From contig JAIXQP010000023.1 in NCBI GenBank assembly GCA_027485675.1, positions 62,001 through 126,000 of the forward strand: 64,000 nt of DNA, given 5' to 3'. This document shows, one piece after another, positions 1 to 64,000 of the stretch. The DNA is from Terriglobales bacterium. GTDB lineage: Bacteria > Acidobacteriota > Terriglobia > Bryobacterales > Bryobacteraceae. Under the pieces are notes generated by a model. The model made no database searches, was not told where the DNA came from, and worked only from the letters and a program-made list of their open reading frames with translations. The position numbers and the translations under genes are program-made. The stretch's first letter is position 1; the number at the start of each line of letters is the position of its first letter.

Positions 1-375
1 TCGAGCGATTCGCGCGACCTCAGCCGGCGTTTCCCCGATCAACTGGTGCGGGAGAAGACGCAGAAGATGATCAGTTCGCTGCTGCAACGCGAAGCGCCCA
101 TTTGGATCGTCCACATTCATTACCGGGTGGATGCCATCAACGAGGCCTACCAGCGCGGTCTGCAGCAAATGGCCGAAGCCACCGGCGGAGAGGCGGCCAT
201 TTGCCGCGGAATGGCGGACATCCCCTCCGCGATCAGCAACGCCATGCTCCGCATCCGGGAGCATTGGAGCGTGTTTCTGGAACTGCCGCCGGGCAAGTCG
301 CGGAACATCGTGGTTGGGTTGAACGCGCCGGAATGTGATATGACTTACCGGCAAAGGTTCTCGGTGAAGCGATGA
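1..375 (+). CDS. C-terminal fragment of a VWA-like exported protein
   Basis: The reading frame is open from the first base of the window, so this is the 3' part of a gene beginning upstream; 124 codons are visible. The segment has an SSDSRDLSRRF stretch, then alternating hydrophobic strands (APIWIVHIHYR), a helix with EAYQRGLQQMAEATGG and a last part with SNAMLRIREHW. That order (strand, gap, 'A..TGG' helix, closing strands) resembles the end of von Willebrand A domains in acidobacterial VWFA-related proteins, where the TGG precedes the final helices. The MIDAS residues would lie outside the window, so function cannot be tested here. Its stop overlaps the next start (ATGA), implying co-transcription. 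Confidence 0.45.
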   Translation, partial: SSDSRDLSRRFPDQLVREKTQKMISSLLQREAPIWIVHIHYRVDAINEAYQRGLQQMAEATGGEAAICRGMADIPSAISNAMLRIREHWSVFLELPPGKSRNIVVGLNAPECDMTYRQRFSVKR

Positions 376-1187
376 AGACTGGAAAGGGATTGCTGATTAC
401 GCTAGTCGGTGCGGTAGGACTGACGGCCGCCGGGATGTTTCTGATGGTGGAGGAACGGCGCAGCCGGGCGGTCGCCGAGTTGAAGATCGCCGAACTGACC
501 GCTCAGGTGGAAGCCCTCAAGACCGCGCGGCCCACACCCACTCCGGAACTGGAGCCCGAAGCGCACGAAGCGCCTGCGCCAGGCAAAACCGTGGCGAAAA
601 CGGCGCCGGCCACTCTGCCCACCGAGTACATTCGCATCATCGCTGAGACCCAGGCCGCCCTCGAAACGGCCCGCAAGGAGCTCTCCTCGGCGCGCAACGA
701 TATCGCTGCATTGCAGGCCCGCGCGGCGCAGGAGCAGGAGCAGAGGGATAAACTGACGGCGGAGCTGGCCGAATTGAACGAGGCGCTGGCGTCTACCAAA
801 CGCGTCGTGGCCGCCACCCAGACCGAGTTGAAGGCCAAGAACGACCGGCTGGTGCGGCTGGAGACGAGCGAGAAATTGGTACGGGAAGCGGCCGGCAAAG
901 CCGAGATTGAAGCCGCCAAGAGCCTGCGCAACGCGCAGGAGCTTGAAGATCTGAACCGGCGCCGGGAGGTGCTGCTGAACAGCATGGTGCGACGCTACCG
1001 GGAGGTCACCGATCAGTACCGCACGCTGTCGCTCCGGGTGCAGAGCCGGGCTGACCAGCTTGGACTCGACCCCGGCGCCGGCGAGCTATCCCGCATTCAA
1101 ACGTCAGTGCAGCAGGCCGAAGAGGAGTTCCGGCAACTGAACGGGCTCAGCGCCCAGGCGGCGAAACTGCTGCGGCCGAACCGCTAG
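372..1187 (+). CDS. Membrane-anchored coiled-coil protein, unknown function
   Basis: 271 residues. Residues 7-26 form a single N-terminal hydrophobic helix with little else resembling a cleaved signal, so the protein is probably a type II membrane protein or an uncleaved export. Residues 30-52 are heptad-like, 53-75 are Pro/Glu-rich (PTPTPELEPE), and about 90-245 are almost uninterrupted charged Ala/Glu/Leu coiled coil with LKAKNDRLVRLETSEK-type heptads. The tail (SVQQAEEEFRQLNGLSAQAAKLL) is also helical. No enzymatic motif is visible. The start overlaps the upstream VWA-like gene by 4 nt (ATGA). The stop is shared with the convergent gene on the other strand (CTAG). A structural or tethering role is only a guess from the coiled coil. 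Confidence 0.6.
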   Translation: MKTGKGLLITLVGAVGLTAAGMFLMVEERRSRAVAELKIAELTAQVEALKTARPTPTPELEPEAHEAPAPGKTVAKTAPATLPTEYIRIIAETQAALETARKELSSARNDIAALQARAAQEQEQRDKLTAELAELNEALASTKRVVAATQTELKAKNDRLVRLETSEKLVREAAGKAEIEAAKSLRNAQELEDLNRRREVLLNSMVRRYREVTDQYRTLSLRVQSRADQLGLDPGAGELSRIQTSVQQAEEEFRQLNGLSAQAAKLLRPNR

Positions 1188-1459
1188 GCGGCGGCCTTTT
1201 TCTCGCAATCTTTCGAGCAGTAGAAGACGTCCGTCTCGCGGGTGCTGTGGCGGAGCATCCGCGTCTCCGGGGCGAAGGTTCCACACGTCTTGCATTTGCG
1301 CAGGCGGGTGCCCGACTCCGGCGGTGCGTTGCCGCCCGCCGCTGTCGGCGCGTCCGGCTGCATCGCTTCCTTGGCGCCTTTGACGAGCAACGTCATCACC
1401 GCCCGGAGGAACGTCACAGCGAGGATCGAAACGAGTATGCCGAGGAGAGCTTTAATCAT
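1184..1459 (-). CDS. Small membrane protein with C-terminal zinc-binding module
   Basis: 91 residues. Residues 1-27 are one hydrophobic membrane helix followed by a Lys/Glu junction (VKGAKEAMQ). A flexible Ala/Gly/Pro linker precedes a four-cysteine module at about residues 55-84: CKTCGTF and later YCSKDC, with His between them. CxxC plus CxxxC spacing is typical of short treble-clef or TRASH-like zinc fingers. The architecture recalls the PP0621-type small zinc-ribbon membrane proteins, but I cannot confirm the family. The gene lies just downstream of the TPR gene on the same strand, separated from it by a strong hairpin. Its stop bases are shared with the convergent coiled-coil gene. Confidence 0.55.
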   Translation of the reverse strand: MIKALLGILVSILAVTFLRAVMTLLVKGAKEAMQPDAPTAAGGNAPPESGTRLRKCKTCGTFAPETRMLRHSTRETDVFYCSKDCEKKAAA

Positions 1460-1470
1460 AAAAAGCGGAA

Positions 1471-1503
1471 GGGCGTCCTACCACCTCTAGTAGTAGGACG
1501 CCC
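1471..1503 (-). terminator. Strong hairpin, probable terminator or attenuator
   Basis: Perfect 11-bp inverted repeat: arms 1471-1481 and 1493-1503 with an 11-nt loop. Read on the minus strand it follows the stop of the TPR gene (1541) by 37 nt and is itself followed after six bases by a run of five T, consistent with an imperfect intrinsic terminator. It sits directly upstream of the small zinc-module gene starting at 1459, so read-through would decide expression of that gene. Confidence 0.6.
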
Positions 1504-1540
1504 ATTTATCGTAGCGAGTTTCGAGAACCCGGCGGATTCC

Positions 1541-2698
1541 TTACTTCTTCTTCTGCGTCGCCTTCTTCGGAGCCGGCGCGTTCGGATTGGTGAAGGTGGT
1601 TTCGACCTTCGAACCCATCGACTCAATCATGCTCTTGGCGCTGGCGGCGAACGGGCCATCCGGCTTCAACTGCATGTACTTCTGGAAGGACTCTTCCGTG
1701 CCGGGGACCGGGGTGATCTTGCCGTCCGCGGCCACCTGCGCCTTGCCGACGAGGTAGATGCCGTACTGGTAGTGGGCATCGGCGTAGTTCGGATCCATCT
1801 CAATCGCCTTCTTGAAGGCGCTGCCGGCGGCTTCGAGCTGGCCGACGTTGGTCAGGATGGCGCCGAGGTTGTAGAAGTAGCGGCCGCCGTTGGCGGGGTC
1901 GAGCGCCGCGGCCTTGTCGAGTTCCGCGCGGGCTTCGTCAAACTTCTTCACCTTGGCGAGGGCCAGGGCGTAGTTGTTGTGCATGCCCGCGTCGTCGCTC
2001 TTGAGTTCGAGCGCCTTGGCGTAGCTCTCAAGACCCTTCGCGCTGGCCGCGTCGGCTTCGGCGCCGGTCTTGGTGCCGGCCAGGCCCATGTAGGCTTCGG
2101 CCATGTTCGCGAAGATCACCTGCTGCTTCGGGTCGAGCGTCGCGGCCTTTTCAAAGCCTTCGACGGAGGCCTGGAAGTTCTTCGTCTTCAGGTTTTCCAT
2201 GCCGGCGTTGAAGGCGTCGTTCAATTCCTTGTTCTTAGCCATCTGCGCGGCGCGTTCCTTCACCTGCTTTTCCATCGCTTCGCGCTGCTCTTTGCTCATT
2301 TCGCGCGACATCTCTTCGGTCACCTGGCCGGTGGCCATCGCCTGCTCCATGGCCTGCTTGCGGGCCACGTTCTTCGACAGGTCGAAGTTCACGGGCAGCG
2401 GGTCGCCGAGGCGGGTGCGCACGCCCTTCACGGTATCCTGCACTTTGCCCTCGACTTCGCACTCGATGTCGTAGGTGCCTAAGGGCAGGCCGGCGTGGAA
2501 CCACTGGCCCTTTTTGTTGGTCTTTACCTTGTAGTTGCCCTTGATGTCGGTCCGGGTCAGCTTGATCAGGGCGTCCTTAAGCGGCTTGCCGTCCTCCCCT
2601 TTCACTTCGCCTTCGAGCGAAGCCGTTTGCGCGAAAGCGCCAAAAGTGAAGAGAGCAGCCAGTGCAGTGAGTGAAAGCAGGCGGGAAAGGGATTTCAT
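1541..2698 (-). CDS. Exported TPR protein with carboxypeptidase-regulatory-like N-domain
   Basis: 385 residues from the ATG at 2698, which has a strong GGAGG about 10 nt upstream; a longer in-frame start at 2797 lacks signal-peptide sense. Residues 1-23 are a Sec signal peptide (LLSLTALAALFTFGAFAQ). Residues 25-95 are a CarboxypepD_reg-like beta-sandwich (EGEVKGEDGKPLKDALIKL). Residues 105-160 are a charged coiled coil, and about 165-340 hold tandem tetratricopeptide repeats (for example AKALELKSDDAGMHNNYALA, ADAHYQYGIYLVGKAQ). The C-terminus is Lys-rich. Expected in the periplasm as a protein-interaction scaffold; partner unknown. Divergent from another TPR gene across a 141-bp spacer with an inverted repeat. 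Confidence 0.75.
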   Translation of the reverse strand: MKSLSRLLSLTALAALFTFGAFAQTASLEGEVKGEDGKPLKDALIKLTRTDIKGNYKVKTNKKGQWFHAGLPLGTYDIECEVEGKVQDTVKGVRTRLGDPLPVNFDLSKNVARKQAMEQAMATGQVTEEMSREMSKEQREAMEKQVKERAAQMAKNKELNDAFNAGMENLKTKNFQASVEGFEKAATLDPKQQVIFANMAEAYMGLAGTKTGAEADAASAKGLESYAKALELKSDDAGMHNNYALALAKVKKFDEARAELDKAAALDPANGGRYFYNLGAILTNVGQLEAAGSAFKKAIEMDPNYADAHYQYGIYLVGKAQVAADGKITPVPGTEESFQKYMQLKPDGPFAASAKSMIESMGSKVETTFTNPNAPAPKKATQKKK

Positions 2699-2737
2699 GA
2701 AGGGATACCTCCGACGTGGGGAGCTGGTTTTTGTCAA

Positions 2738-2759
2738 TCCTGAGGATACTACATCAGGA
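2738..2759. promoter_or_regulatory. Operator-like inverted repeat between divergent TPR genes
   Basis: TCCTGA and its exact complement TCAGGA are separated by 10 nt (22 bp overall), the spacing expected for a dimeric regulator bound on one DNA face. It lies 40 bp upstream of the minus-strand TPR gene start and about 80 bp upstream of the plus-strand one. No helix-turn-helix regulator is encoded nearby, so the ligand is unknown, and six-base arms could occur by chance. Confidence 0.25.
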
Positions 2760-2839
2760 CTGCCCGTTGGATGGTTTTCCCCGCCCGTGAGTTCCAAACG
2801 ATACCTGAAACCCGCGTTATCCTAAAGACATCGAACGTG

Positions 2840-3693
2840 ATGATGAAGGCAATTCTGATTGCGGCTTTGGCTGGTTGCGCCCTCTGGGCCGGGCCCGCGG
2901 AACTGTCCAAAGCCTCGGAGTACTATCAACGTACCCAGTACCAGGAAGCCTTCAAGATCCTCCAGCCCGTGCTGGGGAACGACCCCACCGCCTACGAACT
3001 GGCCGGCAAGTGCCAATTCATGCTGGGGGACTTTAAGAAAGCCTCTGACCTGTTTGAGAAGGCGGTGCAGTTGAACGGGCAGATCTCGGAGCACTACCAC
3101 TGGCTGGGCCGCGCGTACGGGCGCCGGGCCGAATCCGGCAATCCGCTGATTGCGCCCCACTATGCTTCGAAGGCTCGCCAGATGTTTGAACGCGCCGTCG
3201 AGATGGATCCCAAGAACAAAGAGGCGATCAACGATCTGTTTGAGTATTACCTCGAAGCGCCCGGGTTTCTGGGCGGCGGGTTGAACAAGGCGCAGGCTCT
3301 CCTTGAGAAGATCAAGGCCAACGATCAGGCCGAGTACTACTACGCCACCGCGCAGCTCGCGCAGAAGCGGCAGGAGTTCAACTCCGCCGAACAGCACCTG
3401 AAGCGGGCGGCGGAACTCGCCCCGCGGCAGATTGGCCGCCTGCTCGATGTCGCCAAGTTTCTCGCCCGGCACGGCCGGTTGATTGAGAGCGAGTCGTTCA
3501 TCAGCAAGGCGGAGAAGATCGACCCGAACAACCCCAAGCTGCTGTTCGATAAGGCCCAGACCTACATCATCGCCAAGAAAAACCTGCCGACCGCCACCCG
3601 GCTTCTCGAGCAGTATTTGAAGTCTGATCTCAACCCGGATATGCCGTCGCGGGCCGAAGCCGAGAAGCTGTTGCGACAGGCCCGGGGCGGCGC

Positions 3694-3697
<4 letters not shown>
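2840..3697 (+). CDS. Exported TPR protein
   Basis: 285 residues from the ATG at 2840 (a second ATG follows directly at 2843); the 23 extra upstream codons of the open frame are non-signal-like. Residues 1-19 form a Sec signal peptide (AILIAALAGCALWAGPAE), with a Cys at position 11 that is too early for a good lipobox. The rest is TPR: YYQRTQYQEAFKILQPVL, FEKAVQLNG...YHWLGRAYG, FERAVEMDPKNKEAINDLF and further repeats to about residue 270. Periplasmic scaffold or assembly role inferred from fold only. The stop overlaps the TTG start of the downstream permease (TTGA), so the two are probably translated together and may act together. Confidence 0.7.
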
Positions 3698-6027
<2,330 letters not shown>

Positions 6028-6028
<1 letters not shown>

Positions 6029-6345
6029 TGCCACTTGGACTTTTGTTGCAACTCCCCACGGCGAACAGCCTAATCGGCTTTCTCCCCATGATCGCGATCT
6101 TCGCGATCTTCTATTTCCTGCTCTTTTTGCCTATGCAGCGGCAGAAAAAGCAGACCGCAGAGATGCTCGCCAACCTCAAAACCGGGGATGAAGTGGTTTC
6201 GACGGGCGGAATTGTGGGCACCATCGTTGCGGTGAACGCAACCGATGATACGCTAGTGATTCGCGTGAAGCCGGATAACGTCAAGCTCCAGATGGCGCGT
6301 ACCGCCATCGCCTCTCTCGTGACGAAGGCCGAGAAGGCTTCCTAG
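6028..6345 (+). CDS. yajC: Preprotein translocase accessory subunit YajC
   Basis: 105 residues; GTG start overlapping the tgt stop by one base. One membrane helix at about residues 17-35 (MIAIFAIFYFLLFLPM), followed by the family hallmark QRQKKQTAEMLANLKTGDEVVSTGGIVGTI and a small beta-rich cytoplasmic domain. YajC associates with SecDF and holotranslocon complexes and modulates export; it is generally non-essential. Position directly before secD fits. A short 9-nt gap to secD indicates one transcript. Confidence 0.95.
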
Positions 6346-6354
6346 GATTTTTTC

Positions 6355-7974
6355 ATGGACAAGAACCTCAAAACCAAAGCCATTGTGATTGTGGCTACGA
6401 TTCTCATCTGCATCTACGGCATCATTGGCCTGCCCAAATCGAAGGCCGAGCTCGATCGCAATGTCGCCGAAAGCATCAAGCTGGGTCTCGACCTCCGCGG
6501 CGGAAGCCAACTGGTTTTGCAGGTCCAGGTGCAGGACGCCTTCAAGGCCGACGCTGACCAGAACATCGAACGTCTCAAGGACGAGATGCAAAAGGCGGCG
6601 ATCGCTTACGCTTCGATCGACCGGAACGACCCGGCGACCATCGAAGAGGCGGACACCATCGAGATCAACATCAAAGGGATTCCGGTGGATAAGACCTCGG
6701 CCTTCCGCGAGATCCTGACGCAGAAATTCTCCACCTGGCAGATGGCCAACGTGGGCTCTGACGCCTACCGGCTGACGATGAACAATACTGAGTCGCTGGC
6801 GATGCGCCGCGATACGGTTACCCGTTCGATGCGGACGATTGAGCAGCGCATTAACGGCCTCGGCCTTGCCGAAGCCACCGTGCAGCAGCGCGGCAACGGG
6901 GAAACGAATCCGGAGATCCTCGTGCAGATGCCGGGCGTCGACGACCCGGCCCGCGTGAAAGCGATTCTGCAGGCGGCGGCGATGCTCGAAATCGTGGAAG
7001 TGAAGGACGGTCCGTTCCCGAGTGAAGAGGCGCTTCGCGCCAAGTCCGGCGGCATCCTGCCGCTCGGCACCCGGCCGATTCAGCAGGCCGCCCGGCTTGG
7101 CGACCAGGGCGAAAGCTGGTACCTCGCTAACCGTACCGCCGTCGTCACGGGCCGTGACCTCCGCAACGCCCGCCCGTCGCAGGACCAGTTCGGCAAGTGG
7201 GAAACCTCGTTTGTCCTGTCCCCGGATGCGGGCCGCCGCTTCGGCCGCTACACGGAAGCGAATGTTGGCAACAAGCTGGCCGTGCTGCTTGATGGCAAGG
7301 CGCGCAGCGTGGCTGTGATCAACAGCAAGATTGAAGATTCCGGCGTGATCACCGGCGCTCCTTCGCAACAGGAGGCTTCCGACCTCGCCCTGGTTTTGAC
7401 CTCCGGTTCGCTCCCGGCGGGCGTCGTTTATCTTGAAGAACGCACCGTTGGGCCGTCGCTCGGCGCCGACTCGATTCGGGATGGTCTGATTGCGGGCGCC
7501 GTGGGCGTCAGCGCGGTCATCCTGGTGATGCTCGTCTATTACAAGAAGGCCGGCATCAACGCCGTTCTTGCGCTGATCCTTAATGCGGTGATCCTGATTG
7601 CGGCCCTCGCCTACCTGGGCGCCGTTCTCACGCTGCCGGGTATCGCCGGCATCATCCTAACAATTGGTATGGCGGTGGACTCGAACGTGCTGATCTTTGA
7701 GCGGATTCGAGAAGAGCTGAAGCAGGGTAAGGCGGTGATGGCCGCCATCGACGCCGGATTCGGCAAGGCCTGGCTGACGATTATCGACACGCACGTCACG
7801 ACGATCGTCTCCTGCGCCTTCCTGTTCATCTTCGGCACCACGGCGGTGAAGGGCTTCGCCATCACCCTGGTCATCGGCCTGCTGGCCAATGTGTTTACCG
7901 CGGTATTCGTGTCGCGCACCATCTTTGACTGGGAGCTGAGGGGCAAGCAGCAGCCGACCACGCTGAGCATCTAG
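6355..7974 (+). CDS. secD: Protein translocase subunit SecD
   Basis: 539 residues. SecD with SecF forms an RND-type proton-driven motor that pulls preproteins from the SecYEG channel on the periplasmic side. The first membrane helix is at about 8-25, followed by the LGLDLRGGSQLVLQV motif, the large P1 periplasmic domain (with VQQRGNGETNPEILVQMPGV and TGRDLRNA), and a C-terminal block of five helices containing TIGMAVDSNVLIFERIREEL, where the Asp is the conserved proton-relay residue, and GFAITLVIGLLANVFTAVF. Length and motif order are standard. The start has AGGA 8 nt upstream. A 139-nt gap separates it from secF. Confidence 0.97.
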   Translation: MDKNLKTKAIVIVATILICIYGIIGLPKSKAELDRNVAESIKLGLDLRGGSQLVLQVQVQDAFKADADQNIERLKDEMQKAAIAYASIDRNDPATIEEADTIEINIKGIPVDKTSAFREILTQKFSTWQMANVGSDAYRLTMNNTESLAMRRDTVTRSMRTIEQRINGLGLAEATVQQRGNGETNPEILVQMPGVDDPARVKAILQAAAMLEIVEVKDGPFPSEEALRAKSGGILPLGTRPIQQAARLGDQGESWYLANRTAVVTGRDLRNARPSQDQFGKWETSFVLSPDAGRRFGRYTEANVGNKLAVLLDGKARSVAVINSKIEDSGVITGAPSQQEASDLALVLTSGSLPAGVVYLEERTVGPSLGADSIRDGLIAGAVGVSAVILVMLVYYKKAGINAVLALILNAVILIAALAYLGAVLTLPGIAGIILTIGMAVDSNVLIFERIREELKQGKAVMAAIDAGFGKAWLTIIDTHVTTIVSCAFLFIFGTTAVKGFAITLVIGLLANVFTAVFVSRTIFDWELRGKQQPTTLSI

Positions 7975-8113
7975 CGCGCTCTGTCTGAATACGGACTAGT
8001 ACCTGTCCGCATTTGAGAAACGTTAACATTTGTGGTAATTTTCTGAGATCATAACGGGAACAAAAGGGGCAGAAGTGGTGTCGAACTCCACTGGCCGCCA
8101 GTAGCAACACTGC
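7975..8113 (+). other. secD-secF spacer, no gene seen
   Basis: An A/T-richer stretch than its surroundings. It contains a small inverted repeat, AGTGG with CCACT, just before the secF start. No Shine-Dalgarno sequence is obvious in front of the secF ATG, and no convincing terminator or -10/-35 pair was found. It may hold an internal promoter or a translation-controlling structure, but nothing decisive is visible. Confidence 0.3.
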
Positions 8114-9319
8114 ATGGAGATTTTCAAAAATACAAATTTCGACTTCCTGGGCAAGAAGATGCCCTTCATCATCGCCTCCCTCGTTTTGACGGTGGTCGGT
8201 GTGGGAAGTCTCGTCGTTAAGGGCGGCCCCAAGTACGGCATCGACTTTAAGGGCGGCACCGTCACGACGGTCCGCTTCCAGCAGACGCCGAACGAAGACC
8301 AGATTCGCCAGGCGCTGGGCGCCAAGATTCCAGGTGAGATCGTAGTGCAGCAGGTAACCGGTCAGAACGAAGTGATTATCTCGACCGACCTGCGCGACGA
8401 AAAAGAGCTCAACGAAGCCCGCGCCGCTGTCTTTGACACGCTGAAGAGCACGTTTGGCAGCGCGCAGGGCGACAAGCTCGATATCAACACCGCCACCCAG
8501 GCGCAGCTCGCGGACCAGATCCGCGGCCCTGTGGCCGGCGTGGCCGCTTCGGTCACCGAGCAGGATCTGCAGGAGATGGTGAAGAACATCCTGGCCTACC
8601 GCGATGCGGCCCCCCGCTCCGGACTGCTCGGGAACCTGGATTCGCTTTCCGGTGTCTCTGGTATTACGCCGGAGGTTGTGAACGTGTTGAAGCAGCAGAC
8701 CTACACGGGCCCTTACACGATTCGGGGTTTCGACCTCGTCGGTCCCCGAGTGGGAAAAGAGCTGCAATCGCAGGCCATCAACGCCACTCTGTTGGCCTTG
8801 GCCGGCATGTTGATCTACATCGCCTTCCGGTTTGAATTTATCTACGGCTTAGCCGCGGTCATCGCCGTGTTCCACGACGTGATCATCACCGTCGGAATCT
8901 TCTCTCTGCTCGACAAAGAGATTTCGTTGACCGTGATCGCGGCCCTTCTCACGCTCGTCGGCTTCTCGATGAATGACACCATCGTCATCTTCGATCGAAT
9001 CCGCGAGAACCTGCCCCAAATGCGGCGGGAAACTCTTGACAACGTCGTCAACCTCAGCATCAACCAGACGCTGAGCCGGACCGTCCTGACGTCAGGCCTT
9101 ACCTTCCTGACGGCTCTCGCTCTATGGCTGTTCGGTGGACAGGTATTGAACGGATTTGCGTTCGCCCTGGTCGCCGGCATCATCTTTGGCACTTACTCCT
9201 CGATTTTCATCGCGGCTCCCATCCTGCTGTACCTTCGGGAATGGATGGAGAAGCGGCGCAAGGGTAACGCAGCCCCTGCTGCCGCCGTGACCCCGGTGAA
9301 GACGAAGGCTGTGAAATAG
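8114..9319 (+). CDS. secF: Protein translocase subunit SecF with helix-hairpin-helix-like insertion
   Basis: 401 residues, longer than the usual 300-320. Residues 17-36 are the first membrane helix, 41-52 the YGIDFKGGTVTTV motif, and 205-216 the conserved FDLVGPRVGKEL after the P1 domain; five more helices follow with GFSMNDTIVIFDRIREN. Between P1 and that motif lies an insertion at about 122-196: LDINTATQAQLADQI, later LQEMVKNILAYRDAAP, then LDSLSGVSGITPEVVNVL. This reads like a ComEA-type helix-hairpin-helix (NINTA..L..I / I..YR / L..V.GI). It would sit in the periplasm. The SecF assignment is secure; the insertion's role is unknown. Confidence 0.95.
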   Translation: MEIFKNTNFDFLGKKMPFIIASLVLTVVGVGSLVVKGGPKYGIDFKGGTVTTVRFQQTPNEDQIRQALGAKIPGEIVVQQVTGQNEVIISTDLRDEKELNEARAAVFDTLKSTFGSAQGDKLDINTATQAQLADQIRGPVAGVAASVTEQDLQEMVKNILAYRDAAPRSGLLGNLDSLSGVSGITPEVVNVLKQQTYTGPYTIRGFDLVGPRVGKELQSQAINATLLALAGMLIYIAFRFEFIYGLAAVIAVFHDVIITVGIFSLLDKEISLTVIAALLTLVGFSMNDTIVIFDRIRENLPQMRRETLDNVVNLSINQTLSRTVLTSGLTFLTALALWLFGGQVLNGFAFALVAGIIFGTYSSIFIAAPILLYLREWMEKRRKGNAAPAAAVTPVKTKAVK

Positions 9320-9445
9320 CTCGCTTCGCGTTTTACTGTAGTCCGCTGGTGGCTGTTCCTTTGCTCGGGAACTGCTCCGGCTAGAAGTCCTCCCACCTCA
9401 ACGCGCTCCGCTTTCTCTGGCGGCGGGGCCGAAAGGATAACGGAA

Positions 9446-10207
9446 ATGTTTGATCAGACATTCGTCGATGGAACCGGGAAAACTAATAAGCCCTGGACCG
9501 TATTTGTCTCCTTCCTCATCCAGGCGCTGCTACTCGCCGTCTTGGTGATTTTGCCGATGTGGTTCTTCGAGGGCCTGCAACCGACGCAGCTGGCAAGTAT
9601 GCTGGTTGCGCCGCCGCCACCCCCTCCTCCTCCTCCTCCTCCCCCTGCCGCGGCCCCCGTTAAGGTCGTTAAGGTGATTCCGCGTCAATTCGACGCGAAT
9701 CGGCTCATGGCGCCGAAGCAGATTCCGAAAGACATCGCCATGATCAAGGAAGAGGAACTGCCCCCGCCGATGGGTGGCGCTGTAGTGGGCGGCGTCCCTG
9801 GTGGCGTTCCCGGCGGCGTCCCTGGCGGCGTCATTGGTGGCATCATCGGAGGTGTTCCCTCCGCTGCGCCGCCTCCGCCTCCTCCGCCGAAGGAAGTTCC
9901 GAAGCCGAAACCGACTGGTCCGATTCGCGTGGGCGGTAACGTCCAGGCGGCCAATCTGATCCGTCAGGTCCGGCCCAACTATCCGCCGCTGGCGAAGCAG
10001 GCTCGTATTCAGGGTGTCGTTCGTTTCAACGCGATCATCTCGCGGGATGGCACCATTCAGAATCTGCAAATGGTGAGCGGCCATCCGCTGCTCGTCCCGG
10101 CGGCAACCGATGCTGTCCGGCAGTGGGTCTACAAGCCCACGCTTCTCAACGGCGAAGCCGTGGAAGTGCAGACACAGATCGACGTGAACTTCACGTTGAG
10201 CAACTAA
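9446..10207 (+). CDS. Energy transducer TonB family protein
   Basis: 253 residues. N-terminal cytoplasmic tail, one membrane anchor at about 17-42, then a 12-residue proline run after LASMLVAP, a Gly-Gly-Val repeat region (GGVPGGVPGGVPGGVIGG) and a second Pro/Lys segment (PPPPPPKEVPKPKPTGPIRV). The TonB_C domain covers about 165-253: VQAANLIRQVRPNYPPLAKQ, GVVRFNAIISRDGTIQNL, and the closing AVRQWVYKPTLLNGEAVEV. TonB relays proton-motive force from ExbB/ExbD to outer-membrane receptors, such as the two Oar-like receptors in this window. Preceded by AAGGA 8 nt before ATG and followed by exbB/exbD genes, so it heads an energy-transduction operon. Confidence 0.9.
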   Translation: MFDQTFVDGTGKTNKPWTVFVSFLIQALLLAVLVILPMWFFEGLQPTQLASMLVAPPPPPPPPPPPPAAAPVKVVKVIPRQFDANRLMAPKQIPKDIAMIKEEELPPPMGGAVVGGVPGGVPGGVPGGVIGGIIGGVPSAAPPPPPPPKEVPKPKPTGPIRVGGNVQAANLIRQVRPNYPPLAKQARIQGVVRFNAIISRDGTIQNLQMVSGHPLLVPAATDAVRQWVYKPTLLNGEAVEVQTQIDVNFTLSN

Positions 10208-10283
10208 CCGTTCAAGCAAGAAACGGAATTCCGTTCGCGCAGTACCCGGGCCGCCGAAATCCAAGAGGAAGGCGAGCGGCCCA

Positions 10284-10297
10284 CCCACTTCGGTGGG
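10284..10297 (+). other. UUCG tetraloop hairpin between tonB-like and exbB-like genes
   Basis: CCCAC-TTCG-GTGGG: a 5-bp stem closed by the especially stable C(UUCG)G tetraloop. No T run follows, so it is unlikely to terminate transcription; such hairpins often act as 3'-end stabilisers or RNase processing boundaries and could set tonB versus exbB dosage. Confidence 0.45.
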
Positions 10298-10354
10298 AAA
10301 ACCCGCCGGGACACCGGCTCCCTATTCTAAAAATTCAACTCGCAGGAGATTAGC

Positions 10355-11086
10355 ATGATCATTCAGTTGCAGGTATGGGCTCTGTTTCTGATCCAGGAAG
10401 GTGGCGTCTCGTTTGATCCGGCCGACATGTGGGCCCAGATGGGCTGGATGGCCCGGTTCGTCGTTATCGCGCTTTTCGTTATGTCGGCTTGGTCAATCGG
10501 TGTGATGATCGACCGTCTGATTGCTTTTAACGCAGCTCGCGCTCAGAGCCGCGCTTTTGCTCCCGCCGTCGCGGGCGCTCTCCGGGAAGGCAAGCTCGAT
10601 GAAGCCATCAAGATTGCTGACCGCTACAAGAAGTCGCACCTCGCCAAGGTTGTTGTCGCTGGTCTGCAGGAATTCCAGGCGCACAACCAGGGTGACATCT
10701 CTGGCGAGACCATCGAAGCTTCGCGCCGCGCTCTCGAACGCGCCGAAGCCATCGTGCAGGCGGAGTTGAAGCGTGGCGTTAGCGCGCTGGCCACCATCGG
10801 TTCCACGGCGCCGTTCGTCGGCCTGTTCGGCACCGTCGTCGGCATCATCAACGCGTTCCAGGGCATCGCGGCGGAAAAGTCCACCGGTCTCGGCGCGGTC
10901 GCGGGCGGTATTTCGGAAGCTCTCGTCGCCACCGCTATCGGCCTGTTCGTGGCTATCCCGGCCGTCATGGTGTTCAACTACTTCAACAGCCGTCTCGAAG
11001 CGTTCAACGTGGAAATGGGCAACTCCTCTTCCGAATTGATCGACTATTTCATCAAGCGGGCGTCGCGCACCAGCGCGAAGCACTAA
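10355..11086 (+). CDS. exbB: ExbB/TolQ/MotA proton-channel family protein
   Basis: 243 residues. A hydrophobic helix at about 28-48 ([21 protein letters not shown]) is followed by a cytoplasmic loop with alternating charge, then two long helices at about 140-165 and 180-210. The core MotA_ExbB signature is present: [34 protein letters not shown] and [27 protein letters not shown]. ExbB forms the pentameric stator that, with ExbD, couples proton flow to TonB. A good GGAG lies 8 nt before ATG. ExbB and TolQ cannot be separated by sequence alone; the neighbouring TonB protein favours ExbB, while the absence of tolB/pal argues against Tol. Confidence 0.9.
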
Positions 11087-11118
11087 GCTTCGTTCTTCTG
11101 TCGAGTTGAATCCGGAGT

Positions 11119-11143
11119 CCGGCCGGGCCCATCGCCCGGCCGG
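11119..11143 (+). other. Perfect 10-bp hairpin between exbB and exbD
   Basis: Arms 11119-11128 and 11134-11143 are exact complements made only of G and C, around the 5-nt loop CCATC. The Shine-Dalgarno AAGGAG of the following exbD gene lies about 10 nt downstream and outside the stem. With no U-tract it is probably not a terminator. It resembles an intercistronic processing or stabilising element that would let ExbB be made in excess over ExbD. Confidence 0.5.
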
Positions 11144-11166
11144 TTCCTGAATAAGGAGATTCCCGC

Positions 11167-11637
11167 ATGTCGATCGTAATTGGAAAGTCTCACCGTAAGA
11201 AGGCGGGGGCGCCGCCGCCCGTCTCCGACATCAACGTCACCCCCCTGGTCGACGTGATGCTCGTCATGCTCATCATTTTCATGGTTATCACCCCGATGCT
11301 CTCGAAGGGAATCACCGTTGAACTGGTGCAAACGAAGAACCCCATTGCCATGCAAGCCGCCGATAAAGAGGACGCCATCCTCGTTTCGGTAACGCGCGAC
11401 GGCAAGGTGTACCTCGGCACCGACCAGTTTAACGACCTCACCGGCCTGGGCACCAAAGTGAAGGATCAGCTTACAAATCGCGTCGACAAGACCGTCTACC
11501 TGAAAAGCGATTCCCGTGCTCGTTACGAGCGCGTCGTCGAAGTTCTGGATAACCTCCGGGCCTTCCAGGTCGATCAGATCGGTCTGTTGACAGAACAGAT
11601 CAAAGAAGGCGACGCTATGGCCGCCCCGGGCATCTAG
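11167..11637 (+). CDS. exbD: ExbD/TolR family biopolymer transport protein (first copy)
   Basis: 156 residues. Cytoplasmic N-tail (SHRKKAGAPPPVSD), then the diagnostic INVTPLVDVMLVMLIIFMVITPML membrane helix, whose Asp (the residue before VMLVML) is the proton-carrying carboxylate of ExbD/TolR. A periplasmic domain follows, with VSVTRDGKVYLGTD and ARYERVVEVLDNLRAFQVDQIGLLTEQ. It forms the ExbD dimer inside the ExbB pentamer. AAGGAG is well placed. A second exbD follows 33 nt downstream; two ExbD paralogues in series are common in gliding or Oar-rich bacteria and may form heterodimers. Confidence 0.92.
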   Translation: MSIVIGKSHRKKAGAPPPVSDINVTPLVDVMLVMLIIFMVITPMLSKGITVELVQTKNPIAMQAADKEDAILVSVTRDGKVYLGTDQFNDLTGLGTKVKDQLTNRVDKTVYLKSDSRARYERVVEVLDNLRAFQVDQIGLLTEQIKEGDAMAAPGI

Positions 11638-11670
11638 CCCGGCTCATTCCTCTTCCGAAGGAGCATTCTT

Positions 11671-12102
11671 ATGTCAATGTCAACAGGCGGCGGCGGCAAA
11701 GGACCGCAAGCCGACATCAATATGACCCCCCTGATTGACGTGCTGCTCGTGCTGCTGATCATCTTCATGGTCATCACTCCGCTCACGCCAAAGGGATTGG
11801 ACGCCTTGGTTCCGCAGCCGCCTCCGCCGAACCAGCCACCGCCTCCTCCCGATCAGGACCGCACCGTTGTGATCATCATCGCCAAGGACAAGTCCATCAA
11901 GCTGAACAGCGAAGATGTGCTCGAGCGGAACCTCGAAGAGCGCTTGAAGAAAGTGTTCTCCACCCGCGCGGAGCGTGTCGTGTTCGTGAAGGGCGATCCG
12001 GATCTTGAGTTCCAGTATGTGGCCCGCGCCATTGACATCGCCAAAGGCGCCGGGATCGACAAGGTCGGCCTCATGACCCCGAAGATGGAGCAAGGACAGT
12101 AG
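11671..12102 (+). CDS. exbD: ExbD/TolR family biopolymer transport protein (second copy)
   Basis: 143 residues. N-tail GGGGKGPQADIN, then MTPLIDVLLVLLIIFMVITPL with the same conserved Asp as the first copy. Its periplasmic part differs: a proline-rich neck (PQPPPPNQPPPPPDQD) precedes the compact domain VVIIIAKDKSIKLNSEDV...LEERLKKVF and a closing IDIAKGAGIDKVGLMT. The proline neck is absent from the first copy, so the two are not redundant duplicates. AAGGAG lies 9 nt before ATG. Same operon as tonB-exbB-exbD. Confidence 0.92.
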   Translation: MSMSTGGGGKGPQADINMTPLIDVLLVLLIIFMVITPLTPKGLDALVPQPPPPNQPPPPPDQDRTVVIIIAKDKSIKLNSEDVLERNLEERLKKVFSTRAERVVFVKGDPDLEFQYVARAIDIAKGAGIDKVGLMTPKMEQGQ

Positions 12103-12116
12103 GAGAAACCACCCCT

Positions 12117-12932
12117 ATGATGAAAACCCTACTCACCCTGGCCGCTTGCGGCATGCTTCTTCTTTCCGGCACCGGCTGCCAGAAGCTTAAGGCCCGCGAC
12201 AACCTGAACAAGGGTGTCCGTGCGTATAAGAACGCCAAGTACGCCGAAGCTGTAAAGTCCTTCCAGGAAGCCATTGAACTCGACCCCGAGTTCACCACCG
12301 CCCGGCTCTATCTGGCTACCGCCTATATGAGCCAGTGGATTCCTGGCGCCGAGTCGGAAGAAAACACCAAGTTCGCCAAGGCGGCTCAGGACAACTTCCA
12401 GATGGTCCTCGACAAGGATCCCAACGATAAGCTCGCCATCGCCTCCATCGCCTCCCTCTACTACAACCAGAAGAAGTTCCAGGAAGCGAAGGAATGGAAT
12501 GAGCGCCTGCTGAAAGTCGACGCTCAGAACAAGGAAGCGCTCTACACCCTCGGCGTTATCGCCTGGGGCAAGGCCTACCCCGTTCGCGGCGAAGCGCGCG
12601 CCAAGCTCAGCATGAAGCCCGAAGATCCGGGTCCGCTCAAGGACAAGAAGGTTCGGGAAGAAGTGCGGGAGAAGAACCTGTCGATCGTGCAGGATGGCTT
12701 GAAGCAGCTTGAGGCTGCGGTTCAGGTCGATCCCGACTACGACGACGCCTACGCCTACCTCAACCTGATGCACCGCGAATTGGCGGACCTCGCCGAGACT
12801 CCCGAAGAGTATAAGAAGGAGCTCGAACTGGCCGACGGTTACGTGCAGAAGGCCCTCGAAGCGAAGAAGCGGAAAGCGGAAGCGCTCGAGAAGAAGGCCG
12901 CGGGCGGTATCGTCCAAGACCAGCAGAAGTAA
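12117..12932 (+). CDS. Putative TPR lipoprotein linked to the TonB-ExbB-ExbD operon
   Basis: 271 residues. The signal (MMKTLLTLAACGMLLLSGTGC) gives a candidate lipidated Cys at 21; its lipobox is weak, and the better-looking LAAC ends at residue 11, which is too early. From about 28 the protein is TPR: LNKGVRAYKNAKYAEAVKSF, NFQMVLDKDPNDKLAIASIA, NERLLKVDAQNKEALYTLGV, and a last pair around 175-235. The C-terminus is charged helix. Starts 14 nt after the second exbD with AGGAG, so it belongs to the operon; a periplasmic or outer-membrane scaffold for the transducer is a reasonable inference. It could equally bind peptidoglycan-associated partners. Confidence 0.7.
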   Translation: MMKTLLTLAACGMLLLSGTGCQKLKARDNLNKGVRAYKNAKYAEAVKSFQEAIELDPEFTTARLYLATAYMSQWIPGAESEENTKFAKAAQDNFQMVLDKDPNDKLAIASIASLYYNQKKFQEAKEWNERLLKVDAQNKEALYTLGVIAWGKAYPVRGEARAKLSMKPEDPGPLKDKKVREEVREKNLSIVQDGLKQLEAAVQVDPDYDDAYAYLNLMHRELADLAETPEEYKKELELADGYVQKALEAKKRKAEALEKKAAGGIVQDQQK

Positions 12933-12988
12933 AGAATCTTGGCCGGCTGGTCTCGCAGCGTGTACTCTGGAAGGAAAGGGGTCTCGCT

Positions 12989-15217
12989 GTGAGTCAGCCG
13001 GTCGATGTGTCTAGTCCTGCCCCATTGAGTCCAATGGATCCCGCTTTGGCCGCTCGATTTGAAGAGCTGGTGGCCAAGTTCAGTAAGCTGCGCCCCAGCG
13101 ACAATGTGGCGCCCCTCCGCGAGGCCTTCGCCTTCGCCGCTCTTCACCATACCGGCCAAACGCGCTCCTCCGGCGAGCCCTACATGGCCCATCCCCTCGA
13201 GGTCGCCCATATCCTCTGCGACATGTCGATGGATCTGGTGTGCCTCGAAACCGGCCTGCTCCATGACACCGTCGAAGACACCTCTGTCACCGTCGAAGAC
13301 GTGCGAAAACTCTTCGGCAGCGAGGTGGCCCAGTGTGTCGACGGCGTCACCAAACTCGCCAAGCTGAATTTTTACTCCCGCGAAGAGCGCCAGGCCGAAA
13401 GCGTCCGCAAGATGCTGCTGGCGATGGTCAACGACATTCGCGTGGTGCTCGTCAAGCTGGCCGACCGCCTGCACAACATGCGCACCATGGCCTCGCTGAG
13501 CCGCGACCGCCAGGAACGCATCGCCCAGGAGACCCTGGAGATCTACGCCCCGATCGCCCATCGTCTGGGCATGGGCAAGATCCGCGCCGAACTCGAAGAC
13601 CTCGGCTTCCGCTACCTCGATCCGGCGGCCTTTGAAGAGGTGACCGAGGCGATCGAATCGAAGCGCCGGGCGACGCAAGGGGTACTCGAAGAGATCCGGC
13701 ACGCCGTGGAAGTGAAACTCTTCCGCGAGAACATTCCGGCTCGCATTGAAGCCCGCCTGAAGCGCCCCTTCAGCGTCTATCAGAAGCTGAAGCGCCAGAA
13801 GATCAGCATCGATCAGGTCTACGACCTGCTTGCCCTTCGCATCATCACCGACAGCGTCAAGAACTGCTACGGCGCCCTCGGCACCATTCACGGCGAATGG
13901 ACCCCCATCCCCGGCCGCATTAAAGACTTCATCGCCATTCCCCGGCCTAATCTTTACCAGTCGCTGCATACTTCGGTGATCGGTCCCGGCGGCCAGGCCT
14001 TCGAGGTGCAGATCCGCACCGAGGAGATGCACCGCATCGCGGAAGAGGGCATTGCGGCCCACTGGAAGTACAAAGAGGGCAACAAGGCCGGCCAGACGAA
14101 CGAGCAGCAGGTCGCCTGGCTGCGCCAACTCGTCGAATGGCAGCAGGACGTCCGCGATCCCGGCGAGTTCATGTCGACCCTGAAGGTCGATCTCTACCCG
14201 GAAGAGGTCTACGCCTTCACGCCCCGCGGCAAAGTCATCATCCTGCCGCGCGGCGCCTCGCCGATCGACTTCGCCTACGCCATCCACTCCGATGTCGGCC
14301 ACCTCTGCGTCGGCGCCAAGGTGAACGGCCGCATCGTCCCGCTCCGGTACGAACTCAAGAACGGGGATGTCGTCGACATCCTCACCCAACAGGGACACAC
14401 CCCTTCGAAGGACTGGCTCAACTTCGTCAAGACGTCGAAGGCGCGCAACCGCATCAAGCACGTCATCAACACGACCGAGCGGGCCAAGGCGGTCGAGATC
14501 GGCGAAAAGCACCTCGAGAAAGAGGCGCGCCGCCTGGGTGTCCAGTGGAAGAAGATCACCAAGGAGCAGATCGAGAAGGTCGCCCACGACTACGGCTTCG
14601 GCAAGATGGAGGACCTCCATGCGGCCCTCGGCTACGGCAAGTTCTCCCCGCGCCAGGTGCTCCAACAGCTCGCTCCGGAGCAGGTGGCCGCCGCTGAAGC
14701 CGCCGAAGCGCCTCCGGCCCCGGCCGCGCCGCCGCCCGTCAGCCCGGACGATAAGGATCTGGTCCTCAAGGTACGCGGCGTGGACGACATCATGGTCTAC
14801 CGGGCCAAATGCTGTAATCCCATTCGCGGCGAAGCCATTGTCGGCTACATCACCCGCGGGAAGGGCGTGGCGGTCCACTCCGTGAACTGCTCGAACGTGC
14901 AGAATCTGATGTACGAGGTGGAGCGGAAGATCGAGGTGGAATGGGCCCGCGCCGTCAACGAAACGTTCCTCGTCAAACTCGTCATCCATACCGACGACCG
15001 GCCCGGCATTCTTAACCAGCTCACCAGTTCCCTGTTTAACGAGGGGACCAATATCCGGACCCTCGAGGCCCAACCGGACGAATCCCGCAGCGATGGCAGC
15101 GCCATCGTCAACGTCGCCATCGACGTCCGTGACAAAAAGCAGCTCGAACGCATCGTCAACTCCGTCCGCCGCATCAGCGGCGTGCGCGACGTCGAACGCT
15201 CTCAATCCAACTCATGA
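12989..15217 (+). CDS. relA/spoT: Bifunctional (p)ppGpp synthetase/hydrolase (RelA/SpoT family)
   Basis: 742 residues, GTG start with GGAAAGGGG upstream. It makes and degrades the stringent-response alarmone. The HD hydrolase domain is at about 45-200 with H92-D93 and E97-D98 (LLHDTVEDT), all intact. The synthetase domain is at about 240-365 with GRIKDFIAIPRPNLYQSLHT; the RxKD form of this motif is the one found in bifunctional enzymes rather than monofunctional RelA (ExDD). Then EVQIRTEEMH, TGS at about 400-465 (VYAFTPRGKVIILPRGASPIDF), and a C-terminal ACT domain at about 660-740 preceded by CCNPIRGEAIVGYITRGKGV. Overlaps the DUF971 gene by ATGA. Confidence 0.96.
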   Translation: MSQPVDVSSPAPLSPMDPALAARFEELVAKFSKLRPSDNVAPLREAFAFAALHHTGQTRSSGEPYMAHPLEVAHILCDMSMDLVCLETGLLHDTVEDTSVTVEDVRKLFGSEVAQCVDGVTKLAKLNFYSREERQAESVRKMLLAMVNDIRVVLVKLADRLHNMRTMASLSRDRQERIAQETLEIYAPIAHRLGMGKIRAELEDLGFRYLDPAAFEEVTEAIESKRRATQGVLEEIRHAVEVKLFRENIPARIEARLKRPFSVYQKLKRQKISIDQVYDLLALRIITDSVKNCYGALGTIHGEWTPIPGRIKDFIAIPRPNLYQSLHTSVIGPGGQAFEVQIRTEEMHRIAEEGIAAHWKYKEGNKAGQTNEQQVAWLRQLVEWQQDVRDPGEFMSTLKVDLYPEEVYAFTPRGKVIILPRGASPIDFAYAIHSDVGHLCVGAKVNGRIVPLRYELKNGDVVDILTQQGHTPSKDWLNFVKTSKARNRIKHVINTTERAKAVEIGEKHLEKEARRLGVQWKKITKEQIEKVAHDYGFGKMEDLHAALGYGKFSPRQVLQQLAPEQVAAAEAAEAPPAPAAPPPVSPDDKDLVLKVRGVDDIMVYRAKCCNPIRGEAIVGYITRGKGVAVHSVNCSNVQNLMYEVERKIEVEWARAVNETFLVKLVIHTDDRPGILNQLTSSLFNEGTNIRTLEAQPDESRSDGSAIVNVAIDVRDKKQLERIVNSVRRISGVRDVERSQSNS

Positions 15218-15537
15218 ACCCCGAACACATCGCCATCTCGAAATCGAAAGGCATCGAGATCGACTGGGAAGACGGTGAACACTCCTCCTTCCCGGTCGAA
15301 CTGCTGCGCTCCGAGTGCCCCTGTGCCACCTGTACCGGCGCTCACGGCACCGAACCCCAGAAGTGGGTGCCGGACCCCAGCCCCTTCCAGATGTATAAGC
15401 CCCGCATTGCCATGGAAAGCGTCGAGGCGGTCGGCAACTACGCCATTCGCATCCATTGGAATGACGGCCACAAGACCGGCATTTACTCCTACGACCATCT
15501 CTACAAGATCCGGCCGAAGGCGAATCCGCCCGCCTAG
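15214..15537 (+). CDS. DUF971 / GBBH-like N-terminal domain protein
   Basis: 107 residues forming one DUF971 domain: IDWEDGEHSSFPVELLRSECPCATC, then IRIHWNDGHKTGIYSYDHLYKI. The C-x-C-x2-C cluster is the conserved metal-binding signature. The same fold is the N-terminal domain of gamma-butyrobetaine hydroxylase; stand-alone versions are often found near Fe-S or ApbC/Mrp functions, but no specific reaction is established. Start overlaps the RelA/SpoT stop (ATGA), so translation is coupled. The stop bases are shared with the convergent DUF3106-like gene (CTAG). Confidence 0.85.
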   Translation: MNPEHIAISKSKGIEIDWEDGEHSSFPVELLRSECPCATCTGAHGTEPQKWVPDPSPFQMYKPRIAMESVEAVGNYAIRIHWNDGHKTGIYSYDHLYKIRPKANPPA

Positions 15538-16001
15538 TCCGGCATACTCTGCGCCATCTCGTCGAGCAGTTCCCGCTCGCCGTCGCTGAACCGTTCTTTC
15601 ATCCGGCGGCTGCCGAGGAACTTCTTGCGCCCTTCCGGATCCAGCTTCCGCAGGTGCGTCAGCGCCCGGCGGCCCTCCACGCGCTTTCCGGCCGGCATGG
15701 TTTCGTTGAACTTCCGGACGAGGCCGCGCAGATGCTCCTGGTCTTCCGGCTTCATCTGCCGGAAGTTTTCAAGCGATCCCTGCAGGCGCTGTTTGCGCGC
15801 CGGGGCCATCCGGTTCCACCGCTCCAGCCGTTGCTCCATCATCCGCCGCCGCGCCGGCGGCATATCCTGCAGCGCCTGTTCGCGTTCTTCGGGCGCCATC
15901 CGGCGAAGCTTCTCGAGTGCGCGCGCCTGTTGCGCCATGGGCGGCTGCGCCCACAGGTCGGCGGCGGCCAGGGCCAATACGAGCAAGAGTCGGATCCTCA
16001 T
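15534..16001 (-). CDS. DUF3106-like periplasmic helical protein, third gene of an ECF operon
   Basis: 155 residues. Signal peptide at 1-18 (LLLVLALAAADLWAQ), then an all-helical Arg/Met/Glu-rich protein with repeated units of the type LRRMAPEEREQALQDMPPARRR, WNRMAPARKQRL and FRQMKPEDQEHL, as in DUF3106. These M-x-P-x-x-R helix caps resemble Spy/CnrX-like periplasmic stress sensors, although homology is not shown. Its start overlaps the anti-sigma stop by ATGA, making a sigma, anti-sigma, periplasmic-protein set. A role as sensor or as modulator of the anti-sigma is inferred from this order alone. Confidence 0.65.
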   Translation of the reverse strand: MRIRLLLVLALAAADLWAQPPMAQQARALEKLRRMAPEEREQALQDMPPARRRMMEQRLERWNRMAPARKQRLQGSLENFRQMKPEDQEHLRGLVRKFNETMPAGKRVEGRRALTHLRKLDPEGRKKFLGSRRMKERFSDGERELLDEMAQSMPD

Positions 16002-16507
16002 AAGCTGGTCTCCTCCTCCGGCGCTTCCAACTGCCTGAGCATCTCCAAATCTTCGAGGGCCCGCTCGGCCTGTTCAATCTCGTGGGCTTCCAGCTTCACG
16101 CTCTGGCCCACCGGCGGCTCTTTCCGGAACGGGTTCTCGATCGACAGGGCGATCACCAGCGTGAGCGCCACCGCTCCGGCGGACAACATGGGCCGCCAGC
16201 CAAAGCCGCCCTGCAGGAACTGCCGCACCGGTGCCGTCCAGCGCTCCCACGCGGACGGCTGCTCCGTGGCAGCGATCCGGGCGAAGAGCGCCGCGTCGAA
16301 ATCCGCCGAAATCGGCTCGGGCTCCCACGTGTCCATCGCGGCCCACACCGCCTGCTGCCCGGCGGCCCACTCCCGGCACTCCGCGCATCCCAGCAGGTGC
16401 TTCTCCACCTGAATCACCTGCTCCGGCTCGAGCGTCCGCGCGCAGTAGGAAAGAAGAATCTCCGCGTTCTCGTTCTGCATGGGGCATGAGTTGTTCTTCG
16501 CGTTCAT
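15998..16507 (-). CDS. Zinc-finger (zf-HC2) transmembrane anti-sigma factor
   Basis: 169 residues. The N-terminal domain has CARTLEPEQVIQVEKHLLGCAECREW: His-x3-Cys-x2-Cys is the HC2 zinc motif of ZAS anti-sigma factors, which clamp an ECF sigma. One membrane helix lies at about 110-126 (LSAGAVALTLVIALSI), and the short periplasmic tail is Glu-rich. GGAGG is well placed before the ATG. Only 13 nt separate it from the upstream ECF sigma gene, its expected partner. Release of sigma would occur when the zinc domain or the tail responds to a signal, possibly through the downstream DUF3106-like protein. Confidence 0.85.
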   Translation of the reverse strand: MNAKNNSCPMQNENAEILLSYCARTLEPEQVIQVEKHLLGCAECREWAAGQQAVWAAMDTWEPEPISADFDAALFARIAATEQPSAWERWTAPVRQFLQGGFGWRPMLSAGAVALTLVIALSIENPFRKEPPVGQSVKLEAHEIEQAERALEDLEMLRQLEAPEEETSL

Positions 16508-16520
16508 CGTTTTCTTCCTC

Positions 16521-17102
16521 CTACCGGTTCATGTGGGCCAGCTTCGCACGCAGCGTCTCGTAGGCCCGAAATAACGAACTCTTCACCGCCGACTCGGAGC
16601 ATTCGAGCGCCGCCGCAATCTGGGCATATTCCATCTCTTCATACTTATGCATCAGCACCGCCGCCCTTTGTTTGGCGGGCAGTAACTGAATCGTCCGACG
16701 GATCTCTTCAAACCTGGCTTCCCGCAGCATCTGTTGCTCGACGGTTGGCCCCGTGGAGGCCACCTGCCGGCTCATCCCTTCGTCGCTATCCTGGTCCAGG
16801 CTCTCCTGGTTCCGCTCGTGCTTACCATCCCGGATATGGTTCAGCGCTACATGGCTGGCGATCCGGAACAACCAGGTCGTGAATTTCGCCGTCGGCTCAT
16901 AGCTGGCCCGGCTGCGATACACCCGCAGGAAAACCTCCTGCGCCAGCTCCTCCGCCACCGCCTGATTCTGAATCATCCGGTAGAGGAAGTGGATCACCGG
17001 AGCCCGGTGTTTGGCCAGTAGCAGGGCGAAACTCTGCGAGTCACCCTCCCGAACCCGTAACATGAGTTCGGCGTCGTGCTCAATCGTGGCCACGGCGATC
17101 AT
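16521..17102 (-). CDS. ECF-type RNA polymerase sigma factor
   Basis: 193 residues with the two ECF domains. Region 2 at about 25-95: NQAVAEELAQEVFLRVYRSR and KFTTWLFRIASHVALNHIRD (core-binding and -10 recognition). Region 4 at about 125-185: LLPAKQRAAVLMHKYEEMEYAQIA and CSESAVKSSLFRAYETLRAKL (helix-turn-helix). It directs RNA polymerase to stress-type promoters and is followed directly by its likely zinc-finger anti-sigma. The best-fitting upstream element (see 17108-17136) looks ECF-type, suggesting autoregulation. This sigma is of the RpoE/SigW style, unlike the three kinase-linked sigma factors elsewhere in the window. Confidence 0.92.
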   Translation of the reverse strand: MIAVATIEHDAELMLRVREGDSQSFALLLAKHRAPVIHFLYRMIQNQAVAEELAQEVFLRVYRSRASYEPTAKFTTWLFRIASHVALNHIRDGKHERNQESLDQDSDEGMSRQVASTGPTVEQQMLREARFEEIRRTIQLLPAKQRAAVLMHKYEEMEYAQIAAALECSESAVKSSLFRAYETLRAKLAHMNR

Positions 17103-17107
17103 ATCAA

Positions 17108-17136
17108 TCTGAACCCGGTGGCCCCGGAAAGGTTGC
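17108..17136 (-). promoter_or_regulatory. Candidate autoregulated ECF promoter
   Basis: On the minus strand GCAACCT (17136-17130) is followed after 17 bp by TCAGA (17112-17108), 5 bp before the ATG of the ECF sigma gene. The AAC core of the -35 resembles ECF promoters (GGAACTT-type), and the spacing is right. If used, the mRNA would be almost leaderless. The sequence match is modest; a competing TTGTAAC motif lies just upstream. Confidence 0.3.
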
Positions 17137-17155
17137 GGTCCCGATTGTTACAAAA

Positions 17156-18157
17156 CTAAAGTTCGGCGCCGGGCTCCCGCTCCATCAGCTCCCGCAAGGC
17201 ATCGTGCGGACTCTTGCCTTGCTCGAAAATGGCATACATCGTCTCGGCAATCGGCATCGAGACCCGTTGCCGCCGGGCTAACTCGACGGCCGAATAGGTG
17301 TTCTCGACACCCTCGGCCACCATGTGCATACCTTCCTGGATCTCCGCCAGGGTCCGCCCCTTGGCCAGCTCCAGGCCCACCCGTCGGTTCCGGCTCAGAT
17401 CGCCCGTGCAGGTCAGAATCAGATCGCCCAACCCCGCCAGCCCCGACAACGTCGAAGCCTGCGCGCCCAGCGAAACCGCCAGCCGCGTCAACTCCGCGAG
17501 GCCCCGCGTCAACAGCCCCGCCATCGCGTTCGAGCCCAGCCCCAGCCCGCTGCAGACCCCTGCCGCAATCGCAATCACGTTCTTCAGCGCCCCGCCGAGC
17601 TCCGTTCCAATCGGGTCCGTGTTCGTATAGATCCGGAACGTCGGTCCGCTGAACTCCCGCTGCACCCGTTCGGCCAGCGCCGCGTCCACCGAACTCGCCG
17701 CCACCAGCGTCGGCTCGCCCCGGGCCAGCTCCTTGGCAAAGGAGGGTCCGCTGAGCACCGCCAACTGCGCCGGAAACTTCGGCCGCGTCACCGCCGCGAT
17801 CACTTCGCTCATCCGCAGCGACGTACCCCGCTCGACGCCCTTGGTCGCGCTGACGATCGGCGCGCTCGGCGTCAAGTACGGCAATGCATTCGAAAACACC
17901 GCCCGCACGTGCATCGACGGTACCGCCCCCAGCACGATATCGGCCTGTTGCAGCGCGTCGGCCAGACTCCACACCACCTGCACATTGGGCGGCAGCCGGA
18001 AGCCGTCCAGATACTTCTTGTTCTCCCGGTGCGCCTGCATCTGCCCGGCCAGTTCCTGCTCAAAGCTCCACAAAACCAGTCGCTCATAGCGCGGCGCCAA
18101 CACCATCGCCAGCGCTGTGCCGTAGCTCCCGGCGCCCAGGATCGTCAACTGACTCAC
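17156..18157 (-). CDS. gpsA: NAD(P)H-dependent glycerol-3-phosphate dehydrogenase
   Basis: 333 residues, GTG start overlapping plsY (GTGA). It reduces dihydroxyacetone phosphate to sn-glycerol-3-phosphate, the backbone for phospholipids. The Rossmann motif GAGSYG is at residues 8-13. Other marks are GAVPSMHVRAVF, the VSATKGVERGT segment, SGPSFAKELARGEPT, and the substrate-domain signature GGALKNVIAIAAGVCSGLGLGSNAMAGLLTRG containing the catalytic lysine; LAGLGDLILTCTGDLSRNRRVG follows. Length is standard. Placed directly after plsY, which uses its product, so the two form a glycerolipid pair. Confidence 0.96.
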   Translation of the reverse strand: MSQLTILGAGSYGTALAMVLAPRYERLVLWSFEQELAGQMQAHRENKKYLDGFRLPPNVQVVWSLADALQQADIVLGAVPSMHVRAVFSNALPYLTPSAPIVSATKGVERGTSLRMSEVIAAVTRPKFPAQLAVLSGPSFAKELARGEPTLVAASSVDAALAERVQREFSGPTFRIYTNTDPIGTELGGALKNVIAIAAGVCSGLGLGSNAMAGLLTRGLAELTRLAVSLGAQASTLSGLAGLGDLILTCTGDLSRNRRVGLELAKGRTLAEIQEGMHMVAEGVENTYSAVELARRQRVSMPIAETMYAIFEQGKSPHDALRELMEREPGAEL

Positions 18158-18735
18158 AACTTGTTCTCCGTTCCCGCCCGCAGCCGGACTATGTTTCCCC
18201 GGTGCCGCCAGATGATGAACACCCCGCCCACCAGCGCCGCCGCGACAATCCAGTCCGACGGATGGTCAATCATCCACACCGCCACCGGCGCCAGCGCCGC
18301 GCCGATAATCGAACCCAGCGAGACGTACCGCGTCCGCCATACCGTGGCCGCGAACACCACCGTAATCGCCAGCAGCGGCAGCGGGGCCAGATAGAGGAAC
18401 GCACCCACGAAGCTCGCCACCGCCTTGCCGCCCTGGAACTTCAAAAACACGGGAAACGCGTGGCCGAAAATCACGGTCAACCCCGCCAGCGCCAGCCACA
18501 TCGGTTCGGCGGAGCCGTACTGCGCCATCAACCAAACCGCCAGCCAACCCTTCCCGATGTCCAGCACCAGCGTGCCGATGCCGATCAGCTTCCCGGAGGT
18601 CCGCGCCACGTTGGTTGCGCCGATATTGCCGCTGCCCATCGCCCGCACGTCCTGGCCGGTCTTCCACCGCACCAACAGATATCCGAACGGCACCCCACCC
18701 AACAGGTAAGCCACCACCAGCCACAGGAAAGTCAT
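18154..18735 (-). CDS. plsY: Glycerol-3-phosphate acyltransferase PlsY
   Basis: 193 residues with five to seven membrane helices. Motif 1 is GSGNIGATNVAR (residues 34-45), motif 2 around GHAFPVFLKFQGGKAVA (phosphate and acyl-phosphate binding), and motif 3 near WRTRYVSLGSI. PlsY transfers an acyl group from acyl-phosphate to sn-glycerol-3-phosphate in the inner membrane, using GpsA's product. Both flanks overlap by 4 nt (ATGA with thpR upstream, GTGA with gpsA downstream), so the order is thpR-plsY-gpsA on one transcript. The partner plsX is not in the window. Confidence 0.96.
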   Translation of the reverse strand: MTFLWLVVAYLLGGVPFGYLLVRWKTGQDVRAMGSGNIGATNVARTSGKLIGIGTLVLDIGKGWLAVWLMAQYGSAEPMWLALAGLTVIFGHAFPVFLKFQGGKAVASFVGAFLYLAPLPLLAITVVFAATVWRTRYVSLGSIIGAALAPVAVWMIDHPSDWIVAAALVGGVFIIWRHRGNIVRLRAGTENKL

Positions 18736-19271
18736 CCCAGCGGAAACTCCTTGATCTTTTGATACACCGAACCCCGGGCCTCCGCCCGGCTCACATACAG
18801 CCAGAACGATTCCACGCGCAATTGCCCAAACTCAATCGACGGCAGTTCACTGATCGCCTGCCGCAGCGCCGAAACCGGCTCACTCATCCGGATCCGCGCC
18901 AGCGTCAAATGCGGCGAGTACCTCTTGGTCTCTTTCGCCACCCCCAGCCGCGCGCACGCTCCGTCGGTCTGTTCGTGTAAGTCGCCCAACTCTTCCGGCG
19001 CCGCCACCCCGGCAAACAGCACCCGCGGCTGATGCGGATTCGGGTACCATCCCAGGCCCCGGACCTCCACCGAAAACGGGGGCACCCGCACCGTCGCCAA
19101 CTCCTTCTCGATTCCAGCCAGATCCGCCCAATCGCCAATGAATTTGGTCGTAATATGCCAGTTATCCGGCGGGCTCCACTGGATCGAAGCCGTTGGTTCC
19201 AACACGCCCACCAGCTCCGTCAACCTTTCGCGGATCTCGGCCGGCACGGCAATCGCGGTGAACAAGCGCAT
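18732..19271 (-). CDS. thpR: RNA 2',3'-cyclic phosphodiesterase (2'-5' RNA ligase family)
   Basis: 179 residues. Two catalytic HxT motifs of the 2H phosphoesterase family are present: H39-I-T41 (NWHITTKF) and H121-L-T123 (HLTLARI). MRLFTAIAVP at the start and FSVEVRGLGWYPNP in the middle are typical of LigT/ThpR. The enzyme opens 2',3'-cyclic phosphates at RNA ends; reverse ligation occurs in vitro. It starts the lipid operon with plsY and gpsA and is divergent from a DNA glycosylase gene only 23 bp away, so the two promoters must overlap. Confidence 0.92.
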   Translation of the reverse strand: MRLFTAIAVPAEIRERLTELVGVLEPTASIQWSPPDNWHITTKFIGDWADLAGIEKELATVRVPPFSVEVRGLGWYPNPHQPRVLFAGVAAPEELGDLHEQTDGACARLGVAKETKRYSPHLTLARIRMSEPVSALRQAISELPSIEFGQLRVESFWLYVSRAEARGSVYQKIKEFPLG

Positions 19272-19294
19272 CGTGATAACTTTCTAGTCTAGCG

Positions 19295-19810
19295 TTGATT
19301 GCCCTTCCGGAAAGCTTCTACATGCGCGACACCGTCACGGTGGCCCGGGCTCTGCTGGGCAAGACGCTCGTGCACGGCGAACGCGCCGGCCGCATCGTCG
19401 AGGTGGAAGCCTACCTGGGCGCCGAAGACCTCGCTGCCCACGCCAGCCGCGGCCTCACGCCCCGCACCCGCGTCGTCTTCGGTCCGCCCGGCCGGGCGTA
19501 CGTTTATCTGAACTACGGCATCCACGAATGCCTCAATGTCGTCGCGGAGCCGGAAGGGGTCCCCGGCTGCGTCCTCATCCGGGCGCTGTCTCCCCTCTCT
19601 GGGCTCTCCGGCCGCCTGGACGGCCCCGGCCGTCTCACCAAGGCCATGGGCATCGACCGGCGCTTCTACGGCCATCCCTTCTGGCAAGCGCCCCTCCGGA
19701 TCCTGGATGCGCCGCCACCCGCCGAGCCGGTGGCCGTGACCCCCCGCATCGGCATCACGCAGTGTGCCGATTGGCCGCTGCGTTTCCTCCTCGACAAACT
19801 ACGGGGCTGA
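19295..19810 (+). CDS. DNA-3-methyladenine glycosylase, AAG/MPG family
   Basis: 171 residues, shorter than the usual 185-205 but with core motifs. The homologous N-terminus LPESFYMRDTVTVARALLGK forces the TTG start at 19295. RIVEVEAYLG contains the catalytic Glu (E38) that activates water; RVVFGPPGRAYVYLNYGIHECLNVV forms the DNA-binding and Tyr-intercalation region; GPGRLTKAMGID is the conserved glycine/arginine loop. It removes alkylated purines to begin base-excision repair. The C-terminus RIGITQCADWPLRF matches the family ending, so the gene is complete. Stop codon lies in the stem of a hairpin. Confidence 0.93.
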   Translation: MIALPESFYMRDTVTVARALLGKTLVHGERAGRIVEVEAYLGAEDLAAHASRGLTPRTRVVFGPPGRAYVYLNYGIHECLNVVAEPEGVPGCVLIRALSPLSGLSGRLDGPGRLTKAMGIDRRFYGHPFWQAPLRILDAPPPAEPVAVTPRIGITQCADWPLRFLLDKLRG

Positions 19811-19833
19811 GCCTTTTCGGTCGATCAGCCCCG
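19802..19833 (+). terminator. Hairpin enclosing the stop codon of the DNA glycosylase gene
   Basis: Perfect 9-bp arms at 19802-19810 and 19825-19833 with a 14-nt loop; the TGA stop is the last triplet of the left arm. No T run follows on the plus strand, so it may work as a 3'-end stabiliser or rho-assisted stop rather than a classic intrinsic terminator. The remaining 130 bp up to the next gene (19834-19963) show no further recognisable feature. Confidence 0.4.
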
Positions 19834-19963
19834 CACTGGCGCGACGGAATCAGCCTCCGAAATCTCCGACGCCGTCACTCTTCTAACGTGCCATATCGCG
19901 CACGACCTTGAATAGAGGCGTAAGACGAATTAGTACTGGGATAGAGGCTCAATACTGAGGGAG

Positions 19964-20467
19964 TCAGTTCCGGCTGACTACCGGCTCCCGGCGTCCGTGC
20001 AACGGCCGGAATACCCCCCGGCCACAAACCGCCACCCCGGCTTGCAGCATCGCCGAAAGCAGATTGAACAGTAGTCCGTATATCACCTGCTCGCTCACGC
20101 TCTGCCGCCCCGGCAGCTTGAAGCCCGGCGGCAACTCCTTGGCCAGCCGCAACCGCACCCCTTCGAGTTCCAACTGTCCCCGCGGACCCCGCTTGTTCCC
20201 CACGCTGATCGGCGTCTGCAACACGTTCCCCGTCGCGCCGTCGATGTAAAACTGACAACGCGAAAACCAGCCCAAATTCGCCGGTTCCGCCGCGTCAAAC
20301 ACCAACAAGGGAACCTGCCGCTCCGTCGCCGTCAAATCAAGCGTCAGCGCGAGCGAAGTCTCCTCAATCGTCACCGCAAACCCCGCCTGCTGGCACACCT
20401 GGGTCAGCTGTTCGAGATCGTATTCGAGCAAGAGGAGCCGGTGCTTTCCGGCCTGAAGCAACTGCAT
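19964..20467 (-). CDS. Hypothetical protein, possible PilZ-like or DUF beta-rich domain
   Basis: 167 residues, family not recognised. No signal peptide. Residues 1-75 have alternating hydrophobic/charged strands (LLLLEYDLEQLTQVCQQAGF, LALTLDLTATERQVPLLVFD). Residues 75-115 include FYIDGATGNVLQTPISVGNKRGPRG. Residues 118-150 are helix plus a hydrophobic stretch (EQVIYGLLFNLLSAMLQAGVAV). Start ATG is 6 nt after the stop of a 39-codon membrane microprotein on the same strand (20474-20593), so the two probably share a transcript. PilZ-like fold is only a weak guess from strand pattern. No function is claimed. Confidence 0.5.
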   Translation of the reverse strand: MQLLQAGKHRLLLLEYDLEQLTQVCQQAGFAVTIEETSLALTLDLTATERQVPLLVFDAAEPANLGWFSRCQFYIDGATGNVLQTPISVGNKRGPRGQLELEGVRLRLAKELPPGFKLPGRQSVSEQVIYGLLFNLLSAMLQAGVAVCGRGVFRPLHGRREPVVSRN

Positions 20468-20473
20468 GGCTCT

Positions 20474-20593
20474 TTATTGTAGCCGGAGCACGTGCGCCAG
20501 CGCCGCAATCACAATGCAAATCGTCACGTGCGCGATCATTCCGTAGTGGAGCCAATGCCGCGTATACCGGATTACGTCGTGTACTAAGGTCAC
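20474..20593 (-). CDS. 39-residue membrane microprotein, upstream partner of a hypothetical gene
   Basis: GTG-initiated frame found by reading the gap; an in-frame TGA lies two codons upstream, so this is the only plausible start. The peptide begins MTLVHDVIRYTRHWLHYG, followed by a clean hydrophobic segment MIAHVTICIVIAALAHVL and the end RLQ-stop. A basic/aromatic N-terminus then one membrane helix is a typical single-pass microprotein. Its stop is 6 nt from the ATG of the next gene, a spacing expected for an operon. A competing 78-codon frame on the same bases (20364-20600) has no protein-like character. Function unknown. Confidence 0.4.
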   Translation of the reverse strand: MTLVHDVIRYTRHWLHYGMIAHVTICIVIAALAHVLRLQ

Positions 20594-20693
20594 ACTTCAC
20601 TCTGGCCCGCCGCTCCGCCTTTGAGAATAGGACCGGGTAGGGTGTTCGTCCTATGACTGCCGAACTTCGGTCCCAGTACTCTACCCTATAAGA

Positions 20694-21683
20694 ATGCGTC
20701 CCGTCCTCCTCTCGCTTCTCCCTCTCGCCCTGCTAGCGCAGGCTCCCGCTCCCGCCCCCGCGCACGATCACCGGGGCGATCAAATCCTCAAATCCATCGA
20801 CAACTACATGTGGCACCTGAAACTCGGCGACATCGCCGAGGTCGACCAGGTCGCCTACACCTCCACCCCGCCCCACTATGAAGCCAATCCCACCGGCCAG
20901 GGCGCCGGCAACGACATGATCGTCTACGCCTATACCTTCATCCCGAAGAAGCTCGACCGGACCCGCAAACACCCTTCGCTCGTCTACGTCCACGGCGGCG
21001 TGCACAGCAACCTGCAAAGCGGCGGCTCGGCCAACGGCGCGCACATCATCCGGGAGCTCCTCGAACTCGGCTATACCGTCATCGCCCCGGACTACCGCGG
21101 CTCCACTGGCTATGGCGCCGGCTACTACAACCGCATCGACTACGGCGGCCGCGAGAATGACGATGTCCACGCGGCCCGCGCCTGGCTGCTTGAACGCTAT
21201 AGCTTTCTCGACCCCGCCAAGGTCGGCATTCTCGGCTGGAGCCATGGCGGCATGATCACCCTGATGACCATCTTCCAGCACCCCAAGGACTACGCCGTTG
21301 CCTACGCCGGCGTGCCCGTCAGCGACCTCGTCGCCCGCCTCGGCTACAAAGCCGAGTCCTACCGGGCGATCTTCAGTGCGAAAAGCCACGTGGGCAAGAC
21401 CGTCGACGAGGACGTGCAGGCCTACCTGAAACGGAGCCCGTTCAACTACGCCGCCAAGCTCGAAACGCCGCTCTGGATTGACGGCAACACGATTGATGAG
21501 GATGTGAACGTCCTTGAAGTCCGCCGCATGATCGACGCCCTGAAGGCAGCCGGGAAAACGTTCGAATCGAAGATCTGGGAAGGCGCGCCGGGCGGTCACC
21601 ATTTCAATCGGATCGACACCAAACCGGCCCGGGACTCCCGCGCCGAAATCTGGCGCTTCCTCGGCCAGCACCTTAAGCGGTAG
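20694..21683 (+). CDS. Exported S9-type prolyl oligopeptidase family alpha/beta hydrolase
   Basis: 329 residues. Signal peptide at 1-22 (LLSLLPLALLAQAPAPAPA). The alpha/beta-hydrolase core starts near 75: HPSLVYVHGGVHSN (oxyanion hole), YTVIAPDYRGSTGYGAGYYN, VHAARAWLLERYSFLDPAKVGILG, and the nucleophile elbow GWSHGG with Ser near residue 183. The acid is probably in DGNTIDEDVN and the His in GGHHFNR near 309. The DYRGSTGYG and GWSHGG pattern is that of peptidase S9 catalytic domains; the propeller domain is missing. Substrate unknown (peptide or ester). Convergent with the kinase gene, overlapping 11 nt. Confidence 0.85.
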   Translation: MRPVLLSLLPLALLAQAPAPAPAHDHRGDQILKSIDNYMWHLKLGDIAEVDQVAYTSTPPHYEANPTGQGAGNDMIVYAYTFIPKKLDRTRKHPSLVYVHGGVHSNLQSGGSANGAHIIRELLELGYTVIAPDYRGSTGYGAGYYNRIDYGGRENDDVHAARAWLLERYSFLDPAKVGILGWSHGGMITLMTIFQHPKDYAVAYAGVPVSDLVARLGYKAESYRAIFSAKSHVGKTVDEDVQAYLKRSPFNYAAKLETPLWIDGNTIDEDVNVLEVRRMIDALKAAGKTFESKIWEGAPGGHHFNRIDTKPARDSRAEIWRFLGQHLKR

Positions 21684-22608
21684 GCGCCGTCCGCCTCCCT
21701 TGCTCCCACGCCCGCAGATCGTCCAGCATCGCCCGGACGGATGGGTACCTTCCCGCCACGTCCGGGCTCACCGCCCGCTGGACGATCTCCGCGAGCCACG
21801 GGTCTGCCCCTTCCGCGGTCAGTTCGGCCAGCAGCGCTCCCAGCCCGTACACATCGGTCAATTCGGAGATCGGCTCCCCCGCCAACTGCTCGGGGGCGGC
21901 ATAGGCCGGGGTTAAGGCGATCGACCGGCTCTCCTCGTTGCTCTCCTCCCCGCGGTCCAACAGTTTCGCGATGCCGAAGTCCAGCAGCTTCGGCTGGCCG
22001 CTCGCGGTCACCAGCACGTTGCTCGGCTTCAAATCGCCATGGACAACCTGGTTTTCGTGCGCGTACGCCACGGTCTCCGCCACCGCCCGCAACAGCTTCA
22101 CCCGCTCGGCGAGGATCCGCCCGCTCCGCTCCCATTCCGAAAGCGGTGTGCCTTCGATGTACTCCATCACCAGATACGGCTCTCCCGATGGCGTCCGTCC
22201 GCCGTCCAGAAACCGGGCGATGCCCGGGTGGTCGAGGCGCGAGAGTATCTGCCGCTCATCGAGAAACCGCTTGAGCAGGCCGGCGCCGCCCCATCGCATG
22301 CACTTCACGGCCAGGGTACGGCCGAACCCCTCGGCCAGGTAAACCGTTCCCATCCCGCCGCTGCCCAAACGCCGCAGCACCCGGTACGGGCCCAACCGCT
22401 CCGGCAAAACCTCCTCCCAAAACAGACCCAGGCTGCTTTCGGCCTCGTCAAACCACGAGAAAGCCTGTCCCTCCTCGCGAAGCATGCCGAGCAGCGTCGA
22501 GGCCAGTTCCTCATCGCCTCCGCACTCGCGCGCAAGAAACGCCGGCCACTCCCCGGCCGGCCGCGCCCGGGCGGCGTGGAACAACTCATCCAACCGGGTG
22601 AGACTCAT
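21673..22608 (-). CDS. Soluble Ser/Thr protein kinase with non-RD catalytic loop
   Basis: 311 residues. N-terminal module at 1-60 (ARPAGEWPAFLARECGGDEEL...) is the short helical region seen before kinase domains in Acidobacteria and Planctomycetes. Kinase domain at about 72-300: Gly loop LGSGGMGTVYLAEG, K102 in VK, catalytic loop H190-G191-D192-LKPSN, DFG at 210-212, APE in AYAAPEQLAGEP. HGD in place of HRD marks a non-RD kinase, usually meaning no activation-loop phosphorylation. No membrane helix and no C-terminal sensor, unlike the two kinases at 57.6 and 61 kb. Its start lies inside the end of the sigma gene (23-nt overlap), so it probably phosphorylates that sigma. Confidence 0.9.
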   Translation of the reverse strand: MSLTRLDELFHAARARPAGEWPAFLARECGGDEELASTLLGMLREEGQAFSWFDEAESSLGLFWEEVLPERLGPYRVLRRLGSGGMGTVYLAEGFGRTLAVKCMRWGGAGLLKRFLDERQILSRLDHPGIARFLDGGRTPSGEPYLVMEYIEGTPLSEWERSGRILAERVKLLRAVAETVAYAHENQVVHGDLKPSNVLVTASGQPKLLDFGIAKLLDRGEESNEESRSIALTPAYAAPEQLAGEPISELTDVYGLGALLAELTAEGADPWLAEIVQRAVSPDVAGRYPSVRAMLDDLRAWEQGRRTAPTA

Positions 22609-23179
22609 CGCTGCGGCCTCCGTGAAGATGTTGATACAGCCAGGCGCGCGCCGTATCCCAGCCGCGCTTTACGGTGGCCGTCGAGATGTCCAGCGCCTCC
22701 GCCGTCTCCTCCACGGTCAAACCCCCAAAAAATCGGCACTCCACGATCTGCAGCAGCCGTGGCTCCCGCGCTCCGAGTTCCGACAGCGCTTCGTCCAGCG
22801 CCAGCAGTTCCACACTCTTCTGTTCGCTGATGCGGGTCTGCTCCCGCAACTCCACCCGCTGTAAACCCCCGCCCCGCTTGGCCCGCTGCAAGTGTCTGGC
22901 GTGGTCCACCAGCACGTTCCGCATCGCCACCGAGGCGAAATAGAAGAAGTGAGCCCGGCTGGCCCAGGGCTCACTGTGACCGGCCGACAGATGCAGAAAC
23001 ACCTCGTGGACCAGGCTGGTTGTATTGGGAGCGTCCTTCCCGCGCCACTGCCATCGGCGGCGGTGGGCGATCCGTCGCAACTCCTCATACACGACCGGCA
23101 AAAGCTCCTCGGCGGCGCCGCGGTCTCCCTGCGCAAACGCCGTCAGCAGCGCCGTCAGGTTTTCCGGGGCTGTGTCCAT
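22586..23179 (-). CDS. ECF-like sigma factor of the kinase-linked (TIGR02999-like) group
   Basis: 197 residues from the ATG at 23179; the longer frame from 23236 would begin upstream of the likely promoter. Region 2: AAEELLPVVYEELRRIAHRR, TTSLVHEVFLHLSAG, ASRAHFFYFASVAMRNVLVDHARH. Region 4: GAREPRLLQIVECRFFGGLTVEETAEALDISTATVKRGWDTARAWL. LVHEVFL(R/H)L plus ECRFFGGLTVEE are hallmarks of the ECF-like family abundant in Solibacter and Planctomycetes. It has no anti-sigma neighbour; the downstream overlapping kinase is the likely regulator, as in ECF/kinase pairs such as EcfP-PknT of Vibrio. Confidence 0.9.
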   Translation of the reverse strand: MDTAPENLTALLTAFAQGDRGAAEELLPVVYEELRRIAHRRRWQWRGKDAPNTTSLVHEVFLHLSAGHSEPWASRAHFFYFASVAMRNVLVDHARHLQRAKRGGGLQRVELREQTRISEQKSVELLALDEALSELGAREPRLLQIVECRFFGGLTVEETAEALDISTATVKRGWDTARAWLYQHLHGGRSDESHPVG

Positions 23180-23192
23180 GTGGGTTTGAGAG

Positions 23193-23221
23193 AGTATACA
23201 TGGCCCAGCCCCTTGTCTGAA
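23193..23221 (-). promoter_or_regulatory. Sigma70-like promoter for the sigma-kinase operon
   Basis: On the minus strand, TTCAGA (23221-23216) and TATACT (23198-23193) are separated by 17 bp. The -10 is five of six to consensus and ends 13 nt before the ATG at 23179, predicting a leader of only about six bases. It sits just after the stop of the upstream giant gene, allowing independent expression of the sigma-kinase pair. Confidence 0.5.
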
Positions 23222-23232
23222 TGCGGAGTGCG

Positions 23233-26200
23233 TCACTTGATTTCGATCGACCGCGCCTCAATCTGCGCTCCGATGACGAGTCCCAGGCTCAACCCCGGAG
23301 CCTGGAACGGGGTCACCTGCCCGGCCGACCGGAAACTGAACAGACCCAGCAGTCCAAACTTCCCGCCCAGGTCCCCGGTTCCCTGCACCGCCGGCAGGTT
23401 CGCCATGGCGGCAGCCGGAACCGTGAAGCTCCCGCTATCCGATGGCGCCATGCACAGGAAGCCGCTGCTGGCCTTGTTGGCCTGATCGGTGCCGTAGCCC
23501 AACACCAGCACGCTCTCGCCGGCGGTGCCTCCCGTCCAGTCCACGCGGAACGGAGTCTTCCGGTCGATTACCCCCAGTTGGGTCCGATTCGTCCAACTGA
23601 TGGGCGGCCGCAGCGTGATGCTGGCGTTAAACGCGCCCACATCCGGGCCGCCTGTGCCGGCGATCGTGAACGTTCCGGCATCGAGCGGCACCATCGCCGG
23701 CGTGCCCGGCAGCGGGATGCTGCCCCCCAGGAGCCCCAGATAGGTGCCGTTGGTCGAACGCTCCAGATTCGCCGTCCGTCCGGACGAACTCACCCGCAGC
23801 ATCGCCCCGGCATCGAGCATCTTCGCGGCGCCCGTCGTCTGCAGCGGGCCGCCAAAGGCGCCCCCGAGCAGTTCGGAGATGTCCCGAACTCCCGCAAACG
23901 CCTGGCAGGTGCCCACCGGCGGCATCGACGTCAGCATGTTGAAGCCCAGGTCACCCGCCGCCGTCACTTCCGGGAACGCCGCTACCCCTAGATCGGCGTC
24001 GAGCTTCTGCTCTCCGGTCGATGCCGAGTTGATCGTCGCCGAAAGGCGCGTGAGCATTACCACCCCCACCTTGCCCCCGGTCGAGGTAATCGTCGACGCC
24101 GGATTCGTCACGTCCTGGCAAGTCTGTCCGTTCGGCTCGATGGCCATGGTGACCACGTTGCTCCACACGTCGCCCGCCTTCACCTGCACGGGCACGTAGC
24201 AGCCCTGCGGCGCATCGTCCGGCACCTCGGCCACAATCTGGTCGACGCCGGAGCAGCACGGCGCCCGCCCATTGTAGAGCAGCCTCGCCGGCTTGCCGCC
24301 GATGGTCATCTCAAACGGGAAGGGCAGGTTGCCGGCCGGCGGCGCCACGTTGTCGGGAGCCGCAATCGGTCCCGCGCCCGTGCCCCAGAGAATGATCACC
24401 TGCCGCGGCTTCGCCGAAGCCGAACGGGTGTTCAACGGCTGCTCCAACTGCGTCTGGAAGTTCTGAATGATGCCCGGCCCCCGGCCCTGGCTCGTCGCGA
24501 AGATCCCGAAGTTGTGCTGCGCAATCCGCACGGGCACCGCCCGGCTGGCGTTGCCGTTATAGGTGACGATCATCTCGGCGTTGCCCAGCGGGGCGTTCGA
24601 CGGGATGATGCCGTTAATCTGGGTGTTCGACGTGAACACCAGATAGCAGTCCACCGTCCGAGTCCCCTGCCTGATCTGCACTCGCGTGCCACCCAAATTG
24701 ACCGGCAGCGGGAACTGTTCGGCCTGCTGCGGCGGCGTGGGACCAACGCCCGACGCAAAGATCGTGAAAAACGATCCTTGCGCCAACGCGCCGCCCGGCA
24801 GCGACGGCGGGATGCCGCTGGCCGAGTTCACAATACCGTTCTCCGTTACGGTCGGCGTACCCGGAATGGAGCCCGCCTCCTGGGTCAGCGTAAACGTCTG
24901 CCCGTTCACGGTCATGGTCGCCGTGCGCACCGCGGCCGTCGGGTTGGGATCGACCGTGTACGGAAGCCGGCCCGGTCCCGTTCCCGACGAGGGCGTCCCG
25001 GCCTTTAGCCACGCATCATTGCTCCGCGCCGTCCATGCGCACGCCGGCGTCGTGGCGCTGATCAGAATGCTGCTGCTCCCGCCGCCCGGGCCAATCCGCG
25101 CCGTCGTTGGGGAGATCGTAATGCTGCAACTGCTGCCCGCAGCCTGCACGATCGTGTGGACCTGCGCCGCGGTGATCACCCGGCCCGTGCGCGTCACCGG
25201 ATCCGGGTTCGGCGAAACGATATAGTCCACCGCTCCCGATCCGCGCCCGTTCGCATTCCGGACCGCTGTGACCCGCACCCACGGCACTTCACTATGCGCA
25301 TTCCACGCGCAGGTATCCGCCGTCGTTACCCGGATGATTCCCGTCGACTGCGCCGGCGGCGGCGCTGCCGAAAGCGGGGTGACGAAGTAGTTGCAACCCG
25401 GCGTCACCGCCCATCCCACGCCGGTCGGGTTACCCCCGCCCGAGCCCTGACAGGCCGAAACCCGCCGTGTCCCCTGGCCGGTCCTCGTCCCTGCCGTGAC
25501 CACGATGGAGACATCCGCTTCGCGGCTCGGATCGGCCGGCGTATACGAGACTTCACACGTGCTGGTAATGTTCGACGCGACCGACTGCAGCAAGGCCTGC
25601 AACTCGGCTGAGGTGGCGCCCCGCGAAAACGTGCCGCCCGTCTCGGACGCCATGCGCTGCAACACCGTATCGTTGATGCCCGAGCCGAATCCCACCGCAT
25701 AGATCGCCGCCTGCGCCGCCTTGGCGCCCGCGATGGCTTCGTCGATCGTCTTGCCGCTGACGTTATTCGATCCGTCGGTCATCAGCACCATCACGCGCCG
25801 TCCCGGCATGGTGCCCAGGTCCTGCGCCGCGTTGAAAGCCGCTTGATACAACGCCGTGCTGCCGCCGATCGAAAGGCTGTTGATCGCCGTGATCGCCAAC
25901 TGCTTGTTCGTGGTGAACGCCTGCTTCTTCGTCACCAGGGAATCAAAGTTGTAGACCGCCACCTGATCACTCGCCCCCAGCGAATTCACCAGGCTCACCG
26001 CCGCCGCCTTTTCGTTGGTCAGGTCCGTCGTACTCAGCGACCCGCTCGTGTCGATCACAATCGCCACGGCCGCGCCGGAACCCGCCGAGCCGCTTCCCCC
26101 GGAACTGCTGCACGTGACGTTCACGGGCCGCGCGACCTGATTCTCCGTCAAGGCAAAGTTCGACGAGTTCAGGCCCGTCACCGCCTGTCCGGAGCCGTCC

Positions 26201-27552
26201 ACCACCGATACCACCAGCTTCTTGGTCACCGGGCACGCCGTGTTGTCTTCGGTGCTGATGGCCACCGTCAGCGCCCCGCCCGCCGACCCGCTGACGCTGA
26301 GTTGGAAGACGAAGTCCGCGGTGCCTCCCGCCGTTACGCCGGTGTTGGGTCCGACTTTGTTGAGATTCGTGAGGCCGGTGGCGCCCATGCTCAGTCCGGA
26401 GGAACCGCTCACGCGGCTCCACGTCGCTGCCGTCGTGAGCGCCGAAGTGGCGAAAATCGCTTGCTCCGTCGCCCCGTCACTCCAGTTCAGGGTCATCCGG
26501 GCGTGGCTGCCCATCGCTCCCGGTTCGCCGTATAGAAAGTAGCTGCCCGGCTGCAGGTTCACGCTCCGGTTGGAGGCGTTCAGCAGGGGCGCCGCCGCGT
26601 CCGGAAGCGAGACTCCCAGGGTAAAGGTCGAATCCGGCAGCGTCGTCCAGATGTGGCTGTTCCCACTAAAGACGTTCGCACTCGTTACTGACCCCATCTC
26701 GAGGCGCAGCCCGGTCACGGTCCGCGCCGCGCCTCCCCCGCCCGGGCTCGCCGTGCAGGGACCCACCGTTTTGCGGGCGCTGCCGGTGCGCTGGTTGTTC
26801 ACGTTCACGCGCACCTCCACCTCCGCGCTCCGCGTTGCATCCGTGGGCGGATAGGAGATCGTGCACTGGCCGGCGCTGGCACAGGTGACGCCCGCGTTCT
26901 TCACCGTCGTGCCTTCAAGCACCGTAAAGTTGGAGACCGAAAGTCCCGAGATCAGATTCCCCGCCGGGTCCCGCACCGTCACGGGCAGCTTTTTCGTCGT
27001 CGGGCAACTACTGTTGTCCTCGGCGCCAATCGAGACGGCGAGGTCGTTGACCGGCAACGGATTGGGGTTGATGATCGTAACTTGGATGGTCCCGGTGTTC
27101 GGGGCGGCGAAATCGAACGCCGCCAGTCCGATGAAGTAGGTGCCGGCCCGCAGTTGGGGCGACGATCCCGTGGTGATGCGCAAATCCTTGGTTGGAATCG
27201 ACTCGGTTGAATGGTCCGAAATCACCTGCCCGGCCGTGCCCACGCGGGGGTCGGAGCCGAAATTGGCATAAAGCTCAATGTCGGAACCGGTTGCCAAGCG
27301 GATCCGCAACTCCGTCGCCCCCTGCGGCACCCGGATGAGGTACCCAAAGTCCCCGATAAACAACGTCGGCCGGGAGAACGCCGGCAGCGCGAAGCTCACC
27401 GTCGACCCGCTGACTAACTCGGTTTGGGCCTGCCGGCCGTCGGGGGAACTCTCCCGGACTCCATTGTCCGTGCTGATTTGCCGCTGGCCCGTCTCCGCCA
27501 GCAGCAGGCCCGTTTGCACCAGCAACGCCAAAAGAACACGATGGGATCGCAT
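23233..27552 (-). CDS. Giant exported VWA/BACON/TIGR03437-type surface protein
   Basis: 1439 residues. Signal peptide at 1-20. About 45-165 is a PPC-like beta sandwich (FLIRVPQGATELRIRLATGSDIELY-type); 170-265 an Ig-like domain; 275-440 a second PPC-like domain. A VWA domain spans about 495-665 with an intact MIDAS, VIDTSGSLS near residue 500, and VMLMTDGSNN. Two BACON-like domains follow at about 715-805 and 806-895 (SCSITISPTTARIGPGGGSSS). A TIGR03437-type domain, a hallmark of Solibacter surface proteins, is at about 905-1140 (GIVNSASGIPPSLPGG, TIFASGVGPTPP). The final 290 residues are beta-rich and unassigned. Metal-dependent adhesion to protein or polysaccharide is inferred. GGAG precedes the ATG. 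Confidence 0.88.
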   Translation of the reverse strand: MRSHRVLLALLVQTGLLLAETGQRQISTDNGVRESSPDGRQAQTELVSGSTVSFALPAFSRPTLFIGDFGYLIRVPQGATELRIRLATGSDIELYANFGSDPRVGTAGQVISDHSTESIPTKDLRITTGSSPQLRAGTYFIGLAAFDFAAPNTGTIQVTIINPNPLPVNDLAVSIGAEDNSSCPTTKKLPVTVRDPAGNLISGLSVSNFTVLEGTTVKNAGVTCASAGQCTISYPPTDATRSAEVEVRVNVNNQRTGSARKTVGPCTASPGGGGAARTVTGLRLEMGSVTSANVFSGNSHIWTTLPDSTFTLGVSLPDAAAPLLNASNRSVNLQPGSYFLYGEPGAMGSHARMTLNWSDGATEQAIFATSALTTAATWSRVSGSSGLSMGATGLTNLNKVGPNTGVTAGGTADFVFQLSVSGSAGGALTVAISTEDNTACPVTKKLVVSVVDGSGQAVTGLNSSNFALTENQVARPVNVTCSSSGGSGSAGSGAAVAIVIDTSGSLSTTDLTNEKAAAVSLVNSLGASDQVAVYNFDSLVTKKQAFTTNKQLAITAINSLSIGGSTALYQAAFNAAQDLGTMPGRRVMVLMTDGSNNVSGKTIDEAIAGAKAAQAAIYAVGFGSGINDTVLQRMASETGGTFSRGATSAELQALLQSVASNITSTCEVSYTPADPSREADVSIVVTAGTRTGQGTRRVSACQGSGGGNPTGVGWAVTPGCNYFVTPLSAAPPPAQSTGIIRVTTADTCAWNAHSEVPWVRVTAVRNANGRGSGAVDYIVSPNPDPVTRTGRVITAAQVHTIVQAAGSSCSITISPTTARIGPGGGSSSILISATTPACAWTARSNDAWLKAGTPSSGTGPGRLPYTVDPNPTAAVRTATMTVNGQTFTLTQEAGSIPGTPTVTENGIVNSASGIPPSLPGGALAQGSFFTIFASGVGPTPPQQAEQFPLPVNLGGTRVQIRQGTRTVDCYLVFTSNTQINGIIPSNAPLGNAEMIVTYNGNASRAVPVRIAQHNFGIFATSQGRGPGIIQNFQTQLEQPLNTRSASAKPRQVIILWGTGAGPIAAPDNVAPPAGNLPFPFEMTIGGKPARLLYNGRAPCCSGVDQIVAEVPDDAPQGCYVPVQVKAGDVWSNVVTMAIEPNGQTCQDVTNPASTITSTGGKVGVVMLTRLSATINSASTGEQKLDADLGVAAFPEVTAAGDLGFNMLTSMPPVGTCQAFAGVRDISELLGGAFGGPLQTTGAAKMLDAGAMLRVSSSGRTANLERSTNGTYLGLLGGSIPLPGTPAMVPLDAGTFTIAGTGGPDVGAFNASITLRPPISWTNRTQLGVIDRKTPFRVDWTGGTAGESVLVLGYGTDQANKASSGFLCMAPSDSGSFTVPAAAMANLPAVQGTGDLGGKFGLLGLFSFRSAGQVTPFQAPGLSLGLVIGAQIEARSIEIK

Positions 27553-27732
27553 GAACCGTATCTCCGAAAATAGGATTGATGTGTCTGATTACGACATCCC
27601 TATCGGATCCGGATCATGCGAGTTGTTAAAAAATGTTTATGAATTCACACTCCGGGCGTGCCGGTCGAAATCCCTGTTATGCGCGGAAGTGATCGCGCTC
27701 AACGAAAAGTAGTCAAAAGGGAAATCACCAAC

Positions 27733-27861
27733 ATGAAGCGTCTACTCACCATTGCTCTCGGTCTCACCTTCGCCTTCGGCACCTTTGCTTTCGCCGACGA
27801 CCACAAGAAGAAGGAAGAACCCAAGAAGGACGATCACAACAAGAAGAAGCCCGGCCACTAA
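27733..27861 (+). CDS. 42-residue secreted Lys/His/Asp-rich peptide
   Basis: The true start is the ATG at 27733, preceded by AAGGGA at good distance; 25 additional upstream codons in the open frame have no signal character. Residues 1-21 are a complete Sec signal peptide (RLLTIALGLTFAFGTFAFA). The mature part is only about 21 residues, made of D, H, K, E, P, N and G (DDHKKKEEPKKDDH then NKKKPGH). Strongly charged, His/Asp-containing; it could bind metal or polyanions or act as a spacer. No family recognised. It stands alone between divergent and convergent neighbours, with a 180-bp upstream region. Confidence 0.65.
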   Translation: MKRLLTIALGLTFAFGTFAFADDHKKKEEPKKDDHNKKKPGH

Positions 27862-27883
27862 ACCCGGCTCCGTTCTTGGCCGG
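27851..27883. terminator. Hairpin between convergent genes, stop codon in loop
   Basis: CCGGCCA (27851-27857) and TGGCCGG (27877-27883) form a 7-bp stem; the TAA stop of the secreted peptide lies in the loop. The next gene ends at 27895 on the other strand, so the hairpin can serve both directions. No U-tract on either side, so termination efficiency is uncertain. Confidence 0.3.
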
Positions 27884-27894
27884 CCGCTCGATCG

Positions 27895-28653
27895 CTACCC
27901 GATCAACGGCCGGCCCGCCAACGCCCGCACCAGCAGCCACACCGTCACCCCCACCCATCCCGCCGCGGCTCCCCACACCGTCCACACACTCCCCAACCAG
28001 TACCCCAGAAGCGGCAACGCTTGCAGCGCGTGCATCCCCACGAAATGGGCTACCCGCAGGTCACCCCCTTCCGTGCTCCAGTTCAAAATTGGCAGCCCCG
28101 GCCCCCCGTCCGGCACCCCAACGGCATGTTGCAAGCGCGATCCCATCAAGCCACCTTCAAATCCCGCCAGGACGAAGATCAGCATCCCGAGCCGGATGCC
28201 CCAAAGGTAGGCCGGCGTCAGACCAAGGGTTGGTGAAGTCTGCCAGCAATGCCACGCCCCGGCCAGCGCCGCCAGCATGTTGATGACGATCATCACCCCC
28301 ATCGAGGCGAAAACGAACCCATCGAACCCAGTGGCCACGTTGAAGTGCGACCCCACCCCGCGCGCCGCCTGCCCGAAGATACAGACGGTCTCGTAGCATA
28401 ACGTTCCGGCAATCACCCAACTCACCAGCGCCTTGGCGCCGCCCGGAGCCATGGCGTGGTGATAGATCCAGCCGTACGTCGCCGTGTAGAGAGCGATCGA
28501 GATTGCGAACTTCATCGGCTTGATCCACAGGTTAATGCCGGCTAACTGCCGGCCATCCACCTGCGATAGCACCAGCGCCACGAGGAACAAAACCCCGTGA
28601 GCGACGGCGGTCCAGCCCAGCACCTCATTTCTTCGCAGCAACTCCCCAAGCAT
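27895..28653 (-). CDS. Multi-pass membrane protein, unknown function
   Basis: 252 residues from the ATG at 28653, chosen because GGAG lies 6 nt upstream; another ATG at 28665 adds four residues. About seven membrane helices are visible, for example VLGWTAVAHGVLFLVALVLS, FAISIALYTATYGWIYHHAMA, VSWVIAGTLCYETVCIF, FVFASMGVMIVINMLAALAGA, LWGIRLGMLIFVLAGFEGGLMG, and two at the C-terminus. Polar residues in helices (H, E, C) suggest a cofactor or ligand site. It overlaps the upstream ABA4-like gene by 29 nt, so the two are translationally coupled and probably cooperate. No family name can be given with confidence. Confidence 0.6.
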   Translation of the reverse strand: MLGELLRRNEVLGWTAVAHGVLFLVALVLSQVDGRQLAGINLWIKPMKFAISIALYTATYGWIYHHAMAPGGAKALVSWVIAGTLCYETVCIFGQAARGVGSHFNVATGFDGFVFASMGVMIVINMLAALAGAWHCWQTSPTLGLTPAYLWGIRLGMLIFVLAGFEGGLMGSRLQHAVGVPDGGPGLPILNWSTEGGDLRVAHFVGMHALQALPLLGYWLGSVWTVWGAAAGWVGVTVWLLVRALAGRPLIG

Positions 28654-29053
28654 CCAGGTCTCCATTGAGCAAATAGAACAAGCCTAGTCCCGCGGGACCG
28701 AACAGAAACGTCAGCGGCAGGCAGGGAATCACCCGCCAGAGCGCCAATCCCCGCCGCCCGCCCTCCGCTACGATCCAGGAGCCGCAGAACAGGTCGAACG
28801 CCAGGTAGTGAATCCACCCTCCCACCAACACCCACGGGTTCGCGAAGAGCTTCGCCACGTTCTCGAGCGTATCGAAACCGCCCTCGCCCTCGCCCCAATG
28901 CAGACCCAGCACCACGGCATAGCTCAAGCAGAAGAAGCACACCAGGCATCGCGCCGCCGGAACGCTCCATCGCCATCGCGGCGCGAACACCAAGGGCAGC
29001 CAGCCCAGCAGCGCCACGGTGTTCATGATGGAAAACAGGGTGGATGCCGTCAT
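28625..29053 (-). CDS. ABA4-like (DUF4281) membrane protein
   Basis: 142 residues from the ATG at 29053, which overlaps the stop of the upstream acetyltransferase gene (ATGA). Four membrane helices: LFSIMNTVALLGWLPLVF, CLVCFFCLSYAVVLGLHW, WVLVGGWIHYLAFDLFCGSWIV and LTFLFGPAGLGLFYLL. GGWIHYLAFDLFCGSWIV and FLFGPAGLGLF are the ABA4-like family signatures. The plant relative is needed for neoxanthin formation in carotenoid-derived abscisic acid synthesis; the role of bacterial members is not settled. It is followed by an overlapping multi-pass membrane protein. No carotenoid enzyme is in the window. Confidence 0.8.
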   Translation of the reverse strand: MTASTLFSIMNTVALLGWLPLVFAPRWRWSVPAARCLVCFFCLSYAVVLGLHWGEGEGGFDTLENVAKLFANPWVLVGGWIHYLAFDLFCGSWIVAEGGRRGLALWRVIPCLPLTFLFGPAGLGLFYLLNGDLDAWGVAAKK

Positions 29054-29607
29054 CGCGCCATCAACCTCTCGAGATGCGCCTTCACCTCCGGCCACTCCTC
29101 CCGGATCACCGAAAAGTACACCGTGTCGCGCACATGGCCACTCCACGTGATCATATGCCGCCGCAGCGTACCCTCCTCCTTCGCGCCAATTCGCCGCATT
29201 GCATCCTGCGAGCGCACGTTCCGCCGGTCCGTCTTCAATTCCACCCGGTGCAAACCCATCTCCTCAAACGCGTGCGTCAGCAGCAGGTATTTGCACTCCG
29301 TGTTCACCCCGGTGCGCTGATATTCCAGGCCGTACCACGTCGACCCGATCTCCAGCCGGCGATGCGCCAACTCCATGTTCATATAGCGCGTCGCGCCCGC
29401 CAGCCGTCCCGTCGCCCGGTGCCGCACCGCGAAGGCCCGCGTCTTGGCGTCGGCGATCGCCCGTGCAATGTAGGCGTTCATCTCCTCGGCCGTCGTCACC
29501 CGCTCGACGCCCACCTCCCACAGCGATGGCTCTAACCCGATGGCGCTCAACTCCGGCCCGTGTTCCAGGGACAGGGCTTCCAACTCGACGATTTTTCCCG
29601 CCAGCAT
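29050..29607 (-). CDS. GNAT family N-acetyltransferase (RimJ/RimL-like)
   Basis: 185 residues. The GNAT fold is seen in RLEIGSTWYGLEYQRTGVNTECKYLLLTHAFEEMG, where the Q/R-x-x-G-x-x-like loop binds acetyl-CoA, followed by LHRVELKTDRRNVRSQDAMRRIGAKEEG, the classic 'N..S..A..R.GF..EG' segment of RimJ/RimL-type enzymes, and a last strand DTVYFSVIREEW. Substrate unknown; ribosomal-protein, peptide or small-amine acetylation are possible. Divergent from a sulfatase gene 23 bp away and overlapping the ABA4-like gene downstream. Confidence 0.88.
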   Translation of the reverse strand: MLAGKIVELEALSLEHGPELSAIGLEPSLWEVGVERVTTAEEMNAYIARAIADAKTRAFAVRHRATGRLAGATRYMNMELAHRRLEIGSTWYGLEYQRTGVNTECKYLLLTHAFEEMGLHRVELKTDRRNVRSQDAMRRIGAKEEGTLRRHMITWSGHVRDTVYFSVIREEWPEVKAHLERLMAR

Positions 29608-29630
29608 TCCCTGCTACAGTAGCGATTCAG

Positions 29631-30914
29631 ATGAATCGCCGCAACTTTCTGCTCGCTTTGGCTGCACCCCAGCCCCGGCCCAACATCCTCTTCCTGTTCT
29701 CTGACGATCAGCGCTTCGACACCATTCGCGCCCTCGGCAATACGGAGATTCAGACCCCCAATCTGGACCGGCTCTGCGCCCGGGGCGTGGCCTTCACCCA
29801 GGCAACCATCATGGGCGGTAACCAGGGCGCCGTCTGCGTGCCCTCCCGCGCCATGATGCTGACCGGCCAAACGCTCTATCACGCCACCGATGCCCTGGCC
29901 GGCAAGCGGCCGTATCATCTCTGGCCCGCCGTGTTCGCGCAGGCCGGCTACCAGACCTACGGGGCAGGGAAGTGGCATAACGGCCCCAAGCTGTATCACG
30001 AGGCCTTCGCGGACGGAGGGCCGATCCTGTTCGGGGGCATGGACAACCACTATCGCACCCCGCTTTACCGCTTCAATCCCTCTGCTGCGTATTCACCAGC
30101 CAACGCGGAACGATCGCCGCAACAATCCGCCACTGAATTGTTTACCGAAGGCCTGCTCGGCTTTCTGAAACGCCGCGACCAAACGAAGCCATTCTGCGCG
30201 TATGTCGCCTTCACCGCCCCCCACGATCCGCGCCAGGCCCCGCCCGAGTGGCTGGCCAAGTATCCGCCCGAAAAGATCCAACTACCGAAGAGCTTTCTAC
30301 CCCAGCACCCCTTCGACAACGGGGAACTCGCGGTGCGCGATGAGAAGCTGCTGCCGTTCCCACGGACGCCCGAAGCCGTGAAGAAGGAGATCGCCGATTA
30401 CTACGCGCTGATCTCCCACCTCGATAGCCAGATCGGCCGCATCCTCGATGCCGTGGACGAGAACACGATCATCGTCTTCGCGGGCGACAACGGCCTGGCC
30501 CTCGGCCGGCATGGTTTGCTCGGCAAACAGAATCTGTATGACCATTCGATCCGGGTACCGCTGATTGTTGCCGGTCCCGGCATCCGGCGGGGGCGGAAGA
30601 GCCCGGCTCTCGTGCAACTGCAGGACTGCTTTGCGACGCTGTGCGACCTCGCTGGGTTGCCGAAACCGGCCACCGTCGAAGGAGAGTCGTTTGCTCCCGC
30701 GCTGCGCGGGCAGACGTTCGCCGGACGTTCGCATACGCTGCACTATTACCGGGACTTCCAGCAAGCGGTACGAACCCCGACGCACAAGCTCATTCGCTAT
30801 ACCGTGAAGGGGCAAACCACGCGCCAACTGTTTGACCTGCGCCGCGACCCGTGGGAGATGAACAGCCTCTCCGATGCGCGCAAAATTGCCGAACTCGAAG
30901 TGCTACTGGGCTGA
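29631..30914 (+). CDS. Exported Cys-type sulfatase
   Basis: 427 residues from the ATG at 29631; the longer open frame upstream runs antisense to the acetyltransferase and is not credible. The N-terminus NRRNFLLAL fits a Tat-type RRxFL motif with a short hydrophobic region. Sulfatase_N motifs: ILFLFSDDQRFD (metal ligands), C69-V-P-S-R where Cys becomes formylglycine, YGAGKWHNG, VAFTAPHDPRQAP, and VFAGDNGLALGRHGLLGKQNLYDHSIRVPLI. S1-family arylsulfatase type hydrolysing sulfate esters, probably periplasmic. No maturase gene is in the window. The last 12 nt overlap the convergent RidA gene. Confidence 0.92.
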   Translation: MNRRNFLLALAAPQPRPNILFLFSDDQRFDTIRALGNTEIQTPNLDRLCARGVAFTQATIMGGNQGAVCVPSRAMMLTGQTLYHATDALAGKRPYHLWPAVFAQAGYQTYGAGKWHNGPKLYHEAFADGGPILFGGMDNHYRTPLYRFNPSAAYSPANAERSPQQSATELFTEGLLGFLKRRDQTKPFCAYVAFTAPHDPRQAPPEWLAKYPPEKIQLPKSFLPQHPFDNGELAVRDEKLLPFPRTPEAVKKEIADYYALISHLDSQIGRILDAVDENTIIVFAGDNGLALGRHGLLGKQNLYDHSIRVPLIVAGPGIRRGRKSPALVQLQDCFATLCDLAGLPKPATVEGESFAPALRGQTFAGRSHTLHYYRDFQQAVRTPTHKLIRYTVKGQTTRQLFDLRRDPWEMNSLSDARKIAELEVLLG

Positions 30915-32015
30915 CGGGCGAACCGCGACCACCGAGACCTGTTCGAGCATCGGCCACGTTCCGTTCGGCCCTTCCTTCCGTTCCACCGGCGCGAGAGGCT
31001 GCACGGTGGTGCGCGTCGGGGGCACCTGCGGGAAGAAACTGCCGTAGATGCCGTTCATCTTGCCGAACTCCGCCAAATCGTCCACATAGACGTTCGACTG
31101 CACGCAGTGGCTGAAGTTGAGCCCGGCCTCTTCGAGGCCATCGAGGAGGTTGCGCATGGTCTGGCGGACCTGCAGTTCAACGGTTGAACCGTAAATCCCG
31201 GAGTTGGGCCCGGGAATGAAGCCGGACTTGGCGGAGCAGTAGAGCGTATCGCCCGCCCAGAGGCACGGGCTGGCGGTCCGGCTCGGCGCCATGTTGCGCG
31301 GGCGGACGACTCGGCGATCCTTGCGGTCCTTCACAGCGACGCCCGTGATGGCGATCTTCGCGCCGTTGGGGAGTTCGTTCACCACCAGCGAGGCGCGCGC
31401 CGGGGCGTCGCCGGCGGCGAACAACGTGGCGTACAACTGATTCATCTCGGTGAGGCCGAGGTCCGGGGTAACGTAGACATTGAGGAACACCAGATTCCCC
31501 AGATCCGGAACCGCTTTCTTCAGCAGGTCCATGGCCGCGGCCGGGGTGGCGGCGTAGAGACCCGGGATGTAGGTTCGGTCGAGGCCCTTCTTCGTCACGA
31601 CGGCGTTGATCTCCACCGGCGTTTCGGTCGGCATCCGCTTCACGCCTAGGACGGCGCGGACCGGCCCGGCGCCGGGGAAGTACTGCTTCCAGACCTTGTC
31701 CATCACCGGGTAGTTCTTCATGTCCGCCAGATAGACCTGGCTATAGACGATGTCGGCCATCGAAAGGCCGCCGCCTTCGACAATGGCCTTCACGTTTTCG
31801 AGGCACTGCCGCGTCTGCCCTTCAAAATCCGGCGCCATCTGGTTGTTGGCGTCGCGCGCTCCCTGCCCGCTCACGTAGAGGACGTCGTTTGCCATCACGC
31901 CGGGGGTGTACGGTCCCACCGGCTTCGGGCCCACTTTCGGAAAGACGGCCGACTTTTCGGCAGCCAGCAACGATACCGCCAGGAACAGAGCAGGGAAGAG
32001 GCGCACGGGGATCAC
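30903..32015 (-). CDS. Exported protein with three RidA (YjgF/YER057c) domains
   Basis: 370 residues, GTG start touching the frr stop. Signal peptide 1-19 (LFPALFLAVSLLAAEKS). Three RidA-like units: about 25-142 (GPYTPGVMANDVLYVSGQGARD, CLENVKAIVEGGGLSMADIV, VRAVLGVKRMPTETPVEI), 145-233 (a shortened copy: DLGNLVFLNVYVTPDLGLTEMNQLYATLF, ARASLVVNELPNGAKIAI), and 238-365 (RTASPCLWAGDTLYCSAKSGFIPG, RQTMRNLLDGLEEAGLNFSHCV). RidA proteins are usually single-domain cytosolic trimers that hydrolyse reactive enamines; the catalytic Arg equivalent is in VRAVLGV of domain 1. A secreted intramolecular trimer is inferred. Confidence 0.85.
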   Translation of the reverse strand: MIPVRLFPALFLAVSLLAAEKSAVFPKVGPKPVGPYTPGVMANDVLYVSGQGARDANNQMAPDFEGQTRQCLENVKAIVEGGGLSMADIVYSQVYLADMKNYPVMDKVWKQYFPGAGPVRAVLGVKRMPTETPVEINAVVTKKGLDRTYIPGLYAATPAAAMDLLKKAVPDLGNLVFLNVYVTPDLGLTEMNQLYATLFAAGDAPARASLVVNELPNGAKIAITGVAVKDRKDRRVVRPRNMAPSRTASPCLWAGDTLYCSAKSGFIPGPNSGIYGSTVELQVRQTMRNLLDGLEEAGLNFSHCVQSNVYVDDLAEFGKMNGIYGSFFPQVPPTRTTVQPLAPVERKEGPNGTWPMLEQVSVVAVRPSAQ

Positions 32016-32594
32016 CTATTTGACGTCGAGGAGTTCTTTCTCTTTGGCTTTCGAAACCTGATCGAGCTTCGCGATAAGGCCATCGGTGAGCTTTTGGATG
32101 TCGTCAAGGGAGCGGCGTTCGTCGTCTTCGCTGATCGCCTTGTCTTTAACGAGCTTCTTCACGGCGTCGTTGGCGTCGCGGCGGATATTGCGGACCGCCA
32201 CGCGATGATCTTCGGTGATGCCGAGGAGCTTCTTGACGAGCTCTTTGCGCCGTTCCTGGTTCAGGGGAGGAATCGGGAGACGGATCAGGTTGCCGTCGTT
32301 CGACGGATTCAAACCGAGGTCCGAGTTGCGAATCGCGGTTTCGATCGCCTTGATTTGCGACTTGTCGAACGGCTGGACGGTGATCATGGCCGGCTCGGGC
32401 ACATGAAGCGTCGCCACGTGGGAGATGGGAGAGAGCATCCCGTAAGCTTCCACCTGGATCGAATCGAGCAGATTAATGGAGGCCCGGCCGGTGCGGAGCG
32501 AGGCCGCATCGTGCTGCATATCGGCGAGCACCTTTTCCATGCGCTGTTTGGCGTGCGCTTCAACTTCCTTGACGGTCGTGAAAGGTTGCGACAT
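32016..32594 (-). CDS. frr: Ribosome recycling factor
   Basis: 192 residues, seven more than the common 185. RRF splits the post-termination ribosome with EF-G. The three-helix stalk and beta domain are clear: MEKVLADMQHDAASLRTGRASINLLDSIQVEAYG, ISHVATLHVPEPAMITVQPFDKSQIKAIE, LNPSNDGNLIRLPIPPLNQERRKELVK, and VRNIRRDANDAVKKLVKDKAISEDDERR. Its stop is directly followed by the GTG of the RidA protein. It is 13 nt after pyrH, completing the conserved rpsB-tsf-pyrH-frr block. Confidence 0.97.
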   Translation of the reverse strand: MSQPFTTVKEVEAHAKQRMEKVLADMQHDAASLRTGRASINLLDSIQVEAYGMLSPISHVATLHVPEPAMITVQPFDKSQIKAIETAIRNSDLGLNPSNDGNLIRLPIPPLNQERRKELVKKLLGITEDHRVAVRNIRRDANDAVKKLVKDKAISEDDERRSLDDIQKLTDGLIAKLDQVSKAKEKELLDVK

Positions 32595-32607
32595 AAGAAG
32601 AATTCCT

Positions 32608-33315
32608 TCAACAGATCAAAGTGCCGACGGGTTCCCCCATCGCCATACGCATTATATTGCCAGCCGTCCGCAGGTTGAAGACGCGGATGGGCAGTTTGTT
32701 TTCACGGCACATGGCGACCGCCGAGGCGTCCATCACCGCGAGCGAGTTGGCCAGCACCTCGTGGAAGGTGATGGTTTCGAACATGACGGCGTCGGCGTGT
32801 TTGCGCGGATCTTTGTCGTAAACGCCGTCGACGCCGGTGGCCTTGGCGACCACTTCGGCGTGAATTTCGAGGGCGCGGAGGGTCGCGCCGGTATCGGTGG
32901 AGAAGTACGGGTTGGAGGTTCCGGCCGCGAAGATCACGATCCGCCCTTTTTCAAGGTGGCGGATCGCGCGGCGCCGGATGTAGGGTTCGGCCACCGAGGG
33001 GATCGTGATGGCGGTCATGACGCGGGTCGGAATCCCCTGCCGTTCGAGAGCGTCCTGCAGGGCGAGGGAGTTGATGACCGTGGCCAGCATGCCCATATGG
33101 TCCGCGGTGACGCGGTCCATCTTTTTCGCGGCGGCTTGCACCCCGCGGAAGAAGTTGCCGCCTCCCACTACTAGCCCTACCTGAACGCCCGCCTGGGCGA
33201 CTTCGGCGACTTCGCGGGCCATCGATTCCAGGCGTTCCTGGTCGATGCCGAAGCCGCTCTCTCCGGCGAGTACCTCGCCGGAGAGTTTCAGCAGGATTCG
33301 CTTAAAGGCGGCCAA
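32608..33315 (-). CDS. pyrH: UMP kinase
   Basis: 235 residues from a TTG start at 33315, required by homology ([12 protein letters not shown]) and supported by GGAG 7 nt upstream; the frame running further up is antisense-like Ser/Pro/Arg-rich. It phosphorylates UMP to UDP in the cytoplasm as a hexamer of the amino-acid-kinase fold. Motifs: [78 protein letters not shown]. Lies 4 nt after tsf. Length standard (about 240). Confidence 0.97.
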
Positions 33316-33319
33316 GGCG

Positions 33320-34216
33320 TTACTCCGCTTCCGGGGCGTCGGGACCAGCGGTTTCGCCGACCTTAAACCGGACGAACTTCGCGATGGAGAGAGCGGTACC
33401 GAACTTTTTGTTCGACTGTTCGACCAACTGGCCGACCGTGAGCGAGTTTTCCTTGATGAAGGGCTGTTCGAGCAGGCAGACCTCTTCGTAGTACTTCGAC
33501 ATGCGGCCTTCGAGCATCTTCTCGACGATGGCGGGGGGCTTGCCTTCGCGGATGGCGCGCTCGCGCTGGATTTCCTTTTCCTTCTCGACGTCGGCGGCGG
33601 TGACCTCCGTCCGGGAGATGAACTGGGGATCGGCGGCGGCGATCTGCATGGCGATGTCGCGGACAAGATCCTGAATCTCGTCCGAGGAGGTGGTGACGCC
33701 GGTGGCCTGAATCAGGACGCCGAGCTGCGCGCCGGGGTGGATGTAGGCGCCCAGAACACCGCCCGAGATCTTCTCGAGGCGGGCGAGCTTCATGTTCTCG
33801 CCGATCTTGGCCACCTTGGCGGCGATCAGCGCTTCGATCGTGGTCGAGGGATCCTTGGCGTAGGCTTCTCTCAGCAGGTCAGCGGGGCTCGAAACGGCAG
33901 CGGAGGCCAAAGCCTGGTCCGCGAGGTCGGCCACGAGACCCTGGAAGTCATCGGTGCGGGCGACGAAGTCGGATTCGCAGTTGAATTCGACGATGACGCC
34001 GGAGGTCTTGTCGTCCGACAGCTTGATCACAATGGCGCCCTGCTTGGCGGAGCGGCCGGTCTTCTTGGCAGCCGAAGCGATGCCGCGCTTGCGGAGCTCT
34101 TCAATGCCTTTTTCGATATCGCCGCCGGCCGCTTCGAGGGCCTTCTTGCATTCCATCATGCCCGCGCCGGTACGGTCGCGGAGCGCTTTCACCATTTGTG
34201 CGGTGATCTCAGCCAT
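33320..34216 (-). CDS. tsf: Translation elongation factor Ts
   Basis: 298 residues. EF-Ts is the nucleotide exchange factor for EF-Tu. The UBA-like N-terminus [37 protein letters not shown] and the core [19 protein letters not shown] (containing the Asp-Phe motif that displaces Mg from EF-Tu) are intact. The second half has [15 protein letters not shown] and [18 protein letters not shown]. Located between rpsB (89 nt upstream) and pyrH (4 nt downstream), the near-universal order. Confidence 0.97.
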
Positions 34217-34305
34217 AAAACCTCGTCAGATGTGGTTGGGATAAAAGGAAGGGAAAGAAGCGGCGCCGGGGATCCAGCGCCGCCAAGTTACTGCTTTAAA
34301 ACGGC

Positions 34306-35172
34306 TTAGTCTTCTTCGACGAGCGTCTTGCTGCCGCGCGGCATGATCAGCGCCAGATCCTCTTCGGCGGTTTCCGAATTGGTTTCCGACATCAGCTGGG
34401 CGGAGAACTGCGGGTCGAGGTACTGCTCGGCGGAGCCGAGGTCCATCGTGTCGTCGTCACTGCTCGAGGCGGAGAGTTCGGACTCGGAGACCTGCTGGCG
34501 ACCTTCGAGGCAGGCTTCGGCGATCTTGTTCGTGAAGAGGCGGATGGCGCGCAGAGCGTCGTCATTGCCGGGGATCACATAGTCAACCTGGTCGGGGTCG
34601 CAGTTGGTGTCGACGACGGCCACGACGGGGATGCCGAGGCGGCGGGCTTCCATCACCGCGATCGCTTCCTTGTTCGAGTCGACGACGAAGAGCACGTCGG
34701 GGAGACGGCCCATGTCGCGGATGCCCGACAGGTTGGCGCTGAGGTGCTTGCGCTCGCGCTCAAGCTGGATGATTTCTTTCTTGGTCCGGCCACCGTAGTT
34801 GCCGGTTTCGGCGAGGTCTTCGAGCATCTTGAGACGCTCAATGGACTTCTTCACCGTGGTGTAGTTGGTGAGCAAGCCGCCCAGCCAGCGGTTGTTGATG
34901 TAGAACATCTGGCACCGGGTGGCTTCTTCGGCAATGGCTTCCTGCGCCTGGCGCTTGGTGCCCACGAACAGTACGTTCTTACCCTGGGAGGCCATGTCGC
35001 CCACGTAGGCCATCGCGTCCTTAAACAGTTTCAGGGTCTTCTGCAAATCTACGATGTAGATCCCGTTACGTTCGCCAAAGATGTATTCCTTCATCTTTGG
35101 ATTCCAGCGCTTGGTCTGGTGCCCGAAGTGAACGCCGGCTTCGAGCAATTCTTTCATGGAAATAGACGGCAA
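34306..35172 (-). CDS. rpsB: 30S ribosomal protein S2
   Basis: 288 residues, longer than the usual 240 because of an acidic C-terminal extension of about 50 residues ([14 protein letters not shown]... to LVEED). TTG start at 35172 with AAGGAG 5 nt upstream; the N-terminus then reads [26 protein letters not shown], matching the family. Core motifs: [75 protein letters not shown]. It assembles into the small subunit; in other bacteria S2 often regulates its own operon through the leader (see the hairpin at 35206-35241). Confidence 0.97.
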
Positions 35173-35205
35173 AGTAGCTCCTTAGTTGGGGATTGAACAC
35201 ACGAA

Positions 35206-35241
35206 CCGGCAGGACTTTCCGAGCGGTATTTGTCCTGCCGG
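35206..35241 (-). promoter_or_regulatory. Large hairpin in the rpsI-rpsB gap (possible rpsB leader)
   Basis: Exact 10-bp arms, 35206-35215 and 35232-35241, around a 16-nt loop, located about 34 nt upstream of the rpsB TTG start and 30 nt downstream of the rpsI stop. No T run follows on the minus strand, so a simple terminator is unlikely. Position suits an autoregulatory S2-binding leader or a processing site between rplM-rpsI and rpsB-tsf. Confidence 0.45.
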
Positions 35242-35270
35242 CAGGGTAGTGTGGAATCCGGGTTGGTGGT

Positions 35271-35666
35271 TTAGCGCTTCGAGAACTGGAAGCGTTTCCG
35301 GGCGCCCTTCTGACCGTACTTCTTACGCTCGCGGGAGCGCGGGTCGCGGGTGAGGTAGCCCATTCCTTTCAGCTTGCTGCGAAGTTCGATGTTGAATTCG
35401 CAGAGAGCGCGAGCGATGCCCAGGCGGACGGCGCCGGCCTGTCCGTTGATGCCGCCGCCATCGGCGAGCACGAGCACGTCAAACTTGTCGGAAGTTTCGG
35501 TTGCGAGCAGCGACTGCTTGACGGCCGAACGGGCCGAATCGCTGGTGAAATACTGGTCGAACGGCTTGCCGTTGACGACAATATTGCCGCTTCCATTGCG
35601 CAAAAATACACGGGCCACGGCGGTCTTACGCCGACCGGTACCGAGCCACTGAGTCAAAACAGCCAC
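35271..35666 (-). CDS. rpsI: 30S ribosomal protein S9
   Basis: 131 residues, GTG start. Signature [26 protein letters not shown] near the N-terminus, then [19 protein letters not shown], and the basic tail [24 protein letters not shown] whose terminal Arg contacts P-site tRNA. Follows rplM by 18 nt, the usual L13-S9 pair. Complete. Confidence 0.97.
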
Positions 35667-35684
35667 TTCGGATTCCTCTCTTCT

Positions 35685-36122
35685 TTACCGTACGATTGCT
35701 TCCAGAGCCACCGGCTGCTGGGCCTGATGCGGATGACGATCGCCCGCGTAAACCTTCAACTTGGTAGCCATCTGCTTGCCGAGCTTGCTCTTGGGGAGCA
35801 TACCCTTCACAGCTTCTTCCACCATTTTCATCGGACGAGTGGCGCGCATCTTTTTGGCGCTGATTTCGGTGAGGCCGCCCGGGTAGCCGGAGTGATAGCG
35901 ATAAAACTTCTGCTCTTCCTTCTTACCGGTCAGACGAACCTTTTCAGCGTTCACGATGACGACGTGGTCGCCCATATCAATGTACGGCGTATACAGCGCC
36001 TTGCTCTTGCCCATCAAAATGTGGGCCGCCTGCGAAGCGATGCGCCCGAGCGCCGCGCCCGAAGCGTCAATAACATGCCAATTTCTCTGGATATTTTTGC
36101 CAGAGGGAACAACGGTATTCAT
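35685..36122 (-). CDS. rplM: 50S ribosomal protein L13
   Basis: 145 residues from the ATG at 36122. A longer frame from 36170 would start upstream of the predicted transcription start, and L13 alignment begins at NTVVPSGKNIQRNWHVIDASG. Other motifs: GRIASQAAHILMGKSKALYTPY, GDHVVIVNAEKVRLTGKK, KFYRYHSGYPGGL and AVKGMLPKSKLGKQMATKLKVYAG. An early assembly protein of the large subunit. Expressed from a good minus-strand promoter at 36159-36188 with rpsI. Confidence 0.97.
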   Translation of the reverse strand: MNTVVPSGKNIQRNWHVIDASGAALGRIASQAAHILMGKSKALYTPYIDMGDHVVIVNAEKVRLTGKKEEQKFYRYHSGYPGGLTEISAKKMRATRPMKMVEEAVKGMLPKSKLGKQMATKLKVYAGDRHPHQAQQPVALEAIVR

Positions 36123-36158
36123 AGACAGACGATCTCCCTGCGATCCTTCCAACCATCC

Positions 36159-36188
36159 AAGATAGCGCAATCATTCGAGTTGCGTCAA
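36159..36188 (-). promoter_or_regulatory. Sigma70-like promoter for rplM-rpsI
   Basis: TTGACG (36188-36183) and TATCTT (36164-36159) on the minus strand, 18 bp apart. Predicted start near 36152 gives a leader of about 30 nt before the rplM ATG at 36122. The strength fits a ribosomal-protein operon, and it decides the rplM start. Confidence 0.65.
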
Positions 36189-36667
36189 ATGAACAGAGTG
36201 CTCCCCGGGTTCCGGACCGCGAACCGGGTACGCACCGCCCCTGGGCTGCTGGGGGAAAGCAACGCTGTTGGGTATTGTAGCGCGATTTCGGTGCATTCCG
36301 GGCTGGATTTTGGTTCCTCCGGGTACGGGATTTGGAAGAACCCAACGCGGAAGTAGCTTTATTTCAATTACTTCCTGGGTTCATGCTTCATTTTTTGCTC
36401 CTCTGTTTTGACCGCCGGCGTCTGCCGTGGATCCTGTTGGCAGTGTGTAGTTGGCCATGGTGATTTCATTGTGAAGGGGCGGCGGCGGGAATTCGGGGCA
36501 CCGTTGCGCGGAAGGCCCGTCCTTATTGGCCGAAAATATTTTGATTGTCTGTGAATTCCCCACGCCGGTCTGGCGGTGGCAGCAGACGATAACCGTCAAT
36601 TGGAGTCTCCCGGGAGCATCGGGATGAAGGGCGATCTATAGTTCTCGATCAAAAAAGTAGACTGCTA
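36189..36667. other. Intergenic DNA, no gene recognised
   Basis: About 480 bp between the rplM promoter and the leader-ORF promoter, visibly richer in A and T than the flanking genes. A 7-bp inverted repeat (36349-36355 with 36369-36375) is followed 17 nt downstream by six T on the plus strand, too distant to be a sound terminator. Short frames here (for example minus 36381-36599) show no protein-like composition. It may contain distal regulatory sites for the receptor operon. Confidence 0.4.
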
Positions 36668-36696
36668 TTGACTCCGGTTGGAATACGCCTTATTCT
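36668..36696 (+). promoter_or_regulatory. Strong sigma70-like promoter driving a leaderless Cys leader ORF
   Basis: TTGACT (36668-36673), a 17-bp spacer and TATTCT (36691-36696): five of six and four to five of six to consensus, with ideal spacing. Six bases separate the -10 from an ATG at 36703, which would place the transcription start on the A of that ATG. One of the clearest promoters in the window. Confidence 0.65.
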
Positions 36697-36702
36697 CGAT
36701 CT

Positions 36703-36771
36703 ATGAACTCGTCTGATAATCGACGGACTTTCCTGCTTCCCTGCTCGCTTCCTTCCTGTTGTTGTTGTTAG
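36703..36771 (+). CDS. Predicted leaderless 22-codon leader ORF ending in four Cys codons
   Basis: The ATG sits 7 nt after a good -10 element, so the mRNA should start at or next to it. The peptide starts MNSSDNRRTF and ends LPCSLPSCCCC-stop, with four consecutive TGT codons before TAG and an earlier fifth Cys. It ends 61 nt before the ATG of the Oar-like receptor, whose Shine-Dalgarno is AAGGAG at 36817-36822. Bases 36750-36754 (TCCTT), just before the Cys run, are complementary to AAGGA of that site. Consecutive cysteine codons in leaderless leader ORFs form cysteine-responsive attenuators in mycobacteria; a similar role here is inference. No known protein family. Confidence 0.5.
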   Translation: MNSSDNRRTFLLPCSLPSCCCC

Positions 36772-36832
36772 CCCCTCCCTCGGCCCCACTCATTCCCCCT
36801 GATAACCCGACCTCGCAAGGAGCTAACTTCTT

Positions 36833-39800
36833 ATGCCTAAGGCACTTCTCTATCTTTTCGCCGTACCGGTGTTTGCGCAGATCGACTCGGGCGCCGTATC
36901 CGGACTCGTCCGCGATCAGTCCGGAGCCGCGATCCCCTCGGTGGCGGTTTCGATCACGAATACGGCCACCAACATCGAAACGCGTCTCTCCACCAACGGC
37001 TCCGGCTTCTACTCCGCTCCCGCCCTGCGTCCGGGCGTCTATCGGTTGCTTGCCACCAAAGAAGGTTTCGCCAAGGCCCAGCGCGATGCCGTCGAACTCC
37101 GCGTCCAGGATCGACTCGAAATCAACTTCGACCTTGCCATCGCCGGCACGGCCACCGAACTCACCGTCTCGACCGAAGCGCCGCGCCTGGAATCGGAATC
37201 CTCTTCGCTCGGCAACGTCGTCGCCAGCCGCACCATTCTCGATCTGCCCCTCAACGGCCGGAACTTCAGCCGCCTGGCCACCCTCGGCGCCGGCACCCTG
37301 CCCGCCACGAAATCAGCCGAGCGCGACTCGTTTGTCGCGAACGGCGCCCGCCCCGTGCAGAACAGCTACCTGCTCGATGGCATTGAGAACAAGAACCGCA
37401 TCGTCGGCTTTGATAACGGCACGGCGCAGACCATTCAGCCGGTGCTGGACGCCATCCAGGAGTTCAAAGTCCAGACGAGCACGTACTCGGCCGAGTTCGG
37501 CCAATCCGCCGGCGGCGTAGTCAACGTCTCGCTCCGCGCCGGAGCGAACGACCTGCACGGCAGCCTGTTTCATTTCCATCGGAACTCGGCGGTCTCCGCG
37601 ACGCCGTACTTTCAGCCGGTCCGCGGCCAGAAACCCCAGTTTCTGCAGAACCAGTTCGGGGGCACGTTGGGGGGGCCGATTGTAAAGAATCGGACGTTCT
37701 ATTTCGGCAGTTGGCAGAGCTCCCGCGAACTGAGCGCCGCACCGCAGATTGCGACCGTTCCTCCTCTCGATCTGCGTGCCGGCGACTTCGGCACGCGCAA
37801 TGTCTTTGATCCGGATACCACCCGCCCGAACCCCAACGGAACGGGCTTTGTCCGCGACCCGTTCCCCGGCAATCGGATTCCCGTTAGCCGCTGGGACCCG
37901 GTGGCGGCGAAGGCGGCGCCGCTCTACCCGGAGCCGAACCTTCCCGGAGCCGTCCGCAACCACTTCTACAACCCCAAACAGACCGTCTTCGGCGAGCAGG
38001 GCAATCTTCGCATCGATCATCAGGTGAATGACAAGAACTCCCTGTTCGGCCGGGTCTCGATCAGTGACGGCCGCAACTCGCTACCGACGCTCCTGCCGGC
38101 GCCGGCGAGCACCCCGGTGTTGGCAACGCCGACGGCGCAGTCGATTGCTGCCAGCCATACGCGCATCTTAACGACGTCCGCCGTGAACGAATTCCGTTTC
38201 GGCTTTATGCGGACCCGGCTGCAGCAGTCAACGCCCACCGACCGGCTGTTCGAATCGTTTGGCATTCGCGGGGTGTTTGATGACCCCACGGTGAAGGGTC
38301 TGCCCACCTTCGGCGTCACCGGGCTTTCGACGTTGGGCACCACCGGCCCCGGCAACCTGCCGATTGGCGCCACGGGGTCCGGCAACCTGCCCATCGACAA
38401 GTGGGGACGGGTACTGCAGTTCACGGACACGCTGAACTGGGTGGTTGGCAAGCACACGCTGAAGTTTGGCGTGGATGTGCAGGAGGCGCGGCTGTTCGGC
38501 TTCGTGACGCTGCAGGCCCGGCCGGCCATTAACTTCACGGGCGTCTACTCCCAGAGCCCCCAGGCACGGGCCAACACCGGCTCGCCCTATGCCGACTTCC
38601 TGCTCGGTTACGCCGCGAACACGACGATCTCTAACCGGCCGCGCAATGAGACCCGTCAGCGCATCTTCCAGGGCTTCGTGCAGGACGATTGGAAGCTCTC
38701 TTCGAAGCTGACCCTGAATCTGGGTCTGCGCTATGAGCTCGCGCTGCCCTGGATTGAGGTGGACAACCGGCAGTCCTCGCTCATTCTCGAGGCGGGGCCG
38801 CTGTATGGCAAGCTGCTCCAGATTCAGGATCTGGCGGGCACGGGCTACAACCGGTCGTTCATGAATACGGACCGGAACAACTTCGCGCCGCGGGTTGGCT
38901 TTGCGTATAAGGCCACCAGCAAGACGGTGGTTCGTTCCGCGTTCGGGGTGTTCTACGGCCGCGATGAAAACCTGGGGATTTCGCGGCGCATTACGAACAA
39001 TCCGCCGTTCTTCGTGCGCACGCAGATTGTCGGCGATCAGGTGGTGCCGAACTTCATCCTTTCGCAGGGCTACCCGGCGGGTATTCTCGAGCCGGAGCGG
39101 ATGGTGAACCCCGAGGTGAACTCCGTGCCGAAGGATTCTCCGCTGCCCTACATCCTGCAATGGAACTTCAACGTCCAGCAGGAGCTGCCGGGACGCTTCG
39201 TGCTCCAATTCGGCTACACCGGTTCGGGCGGCCGCAAGCTCTACTACACGGCCAACGTGAACCAGCCGCTGCCCGGGCCGGGTAACGTGGATGCGCGGCG
39301 CCCCATTCAGGGCTTCAGCGGCATCTTCAATTGGGCCCCGGTCTTCAAGTCCAATTACAACGCGTTCACCACACAGTTGGACCGCCGCTTTGCGAATGGG
39401 TTTAGCCTGCTGGCGTCCTACACATACGGTCACTCGATCGACGACGGTCCGGCCAACAGCGAAACCAACGATCCGGCGCCGCAGGACGTGCGCAACTTCC
39501 GGGCCAATCGTGGCGATTCGAGCTTCGATATCCGGCATCGCTTCGTGACGAGCTACAGCTACGAGCTGCCGTTCGCCCGGACAAACCGGTGGCTCTCCGG
39601 CTGGCAGATCTCCGGCATCACCAGTTGGCAGACGGGATTGCCGTTCACGCCGGTGCTGAGCTTTGACCAGACGAACACGGGGACGATCGCGCGGCCGAAC
39701 CGGATTGCCGATGGCAACCTGCCGGCCAGTCAGCAGTCGATTGACCGGTGGTTCGATACGAACGCGTTCGTCGCCCCCGCTGCCTTCACCTGGGGCAATG

Positions 39801-40036
39801 CGGGCCGCAACTTCCTGCGCGGGCCGCGCCAGTTGAACTTCGACGCCGGCATTGCCCGGTCGTTCCGGCTGACGGAGAAGACGACGCTCTCCTTCCGGAC
39901 CGAGGCGTTCAATCTGCTGAATACGCCGCAGTTCGGCCTCCCCAACGCCACGATTGGCGTGGCGCAGGCCGGGGTCATCTCCACGGTGCAGAACCCGGAG
40001 CGGCAGTTGCAGTTTGCGCTCCGGCTCGCCTTCTAA
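36833..40036 (+). CDS. Oar-like TonB-dependent receptor with carboxypeptidase-regulatory domain (copy 1)
   Basis: 1067 residues. Short signal at 1-15 (LLYLFAVPVFAQ). CarboxypepD_reg domain at about 18-105 (SGAVSGLVRDQSGAAIPSVAVSI, GVYRLLATKEGFAKA). Plug domain at about 118-235 (LDLPLNGRNFSRLATLG, NSYLLDGIENKNR, DAIQEFKVQTSTYSAEFGQSAGGVVNVSLRAG). The remainder is a beta barrel with alternating strands, ending in the aromatic strand RQLQFALRLAF. Outer-membrane uptake of a large substrate, powered by TonB-ExbB-ExbD. AAGGAG 10 nt before ATG. Ten nt downstream begins a cytochrome/DUF1549 gene, so uptake is linked to surface degradation or oxidation. Substrate unknown. Confidence 0.9.
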   Translation: MPKALLYLFAVPVFAQIDSGAVSGLVRDQSGAAIPSVAVSITNTATNIETRLSTNGSGFYSAPALRPGVYRLLATKEGFAKAQRDAVELRVQDRLEINFDLAIAGTATELTVSTEAPRLESESSSLGNVVASRTILDLPLNGRNFSRLATLGAGTLPATKSAERDSFVANGARPVQNSYLLDGIENKNRIVGFDNGTAQTIQPVLDAIQEFKVQTSTYSAEFGQSAGGVVNVSLRAGANDLHGSLFHFHRNSAVSATPYFQPVRGQKPQFLQNQFGGTLGGPIVKNRTFYFGSWQSSRELSAAPQIATVPPLDLRAGDFGTRNVFDPDTTRPNPNGTGFVRDPFPGNRIPVSRWDPVAAKAAPLYPEPNLPGAVRNHFYNPKQTVFGEQGNLRIDHQVNDKNSLFGRVSISDGRNSLPTLLPAPASTPVLATPTAQSIAASHTRILTTSAVNEFRFGFMRTRLQQSTPTDRLFESFGIRGVFDDPTVKGLPTFGVTGLSTLGTTGPGNLPIGATGSGNLPIDKWGRVLQFTDTLNWVVGKHTLKFGVDVQEARLFGFVTLQARPAINFTGVYSQSPQARANTGSPYADFLLGYAANTTISNRPRNETRQRIFQGFVQDDWKLSSKLTLNLGLRYELALPWIEVDNRQSSLILEAGPLYGKLLQIQDLAGTGYNRSFMNTDRNNFAPRVGFAYKATSKTVVRSAFGVFYGRDENLGISRRITNNPPFFVRTQIVGDQVVPNFILSQGYPAGILEPERMVNPEVNSVPKDSPLPYILQWNFNVQQELPGRFVLQFGYTGSGGRKLYYTANVNQPLPGPGNVDARRPIQGFSGIFNWAPVFKSNYNAFTTQLDRRFANGFSLLASYTYGHSIDDGPANSETNDPAPQDVRNFRANRGDSSFDIRHRFVTSYSYELPFARTNRWLSGWQISGITSWQTGLPFTPVLSFDQTNTGTIARPNRIADGNLPASQQSIDRWFDTNAFVAPAAFTWGNAGRNFLRGPRQLNFDAGIARSFRLTEKTTLSFRTEAFNLLNTPQFGLPNATIGVAQAGVISTVQNPERQLQFALRLAF

Positions 40037-40046
40037 GGAACCCGCC

Positions 40047-42584
40047 ATGAGAACCCTTGTTTTAGCCTTCACCGCACTCCCGCTGCTGGCGGGAGTGGAT
40101 TTTGAAAGCAAAGTGCGGCCCATTTTGGTGGGGCGCTGCTACGCTTGCCATTCGGCCGCCACGAAGCCCGCCGGGTTTCTGCGCGTCGACGACCGCACGG
40201 GCTTCTTCCGGGGCGGCGACTCCGGCCCGGCCGTGGTGCCGGGTAAACCGGAGGCGAGCCTGTTGCTGCAACGCATTGAACACGCCGACCCGCGCCGCCG
40301 CATGCCCCGGGAGAGCCCGGCGCTCAACGCCGAGGAGATCGCGACGTTGAAGACCTGGATTGCCGAAGGCGCCGTGTGGCCGGTGGAGACGCTGACCGTG
40401 ACGCCTGCCAAGAACACCGCTGGGTATCTGCAGCTCCGGGCGAAGCACTGGGCGTTCCAGCCGCTGCGGAACCCGGTCCCGCCGCCGGTAGCCAACCGCG
40501 CCTGGCCGGCCACGGCCGTCGACCAGTTTCTGCTTGCGCAACTCGAGCAGAAGCAACTCAAGCCCGTGGGCGATGCCGACCGCCTGACGCTCGTCCGGCG
40601 CGTCACCTACGATCTCACCGGACTGCCGCCCACGCCCGCCGAGGTGGATGCCTTCCTGGCGGATAAGTCCCCGCAGGCTTACGCCAAACTGGTCGACCGG
40701 CTGTTGGCGTCACCGCGCTTCGGGGAACGCTGGGGCCGCCACTGGCTGGACGTGGCGCGCTACGGCGAGTCCTCCGGCCCATCGCGCAACATCCCGTACC
40801 CGCACGCCTGGCGCTACCGGGCCTATGTGCTCGATGCGGTGAACCGGGACGTACCGTACAACCAGTTCCTCCGCGAGCAGATTGCGGGCGACCTGCTGCC
40901 TGCCGCCTCTCCGGCCGAACGGGATCGTCTGTTGATCGCCACCGGCTTTCTCGCTCTGGGGCCGAAGGACGTGAACCAACGGTTCAAAGAGCGGTTTCAG
41001 ATGGACAACGTGGCCGAGCAGATCGACACGGTCACGCGGTCGACCGTCGCTCTGACCGTATCCTGCGCGCGCTGCCATGACCATAAGTTCGATCCGATTC
41101 CCACGGCGGATTACTACTCCCTGGCGGGGATCTTCACGAGCACCGACGATGCCGCCGGCGTCCGCAACAAGATGGGCGGCGCGGGTCTGGACTACTATGA
41201 TCCTTCGATGCTGCTCCGCCACTCGGCGTATCAGCCGAAGGCGGACCCGGCCACGCTCTCGCGTCTTGAGGCGGACCTGGCCACGGCGAAAGCGGAATGG
41301 GAGGCCATCCGCGGCACACCGGAGGGCTTGAAGATCGCCGCCAACGGCCGCCCCACGCAGCAGCCCTTTCGCTTGAAGTACGAGAAGCTGCAGAAGGAGT
41401 GGCTCAGCCTGACCGACCATGGGACGCTCGGCTACGCGATTCACGGGGTGCGGGACGCAAAGCAGATCGCCGATACCAATATTCGCGTGCGGGGCGAAGC
41501 CGAACTGCTGGGACCCGTGGCGCCGCGTGGTTTTCTGACGGCGTTTGCCGTACCGGACGCGCCGCCGCTCAACCGCGCGCAGAGTGGCCGTATGGAACTG
41601 GCTCAGTGGTTGACCAGCGACCAGAACCCGCTCACGCCGCGCGTGGTGGTGAACCGGATCTGGCAACATCTCTACGGCGAAGGGCTCGTGAAGACAGTGG
41701 ACAACTTCGGGTTGACCGGAGACCGGCCCTCCCATCCGGAGCTGCTGGACTATCTGGCTGCGCAGTTCGTCGCGGATGGCTGGTCGGTGAAAAAGACCGT
41801 ACGCCGGGTGGTGCTATCCCGCAGCTATCGTTTGGCTTCGACGAAGGTTCCCGCGAATGTCGAGGTGGACCCGGCGAACCGTCTGGTGTGGCGCCACGCG
41901 CCCCGCCGGCTGGACGCCGAAGAGGTGCGGGACTCGATTCTGCTCTCCTCGGGGCGCTTGCAGCTCAACCCGCCGCCGGCGTCTGCGGCACAAGCGCTGA
42001 GCATGATTGAGATGCGGGACAACGGGCCCGAGTCCCGCGCCATCATCGAACAAGCCGATGGCAGCTTGGCGCGAAGCGTCTATCTGCCGCTGCTGCGCGG
42101 GGTGACGCCGCGGGCGCTCGAAGCCTTTGACCCGGTGACCCAGACGCTCGTCACCGGGCAGCGTGATGCGACCACGGTGCCCACGCAGGCGCTGTTCCTG
42201 ATGAACTCGACCTTCGTACGGCAACAGTCGTTGGCGCTGGCCAGCGACCTGCTGGCCCAGGCCGGCAGCGAGGCGGACCGCATCCGGCAGGCCTATCGGA
42301 GGATTCTCAATCGCCTGCCGACAGCGCAGGAGCTTGACCGGGCGGCCAGCTTCGTTCACGAGTACGCGGCGGCCTACCGGGCCCCGGCTCCGTCGCTCGC
42401 GGCTCCGCCCGTAACGGCCAAGCCCGTGGTGAACCCCGCGACCCCTGCCGACCCCGACAACATCGACCGGACGGAGATCCGCCCGGCCGAACCCGAGATC
42501 CGCCCCGCGAACGCCCAGGCTGCCGCGTGGATGAGCTTCGCGCAGGCGCTCTACGCCTCCGCGGAATTTCGTTTCGTTCTGTAA
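40047..42584 (+). CDS. PSCyt1-DUF1549-DUF1553 cytochrome-like exported protein
   Basis: 845 residues from the ATG at 40047; the longer frame overlaps the receptor end. Signal at 1-15. C31-Y-A-C34-H35 is a c-type haem motif in a planctomycete-cytochrome domain (30-110). DUF1549 at about 150-360: VDQFLLAQLEQKQLKPVGDADRL, RVTYDLTGLPPTPAEVDAF, SPRFGERWGRHWLDVARY, and TVSCARCHDHKFDPI, a second CxxCH. DUF1553 at about 535-790: LAQWLTSDQNPLTPRVVVNRIWQHLYGEGLV, DNFGLTGDRPSHPELLDYLA. These modules occur in operon with DUF1501 in Planctomycetes and Acidobacteria, probably in periplasmic polymer oxidation; activity is unproven. Confidence 0.9.
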   Translation: MRTLVLAFTALPLLAGVDFESKVRPILVGRCYACHSAATKPAGFLRVDDRTGFFRGGDSGPAVVPGKPEASLLLQRIEHADPRRRMPRESPALNAEEIATLKTWIAEGAVWPVETLTVTPAKNTAGYLQLRAKHWAFQPLRNPVPPPVANRAWPATAVDQFLLAQLEQKQLKPVGDADRLTLVRRVTYDLTGLPPTPAEVDAFLADKSPQAYAKLVDRLLASPRFGERWGRHWLDVARYGESSGPSRNIPYPHAWRYRAYVLDAVNRDVPYNQFLREQIAGDLLPAASPAERDRLLIATGFLALGPKDVNQRFKERFQMDNVAEQIDTVTRSTVALTVSCARCHDHKFDPIPTADYYSLAGIFTSTDDAAGVRNKMGGAGLDYYDPSMLLRHSAYQPKADPATLSRLEADLATAKAEWEAIRGTPEGLKIAANGRPTQQPFRLKYEKLQKEWLSLTDHGTLGYAIHGVRDAKQIADTNIRVRGEAELLGPVAPRGFLTAFAVPDAPPLNRAQSGRMELAQWLTSDQNPLTPRVVVNRIWQHLYGEGLVKTVDNFGLTGDRPSHPELLDYLAAQFVADGWSVKKTVRRVVLSRSYRLASTKVPANVEVDPANRLVWRHAPRRLDAEEVRDSILLSSGRLQLNPPPASAAQALSMIEMRDNGPESRAIIEQADGSLARSVYLPLLRGVTPRALEAFDPVTQTLVTGQRDATTVPTQALFLMNSTFVRQQSLALASDLLAQAGSEADRIRQAYRRILNRLPTAQELDRAASFVHEYAAAYRAPAPSLAAPPVTAKPVVNPATPADPDNIDRTEIRPAEPEIRPANAQAAAWMSFAQALYASAEFRFVL

Positions 42585-42595
42585 AGGAAATGGCC

Positions 42596-43933
42596 ATGTT
42601 GAAACCACTCTCTCGCCGTACTCTGTTGCGCTCCGCCGGCGCCGGCTTCGGCCACCTGGCGCTGACCGGTCTGCTGGGGGCTGCCAATCAGCCTTTGGGC
42701 GTGAAGGCCCCGCACTTCCCGGCCAAGGCGAAGCGCGTGATCTTCCTCTTCATGGAGGGCGCGATCTCGACGCTGGACACGTTTGAATACAAGCCTGCGC
42801 TGCAGGCCAACGCCGGCAAGACCGGGCCCGGCGGAGGCATCATTACGCCTTCTCGTTTTGCCTTCAAGCGATACGGTCAGACCGGCGCCTGGTTCTCGGA
42901 GCTGATGCCGAACATCGCCCAGCACGCCGATGACTTCTGCTTCGTGCGCGGTTTGCACACCGATACCCCGGCGCATCCGCAGGCCGTGGTGCAGTTGCAC
43001 ACGGGCTCGGCGAACGCGGCGTTGACGCGTCCCAGCATGGGTTCGTGGCTGCTCTATGGCCTGGGCACGGAGAACCAGGACCTGCCCGGATATGTGACGA
43101 TCAACCCGCCGCCCAACTTCGGCGGTGCGGTGAACTACGGCAGCGCGTTTCTGCCGGCGCACTATCAGGGCACGCGGATTAGCGATGAGGGTTACCTGCC
43201 GAATCTGGAGGCGTCGGCCGCAGCGGACCTGCAACGGCGGCAGCTGAACCTGATCCAGTCGATGAATGCGGGCTTGGCGAAGTCGGCCCAAGCGCCGGAT
43301 CCGGTGGAGGGGATTATTGAGTCCTACGAACTGGCTTTCCGGATGCAGGGCAAGGTGCCGGAGTTGCTGGACCTGTCGAAGGAGCCGCAGGCGGTGCTCG
43401 ATGCGTATGGGGTGAAGCCGGGGCCGGAGGGCTCGTTTGCGCGGCAGTGTTTGATGGCGCGGCGGCTTTCGGAAGCCGGGGTGCGGTTCGTCGAGATCTG
43501 CCAGGGTGGCTGGGACCACCACACGAACCTGCACAAGGGGCTGATTGCGCGGAGCCGGGATGTGGATCAGGCGACGGGGGCGCTATTGGCGGACCTGAAG
43601 CAGCGGGGCTTGCTCGAAGAGACGCTGGTGATTTTCGGCTCGGAGTTCGGGCGGCTTCCGATGGCCCAGGGTTTCGATGGACGGGACCACAACATTACCG
43701 GCTACTCGATGATCCTGGCGGGCGCCGGGGTGAAAAAGGGTTTTAGTTACGGGGCGACGGATGAGCTGGGGGTAAAGGCGGTGGAAGGCCGCATGCACAC
43801 GAACGACCTCCATGCGACGCTGCTGGCGATCCTGGGCTTTCACCACAAGCAATTGACCTATCGCTACTCCGGCCGCGACTTCCGGCTGACGGACGTGGCG
43901 GGGGAGGTGCATTCGGGGATCCTTGCCTCGTAG
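42596..43933 (+). CDS. Tat-exported DUF1501 protein
   Basis: 445 residues from the ATG at 42596, six bases after AAGGAA; an in-frame ATG at 42590 has no room for a ribosome site. Tat signal: LSRRTLLRSAGAGFGHLALTGLLG. DUF1501 (sulfatase-like fold) signatures: VIFLFMEGAISTLDTFEYKP, LPNIAQHADDFCFVRGLHTD region, GSWLLYGLGTENQDLPGYV, RFVEICQGGWDHHTNLH, and LVIFGSEFGRLPMAQGFDGRDHN. The WDHH and EFGR motifs are the conserved metal-ligand-like residues. Nearly always adjacent to DUF1549/1553 proteins, as here (11 nt), suggesting a complex. Substrate unknown. Confidence 0.92.
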   Translation: MLKPLSRRTLLRSAGAGFGHLALTGLLGAANQPLGVKAPHFPAKAKRVIFLFMEGAISTLDTFEYKPALQANAGKTGPGGGIITPSRFAFKRYGQTGAWFSELMPNIAQHADDFCFVRGLHTDTPAHPQAVVQLHTGSANAALTRPSMGSWLLYGLGTENQDLPGYVTINPPPNFGGAVNYGSAFLPAHYQGTRISDEGYLPNLEASAAADLQRRQLNLIQSMNAGLAKSAQAPDPVEGIIESYELAFRMQGKVPELLDLSKEPQAVLDAYGVKPGPEGSFARQCLMARRLSEAGVRFVEICQGGWDHHTNLHKGLIARSRDVDQATGALLADLKQRGLLEETLVIFGSEFGRLPMAQGFDGRDHNITGYSMILAGAGVKKGFSYGATDELGVKAVEGRMHTNDLHATLLAILGFHHKQLTYRYSGRDFRLTDVAGEVHSGILAS

Positions 43934-43948
43934 GGGTCCGGAGCGAAC

Positions 43949-43970
43949 AGGGCGGGCTACTTCCCGCCCT
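43949..43970. terminator. Bidirectional hairpin between DUF1501 and MBL genes
   Basis: AGGGCGGG and CCCGCCCT (8 bp each) around the 6-nt loop CTACTT. The stop codon of the minus-strand metallo-hydrolase lies at the start of this loop. GC-rich with no long T run; it can block read-through in both directions. Confidence 0.5.
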
Positions 43971-44925
43971 CGATTTCGCCGTGCGGCTTCTTTTGGGTGA
44001 TCTCCTCCGCGACGACAACGGCCTGTCCGGCCAGGCCGTCGCCCACCCAGTTCTTCGCCTCCGGCGAGAACCGCAGCGCGGCTTCGAGCGTTTTCCCCAT
44101 CCCCATCTTCTGGATATCGTCCACCGTCTTTCCGCTCTGGAGCAGCCCCTGGACGCCGGCATAGAGGTCGCGCAAGAACCGCTTCTGTCCGTTGGCAATC
44201 TCGATGCCGCCCGGACGCCCATGCCCGGGCAGCAGGTGGCGGATGGGCCGTTTCGCCGCCGCCTCCACGACGTTCGGCCAGTTGGCCACATGCGCATCGC
44301 CCATGAAATTGAAAGCCCCATTGGCGATGGCGTCACCGGTGGCCAGGACCTGTTCCTTGGGCAGATAGACGAACCCATCGCCCCGCGTGTGCGCCCAGCC
44401 GAAGAAATGGAACTCGACGCGGCGGGTGCCATCGTCGAGCACGAACGGCGTCTTGTCGAACGTCTGCTTCGGCGGCTCCGCCGTGGTCCGCTTCAGTTCG
44501 CTGACGTCTTTGCGGTTGGCCTCGCCCCACCGCTTGGGCTCGTAGCGTTTCATCTCCTGGGCGACTCCCACATGCGCGAGCGTGGTGGCGCCCATCTGGG
44601 TCCACACGGCGTTGCCGTAGGCGTGGTCGCCGTGATGATGGGTATCGAAAACGTATTTGATGGGCTTGTTCGACAGCTTCTTGGCGTCGGCGGCGGCCAG
44701 CCTGGCTCCGGACGGGAAATTGGCGTCGACCACAATCAGGTAGTCCTTCATCTCAATGATGACGTTGTTGCAGTGGCCCTCTTTCTTGATGTCTCCTTCG
44801 CGGAACCACACCCCGGGGACGATCTCCTGCACCGTGTTCGGCGTCGCTTCGCTTTGCCTGGTGTAAACCAACCCGAGAAGCAACGCGGCGAAGCCGCCCA
44901 ACCGGTAGATGAGGGTGCGATTCAT
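43957..44925 (-). CDS. Exported metallo-beta-lactamase-fold hydrolase
   Basis: 322 residues from the ATG at 44925; the longer frame would run through the divergent gene's promoter. A hydrophobic N-terminus (LGGFAALLLGLVYTRQSEA) indicates export. The zinc motif THHHGDH is complete (HxHxDH), with further ligand candidates in HTRGDGFVYL, LATGDAIANGAFN and LPGHGRPGG. This is the glyoxalase-II/B3-like pattern; actual substrate unknown (lactone, thioester or phosphoester). The C-terminal 60 residues are a helical extension (DDIQKMGMGKTLEAALRF). It is convergent with the DUF1501 operon and divergent from the next gene. Confidence 0.88.
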   Translation of the reverse strand: MNRTLIYRLGGFAALLLGLVYTRQSEATPNTVQEIVPGVWFREGDIKKEGHCNNVIIEMKDYLIVVDANFPSGARLAAADAKKLSNKPIKYVFDTHHHGDHAYGNAVWTQMGATTLAHVGVAQEMKRYEPKRWGEANRKDVSELKRTTAEPPKQTFDKTPFVLDDGTRRVEFHFFGWAHTRGDGFVYLPKEQVLATGDAIANGAFNFMGDAHVANWPNVVEAAAKRPIRHLLPGHGRPGGIEIANGQKRFLRDLYAGVQGLLQSGKTVDDIQKMGMGKTLEAALRFSPEAKNWVGDGLAGQAVVVAEEITQKKPHGEIEGGK

Positions 44926-45019
44926 GGGAACCAGTATAAGGAACCGGGCCGAAGTTTGGCAGGGGAGCGATTTCATGGCTTTGTCATTCCCCTGCAACGT
45001 GGGGCGGGTATCAGGAAGT

Positions 45020-45814
45020 ATGCGGTTGTGTCTTTTCTTTGCGCTGCTGATTGCCGGCGGGCTCCCGGCGGCGACCGTCGGGCCCACCGGCCGCTTTCTT
45101 CCGTTGGTCCACGACGGGGGCGGCTGGTCGACGCAGGTCACCGTGATCAATCTCTCCGAGAAGCCCGAAACGATCGTTCTCTCGTTTATTCCGCCTGGCG
45201 GCTTCGCCCAGGAGTGGCCACTGAGACTCCGCGCGACCAATGGCAGAGTGAACCGCAACTCGGTGGACGCCATTCTGCTGCCCGGCGCGGTTTCGGTTAT
45301 CGAGACCAGCGGATCCGCGGAAGCTCTGACGCGAGGCTTCATTGAACTTTATGCGGTCGGCGACCAACCGTTCGGCGCGTTTGCCACCCTGGTCCAACGC
45401 GATGGCGACAAGGTCCTCCAACGGATTCATGTGCCTCTGACGCCCGCGCACGAGAAGAAATCGGTGGTACCGCTCGACCTGTCTGATCCTGCGGCCAAGA
45501 CGGAGATCATCTGGGTCACGATGACCACAACCACGACTCTGGATCTCGAGTTCCGCGATCACGCCGGCGCCTTAGTCTGGAGTGAACAGGTTTATATGGA
45601 AAACAGAGCCCAAGTCTTCGTCAATCTGCTCGAACGATTCCCCGAGTTGAAGGATTTTCGAGGGACGATGCACTGGTACGTTTCGTTTCCCGGCGCCGAT
45701 CGCTATGAGAACCGCACGTTGGGAGGGATGGCGCTCCTATCGAGAGACGGGCAGGCCACCGTGTCCACGGGGATGACGTTGACGGTGGATAAAGCCTCGA
45801 CGAGCCCCTATTGA
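45020..45814 (+). CDS. Exported beta-sandwich protein, unknown function
   Basis: 264 residues from the ATG at 45020, chosen because the signal peptide MRLCLFFALLIAGGLPAATVG begins there; 37 upstream codons are not signal-like. The mature part has regular beta strands, for example FLPLVHDGGGWSTQVTVINLSE, ETIVLSFIPPGGFAQEW, GFIELYAVGDQPFGAFATLVQ and a Thr-rich strand WVTMTTTTTLDLEF. This 'LPLVxDGGGWxTxVTVxN' start is reminiscent of Ig-like adhesion domains in Solibacter-type secreted proteins, but no family is claimed. Convergent with the sulfatase gene, overlapping 7 nt. Confidence 0.6.
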   Translation: MRLCLFFALLIAGGLPAATVGPTGRFLPLVHDGGGWSTQVTVINLSEKPETIVLSFIPPGGFAQEWPLRLRATNGRVNRNSVDAILLPGAVSVIETSGSAEALTRGFIELYAVGDQPFGAFATLVQRDGDKVLQRIHVPLTPAHEKKSVVPLDLSDPAAKTEIIWVTMTTTTTLDLEFRDHAGALVWSEQVYMENRAQVFVNLLERFPELKDFRGTMHWYVSFPGADRYENRTLGGMALLSRDGQATVSTGMTLTVDKASTSPY

Positions 45815-47166
45815 CGCGGGCGGTGGAGGTGTCCGCGATCCCAGGTTTCGAGCCGGCCCTTGAGTTCGGCAAAGATGTCCTGGTGCGCCGGGTCGTCGTG
45901 CAGACTGCGGAGTTCGTCCGGATCCTTCTGGCGGTCGTAGAGCTCCCAGCCGCCGTCGTCATAGCGCGTTAATTTCCATCGTTGGGTGCGCAGCATTACG
46001 GCGCGGTCCACGCCCTCAAAGCCCTGACCGCCGAAGATGGCGCGGTCGGTGACGGGCAGGTCCTCGCGCCAATGGGGAACCATCGATTCGCCGTGCAGGT
46101 TGGTCAGGGGAGGCAGGTTGAGGAGTTCGAGGAGCGTGGGCAGGATGTCGACGCCGGAGGCGGGCTGCCGCACGATTTTGTGGCGTGGCAGGGGCAGGGG
46201 CGTGCGGATGATCCACGGCACGCGGACGGCCGGCTCGTAGAAGGCGAAGCCCTTCGTGAACATCCGGTGGCGGCCCATGGTGTCCCCGTGGTCGGCTGTA
46301 TAGACGATCACCGTGTTGCCGGTCAGGCCCAGCGCTTCCACGCGGTCGAGGATCTGCCCGACCAGGTGGTCCGTGTAAGAGACCATCCCGTAGTAGTGGG
46401 CGAGGATCGTTTTCAGTTGCTCATCCGTCAGTTGGTCGGCGTGTTGGTTGGTGGACCAGGTTCGCTTTTGGCGGGCCGGTTTCTCGTCGTACTCTCCGGC
46501 GCGGTAGGCGGGCAGGGCGAGCTTGGCGGGGTCGTACAGGGTGTCGTACGGGCGGGGAACCACGTAGGGGTCGTGCGAGCCGTGCAGGCGGACCCAGCAG
46601 CAGAAGCGGCGCTGGTGATTGGCTTCGAGAAAACGGAGCGCCGCGTTGGTGACATAAGCGTCGTAGGTGTGTTCCGGCGCCAGGCCCGCCCGGCCGGTCT
46701 CGAACCGGTAGGGCGTGGGAATGAGCTTGGCCATGTCGCGGGAGCCGATGATGCGGTTGTCGATATCTTCGTAGCCGAGCGATTTTGCCCATTCGGCGTA
46801 GGCTTTGGGATCCCGGGAGACGATGTAGCCGTGGCGCTCGAGTTCCCGGTGGATGGACGGCACATCGGCGGGAATGGGCAGGCCGTTAGTGCGGACGCCG
46901 TGCGAGCTGACGTGGAGACCGGTGTCCATGGAGGCGCGGGAGGGCGCACAGGTCATGCCGGCCGTGCAGGTATCGAGAAACGTGACGCCGGATCGGGCGA
47001 GGCGTTCGAGGTGGGGGACCTTGATGTAGGGGTCTCCGGCCGCGGGGAGACAGATGCCGGAGTGTTGGTCGGCGATGATGTAGATGAGGTTGAGCGGCGC
47101 GGCCGGCGGCTGGGCGACGGCCGCGGCCCCGAGCGTCGAAAGAAACTGGCGGCGGGAGAGCGGCAT
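45808..47166 (-). CDS. Tat-exported Cys-type sulfatase paired with receptor copy 2
   Basis: 452 residues. Twin-arginine signal SRRQFLSTLGAAAVAQ. Sulfatase motifs: NLIYIIADQHSG, C73-A-P-S-R (formylglycine site), GSHDPYVVPRP, and VIVYTADHGDTMGRHRMFTKGFAFYEPAVRVPWI with metal-binding D-H. Domain ends with WKLTRYDDGGWELYDRQKDPDE, the common sulfatase C-terminal strand region. It starts 3 nt after the receptor stop, so both are on one transcript; release of sulfate from a sulfated glycan or its fragments imported by the receptor is a plausible inference. No FGE or anSME maturase is nearby. Confidence 0.92.
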   Translation of the reverse strand: MPLSRRQFLSTLGAAAVAQPPAAPLNLIYIIADQHSGICLPAAGDPYIKVPHLERLARSGVTFLDTCTAGMTCAPSRASMDTGLHVSSHGVRTNGLPIPADVPSIHRELERHGYIVSRDPKAYAEWAKSLGYEDIDNRIIGSRDMAKLIPTPYRFETGRAGLAPEHTYDAYVTNAALRFLEANHQRRFCCWVRLHGSHDPYVVPRPYDTLYDPAKLALPAYRAGEYDEKPARQKRTWSTNQHADQLTDEQLKTILAHYYGMVSYTDHLVGQILDRVEALGLTGNTVIVYTADHGDTMGRHRMFTKGFAFYEPAVRVPWIIRTPLPLPRHKIVRQPASGVDILPTLLELLNLPPLTNLHGESMVPHWREDLPVTDRAIFGGQGFEGVDRAVMLRTQRWKLTRYDDGGWELYDRQKDPDELRSLHDDPAHQDIFAELKGRLETWDRGHLHRPRQ

Positions 47167-47169
47167 GGG

Positions 47170-50100
47170 TCAGAAGAGGAACTTCAGGCCGAGTTGGAGG
47201 TTACGCTCGTTCGTCTTCGATTGGATGCGGCCGAAGGCGCCGTTGCGGGGATCGACGACGGGATTGGCGAGTACCGGATGGTTCGGGAAGTTGAAGGCCT
47301 CGGCGCGGAACTGGGCGTTGAACCGTTCCGTGATGCGGAAGTTCTTAAACAGTGCGGCGTCCCAGTTCTGGAAAGACGGCCCCCGGAGGATGGAGACGCC
47401 GGCGTTGCCGAAGGTGCCGGCCGCGGGGCGGGAGAAGGCGTCGCGATTGAACCACGGCAGGCCGACGCCGCGGTCTCCGCTGACCGCCGTTGAGCCCGTA
47501 ACGTTCCAGGGCTGCGCGCCGGAACCGGGGCCGACGCCGGCGGTGTCGGTCGCATCGAGAACGGAGAGCGGATTTCCGGAGCGATAGAAGATCACGCCGG
47601 AGACCTGCCAGCCGCCCAGGTACCGGTTGGAGCGGAACAGGGGCAGTTCGTAGATGAAGTTGAGGTTGAGCAGATGGGGACGGTCGAGCGAAGAGAGGCC
47701 GCGGGTGATCTCCATGTTGTAGGCGTCCCAGGGGGTAGCGGTGTTGTCGATGTTTTTCGACCAGGTGTAGGAGAGTCCGAAGCCGAGGCCGTTAGCGAAG
47801 CGGCGGTCGGCGGAAAGCTGGAAGGAGTGGTAGTTGGCCCTTCCGGTGTGTTCGGCCCAGTCGATGAGACCGAGGCCGTGGAAGGGGCGGAGGGCATCCG
47901 GGTTCACCCCGGGGTTGCGCTGCACGGTGCCGGCGAGGAGCTGATTCAGGTTGCGGGAGCGGCGAAGGTTGATGGAGTTCTTGCCGACATAGGCGAGGTC
48001 GAGCAGGACCGAGAGGGGGAGTTGGCGCTGGAGGGAGAACGAGTACGTGTAAGCCGTGGGGTAGGCGTAAACGCGGTCCAGGGCGCGGACCTGAAACGGG
48101 AACTCGCGGCGGGTGGCTCCGCCGGGGGCGTCGACGCTGCCGTTGGTGACGCCTTGGGTCAACTGGTGGGGCGGATTGCCGAATAGCGAAGAGGAGAGGA
48201 ACAGTGTGCGGTGATAGAAGGCGCCGAACCCGGTGCGGATGACGGTGCCCTTGGCAAGACGGTAGGCGACGCCCACGCGGGGGGCGAAAGCGCCCTGCGA
48301 GTCGTTGATCAAAGAACGGGGTTGATTCGAAAAGAGGCGATTGACGTTCGGGACCAGTTCGGCGGGGATGCGGCCGCGGGCGGATTCCGGGAAGCCGGAA
48401 CCGGGCAGGACGATGCCATTGTAGGGGTCGCCGCCGGTGACGGCGCCGGTGACGGGATTGACCGTGGTGCGACGGGCGGGGTCGTAAGCTTTGGCGTCAA
48501 AGTTAGCGATGTCGTTCCAGACGGCGAACCAGGGCTGATACCAGGAGTAGCGGAGGCCGAGTTCGAGGGTGAGCTTTTGATTGACGCGCCAGGTGTCCTG
48601 GAAGAAGCCCTCAAAGGCATGCGAGCGCAGGAGCGTATAGGCGCGCTGGCCGATTTCTCCGTAGGAGTTAAAGACGCCGAGGGCGGCGTTGGCAATCGCT
48701 ACGCCGGTGGACTGGGGATTGCCGGTATCCAGGAACTCGAAGCGGCCGTTCTGGTTGTTGGTGCCGCCGGGGACGTTGCCGATGATGATCTGGTCGAAGT
48801 TGTTCTGCTGGGCGTGTTCGATGTTGCCGCCGAACTTGAAGGTATGCCGGCCGGAGATCCAGGTGAAGTTGTTCGCGAGGGTATACATCGGGCCGGACGA
48901 GATGGCGGGGTAGGGACCGCCGTCGAGGACGGAGAAGCCGTTGACCGAGACCGTGGGGATGCGATCGTTTTCCTTGGTGCCGGGGAACAGGTAGGGATAG
49001 TTGATGCCGTAGTTGGAGCGGGAAGAGGGGCGGTCTCCGGCGAGGGTGATGTTGACCTTGTCGTTGGCGGCGGAGAAGGTGAATTCGTTGATCTTGTTCG
49101 GGGAGACGGTGGTGGTGACGCTCAGCGAGCCGGTTTGGTTGGGCCGGTCGGAGACTTCGCCGACGCGGTCGAAGTTTCCGCGGAAAGGGCTGACGACGAA
49201 GTAGTTGTAGTTCTGGCCGGAGAAGGTGACGCGGTTGCGTCCGGCGTTGAGGTCGACGCGGAACAGGTCTTTGCGGGAGTTGCGGGGAGCGGCCAGCGAG
49301 GTGATCCAGTTGATGTTGCCCTGTTGGAAGCCGGGGGTGGGTTCGGGGAAGGCGCGGAGGAGAGCGAGTCCGTTGGGAGAGGTTCGGTTGGTGGGAATGA
49401 TGTTGCCGGGGAAGGGCAGGCCGGAGAGGGGATCGTTGATGGTGCGGACGCGGCCGAAGAAGGGGTTCGAGGCGCTGAGGAGTTCGCTGAAGTCACCGCG
49501 GCGCATGGCGAGGGAGGGGGTGATGCCGGTGGAGGTCTGCTCGCGGCGGAAGCGGACCCACTCCTGCGAGACGAAGAAGAAGAGCTTGGAGCGATCGGTG
49601 TTGAATTTCTTGGGGAGGAAGACCGGCCCGCCGATCGTGTAGCCGGGCTGGTTGAAGCGGAAGGGTGCGGGGCGGGAGTTTTCGGTGGGGTTGGGGCTCT
49701 GGTTGCGCGTCCAGGAGTTGGCGTCGAGGGCGGAGTTGCGGAGGAAGTGATAGAGGCTGCCGTGGAACTCCGAGCCGCCGCTTTTGGTGACGAAGCGGAT
49801 CTGGCCGTCGGAGACGCGGCCGAACTCGGCGGGATAGGTGGCGGTGAGGATTTGCACCTCCTGGATGGTGTCGACGTTGAAGACACCGAGGGCAGCGGTG
49901 CCGGAGCGGGTGCGGACAGCATTGACGCCGTCGAGGGTGATGTTGTTGCCGGTGGTGCGTCCGCCGTTCACCGAGAAGCCGCCGGTGCCGAGATCGTCCG
50001 GGTTGAAATTGTTGAAGTTCCCTCCGACGACGCCGGCCTTCATAAGAGCGAGGTTGATGGGGTTTCGCCCGTTGAGGGCCAGGTCCGTGATTTGCTTGGC

Positions 50101-50496
50101 CTCGACGACGCGCCCAATCTGGGCGGTCTCCTCCTGGATTTGGACGGTGGAGGCGGTGACGGAGACGGTCTCGGTCAGGGCGCCGACCTGCAGGGTGATG
50201 TTCAGCGAGGTTCGGGAGGCGGCATCGACTTTGATCCTGGTTTCGACGTACCGCTTGAAGCCCGGGGCTTCGACGGCGATTTCGTACAGGCCAACCGGGA
50301 GGGAGGCGAACACGAAACTGCCTTCGGCGGAAGAGGGGATGGTTTGTTTGGCCCGGTTTTGGAGGCTCTGGACGGTGACGGACGCGCCCGAGACGACGGC
50401 TTCCGAGGAATCGCGGACGAGTCCGGCGATTTGGCCCTGGTCGAACTGGGCGAGCAGGGCAGCGGGCAGGAAAAAGACGGCTGCGGAGAGGCGCAT
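47170..50496 (-). CDS. Oar-like TonB-dependent receptor with carboxypeptidase-regulatory domain (copy 2)
   Basis: 1108 residues. Signal 1-17 (AVFFLPAALLAQ). CarboxypepD_reg at about 18-105 (QIAGLVRDSSEAVVSGASVTVQ, FASLPVGLYEIAVEAPGFKRY). Plug at about 115-240: ALNGRNPINLALMKAG, FSVNGGRTTGNNITLDGVNAVR, DTIQEVQILTATYPAEFGRVSDGQIRFVTKSGGSEFHGS. The barrel ends in NLQLGLKFLF. Same architecture as copy 1 but with low apparent identity outside the plug, so substrate differs. AAGGAG before ATG. First gene of a receptor-sulfatase unit. Confidence 0.9.
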   Translation of the reverse strand: MRLSAAVFFLPAALLAQFDQGQIAGLVRDSSEAVVSGASVTVQSLQNRAKQTIPSSAEGSFVFASLPVGLYEIAVEAPGFKRYVETRIKVDAASRTSLNITLQVGALTETVSVTASTVQIQEETAQIGRVVEAKQITDLALNGRNPINLALMKAGVVGGNFNNFNPDDLGTGGFSVNGGRTTGNNITLDGVNAVRTRSGTAALGVFNVDTIQEVQILTATYPAEFGRVSDGQIRFVTKSGGSEFHGSLYHFLRNSALDANSWTRNQSPNPTENSRPAPFRFNQPGYTIGGPVFLPKKFNTDRSKLFFFVSQEWVRFRREQTSTGITPSLAMRRGDFSELLSASNPFFGRVRTINDPLSGLPFPGNIIPTNRTSPNGLALLRAFPEPTPGFQQGNINWITSLAAPRNSRKDLFRVDLNAGRNRVTFSGQNYNYFVVSPFRGNFDRVGEVSDRPNQTGSLSVTTTVSPNKINEFTFSAANDKVNITLAGDRPSSRSNYGINYPYLFPGTKENDRIPTVSVNGFSVLDGGPYPAISSGPMYTLANNFTWISGRHTFKFGGNIEHAQQNNFDQIIIGNVPGGTNNQNGRFEFLDTGNPQSTGVAIANAALGVFNSYGEIGQRAYTLLRSHAFEGFFQDTWRVNQKLTLELGLRYSWYQPWFAVWNDIANFDAKAYDPARRTTVNPVTGAVTGGDPYNGIVLPGSGFPESARGRIPAELVPNVNRLFSNQPRSLINDSQGAFAPRVGVAYRLAKGTVIRTGFGAFYHRTLFLSSSLFGNPPHQLTQGVTNGSVDAPGGATRREFPFQVRALDRVYAYPTAYTYSFSLQRQLPLSVLLDLAYVGKNSINLRRSRNLNQLLAGTVQRNPGVNPDALRPFHGLGLIDWAEHTGRANYHSFQLSADRRFANGLGFGLSYTWSKNIDNTATPWDAYNMEITRGLSSLDRPHLLNLNFIYELPLFRSNRYLGGWQVSGVIFYRSGNPLSVLDATDTAGVGPGSGAQPWNVTGSTAVSGDRGVGLPWFNRDAFSRPAAGTFGNAGVSILRGPSFQNWDAALFKNFRITERFNAQFRAEAFNFPNHPVLANPVVDPRNGAFGRIQSKTNERNLQLGLKFLF

Positions 50497-50682
50497 GGGA
50501 ACTCCTTCGAAGCTGGAGCTTATCAGCCGTTTATGAATATCTGTTGAGCAGCGGGCGATTATTCGGTGACGGCGCTGGAGGGGACGGAAGGACGAGGACG
50601 AAGCAATGGAAATTCAAGCTTTCATCAAGTATTTACCGCAACGCCATCGAATAGACGCAACTCTGGAGTTACCTTCAGCTAG

Positions 50683-50704
50683 AACAAATTCCCTCCAGTT
50701 TGTT
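50683..50704 (+). promoter_or_regulatory. Inverted repeat covering the translation start region
   Basis: AACAAA (50683-50688) and TTTGTT (50699-50704), exact complements 10 nt apart, end 2 nt before the ATG at 50707. It could be an operator for a dimeric regulator or an RNA hairpin hiding the start. The following gene has no visible Shine-Dalgarno outside it. The rest of 50497-50682 shows no gene; it holds the upstream region of the divergent receptor. Confidence 0.25.
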
Positions 50705-50706
50705 TT

Positions 50707-51210
50707 ATGACAACAGTCGATCAGGTGTTTCGCGGCTTGCTTCGGAATCCGGGCGAGCTCCTCGTGCGGCGATGGAACTGGAAGTCGGCTCTTTACAGTT
50801 CTCTTTGCCGATCCTCTCTATTTTTTGCAATTAACTTGGGAGCGGGCTGGAACGCCGCTCTCGGCGCGATGGCGGCGGAGTTCGCCTATCGCTCGGTTTC
50901 GGCCGGATTCTACGGGGCGTTGACCCAGTCGTTCCGGCAGGTGGAACCCCGGTGGAAGGGGATGGTGACGGCCACGGTGGTGTTGATTACGGTGAGCCAT
51001 GGCCTGGAGCTGGGGGTTCACTGGCTCCGGGGCACGCCGAACCTTTGGGCGAGCATTGGCGCCTCGTGTTGCTTCACGGCCATCTCCACTCTGTTCAACC
51101 TCCACGCCATGCGGCGGGGCGTCCTGGTGACTGGCCAGGGGCAGCATAGCTTGCTGACCGATCTGCGCCTGCTGCCCACCCTCTTTCGCCGGGAGCGCAT
51201 TCCGACATGA
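50707..51210 (+). CDS. Membrane protein linked to a glycosyltransferase
   Basis: 167 residues, family not recognised. Polar N-terminus, then hydrophobic stretches at about 35-60 (SLCRSSLFFAINLGAGWNAALGAMAAEF), 82-105 (MVTATVVLITVSHGLELGVHW) and 112-135 (LWASIGASCCFTAISTLFNLHAM), giving three membrane helices. A basic C-terminal tail (LLPTLFRRERIPT) probably stays in the cytoplasm. The stop overlaps the glycosyltransferase start by ATGA, so the product may anchor or partner that enzyme in making a glycolipid or surface glycan. Confidence 0.55.
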   Translation: MTTVDQVFRGLLRNPGELLVRRWNWKSALYSSLCRSSLFFAINLGAGWNAALGAMAAEFAYRSVSAGFYGALTQSFRQVEPRWKGMVTATVVLITVSHGLELGVHWLRGTPNLWASIGASCCFTAISTLFNLHAMRRGVLVTGQGQHSLLTDLRLLPTLFRRERIPT

Positions 51211-52478
51211 AGACGCTGCACATTACCAACAGCTGGCACCCGGCTTCGGGCGGGATCCGCACCTTCTATCTGGCTCTGCTGCAAGCGGCCAACGAGCAGG
51301 GACATCAGATGCGCATCGTGGTTCCCGCGGCGGAGAGCCGGGTGGAGCAGGTGGGCCAATGGGGCCGCATCTACCACGTCGAGGCGCCCCGCGCGCCGTT
51401 TAGCCCGAGCTACCGGATCTTGTATCCGCATCGCGCTCTGCCGGGAGGCGCGGTCCATCGCATCCTGGTGGAGGAAGAGCCGGACCTGATCGAGGTCTGC
51501 GACAAGTTCACGATGAACTACGTGGGCGGGTTGTTGCGAGTGGGCCTGTTGCCGGGCATTCGGGTGCGTCCCACCGTGGTTGGGTTGAGCTGCGAGCGTC
51601 TCGAAGACACGTTTCGCAGCTATTCGCAGAACTGGATGATGCTGCCGCGCTGGTCGCCGACCTACTTGCGCTGGCTTTATTTCCCGATGGCGGACCACCA
51701 CATCGCCGTCAGTTCTTTCGTGGCCGACGAGTTGCGGGCGGTGTCGGAGGGGCACAAGGTGGATCGCGGCGTTTGGATTGGCCCGATGGGGGTGAACGTC
51801 GAAACCTTCAGCGGGCAGGAGCGCGACGAAGAGTTGCGGAGAGAGCTGCTCGTCCGCTGCGGGGGCGAGGAATCAACCCGTCTGTTGCTCTATGCAGGAC
51901 GCCTGGTGCCGGAGAAGAACATTCCGTTGCTCTTTGCGACGCTGCAGTTGCTCGACGAGAGCGCGGCCGGCCGTTACCGGCTGTTGATGGTGGGTGGTGG
52001 GGACGGCAAGGCGCAATTGGAACGGGAGGCGGAGCGGAAGGCCCCGGGTTTGGTTCACTTCCTGGGCCACCGTCAGGACGCCAGGGAGTTGGCCCGTTTG
52101 ATGCAGTGCTGCGACGCCTTCGTGCACCCGAACCCGACGGAGCCTTTCGGCATCGCACCGCTTGAGGCCATGGCGGCCGGGGTGCCGCTGGTGGCGCCGA
52201 ACACGGGCGGCGTCGTCACCTACGCCAACAGCGAAAATGCCTGGCTGGCGCCGGCGACTCCGGAGGCTTTTGCGGCTGCGATTCGCACTGCGTTTGCCGA
52301 CCCGGCGGAGCGGCTCCGGCGGCGGGATGCGGCGCAGCGGACCGCGGCCCAAAGCGCGTGGCCGCTGGCGGCAAAACAGTACCTGCGGTTGTATGGGGAG
52401 CTACACGCCCGGGTTTCCCGCGCGGGTGGCTACTCGCTGGATCCGGCGTTCTTTTCGAAACGATCGTTTACAGAGTAG
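51207..52478 (+). CDS. GT4-type retaining glycosyltransferase
   Basis: 423 residues with the two-Rossmann GT-B fold. N-domain: LHITNSWHPASGGIRTFYLALLQAA (acceptor side, GG motif), DLIEVCDKFTMNY. C-domain: LLLYAGRLVPEKNIPLLFATLQLL, RLLMVGGGDGKAQLER, VHFLGHRQDARELARLMQCCDAFVHPNPTEPFGIAPLEAMAAGVPLVAPNTGGVVTY; the E-x7-E motif (EPFGIAPLEAMA) binds the sugar-nucleotide donor. Transfers a sugar from an NDP-sugar to a lipid or glycan at the inner membrane face. Overlaps the upstream membrane-protein gene by 4 nt and lies 12 nt before an exported protein gene. Confidence 0.92.
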   Translation: MKTLHITNSWHPASGGIRTFYLALLQAANEQGHQMRIVVPAAESRVEQVGQWGRIYHVEAPRAPFSPSYRILYPHRALPGGAVHRILVEEEPDLIEVCDKFTMNYVGGLLRVGLLPGIRVRPTVVGLSCERLEDTFRSYSQNWMMLPRWSPTYLRWLYFPMADHHIAVSSFVADELRAVSEGHKVDRGVWIGPMGVNVETFSGQERDEELRRELLVRCGGEESTRLLLYAGRLVPEKNIPLLFATLQLLDESAAGRYRLLMVGGGDGKAQLEREAERKAPGLVHFLGHRQDARELARLMQCCDAFVHPNPTEPFGIAPLEAMAAGVPLVAPNTGGVVTYANSENAWLAPATPEAFAAAIRTAFADPAERLRRRDAAQRTAAQSAWPLAAKQYLRLYGELHARVSRAGGYSLDPAFFSKRSFTE

Positions 52479-52490
52479 GGAGGAATAGAG

Positions 52491-53360
52491 ATGTCGATGC
52501 TGCGCAGATCCTTCTTGCGCCTGGCCGGGCTGATGGCGGCCCCGGCGATGGCGGCACGCAGCCCGGAGGTGCGGGCGTACGGATGCCAATATCGCGCGCG
52601 GGCGACCGTTCTGATGTTATCGGTGCCGTTGTTGCATCGGGATAATGTGGGCAGTGGATATTTCCGGGTTGCCGAGAGTCTGGAGGGAGGCAAACGGCAA
52701 CTGCGGCTCGAGTTCGGCGCGGGCTCCATTCCGGCCCGGGCGGCGGGACTCAACCGGCTGGGGGTTTTCGAAGAACGGATCGTCGAATCCGGTGACCTGC
52801 TCGAGTCAGCGCAGTACTTCGGCTACATGACGGCGTCGAACGAAAAGGATCTGCAGGAGGCGCGCGCGGCGCTGCATACCAACGGGACCAGTTCGTTCAC
52901 CGCCATCGAGGGGCGCATTGAAAAGGGAAGAGCGTCGAATCTGCTGCTGAAAATCGCCGACGTGGCGGGCGGCGATTGGGCGAAGCGCGAGGAGTTGACG
53001 GCGGAGATTCGGGCGCGGTTTGCCGTGGCTTCCGGCGCCGAGACGCGGACGAGCAGCGTAGAGACGAACGAGTCGCCCTGCAGTCCGTTCCTTTACGCCG
53101 TGAACCGCGCGATGAAGGACACGGCCGGCTCCTGCACGAACCGCTTCCTGCACAATGGCAAAATCCACCATTTGAAGACGACCCGGAAGCGCTGCGCCGA
53201 GGCCGGCGTGACGGAGCTCGAAGGCCGGATTCAAGATGAAGCGCAGAAGGAGCTTTCAAGCTTCCGGCTGTGGTTTGAGCCGGATCAGGCTGAACGCGGT
53301 CCGCTGCGGTTCGAGTTCCGGCCGCGGTCGTTTTTGCGGCTGACGTTCGAGCGGGTTTAG
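52491..53360 (+). CDS. Exported protein with Tat-like signal, unknown function
   Basis: 289 residues. N-terminus MLRRSFLRLAGLMAAPAMAA matches a Tat RRxFL signal. The rest shows no known motif: YFRVAESLEGGKRQLRLEFGAGS, an EDLLES-type helix, RFAVASGAETRTSSVETNESPCSPFLYAVNRAM, KRCAEAGVTELEGRIQDEAQ and a last strand LRFEFRPRSFLRLTFERV. Four or more Cys after the signal could form disulfides. It follows the glycosyltransferase by 12 nt with AGGAGG-like bases (GGGAGGAA) before ATG, so it is the third gene of that operon. Confidence 0.5.
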   Translation: MSMLRRSFLRLAGLMAAPAMAARSPEVRAYGCQYRARATVLMLSVPLLHRDNVGSGYFRVAESLEGGKRQLRLEFGAGSIPARAAGLNRLGVFEERIVESGDLLESAQYFGYMTASNEKDLQEARAALHTNGTSSFTAIEGRIEKGRASNLLLKIADVAGGDWAKREELTAEIRARFAVASGAETRTSSVETNESPCSPFLYAVNRAMKDTAGSCTNRFLHNGKIHHLKTTRKRCAEAGVTELEGRIQDEAQKELSSFRLWFEPDQAERGPLRFEFRPRSFLRLTFERV

Positions 53361-53372
53361 GCCCGGCCGGGC
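53361..53372. other. 12-bp perfect palindrome between convergent genes
   Basis: GCCCGGCCGGGC begins directly after the stop codon at 53358-53360 and lies 6 bp before the stop of the convergent gene at 53379. As RNA it can fold with a 4-bp stem and 4-nt loop on either strand. Possible weak bidirectional transcription block; short enough to be chance in GC-rich DNA. Confidence 0.2.
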
Positions 53373-53378
53373 GCGCCT

Positions 53379-54542
53379 TTACTCGAGCTTGCCGAACATG
53401 ATCCGTTCCTTGCGGCTGGGCGAGGAATCGCCTTGGGTGACGGTGAGATAGATGGTTCCGCGGTGCGGATGGAAGGAGGCGTATTGAAACGACCGGTCCG
53501 TCGCAAAGCGGTATTTTCGCTTCCACTGGACCCCGTCGGGAGAGACGTCGATGTTGAAGACGGAGCGCGAGACCCCGTTGACCTTGGTCGATTCCTGCCA
53601 GCCGAGATAGTACGTTCCGTTGAACTTTTCGAAGTTGGGTTTGGAGTTGCCTCCGTTGGGCACGATGTCGCGGTAGGCCGGGGCCGACCAGGTTCGGCCG
53701 TCCCGGCTCGTGGTGAACATATAGTTGCCCGTGCCGCCATCCTGCCGGCAGATCGCGAGCCAGGTGCCGTCCGGCAGCCGGTTCACGGCCGACTCCGATA
53801 GCTTCTCCGGACCCGCCGGGTTGTAGTGGCCCACCACGGTAAACAGGTCGCGCTTCTTGTTGAGAATCGCCAAGCCGTTTTGTCCGCCGGGGTAGTTGTT
53901 CATCGCCACATAGGTCTTGCCGTCGAACTCCTTAAACGAGTCGATGGTGTAGAGGCCGAAATCCTTCGGCTCCCGGCGGAACCTTTGAGTGGCGACGGCG
54001 TCGTCATAGTACCGCTTGGGTTGCATGGGGAAGACGCCGGCGCGGGTGCGGATTTTCATGGGAGACAGACGGTTGGAAAACGCCAGCTGGCGGATATCAA
54101 AGTCGAGGTAATACGACTGGGCTTCCCGCTTGCCCGGCGCTTCGCTCGCGAAAAAGGTTCGGACCGTGTGCTGGTCTTTCTGGATGATCCGGGGTACGAA
54201 ACAGGAGCCCTCGGGCAGCGTCGCGTTGGCGAACCGCTGGCCCCCTTTGGCCATGGGGACCCGCTTCACCACTTGCATCGTCCGGATGTCGACGACCGAG
54301 AGTGTGCAATAGACGAAGGGCCATTCGGCGTTCTCGCCGGGCTGGACGTCGTTAGCCATGGCGACGATGTAGGCGCGGTCGCCGATGAGGACGAACTCGG
54401 CGTCGTGAGCGCCTTTCACTTCCGGACCCGTGACGGGGATGAGACCCCGCATCACTCGGTTGGCTTCTTCGACGGGGTTCCAATCAGCTGCGGCAAGGGA
54501 GGCGGCCAGGGCGAGAACAAGGAGGATGGGTTGAGCGGACAC
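53379..54542 (-). CDS. Exported sialidase-like beta-propeller protein
   Basis: 387 residues. Signal 1-19 (ILLVLALAASLAA). The protein has about six propeller-like blades with Asp-box-type turns: SRDGRTWSAP near 295 (S-x-D-x-G-x-T-W) and DVSPDGVQWKRKY near 345. Other blade strands: AEFVLIGDRAYIVAMAND, KTYVAMNNYPGGQNGLAIL, GTWLAICRQDGGTGNYMF, GTYYLGWQES. Sialidase/BNR propellers bind or cleave glycans; the Arg triad and catalytic Tyr/Glu of true sialidases cannot be assigned here, so glycan binding is as likely as hydrolysis. Divergent from the dienelactone hydrolase gene by 44 bp. Confidence 0.7.
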   Translation of the reverse strand: MSAQPILLVLALAASLAAADWNPVEEANRVMRGLIPVTGPEVKGAHDAEFVLIGDRAYIVAMANDVQPGENAEWPFVYCTLSVVDIRTMQVVKRVPMAKGGQRFANATLPEGSCFVPRIIQKDQHTVRTFFASEAPGKREAQSYYLDFDIRQLAFSNRLSPMKIRTRAGVFPMQPKRYYDDAVATQRFRREPKDFGLYTIDSFKEFDGKTYVAMNNYPGGQNGLAILNKKRDLFTVVGHYNPAGPEKLSESAVNRLPDGTWLAICRQDGGTGNYMFTTSRDGRTWSAPAYRDIVPNGGNSKPNFEKFNGTYYLGWQESTKVNGVSRSVFNIDVSPDGVQWKRKYRFATDRSFQYASFHPHRGTIYLTVTQGDSSPSRKERIMFGKLE

Positions 54543-54586
54543 GGGTCTATGCTATCCCAGCGCGGCGGATTGCTACACTCTTGACC

Positions 54587-55447
54587 ATGTGCGATCAAGA
54601 TCATTTTGAAGAAGACCGCTTGGCGTTTGAAGCCCGCGGGCTGGTAACCCGGATGCAGTTTGGCGTGCTGCTCGGCGCCGGCGTTTCGATGCTGCTGCCG
54701 CAGGTGGCTAATGCCGCTGCGGTGACGGAATCCGACGTGACCGTGACCACACCGGACGGCGTGGCCGATGCCTATTTTGTCCATCCCACGACCGGCACGG
54801 CGCCGGGGGTGCTGATTTGGCCGGATATCTTCGGGTTGCGGCCGGCGTTCCGGCAGATGGGCAAGCGGCTGGCGGAGTCCGGCTACTCGGTGCTGGTGGT
54901 GAACCAGTTCTACCGCAATGGGAAGGCCCCGGCGCCGTCCGCCTACACGCCGAAGTCGATCGAAGAGATGCGGCCGATGGCTTCCGCTTTGAACGAGACG
55001 ACGCACATGACGGACGCCAAGGCGTTCATCGCGTGGCTCGATAAACAGCCTTCCGTGGCCAAGAACCGCATGATGGGGACGCAGGGCTACTGCATGGGTG
55101 GGCCGATGGCGTTCCGCACGGCGGCGGCGATGCCGGACCGCGTGGGCGCGGTGGCGTCGTTCCATGGCGGCGGCCTGGTGCGCGCGGATTCGCCCACGAG
55201 CCCGCATGTGCAGGCGGCGAAGACGAAAGCGCGTTTCCTGGTGGCCATTGCCACCAACGACGACGCGCGGGCGCCGGGCGACAAGGACGTCTTGAAGGCG
55301 ACCTTCGCGGCGGCGAAGCTGGACGCCGAAATTGAGGTGTACGCGGACTCGGCGCACGGTTGGTGCCCGCCGGATTCGCGGGTTTATAACGAGCCCAACG
55401 CGGAGAAGGCCTGGGCGCGGCTGCTAGCGCTCTACGGGAAGCTATAG
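54587..55447 (+). CDS. Dienelactone hydrolase family protein
   Basis: 286 residues from the ATG at 54587 (a TTG two codons upstream is possible). N-terminus MCDQDHFEEDRLAFEARGLVTRMQFGVLLGAGVSMLLPQVANA contains a conserved leader and one hydrophobic segment, consistent with export or anchoring. Alpha/beta-hydrolase core: GVLIWPDIFGLRPAFRQMGKRLAESGYSVLVVN, and GYCMGG with a Cys nucleophile, which distinguishes DLH from Ser hydrolases. Acid probably in NDDARAP, His in DSAHGWCPPD. DLH opens lactone rings; environmental substrate unknown. Its end overlaps the convergent hypothetical gene by 6 nt (CTATAG). Confidence 0.9.
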   Translation: MCDQDHFEEDRLAFEARGLVTRMQFGVLLGAGVSMLLPQVANAAAVTESDVTVTTPDGVADAYFVHPTTGTAPGVLIWPDIFGLRPAFRQMGKRLAESGYSVLVVNQFYRNGKAPAPSAYTPKSIEEMRPMASALNETTHMTDAKAFIAWLDKQPSVAKNRMMGTQGYCMGGPMAFRTAAAMPDRVGAVASFHGGGLVRADSPTSPHVQAAKTKARFLVAIATNDDARAPGDKDVLKATFAAAKLDAEIEVYADSAHGWCPPDSRVYNEPNAEKAWARLLALYGKL

Positions 55448-55849
55448 CGCGCGCATCCGGTTGTTACGCGGATTTTCTTCGACTTCCGCCAACCCGAGCC
55501 GCTTGAGCACCGGCGGTACGTACATGCCGAAACGGCCTCGAAATCCTTTTTTGAGGCCGTACCAGCCGCCGGCCGGGTTCTCCGGCGAGCGGCCCCACGC
55601 CTCGACGGTGCCCTCGGCGGCCGGCTTCTGTTCGTCGGCGCTGCCGAGCAGCATCCACTCGCCATGGGCCTTGAGCATCGCATGCAGGTCTTCGATGCAG
55701 CGCAGGTGGTAGCGCAGTTGCGTGGAGCCCGCCTGGACGACCAGCGCGGGCGGATTGGCCGCCTCATCCCGGTACGCTTCAAACTCTGAAGTACCCGGGG
55801 GCGTTTTCAGTTTCCAAGGACTTTCTTTCGTGCCGGCTTCGTTGTTCAC
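55442..55849 (-). CDS. Small conserved-looking cytosolic protein, unknown function
   Basis: 135 residues, no signal or membrane helix. Ordered features: WKLKTPPGTSEFEAYRDE, strand ALVVQAGSTQLRYHLRC, helix IEDLHAMLKAHGEWMLLGSADE, EAWGRSPENPAGGWYGLKKGFRGRFGMYVPPVLKRLGLAEVEENPRNNRMRAL (an invariant-looking Gly/Arg-rich C-terminus, described here in pieces: GGWYGLKKGF, RFGMYVPPVL). The composition and regular structure support a real gene. No family is recognised and no activity is claimed. Overlaps the dienelactone hydrolase stop. Next on the strand is a serine hydrolase ending at 55863. Confidence 0.55.
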   Translation of the reverse strand: MNNEAGTKESPWKLKTPPGTSEFEAYRDEAANPPALVVQAGSTQLRYHLRCIEDLHAMLKAHGEWMLLGSADEQKPAAEGTVEAWGRSPENPAGGWYGLKKGFRGRFGMYVPPVLKRLGLAEVEENPRNNRMRAL

Positions 55850-55862
55850 AGTGATCTCCTGA

Positions 55863-57008
55863 CTATGGATACCCGTGCCACTCCCACGGGGTGACGGTGT
55901 TGCCGAATAACGTTTCGAGCAGCGGGCGGAAGGTCTGTTCTCCGTTATCGCTGTTGGTGAGCAGAATCATACAGGACTGGCCGCGCTCGAAACAAATCAG
56001 GAACGTCTGGGCGCCGTCGCCGTGGCCTTCCTTGAAGAAGGCCGGACCGAACTTCGTTTTCGTCAGCAGCCCCCAACCCAGGCCATACGCCAAGCCCAAC
56101 TGCTTGGCGGGGAGGCCTTCGGGTTGGGGAGCGGATTGGAACTGCCGGACGGTGCGGATGGAGACCGCCGGCGCCAGAAGTTGGCGGCGGGTCTCCGGCC
56201 GCAGAAGCTGATTTTCGAACAGGCCGGCGGCGAAGCGGGCGAGGTCCTCGGCCGTGGTGGTCAGGGAGCCGGCGGCGCGGGCGTTACGGCGCGTCTTGGC
56301 GAGAAACTGACCCTTGTCGCCGAAGCGGTCGGCGATGTTGGCCTCGAATTCTGGGCGGAAGCGCATGCCGGTTCGCGTCATGCCGAGCGGCGCGAAGATC
56401 GACTCGTGCATGAGTTCGTCGATGGGGCGGCCCTTCTGCTCTTCGATGAGCATTTGGAGGAGATTGAGCGCCTCTCCGGAGTAGCCATAGCGGGCGCCGG
56501 GCTTGAACCGGAAGCTGATCTTCTTGTCCGGCGCCAACACGGCCAGGTTGTTGAGGCCGGAGGTATGACTCAAGGCCATGCGCGACGTGATGAGCGGCCA
56601 GTCCGGATGACGCGCGAGCCGGGAGGCGGTTTCCTTGTATTCCGGATAGTCGGATAGGGGCTGGCGAAGTTGGCGGGCGATGGGGATATCGAGGTCGAAT
56701 TCGCCGCGTTCGACCAGTTGGAGGACGTAGGTTGCGAAGACGGCCTTGGTGATAGAGGCGGCCCAGGTGGTGGTTTCGGGCGTCATGGGGAGGCCGGGTT
56801 CGCGTTGGCGCAGGCCGTGGACCATGCTCCAGACGAGGCGGCCGTCGTTGACGATGGCGAGTTGGGCGCCGGTGACGTTGGCGTTGGTGAGGGTCTGGCG
56901 GGCAAACGTTTCGGCGAATTCGGCCGTGATGGTGCTGCCATCGAGGCGCCGGATGGTCTGCGCCGGGGCGCACAGACACCAGAGAAGCAGCAAGGGGCCG
57001 AGGCGCAT
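55863..57008 (-). CDS. Exported beta-lactamase-fold serine hydrolase (class C-like)
   Basis: 381 residues. Signal 1-16 (LGPLLLLWCLCAPAQ). Beta-lactamase (PF00144 type) features: Ser-x-x-Lys in WAASITKAVF near 87 (nucleophile and base), LSHTSGLNN near 147, Y-S-G in RYGYSGEALNLLQMLIE as the Tyr-x-Asn equivalent with Gly in place of Asn, and a C-terminal HGDGAQTF triad region (the KTG-equivalent). Likely an esterase, D-aminopeptidase or penicillin-binding homologue; true beta-lactamase activity is unlikely from the Gly substitution. Divergent from the second ECF sigma gene 95 bp away. Confidence 0.85.
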   Translation of the reverse strand: MRLGPLLLLWCLCAPAQTIRRLDGSTITAEFAETFARQTLTNANVTGAQLAIVNDGRLVWSMVHGLRQREPGLPMTPETTTWAASITKAVFATYVLQLVERGEFDLDIPIARQLRQPLSDYPEYKETASRLARHPDWPLITSRMALSHTSGLNNLAVLAPDKKISFRFKPGARYGYSGEALNLLQMLIEEQKGRPIDELMHESIFAPLGMTRTGMRFRPEFEANIADRFGDKGQFLAKTRRNARAAGSLTTTAEDLARFAAGLFENQLLRPETRRQLLAPAVSIRTVRQFQSAPQPEGLPAKQLGLAYGLGWGLLTKTKFGPAFFKEGHGDGAQTFLICFERGQSCMILLTNSDNGEQTFRPLLETLFGNTVTPWEWHGYP

Positions 57009-57089
57009 AACCTAATCGTACGGTTCTACGGAGACTTTGTTCCACCCTGTCTGCGGTGAGGAAGAAATCGAAGGATCCCCGGGGCGACT

Positions 57090-57095
57090 TATACT
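57090..57095 (+). promoter_or_regulatory. -10 element placing a leaderless start at the second kinase-linked sigma gene
   Basis: TATACT at 57090-57095 is followed after 8 nt by the ATG at 57104. The usual 6-8 nt to the transcription start would give an mRNA with little or no leader. No good TTGACA-like hexamer 17 bp upstream, so the -35 may be weak or replaced by an activator. The same layout (TATCAT, 7 nt, ATG) precedes the third sigma gene at 63916. Confidence 0.35.
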
Positions 57096-57103
57096 TTTAG
57101 GTT

Positions 57104-57634
57104 ATGGGGGAAGCATCCGAGGAAACCGCGAGAAACGTTGCGGCGGAGCGGTTCGCGGAGCGGCTCTATCCGGAGCTGCGAGCGATGGCGGGACAGATTG
57201 GGAGCCGGTTTTCGGTATCGGAGACGCTGCGGCGCACGGCTCTGGTTTCGGAAGCGTTTCTGCGCCTGCGGCGGAGCGAGGGGTTCACCGATGAACGCCA
57301 CTTTCTCCACACCGCGGCGCTAGCGATGCGGCAGATTCTCGTAAACCACGCGCGGGCGCGGATGGCCGCGAGGCGCGGGGGCGGCGCCGGGACGGTGGAG
57401 TTCCACGACGACCTGCCCGTATTTTGGGAGAGTGATGAGCGGCTGGTCGCACTGGATGCCGCGTTGTCGGCGCTGGCCGCGGTAGATCCGCGCTTGGCGA
57501 GCGTCGTCGAATGCCGTTTCTTTGGGGGCTACGACGAGGTGGAGACCGCGGCGGTGTTGGGCGTCTCCGACCGGACCGTGCGGCGGGACTGGATCAAGGC
57601 GCGGGCATTGTTGCGGGCCGAGTTGGAGGGCTAG
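57104..57634 (+). CDS. ECF-like sigma factor of the kinase-linked group (second)
   Basis: 176 residues. Region 2: FAERLYPELRAMAGQIGSR, RRTALVSEAFLRLRRSEG, TDERHFLHTAALAMRQILVNHARAR. Region 4: LAAVDPRLASVVECRFFGGYDEVETAAVLGVSDRTVRRDWIKARALL. The L-V-x-E-A-F-L-R-L and VECRFFGGxxxxETA segments match the TIGR02999-like kinase-linked family. It is convergent with a Ser/Thr kinase-TPR gene and shares the four bases CTAG in which both stop codons lie. A -10 element stands 8 nt before the ATG. Confidence 0.9.
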   Translation: MGEASEETARNVAAERFAERLYPELRAMAGQIGSRFSVSETLRRTALVSEAFLRLRRSEGFTDERHFLHTAALAMRQILVNHARARMAARRGGGAGTVEFHDDLPVFWESDERLVALDAALSALAAVDPRLASVVECRFFGGYDEVETAAVLGVSDRTVRRDWIKARALLRAELEG

Positions 57635-60030
57635 TCGCCCAGCTGATACTGCCGGCGGATGGAGGCAATCGACTGGGCCAGCCGCGCGGCGGGCGGGCCC
57701 ATCGCTTGGACGACTGCCGCGGCGTCCACCAGAAGGTCGCGGGCGCGGGCGCGGTTGCCATTGGCGGCGCAGGCGCGAGCGAGGGCGATGGAGGCGATGG
57801 CGGCCGGAGGTGACTTCGGTCCGCTGGTGGCAAGAGCCCCGCGGAGGGCCTCCTCCCCGGCGGAGAGGCCAGGCTTCAGGGCGCCGAGTTTCAGGTGGGC
57901 CTCGCTGACGCCGGCCAGAGCCGAGACGTGGGCGAGCGAGCCGGCCCCGGCAAAGCGACGGCCCATATCGGCGGCCTGCTGCGCTTCCGGCAGGGCCACC
58001 GGGGCTTGGTTGAGCAGCAGCAGGACTTTGGCGTGATTGTTGAGCAGGGCGGCGAGGGCGGCCGAGGGGCCGAAAAGGTCGCGGCGAATCCGGATGGCTT
58101 CCGCGAACAGGGGTTGCGCGGCTTGGGGGCGGCCGGTGAGCGTTTCGATGGCCGCCAGGTTGTTGAGGGTGTTCAGAGCGTCCGGGCTTTCGCCGGCGCC
58201 GATGCTGTTCCACGTGGCCCGGGCCTGTTCAAAGGCCAGCTTCGCGTTGGGCAAATCGCCCATGGCTTGGAGGGTGACGCCAAGGTTGTTTTGGAAGATG
58301 CCGACGTCCCGGTTGGCCGCGCCGGAGACGGCGATACGCTCGGCGAGGGCTGTGCGCAGCAGGGCAGCGGCGCGGGGTGGGTCCTTGTCGATATCGCGGA
58401 TGAGTTGGGCTTCGGCGAGGCGGCTATCGATGAGGTCGGTGCGCCAGCGTTCCGGGTGGGTGCGCCAGAACTGTTGGGCCTTTTGCAGGTGGAGCCGGGC
58501 GGTGAGGGGGTTGCCCATTCGGATGAGGATTTCGGCGAGATCGACCTGGGCTTCGGCAACGACTTCCGGACGGAGGCCGGCCGGGCTGGTAGCGATGGGG
58601 GTCAGCAGGGCCGCGGCCCCGGGGTAGTCGTTGGTATGAAAGTAGAGCTCGCCGAGGGCCTTCATGACGGGACCGTAGCGGGCGGGGTCGCGCTGGAACT
58701 CGCGGGTGAGCCGGGCGGCGGCGCGGGCGAGGACGTCCTGACGGCTACCTTCGGGGCCGGCGGCTTCCGAGGCTTCACCGAGAAGGAGGAACAGCGACTG
58801 GCGGACGGCTTCCGTGCGGTCGGCTTCAACGACGGCGGCGTCGCGGGCGGCGGTGGCGACGCGGGCCTGCCAGATGGCGACGCCGGTGCCAAGCAACAGG
58901 CTGGCGGCGATGGCGCTGCCGGCGGCGAGGGGCCAGCGGGAGCGCCAGAGGAAGCGCCGGAGACGGTAGCCGCGTTCGCCTTGGCGGGCGCTGACGCCGG
59001 AGCCGTCGAGAGCGGCTTCGAGATCGGCGGCGAAGGCTTGGAGCGTGGGATAGCGATCGGCTGGTTCTTTGCGGAGCGCTTTGGCGAGAACGGCTTCGAG
59101 GTCAGCGAGGAGGCGGGCGGGGGCGTTGATGCGGTGCTGGCTGAGGGGGGCGGGCGTCTGATCGAGAATACGGCCCAGGCCAAGGGCGGCGGGGAGGCCA
59201 GCGAGAGAGATTGGCGGGGCGCCGGTGGCCAGTTCGTAAAGCAGGGCGGCGAGTCCATAGACATCGGTGGGCGGGCCGGCGGGGGCGCCGGTGAGGAGTT
59301 CGGGGGCCGCGTAAGGGGCAGAGATGGGTAGGGGGCCTTCGGCTTCGCCGCCGGCGGTCATGCGCTTGGCGATGCCGAAGTCGATGACTTTGGGGCGGCC
59401 GGCGGCGTCGATGAGAACGTTCGACGGCTTCAGATCGCGGTGGAGGACGAGTTTGGCGTGGGCGGCGGCAACGGCTTCGGCGGCGGCGTGAACAAGGCGA
59501 ACCCGCGCGGCAAGCGGGAGGGCGTTGGCCTGGCAATGGGCATCAATGGGTTGGCCTTCGATGCGTTCCATGACCATCCAGGCGTCGCCACCGGCGGTAA
59601 GGCCGCCATCGAGGATCTTGGCCAGGCCGGGGTGATCGAGGTCGGCGAGAATTTGGCGCTCGGCGCGGAAGCGGGCGTGGTCGGCGGCGGGGCCGCGGGC
59701 GACCAACTTGAGAGCGCCCGGCTGTTCAAAGCCACCTTCGACGCGCGAGACGGCGAAGACGCGGCCCATGCCCCCACTACCGAGGACGCCGGTGACCTGC
59801 CAGGAGCCGAAGCGGGTGCCGTCGAGGGGCTCATCGGGAAGTTGCTGGGGCGCGTCCGGCCGGTCGAGAAAATCGGCGCTGGCTTCCAACTGCTCGAGAA
59901 AAGCCAGGGCCGGCGCCGTGAGCGTGGGGTCGGAAGCGGTGGCGGCGCGGAGGAAGGCTTCGCGTTCTCTGGCGGGGAGGTCGAGGCAGGCGTCCATGAG
60001 GCCGGACAGCCTGGGCCAGTGTTCAATCAT
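57631..60030 (-). CDS. Transmembrane Ser/Thr protein kinase with TPR sensor region
   Basis: 799 residues. N-terminal helical module at 1-60 (ACLDLPAREREAFLRAATASDP). Kinase domain at about 75-345: GSGGMGRVFAVSR, K108, H197-R198-D199-LKPSN, DFG 217-219, APE in YAAPELLTG, followed by the Arg of RYPT. One membrane helix at about 366-387 (WPLAAGSAIAASLLLGTGVAIWQ). The extracytoplasmic half is TPR-like, about 420-780: GELYFHTNDYPGAAALL, AQVDLAEILIRMGNPLTARL, LGVTLQAMGDLPNAKLAFEQA, LNNLAAIETLTGRPQAAQPLF. Probably senses a periplasmic ligand and phosphorylates the convergent sigma factor. Confidence 0.92.
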   Translation of the reverse strand: MIEHWPRLSGLMDACLDLPAREREAFLRAATASDPTLTAPALAFLEQLEASADFLDRPDAPQQLPDEPLDGTRFGSWQVTGVLGSGGMGRVFAVSRVEGGFEQPGALKLVARGPAADHARFRAERQILADLDHPGLAKILDGGLTAGGDAWMVMERIEGQPIDAHCQANALPLAARVRLVHAAAEAVAAAHAKLVLHRDLKPSNVLIDAAGRPKVIDFGIAKRMTAGGEAEGPLPISAPYAAPELLTGAPAGPPTDVYGLAALLYELATGAPPISLAGLPAALGLGRILDQTPAPLSQHRINAPARLLADLEAVLAKALRKEPADRYPTLQAFAADLEAALDGSGVSARQGERGYRLRRFLWRSRWPLAAGSAIAASLLLGTGVAIWQARVATAARDAAVVEADRTEAVRQSLFLLLGEASEAAGPEGSRQDVLARAAARLTREFQRDPARYGPVMKALGELYFHTNDYPGAAALLTPIATSPAGLRPEVVAEAQVDLAEILIRMGNPLTARLHLQKAQQFWRTHPERWRTDLIDSRLAEAQLIRDIDKDPPRAAALLRTALAERIAVSGAANRDVGIFQNNLGVTLQAMGDLPNAKLAFEQARATWNSIGAGESPDALNTLNNLAAIETLTGRPQAAQPLFAEAIRIRRDLFGPSAALAALLNNHAKVLLLLNQAPVALPEAQQAADMGRRFAGAGSLAHVSALAGVSEAHLKLGALKPGLSAGEEALRGALATSGPKSPPAAIASIALARACAANGNRARARDLLVDAAAVVQAMGPPAARLAQSIASIRRQYQLGD

Positions 60031-60119
60031 CGGATCTCCCCATGTTTTTTATTGTAATGATCTGCCGGGGCGTGTCCGGTTTCCGGGGAGTTTGGTGTTT
60101 TTCAAGATAGGAGACCGCG

Positions 60120-60527
60120 ATGAACTTGCAAAGTCGGCGGCCGCTATTAGTTTGCGCCGCAGGATTGGTGATGTGGGGTGCCGGGGCTCAGGCCCAACCG
60201 GCGAAGGGAGGGAACCGGCCCTTGCCCGCGTTCGTAGACATGATGCCGGGAGCGAAGGAGTTGACGTCTTCGGCCTTTTCGAATGCGCTGCGCGAAGGCG
60301 GTACCGTGCTGGCGGCCACGGAGAAGCCGGAGGCGGAGGTTCTGGCCTACTACAAGGCGTCGATGCAACGGCATGGGCTAACGGCGGGACCAGAGACGGT
60401 CACCCCGAAGAAGGTCGTGTTGGTGAAGGGCTTGAGCGGGGACGGCAAGCGCGAACTCCGCCTCGAAGTGAACCCGGGTAATGGCGGCCGCGTAGTGTTC
60501 CAACTGAATTTTGTAGTGAGTAAGTAG
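60120..60527 (+). CDS. Exported small protein, paralogue of the adjacent lipoprotein
   Basis: 135 residues, AGGAG before ATG. Signal 1-25 (RRPLLVCAAGLVMWGAGAQAQ). Mature domain pattern: VDMMPGAKEL, a beta strand GGTVLAATEKP, helix EAEVLAYYKASMQRHGL, strand KKVVLVKGL, RELRLEVNPGNGGRVVFQLNFV. This order (PGAK, strand, V..YY.....HGL, strands with R.L.V, FQLNFV) is shared with the next gene, so the two are diverged duplicates. Family not recognised. Lies between two sigma-kinase pairs and upstream of a kinase, suggesting a sensor or target in the periplasm. Confidence 0.6.
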   Translation: MNLQSRRPLLVCAAGLVMWGAGAQAQPAKGGNRPLPAFVDMMPGAKELTSSAFSNALREGGTVLAATEKPEAEVLAYYKASMQRHGLTAGPETVTPKKVVLVKGLSGDGKRELRLEVNPGNGGRVVFQLNFVVSK

Positions 60528-60548
60528 ATTCTTTTCAGGAGTAATTCT

Positions 60549-61031
60549 ATGTTGACTTTCATGCGAGTTACGACCGCCACGGCGGTATTGGCCCTTCTGA
60601 CCGCCTGCGGCGGCAGCAAGGAGATGGCGAAGGGGAGCAGCGAGGAGCCGGCGGTGTCGGCGGCCAAGGCGGCGTTGGGCGCGGCGATTGGCGCCAAGAC
60701 CGGCCTGGGCGTGAGCACCGACGATCTGCCGGATTTCGCGGAGCTGCCCCCGGGCGCTAAAGCGATCCACAACATGAAGATAAATCAGCCGGACAGCAAA
60801 GGCGGCAGCTTGTCGCTCGAAACGAGCCAGAGTCTCGAAGAGGTGGCCAACTTCTATCGGGGCGTGGTAGCCAAGCACGGTCTGAAGATCATGATGGAGA
60901 CGGCGGCGGGGGAAGGGATGATGTTGAACACGCAGAGCGAGGACCAGAAGCGTTCGCTGCAGGTGCTGCTTGGCCGGGGCGAGGACGGCAAGACGTCTAT
61001 CAATCTCGTCCATGTTCAACGGAAGGAGTAG
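60549..61031 (+). CDS. Putative lipoprotein, paralogue of the preceding exported protein
   Basis: 160 residues, AGGAG 7 nt before the ATG. Signal with a proper lipobox L17-T-A-C20 (LALLTAC), then GGSKEMAKGSSEEP linker. Domain from about 60: FAELPPGAKAIHN, LSLETSQ, SLEEVANFYRGVVAKHGLKIM, KRSLQVLLGRGEDGKTSINLVHV. It matches the previous protein in order of PPGAK, EEVA.FY....KHGL and the closing strands; the two are diverged copies, one lipidated and one not. Followed by a Ser/Thr kinase gene 45 nt downstream on the same strand, so all three may be one unit. Confidence 0.65.
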   Translation: MLTFMRVTTATAVLALLTACGGSKEMAKGSSEEPAVSAAKAALGAAIGAKTGLGVSTDDLPDFAELPPGAKAIHNMKINQPDSKGGSLSLETSQSLEEVANFYRGVVAKHGLKIMMETAAGEGMMLNTQSEDQKRSLQVLLGRGEDGKTSINLVHVQRKE

Positions 61032-61076
61032 CCGGATTTTGCTAGTCTGAGACGACCGGAAAGGAGGTTGTCGGCA

Positions 61077-63413
61077 GTGCAAGCGGACGGAACGTGGAAC
61101 CGGATGGAGCGGGTTTTTGAGCAGGCGTTGCAACTGCCTGCGGAGGACCGCGTGGCATGGGTGCGGGAGCACTGCGCCAGTGACCCGGCGGTACGGGACG
61201 AGGTGTTGGCGATGTTGGGGGCGCAGGAGAATCTCGGTGAGTTTCTCTCGGCGCCCCTGCTCGACTTCACCGGCCAGCAGTTTGGCCGGTACACAGCGGC
61301 CGAGGAGGTGGGGCGCGGAGGCATGAGCGTGGTCTACCGCGGCCATCGCACCGGCGGCGACTTCTCGAAGGAGGTGGCCATTAAGGTAGTGCTGCTCCAG
61401 TCCGCGGCCGGAATGGGGGAAGGGGAGACGCAAATCCTGGCGGGGTTGGAGCATCCGCATATCGCCCGGTTACTCGATGGCGGGACCACGGAGCTGGGCT
61501 TTCGCTACCTGGTCATGGAGTTCGTCAAGGGACAGCCCTTCACGGAGTACAGCGCCGGCCGGAGCGAAGCGGAGAAGCTGCAGCTGTTCCTTGATGTGTG
61601 CGGCGCGGTGCAGTACGCGCACCGGGCGCTAGTGGTGCACCGGGATCTGAAACCGGACAACATCCTGGTCACGGCGGAAGGGACCGTGAAGCTGCTGGAT
61701 TTCGGCATTGCCAAGATTCTGAATCCGGCGGCGGGAGCGGAGCAGACGCGCGGCTTGCGGGCATTCAGCCCGAACTATGCAAGCCCGGAGCAGTTGCTGG
61801 GTCAGCCGGTGACGACGGCGACCGACATCTACTCGCTGGGAGTGCTGCTGTGCGAACTGTTGACCGGGAAGCCGCCGCGCGCCGTGGACGGGCTGACCCT
61901 CGAGGAAATGGTGGATGCCGCGCGGCAATCGGTCGTCGCGGTACCGCTGCAAGGCGAGTTGGGCGCGATCGTTCTGAAGGCGCTGCGAACTGACCCTGAG
62001 GCTCGTTACGAGTCGGCCGGCGCGATGGCGCGCGACATGGAACGCTATCGGCAGGGAATGCCCGTGGAGGCCCAGGCACCGACCTGGAGTTACCGGGCGC
62101 GGAAGTTTGTGGGCCGGCACCGGCTGGCGGTGGGCGCGGGATCGCTGGCCGCCGTGGGGTTGATGGTATCGACGGGAGTCGCCGTCTGGCAGGCGCAACG
62201 GGCGGAGCTGCGGTTCAATCAGGTGCGCGAACTGGCCCGGGCGGTGATGTTCGACCTGCACGATGAGGTGAAAAAGCTGCCGGGGTCGCTCGAGGCGCGG
62301 AAAGTGATCGTCGACCGGAGCGTGAAGTATCTGGACACGCTGGCGGAGGACACGAGCGCCAGCACCGAGGTGAAGCTGGACCTGGCGCGCGGGTATCTGC
62401 GTTTGGCCGAGATTGAAGGCAAGGACCTGGCCGGGATGAGTTTAGGCCGGAGCGGCGACGCGCTGGCGCATTCGAGGAAGGCCGTCGAGATCGCGCGGCC
62501 GGTCTCCGGGCAGGATGTGGAGTCGCAGCGGGTTTTACTCGATGCGATCGATTCTTTGGCGGCCGCGCATACCGTACGAGGGGACATCAAGGCCGCGCAG
62601 CCTTTCGCCGAAGAGGCGATGACCCGGGCCACGGCGCTGGCGGCGGCTGATCCGCGCGAGCGGGACCGTTTGGCCGCCGTCGCGAAGCAGTTGGCCGACA
62701 TCTATTCGAAGTCTCCCGAGCGGGAGAAGGCGCTGCCACTGTTTCGGCGCTCGCTCGAACTCCGAGCGGCGTTGGCAAAGGAGACGCCAGGCGATCTGCG
62801 GCGGCAGCAACGGCTGGCGGAAGCGCATAGTTGGATTTCCGCGGACCTGTGGCGGAGCAAGCAGTACGCCGAGTCCGAGCAGCACGCGCGCGAGTGCCTG
62901 CGATTGGAAGAGGCGCGATTCAAGGCGGAGCCCCGGTTGGCGCGGGCGAATCTTGCCAGCGCGGCGCTGCAAGTGGCCATGCTGTCCCTGCGGGCCAAGC
63001 GATATGAGGAGGCGATTGACCATTTCGAGCGGGGCTTGGAGTTGCGACGGGAGGTCGCGCAGGAGGACCCGAAGAGCGCGACCTCGGCGCTGCGCGTCGT
63101 CGCGGCGCTGGACCGGATCGGCCTCGCTTACCGGGAATGGGGCCGGCATCCGGAGGCGATCCGGTTTGGCCAGCAGGCGCTGGCCGAGGCCAAGCGCGTG
63201 AGAAATCTGGACCCGGCGAACGCCACCGCAGCGCGGGAGTATGTCTATGCTTTGGGAGATTTGGCGTTGAGCTACCAGCAGGCCGGACAAAAGCCGCAGG
63301 CCTGCACTTTGGCGCGCGAGACGGTCACCTTCCTAAAAGGGAAGAAGTCCGAGGCGCCACTGGACCCCACGAAGGAGAAGATGACCCGGCTGCTGGGGGC
63401 GTGCGGGGGCTAA
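61077..63413 (+). CDS. Transmembrane Ser/Thr protein kinase with TPR sensor region (third)
   Basis: 778 residues from the GTG at 61077, spaced 9 nt from AAGGAGG; a TTG at 61068 would directly abut that site. N-terminal helical module at 1-65 (LQLPAEDRVAWVREHCASDPAVRDEV). Kinase domain: VGRGGMSVVYRG, K103, H188-R189-D190-LKPDN, DFG 208-210, and SPNYASPEQLLG. Membrane helix at about 345-367 (LAVGAGSLAAVGLMVSTGVAVWQ). The extracytoplasmic part is TPR-like from 380 to 760 (LARGYLRLAEIEG, AAQPFAEEAMTRATAL, LFRRSLELRAALAKE). Convergent with the third ECF sigma gene, sharing 4 nt at the stops. Confidence 0.92.
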   Translation: MQADGTWNRMERVFEQALQLPAEDRVAWVREHCASDPAVRDEVLAMLGAQENLGEFLSAPLLDFTGQQFGRYTAAEEVGRGGMSVVYRGHRTGGDFSKEVAIKVVLLQSAAGMGEGETQILAGLEHPHIARLLDGGTTELGFRYLVMEFVKGQPFTEYSAGRSEAEKLQLFLDVCGAVQYAHRALVVHRDLKPDNILVTAEGTVKLLDFGIAKILNPAAGAEQTRGLRAFSPNYASPEQLLGQPVTTATDIYSLGVLLCELLTGKPPRAVDGLTLEEMVDAARQSVVAVPLQGELGAIVLKALRTDPEARYESAGAMARDMERYRQGMPVEAQAPTWSYRARKFVGRHRLAVGAGSLAAVGLMVSTGVAVWQAQRAELRFNQVRELARAVMFDLHDEVKKLPGSLEARKVIVDRSVKYLDTLAEDTSASTEVKLDLARGYLRLAEIEGKDLAGMSLGRSGDALAHSRKAVEIARPVSGQDVESQRVLLDAIDSLAAAHTVRGDIKAAQPFAEEAMTRATALAAADPRERDRLAAVAKQLADIYSKSPEREKALPLFRRSLELRAALAKETPGDLRRQQRLAEAHSWISADLWRSKQYAESEQHARECLRLEEARFKAEPRLARANLASAALQVAMLSLRAKRYEEAIDHFERGLELRREVAQEDPKSATSALRVVAALDRIGLAYREWGRHPEAIRFGQQALAEAKRVRNLDPANATAAREYVYALGDLALSYQQAGQKPQACTLARETVTFLKGKKSEAPLDPTKEKMTRLLGACGG

Positions 63414-63916
63414 GGGGCCTCCGCGAGGCGGGCGAAGAGCCAGGCGCGGGCGAACTCCCAATCGCGTTTGGCGGTGGAGAGCGAGATCTCGAGGACTTCG
63501 GCGATCTCCTGGAAATCGAGGCCGGCGAAGAAGCGCATCTCGACGACGCGGGCTTTGCGCTCGTCCTTGAGAGCGAGCTGGGTGAGAGCCCGGTCGATTT
63601 CGATGATGCTTTCAAGGGGCATGGCCGTGCTCGAGGGCTCCCAGCCGGGAGTCCAGGTGATCGAAGTCAGGTCGGCCTGACGCTTTTCGGCCATGCGGTA
63701 GCGGACCGCATCAATAAGCACCATGCGCATGGTGCGGGAGGCGAGGGCGAAGAAGTGGGTCCGGCTCTTCCAGCCTTGGCTGTGGAGCCGGAGCCAGGCT
63801 TCGTTGACGAGTTGGGTGGGTTGGAGGCTTGGCTGCCGCACGGAGCGGCTGAGATGAATCGCGGCGATCTTGTGCAGTTCCCGGTAGACTTCGTCGGCCT
63901 CAGGACCTTGGAGCAT
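63410..63916 (-). CDS. ECF-like sigma factor of the kinase-linked group (third)
   Basis: 168 residues. Region 2: VYRELHKIAAIHLSRSVRQPS, LVNEAWLRLHSQGWKSRTHFFALASRTMRMVLIDAVRYR. Region 4: LKDERKARVVEMRFFAGLDFQEIAEVLEISLSTAKRDWEFARAWL. QPTQLVNEAWLRL, RTHFFALASRTMRMVLID and VEMRFFAGLDFQEIAE are clear TIGR02999-like hallmarks. TATCAT lies 7 nt before the ATG, so the transcript may be leaderless. Convergent with its kinase with a 4-nt stop overlap. Sigma region 3 is absent, as expected for ECF types. Confidence 0.9.
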   Translation of the reverse strand: MLQGPEADEVYRELHKIAAIHLSRSVRQPSLQPTQLVNEAWLRLHSQGWKSRTHFFALASRTMRMVLIDAVRYRMAEKRQADLTSITWTPGWEPSSTAMPLESIIEIDRALTQLALKDERKARVVEMRFFAGLDFQEIAEVLEISLSTAKRDWEFARAWLFARLAEAP

Positions 63917-63938
63917 TTTCTCTATGATAGTGCGGCAG

Positions 63939-64000
63939 CTATCGGGAGCGCGGGGCGGCCAGGATGGCGGCGGTGAACTTGAAGAGGGCCTTAGTGGCAG
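63939..64000 (-). CDS. Possible 3' end of a minus-strand gene running off the window
   Basis: On the minus strand the frame from the window edge reads ATKALFKFTAAILAAPRSR then TAG at 63939-63941, 22 bp upstream of the sigma start. It is compatible with the C-terminus of a protein in the same orientation, but only 20 codons are visible and no family can be named. The overlapping frame continuous with the sigma gene is also open, so this remains tentative. Confidence 0.2.
   Translation of the reverse strand, partial: ATKALFKFTAAILAAPRSR

Follow-up and report, generated by a model that had tools for sequence, protein, structure and literature searches.

The receptor operon described here is preceded by a short open reading frame that ends in four cysteine codons, and this leader is probably a translational attenuator like those of mycobacteria, mediated by the ribosome and responsive to cysteine, in a new phylum and with a new target. 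The layout of the sequence suggests that a ribosome short of cysteine switches the receptor operon on. The locus lies in a stretch of 64,000 nucleotides from a Terriglobales bacterium (the window; genome G000), and its features are collected in Table 1. The initial annotation had placed the promoter, the ATG, the four TGT codons, the TAG, a 61-nucleotide gap between the leader stop and the receptor ATG, TCCTT at 36750–36754, and AAGGAG at 36817–36822; all of these positions hold, and its proposal of a leaderless Cys-run leader tied to the receptor operon is supported by conservation. The order and domains of the receptor, PSCyt/PSD1, and DUF1501 genes are shared by two relatives in the genus, G001 and G008, and no sulfur role is assigned to any of the three genes.

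Table 1. Coordinates of the leader, its regulatory elements, and the operon in the window
Feature	Position	Strand	Remark
TAGACT element just 5′ of the -35, possible regulator site	36658..36663	+	invariant in three-member genus alignment, also in G011
Promoter TTGACT (36668-36673), 17 nt, TATTCT (36691-36696)	36668..36696	+	9/12 consensus positions
Leader ORF MNSSDNRRTFLLPCSLPSCCCC, then stop; 22 codons, predicted leaderless	36703..36771	+	ATG 6 nt past -10; stop TAG 36769-36771
Four terminal Cys codons (TGT x4), proposed sensing site	36757..36768	+	CCCC in 4/4 receptor-bearing genus members, CCC in G215
Putative anti-ribosome-site segment GTTAGCCCCT (GUUAGCCCCU): 3′ end of the Cys run, stop, next 5 nt	36767..36776	+	9/10 pairs with 36818-36827
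Spacer, C-rich and G-poor	36772..36832	+	48% C, 13% G (base composition)
Ribosome site AAGGAG, then CTAACTTCTT	36817..36832	+	AAGGAGC(T/G)AACTTCTTATG kept in four genus members
Oar-like outer-membrane receptor, 1067 aa	36833..40036	+	domains PF25183 OMP_b-brl_4, PF13620, PF00593
PSCyt1/PSCyt2/PSD1 protein (DUF1549/DUF1553)	40047..42584	+	start read as 40047
DUF1501 protein	42590..43933	+	start read as 42590

In the proposed mechanism, RNA polymerase would start at the ATG (36703) or no more than two bases from it, giving a leaderless mRNA that opens with the small ORF. With charged tRNA-Cys plentiful, ribosomes would pass the four Cys codons, terminate at the TAG at 36769, and leave; the freed segment 36767–36776 would then pair with 36818–36827 and hide the Shine-Dalgarno sequence, and the receptor operon would be poorly translated. 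When Cys-tRNA(Cys) runs low, a ribosome stalled on these codons would cover the last of them, the stop, and the adjoining bases, the pairing would be blocked, and the receptor, PSCyt/PSD1, and DUF1501 proteins would be made. We infer that the leader is translated, that ribosomes stall on it, and that cysteine is the signal. Leaderless polycysteine short-ORF attenuators have reportedly been described in mycobacteria by Canestrari et al. in 2020. Those attenuators resemble this leader in being short ORFs with Cys codons close to the stop and an operon downstream. They are also leaderless and carry, over the following ribosome site, a fold that stalling would disrupt, two features that are predicted for the leader described here. 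They are said to belong to Actinobacteria and to act on cysteine metabolism, whereas the leader described here stands before a receptor/PSCyt/DUF1501 operon in Acidobacteriota, with its Cys run directly at the stop and a promoter joined to a conserved start word.

The leaderless start at or near 36703 is predicted from the position of the promoter and its conservation. A promoter search of about 700 bp on both strands returned one match, as compared to 0.5 ± 0.8 in shuffled sequences, so the match is weak taken alone. TTGAC and TATTCT are common to all four genus members, the six nucleotides between the -10 element and the ATG are kept in relatives, and the identical layout precedes seven other short leaders of the family. 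Upstream of all five receptors at approximately 79% identity or above, the query's own included, the promoter and the start are retained and the ORF ends in CCCC or CCC; four of these receptors are within the genus (G000, G001, G008, and G011) and one is in another genus (G215). The stop is directly preceded by CCCC in G001, G008, and G011 and by CCC in G215. The initial annotation had suggested checking whether the Cys run, rather than the rest, is conserved, and the five leaders show this pattern, with an interior amino acid identity of 19–33% among relatives that keep the Cys ending. It had also named, as an outcome that would refute the idea, close relatives that keep the operon and have lost the Cys codons; such loss was sought in the four relatives at or above approximately 79% identity and not found. 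TGC/TGT variants occur within the run and leave the amino acid unchanged, and the G008 leader has one additional codon, in frame. On sequence grounds, this pattern of a kept ending and a drifting interior is the decisive evidence that the leader is real. Fifteen receptor matches at 50–59% identity, three of them without a usable upstream region, show no such leader. One of these matches, L187, has a TTG frame ending in CC that lies within the sequence of the preceding gene.

The pairing partner of the stop segment is AGGAGCTAAC (AGGAGCUAAC), and with wobbles allowed the number of pairs out of 10 is nine in G000, eight in G001, 10 in G011, and nine in G008. In three genus members no other 10-mer of the leader pairs as well as the stop segment, and in G008 the segment ranks second. 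The leader–receptor spacer measures 61, 61, 326, and 68 nucleotides in G000, G001, G011, and G008, respectively, and the pairing in G011 is perfect although repeats separate the arms. Masking a ribosome at the first or last Cys codon lowers the computed cost of opening the ribosome site from 11.2 to 8.3 or 7.9 kcal/mol in G000, from 11.1 to 6.5 or 5.4 kcal/mol in G001, from 13.5 to 8.8 or 5.8 kcal/mol in G011, and from 8.7 to 7.1 or 6.7 kcal/mol in G008. The opening cost depends on the stop segment in G001 and G011 (fractions of 100 shuffles reaching it, 0.01 and 0.00), marginally so in G000 (0.07), and is independent of it in G008 (0.58). For the leaders in G215, G084, G076, G003, and G207, no dependence on the segment is seen (0.35–0.92), and the cost in G084 goes up on masking. 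When the energy of the duplex between stop segment and ribosome site is compared with shuffles, p = 0.10, 0.07, 0.001, and 0.69 in G000, G001, G011, and G008, respectively, and the advantage is clear only in G011. The whole leader fold is no more stable than shuffles (z = -0.40). Mean accessibility of the ribosome site goes from 0.08 to 0.06 on masking in G000 and rises little in G001 and G008, because AAGGAG and CTTCTT can form a small local hairpin there. In these folding models, support for a hidden ribosome site is clear in two genus members, marginal in one, and absent in one; such hiding is proposed on the basis of the conserved pairing potential together with the folding energies. The initial annotation had a ribosome on the Cys run covering an anti-Shine-Dalgarno segment, and that general idea is kept in the proposed mechanism, with the conserved partner at 36767–36776 in place of TCCTT. 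The TCCTT:AAGGA helix appears in the predicted fold here and is not conserved in place, with TCCTT, counted from where the stop codon ends, starting at -22 in G000, at +3 in G001, and at +17 in G008, and absent in G011; it was therefore dropped as the main element.

The same Cys sensor could instead act through Rho-dependent transcription attenuation, with the free C-rich spacer loading Rho after the TAG and a stalled ribosome blocking the loading, a reading that is rather unlikely. The best 60-nucleotide C-minus-G value of the spacer is 0.35. Of the window positions, 0.3% attain this value, and the highest among 24 upstream regions of control receptors is 0.28; values above all controls are also found in G001, G008, G076, and G003, and the length of the spacer varies among genus members. 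In contrast, the G215, G084, and G207 leaders reach only 0.23–0.25, within the control range, the pairing kept at the end of the Cys run is left unexplained, and a ribosome would probably leave most of the spacer exposed. Rho has precedents in related settings. PMC1262725 describes leader peptides with runs of Cys codons ahead of actinobacterial cys/cbs operons, reports no conserved terminator, and suggests Rho for these leaders, and PMC9426467 reports Rho for the upstream ORF before the Bordetella receptor gene bfrG. The actinobacterial leaders of PMC1262725 resemble the leader described here in their Cys codon runs near the stop and their lack of a terminator, and differ in phylum and targets and in the anti-ribosome-site pairing proposed here. 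No intrinsic terminator-like site was found between the leader and the receptor, and the window gave no Rfam matches at gathering scores. Both features set the leader apart from the uORFC-8-2 motif, which in PMC8632094 is likewise an upstream ORF with tandem Cys codons, there linked to the CysS synthetase gene and an intrinsic terminator, whereas the leader described here precedes a receptor.

The arrangement was also sought in the organism's own genome and across the family. A run of four Cys codons is more than chance, as Cys makes up 0.76% of the codons in 46 CDS-like window ORFs. In the own genome (97% complete), two CCCC-TAA/TAG sites are present, and the second (L225) lacks the promoter plus start. 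A promoter-blind Cys-run search with TGYTGYTGYTRR gave 92 places as compared to 61 for the reversed control; 30 places became loci, the 13 of these that had a stop codon were read, and only one of the 13 CCC-stop frames, the leader at 36703, has the promoter at its start. Across 237 family genomes, a promoter-blind search with TGYTGYTGYTGYTAR, in which the reversed control was often the more frequent and columns were not summed, gave 70 CCCC-TAA/TAG sites. All were read, and five carry the promoter plus start. Four of these are copies of the leader, each in a different genome, and the fifth, in G003, directly precedes a PSCyt/DUF1501 pair. A search for the promoter-to-start word that ignored Cys content gave 28 places versus five for the reversed control, and 11 of the 28 combine ATG, promoter, and a frame of at most 60 codons, comprising the four orthologues and seven others. 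At least two Cys are found in five of these seven, endings of CC to CCCCC before the stop in four, and receptors downstream of three (G076, G084, and G215); among five word-bearing short frames without the promoter, two have at least two Cys and none has Cys at the end.

These leaders bear on another reading, in which the conserved feature is the promoter plus ribosome site and the small ORF is translated without a regulatory role, or the Cys codons persist incidentally, through an RNA element (GUUGUUGUUGUUAG). The short leaders L066 and L067 share the promoter and start without a Cys run, and long reading frames start at the word in L064, L065, L080, L103, L109, and L110. TGT, the rarer Cys codon in window CDSs (22 of 138), is favored in the leaders (30 of 39 Cys codons in nine leaders, the four orthologues among them), a bias that counts for this reading and for the attenuator alike. 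The TGC/TGT variants that keep the amino acid, the in-frame length change in G008, and the CCC, CCCCC, and CC runs before the stop at other loci argue against this reading, which is quite improbable.

Sensing of metal or redox state by the cysteines of the nascent peptide is very improbable. The model for it is CruR (DUF2946; PMC9426467), a 145-residue upstream ORF before the TonB-dependent receptor gene bfrG, whose nascent chain senses copper by means of a CXXC motif and ribosome stalling. The CruR CXXC sits 45 residues before its arrest motif RAPP, whereas the leader cysteines directly precede the stop and should not yet have left the ribosome when they would have to act. RAPP is absent from the five leader peptides, and the leader interior is not conserved. 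In CruR, and as proposed also in the leader, a stalled upstream-ORF ribosome decides the expression of an outer-membrane receptor gene, and the two differ in that the leader has 22 codons, terminal Cys codons, and no RAPP.

The neighborhoods of the other family leaders touch on sulfur in several cases. The Cys-bearing leader in G207 neighbors a Cys/Met PLP enzyme and an Rrf2 regulator, that in G084 an Rrf2 regulator and methionine synthase, and a leader without Cys in G043 has a thioredoxin-like protein and a sulfurtransferase downstream. By eye, the ORF beginnings in five regions around Rrf2 orthologues in the genus show no obvious sulfur neighbors. A general cysteine regulon in the genus was rejected, with such a leader in none of the 30 cysD/cysH loci read (39 matches); a shared operator at cysD/cysH promoters was inspected by eye only and is not claimed. 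A promoter model (R1), nine of whose 10 training sequences had been picked for Cys codons, was set aside as evidence, its best family matches being mostly its own training set. A reading of 20 further R1 loci (L100–L119) gave two short leaders outside that set, MQYTSIHSYCCR (G195) and MYSLIRGLCGCRLSSSR (G191, with its ATG 3 nucleotides further on), both before receptors, along with MNYSIANSNLEI (G043, no Cys), already among the word matches, and a five-codon TTG frame without Cys (G007). Among 396 genomes drawn evenly from the phylum, the own genome and family included, no strong match was found outside the family (best outside 3e-4, stricter filters).

To our knowledge, little regulation is known in Acidobacteriota. 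It is possible, though doubtful, that Bryobacteraceae hold a small set of leaderless Cys-run leaders that tie outer-membrane uptake to tRNA-Cys charging, and that the receptor–PSCyt/PSD1–DUF1501 cassette, so far named only after its domains, is a system for obtaining organic sulfur that acts with an Rrf2/CymR-like regulator; the set is taken as small, and not general, because cysD and cysH of the genus lack such leaders. If the attenuator is real, leaderless-ORF cysteine attenuation would have arisen or persisted far outside Actinobacteria, and the leader would offer a simple reporter test case in Acidobacteriota. Cysteine attenuation would then act on nutrient uptake through the outer membrane. 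Control keyed to cysteine would suggest a sulfur-containing substrate for the operon, which would serve sulfur acquisition, and would provide a regulatory clue to the role of the uncharacterized PSCyt/PSD1 and DUF1501 proteins.

The Cys-run leader is real and conserved. Its promoter, ORF, Cys run, stop codon, spacer, and ribosome site all lie where the initial annotation had placed them, and the three operon genes that follow are separated by short intergenic gaps; an NCBIfam search of the three operon proteins returned no name above cut-off. A TAGACT element at −35 is conserved, and the stretch matching this region in G084 and G215, two other genomes of the family, appears by eye to be near-palindrome-like, as in TAGTCGATCTACAAAGTAGACTA (loci L070, L076, and L085 compared). 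An Rrf2 gene lies close to the leaders of both G084 and G207. A 26-nt imperfect direct repeat (73%, common TTCTCGATC) has one copy upstream and the other across the −10 element and leader start. Two sulfatase-domain proteins flank the operon at a distance of some kilobases.

Features of the leader-receptor locus (window positions) and the leader peptides of the genus
Feature	Position	Sequence
Leader peptide, own genome (G000)	36703-36771	MNSSDNRRTFLLPCSLPSCCCC
Leader peptide, genus-mate G001		MNSTVSRDPLLRPSLFLFCCCC
Leader peptide, genus-mate G011		MNSTIHRDRCFRSSYVALCCCC
Leader peptide, genus-mate G008		MNSAIGQDRSFLPFGSFCICCCC
Oar-like outer-membrane receptor, first operon gene	start read as 36833	
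PSCyt1/PSCyt2/PSD1 protein, second operon gene	start read as 40047	
DUF1501 protein, third operon gene	start read as 42590	
Pairing segment	36767-36776	GTTAGCCCCT
Segment opposite, at the ribosome site	36818-36827	AGGAGCTAAC
TAGACT element with the -35	36658-36673	
-10-to-start word	36691-36717	TATTCTC-ATCTATGAAGTCGAGTATT
Direct-repeat copies	36642-36667; 36693-36718	
Sulfatase-domain proteins	29199-30914 and 45808-47166 (-)	

Among the 19 genus genomes searched, four receptors are 87–100% identical, the remaining matches listed being at most 44%, and the leader is present at all four; that of G008 is longer by one codon with the reading frame kept. Among these four, the Cys run and stop share 93–100% DNA identity versus 44–53% (19–33% of residues) for the leader interior, and codons 1–3 are identical. 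At 26 other receptor loci read in the genus, no Cys-ending short frame was found, and five carry short frames with internal Cys pairs. The own genome holds 55 receptor matches, of which the upstream region was read for the one in the window. Across the family, 20 receptor matches at E ≤ 1e-250 occur in 18 of 237 genomes. A fifth receptor, from another genus (G215), is 80% identical and is preceded by the leader MKSSISTERHRLTVLRSASTCCC. Such a leader is found at none of 15 receptors of 50–59% identity, three of which (L183, L187, and L188) lack a usable upstream region; L187 has a TTG frame, LARTATGCC, that falls within the preceding gene's sequence, and other small Cys-containing frames occur at L177 (MNSSAPHFRCCTQVRLLIPR) and L185 (MPRLRNSVIHICTCT).

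A search for CCCC-TAA/TAG that ignored the promoter gave 70 sites in 59 of the 237 genomes. All were read for a −35/−10 pair and, no more than 50 codons away, an ATG or GTG in frame. Five possess both: the four orthologues and the genus-mate G003, whose leader, MKSSIVFRQVSHIRCRCCCCC, lies immediately 5′ of a PSCyt/PSD1–DUF1501 pair that lacks a receptor. The leader thus accompanies the cassette in two arrangements. In G003 (L075), GATCCCGTACACGGGATC and then a T-rich stretch, terminator-like by eye, lie between the leader stop and the PSCyt gene.

When Cys was ignored and up to three mismatches were allowed, the promoter-to-start word was found 28 times, in 27 of the 237 genomes (reversed control, 5). 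A fixed rule (ATG; −35 matching at least 4/6; 16–19 nt; TANNNT; 4–8 nt; frame of at most 60 codons) retained 11, the four orthologues and seven others. Five of these seven leaders have at least two Cys, and four (L069, L070, L075, and L085) carry a terminal run of CC to CCCCC; L084 has five Cys and ends CF, L067 has one Cys, and L066 has none. The 17 places dropped comprise six frames of at least 85 codons with the promoter present or nearly so (L064, L065, L068, L072, L073, and L080), a long frame without a promoter (L063), five short promoterless ATG frames (L062, L071, L082, L083, and L088), of which L071 and L082 have four and two Cys, none terminal, and five places without ATG. TGT makes up 30 of 39 Cys codons of nine leaders, four of them orthologues, and 22 of 138 Cys codons of 46 CDS-like ORFs of the window. 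The −10-to-start word and its variants (L064, L066, L067, L101, L103, L109, and L110) are shared within Bryobacteraceae, preceding short leaders and also long, apparently leaderless frames, among them Oar-like receptors (L103, L109, and L110) and a thioredoxin-like protein (L064).

Receptor genes lie downstream of the G076, G084, and G215 leaders, and likewise of the G195 and G191 leaders, found with a promoter model trained on 10 sequences, nine of them picked for Cys codons. Sulfur-gene neighbors are single-locus associations rather than counts against a control: in G207, a Cys/Met PLP enzyme plus an Rrf2 regulator whose nearest curated equivalog is CymR (76 bits, short of the 195-bit cut-off); in G084, methionine synthase plus an Rrf2 regulator; downstream of the Cys-less G043 leader, a thioredoxin-like protein and sulfurtransferase; and, behind a weak promoter match (E 1e-4) in G023, a sulfate-binding protein and sulfate permease. 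None of 30 cysD/cysH loci read in the genus has such a leader, which counts against a sulfur association.

The TCCTT (36750-36754) that the initial annotation paired with the ribosome site does not keep its place, starting at −22 from the stop-codon end in G000, +3 in G001, and +17 in G008, and is absent from G011. A repeat finder instead identified a segment that runs from the second base of the terminal Cys codon through the stop to five bases beyond it. Counting wobbles, the bases of this 10-mer that can pair with the ribosome site number 9 in G000, 8 in G001, 10 in G011, and 9 in G008. Because its position was picked on G000, the other three serve as a test, albeit one limited by their common ancestry and by GTTAG being partly set by codon and stop. 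The segment is the sole best 10-mer of the leader in G000, G001, and G011; in G008, one other reaches 10. In G011, repeats and an N run separate the two arms, and pairing is still perfect; by eye, the inserted repeats in the 3′ part of this spacer (L034) are head-to-tail with an inner inverted repeat, and both arms are intact. Against mononucleotide shuffles of the segment, duplex energy gave p values of 0.10 (G000), 0.07 (G001), 0.001 (G011), and 0.69 (G008).

In all four genus members, the ribosome site is computed to open at a lower cost once the leader is masked as by a ribosome at the first/last Cys codon, the cost falling from 11.2 to 8.3/7.9 kcal/mol in G000, 11.1 to 6.5/5.4 in G001, 13.5 to 8.8/5.8 in G011, and 8.7 to 7.1/6.7 in G008. 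Comparison with 100 shuffles each shows this cost to be segment-dependent in G001 and G011 and marginally so in G000; G008 shows no such dependence. Mean accessibility shows no release of the ribosome site, because a local AAGGAG/CTTCTT hairpin takes over. Rho might instead load on the spacer, with the same Cys-run sensor as in the translational model; the spacer is C-rich and G-poor, like a Rho-loading site, and we regard this alternative as unlikely. In G215, G084, G076, G003, and G207, neither duplex nor opening-cost computations show segment dependence, so these leaders, if regulatory, may use another output.

Mycobacterial leaderless polycysteine short ORFs are reportedly cysteine attenuators (Canestrari 2020). 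A paper from 2005 noted Cys-run leaders in Actinobacteria and suggested Rho (PMC1262725), and one from 2015 proposed that mycobacterial Cys-rich uORFs act as attenuators (PMC4633059); a tandem-Cys-codon uORF has been linked to CysS (PMC8632094), and a Bordetella TonB-dependent receptor gene is under uORF control via copper and Rho (PMC9426467). Our literature search, which covered few subscription papers, returned no report of a cysteine leader from Acidobacteriota, nor of one preceding a receptor/PSCyt/DUF1501 operon. The leader is most likely a translational attenuator, which we infer to be cysteine-responsive, and most likely a variant of the cysteine attenuation by Cys-run leaders that is already known.
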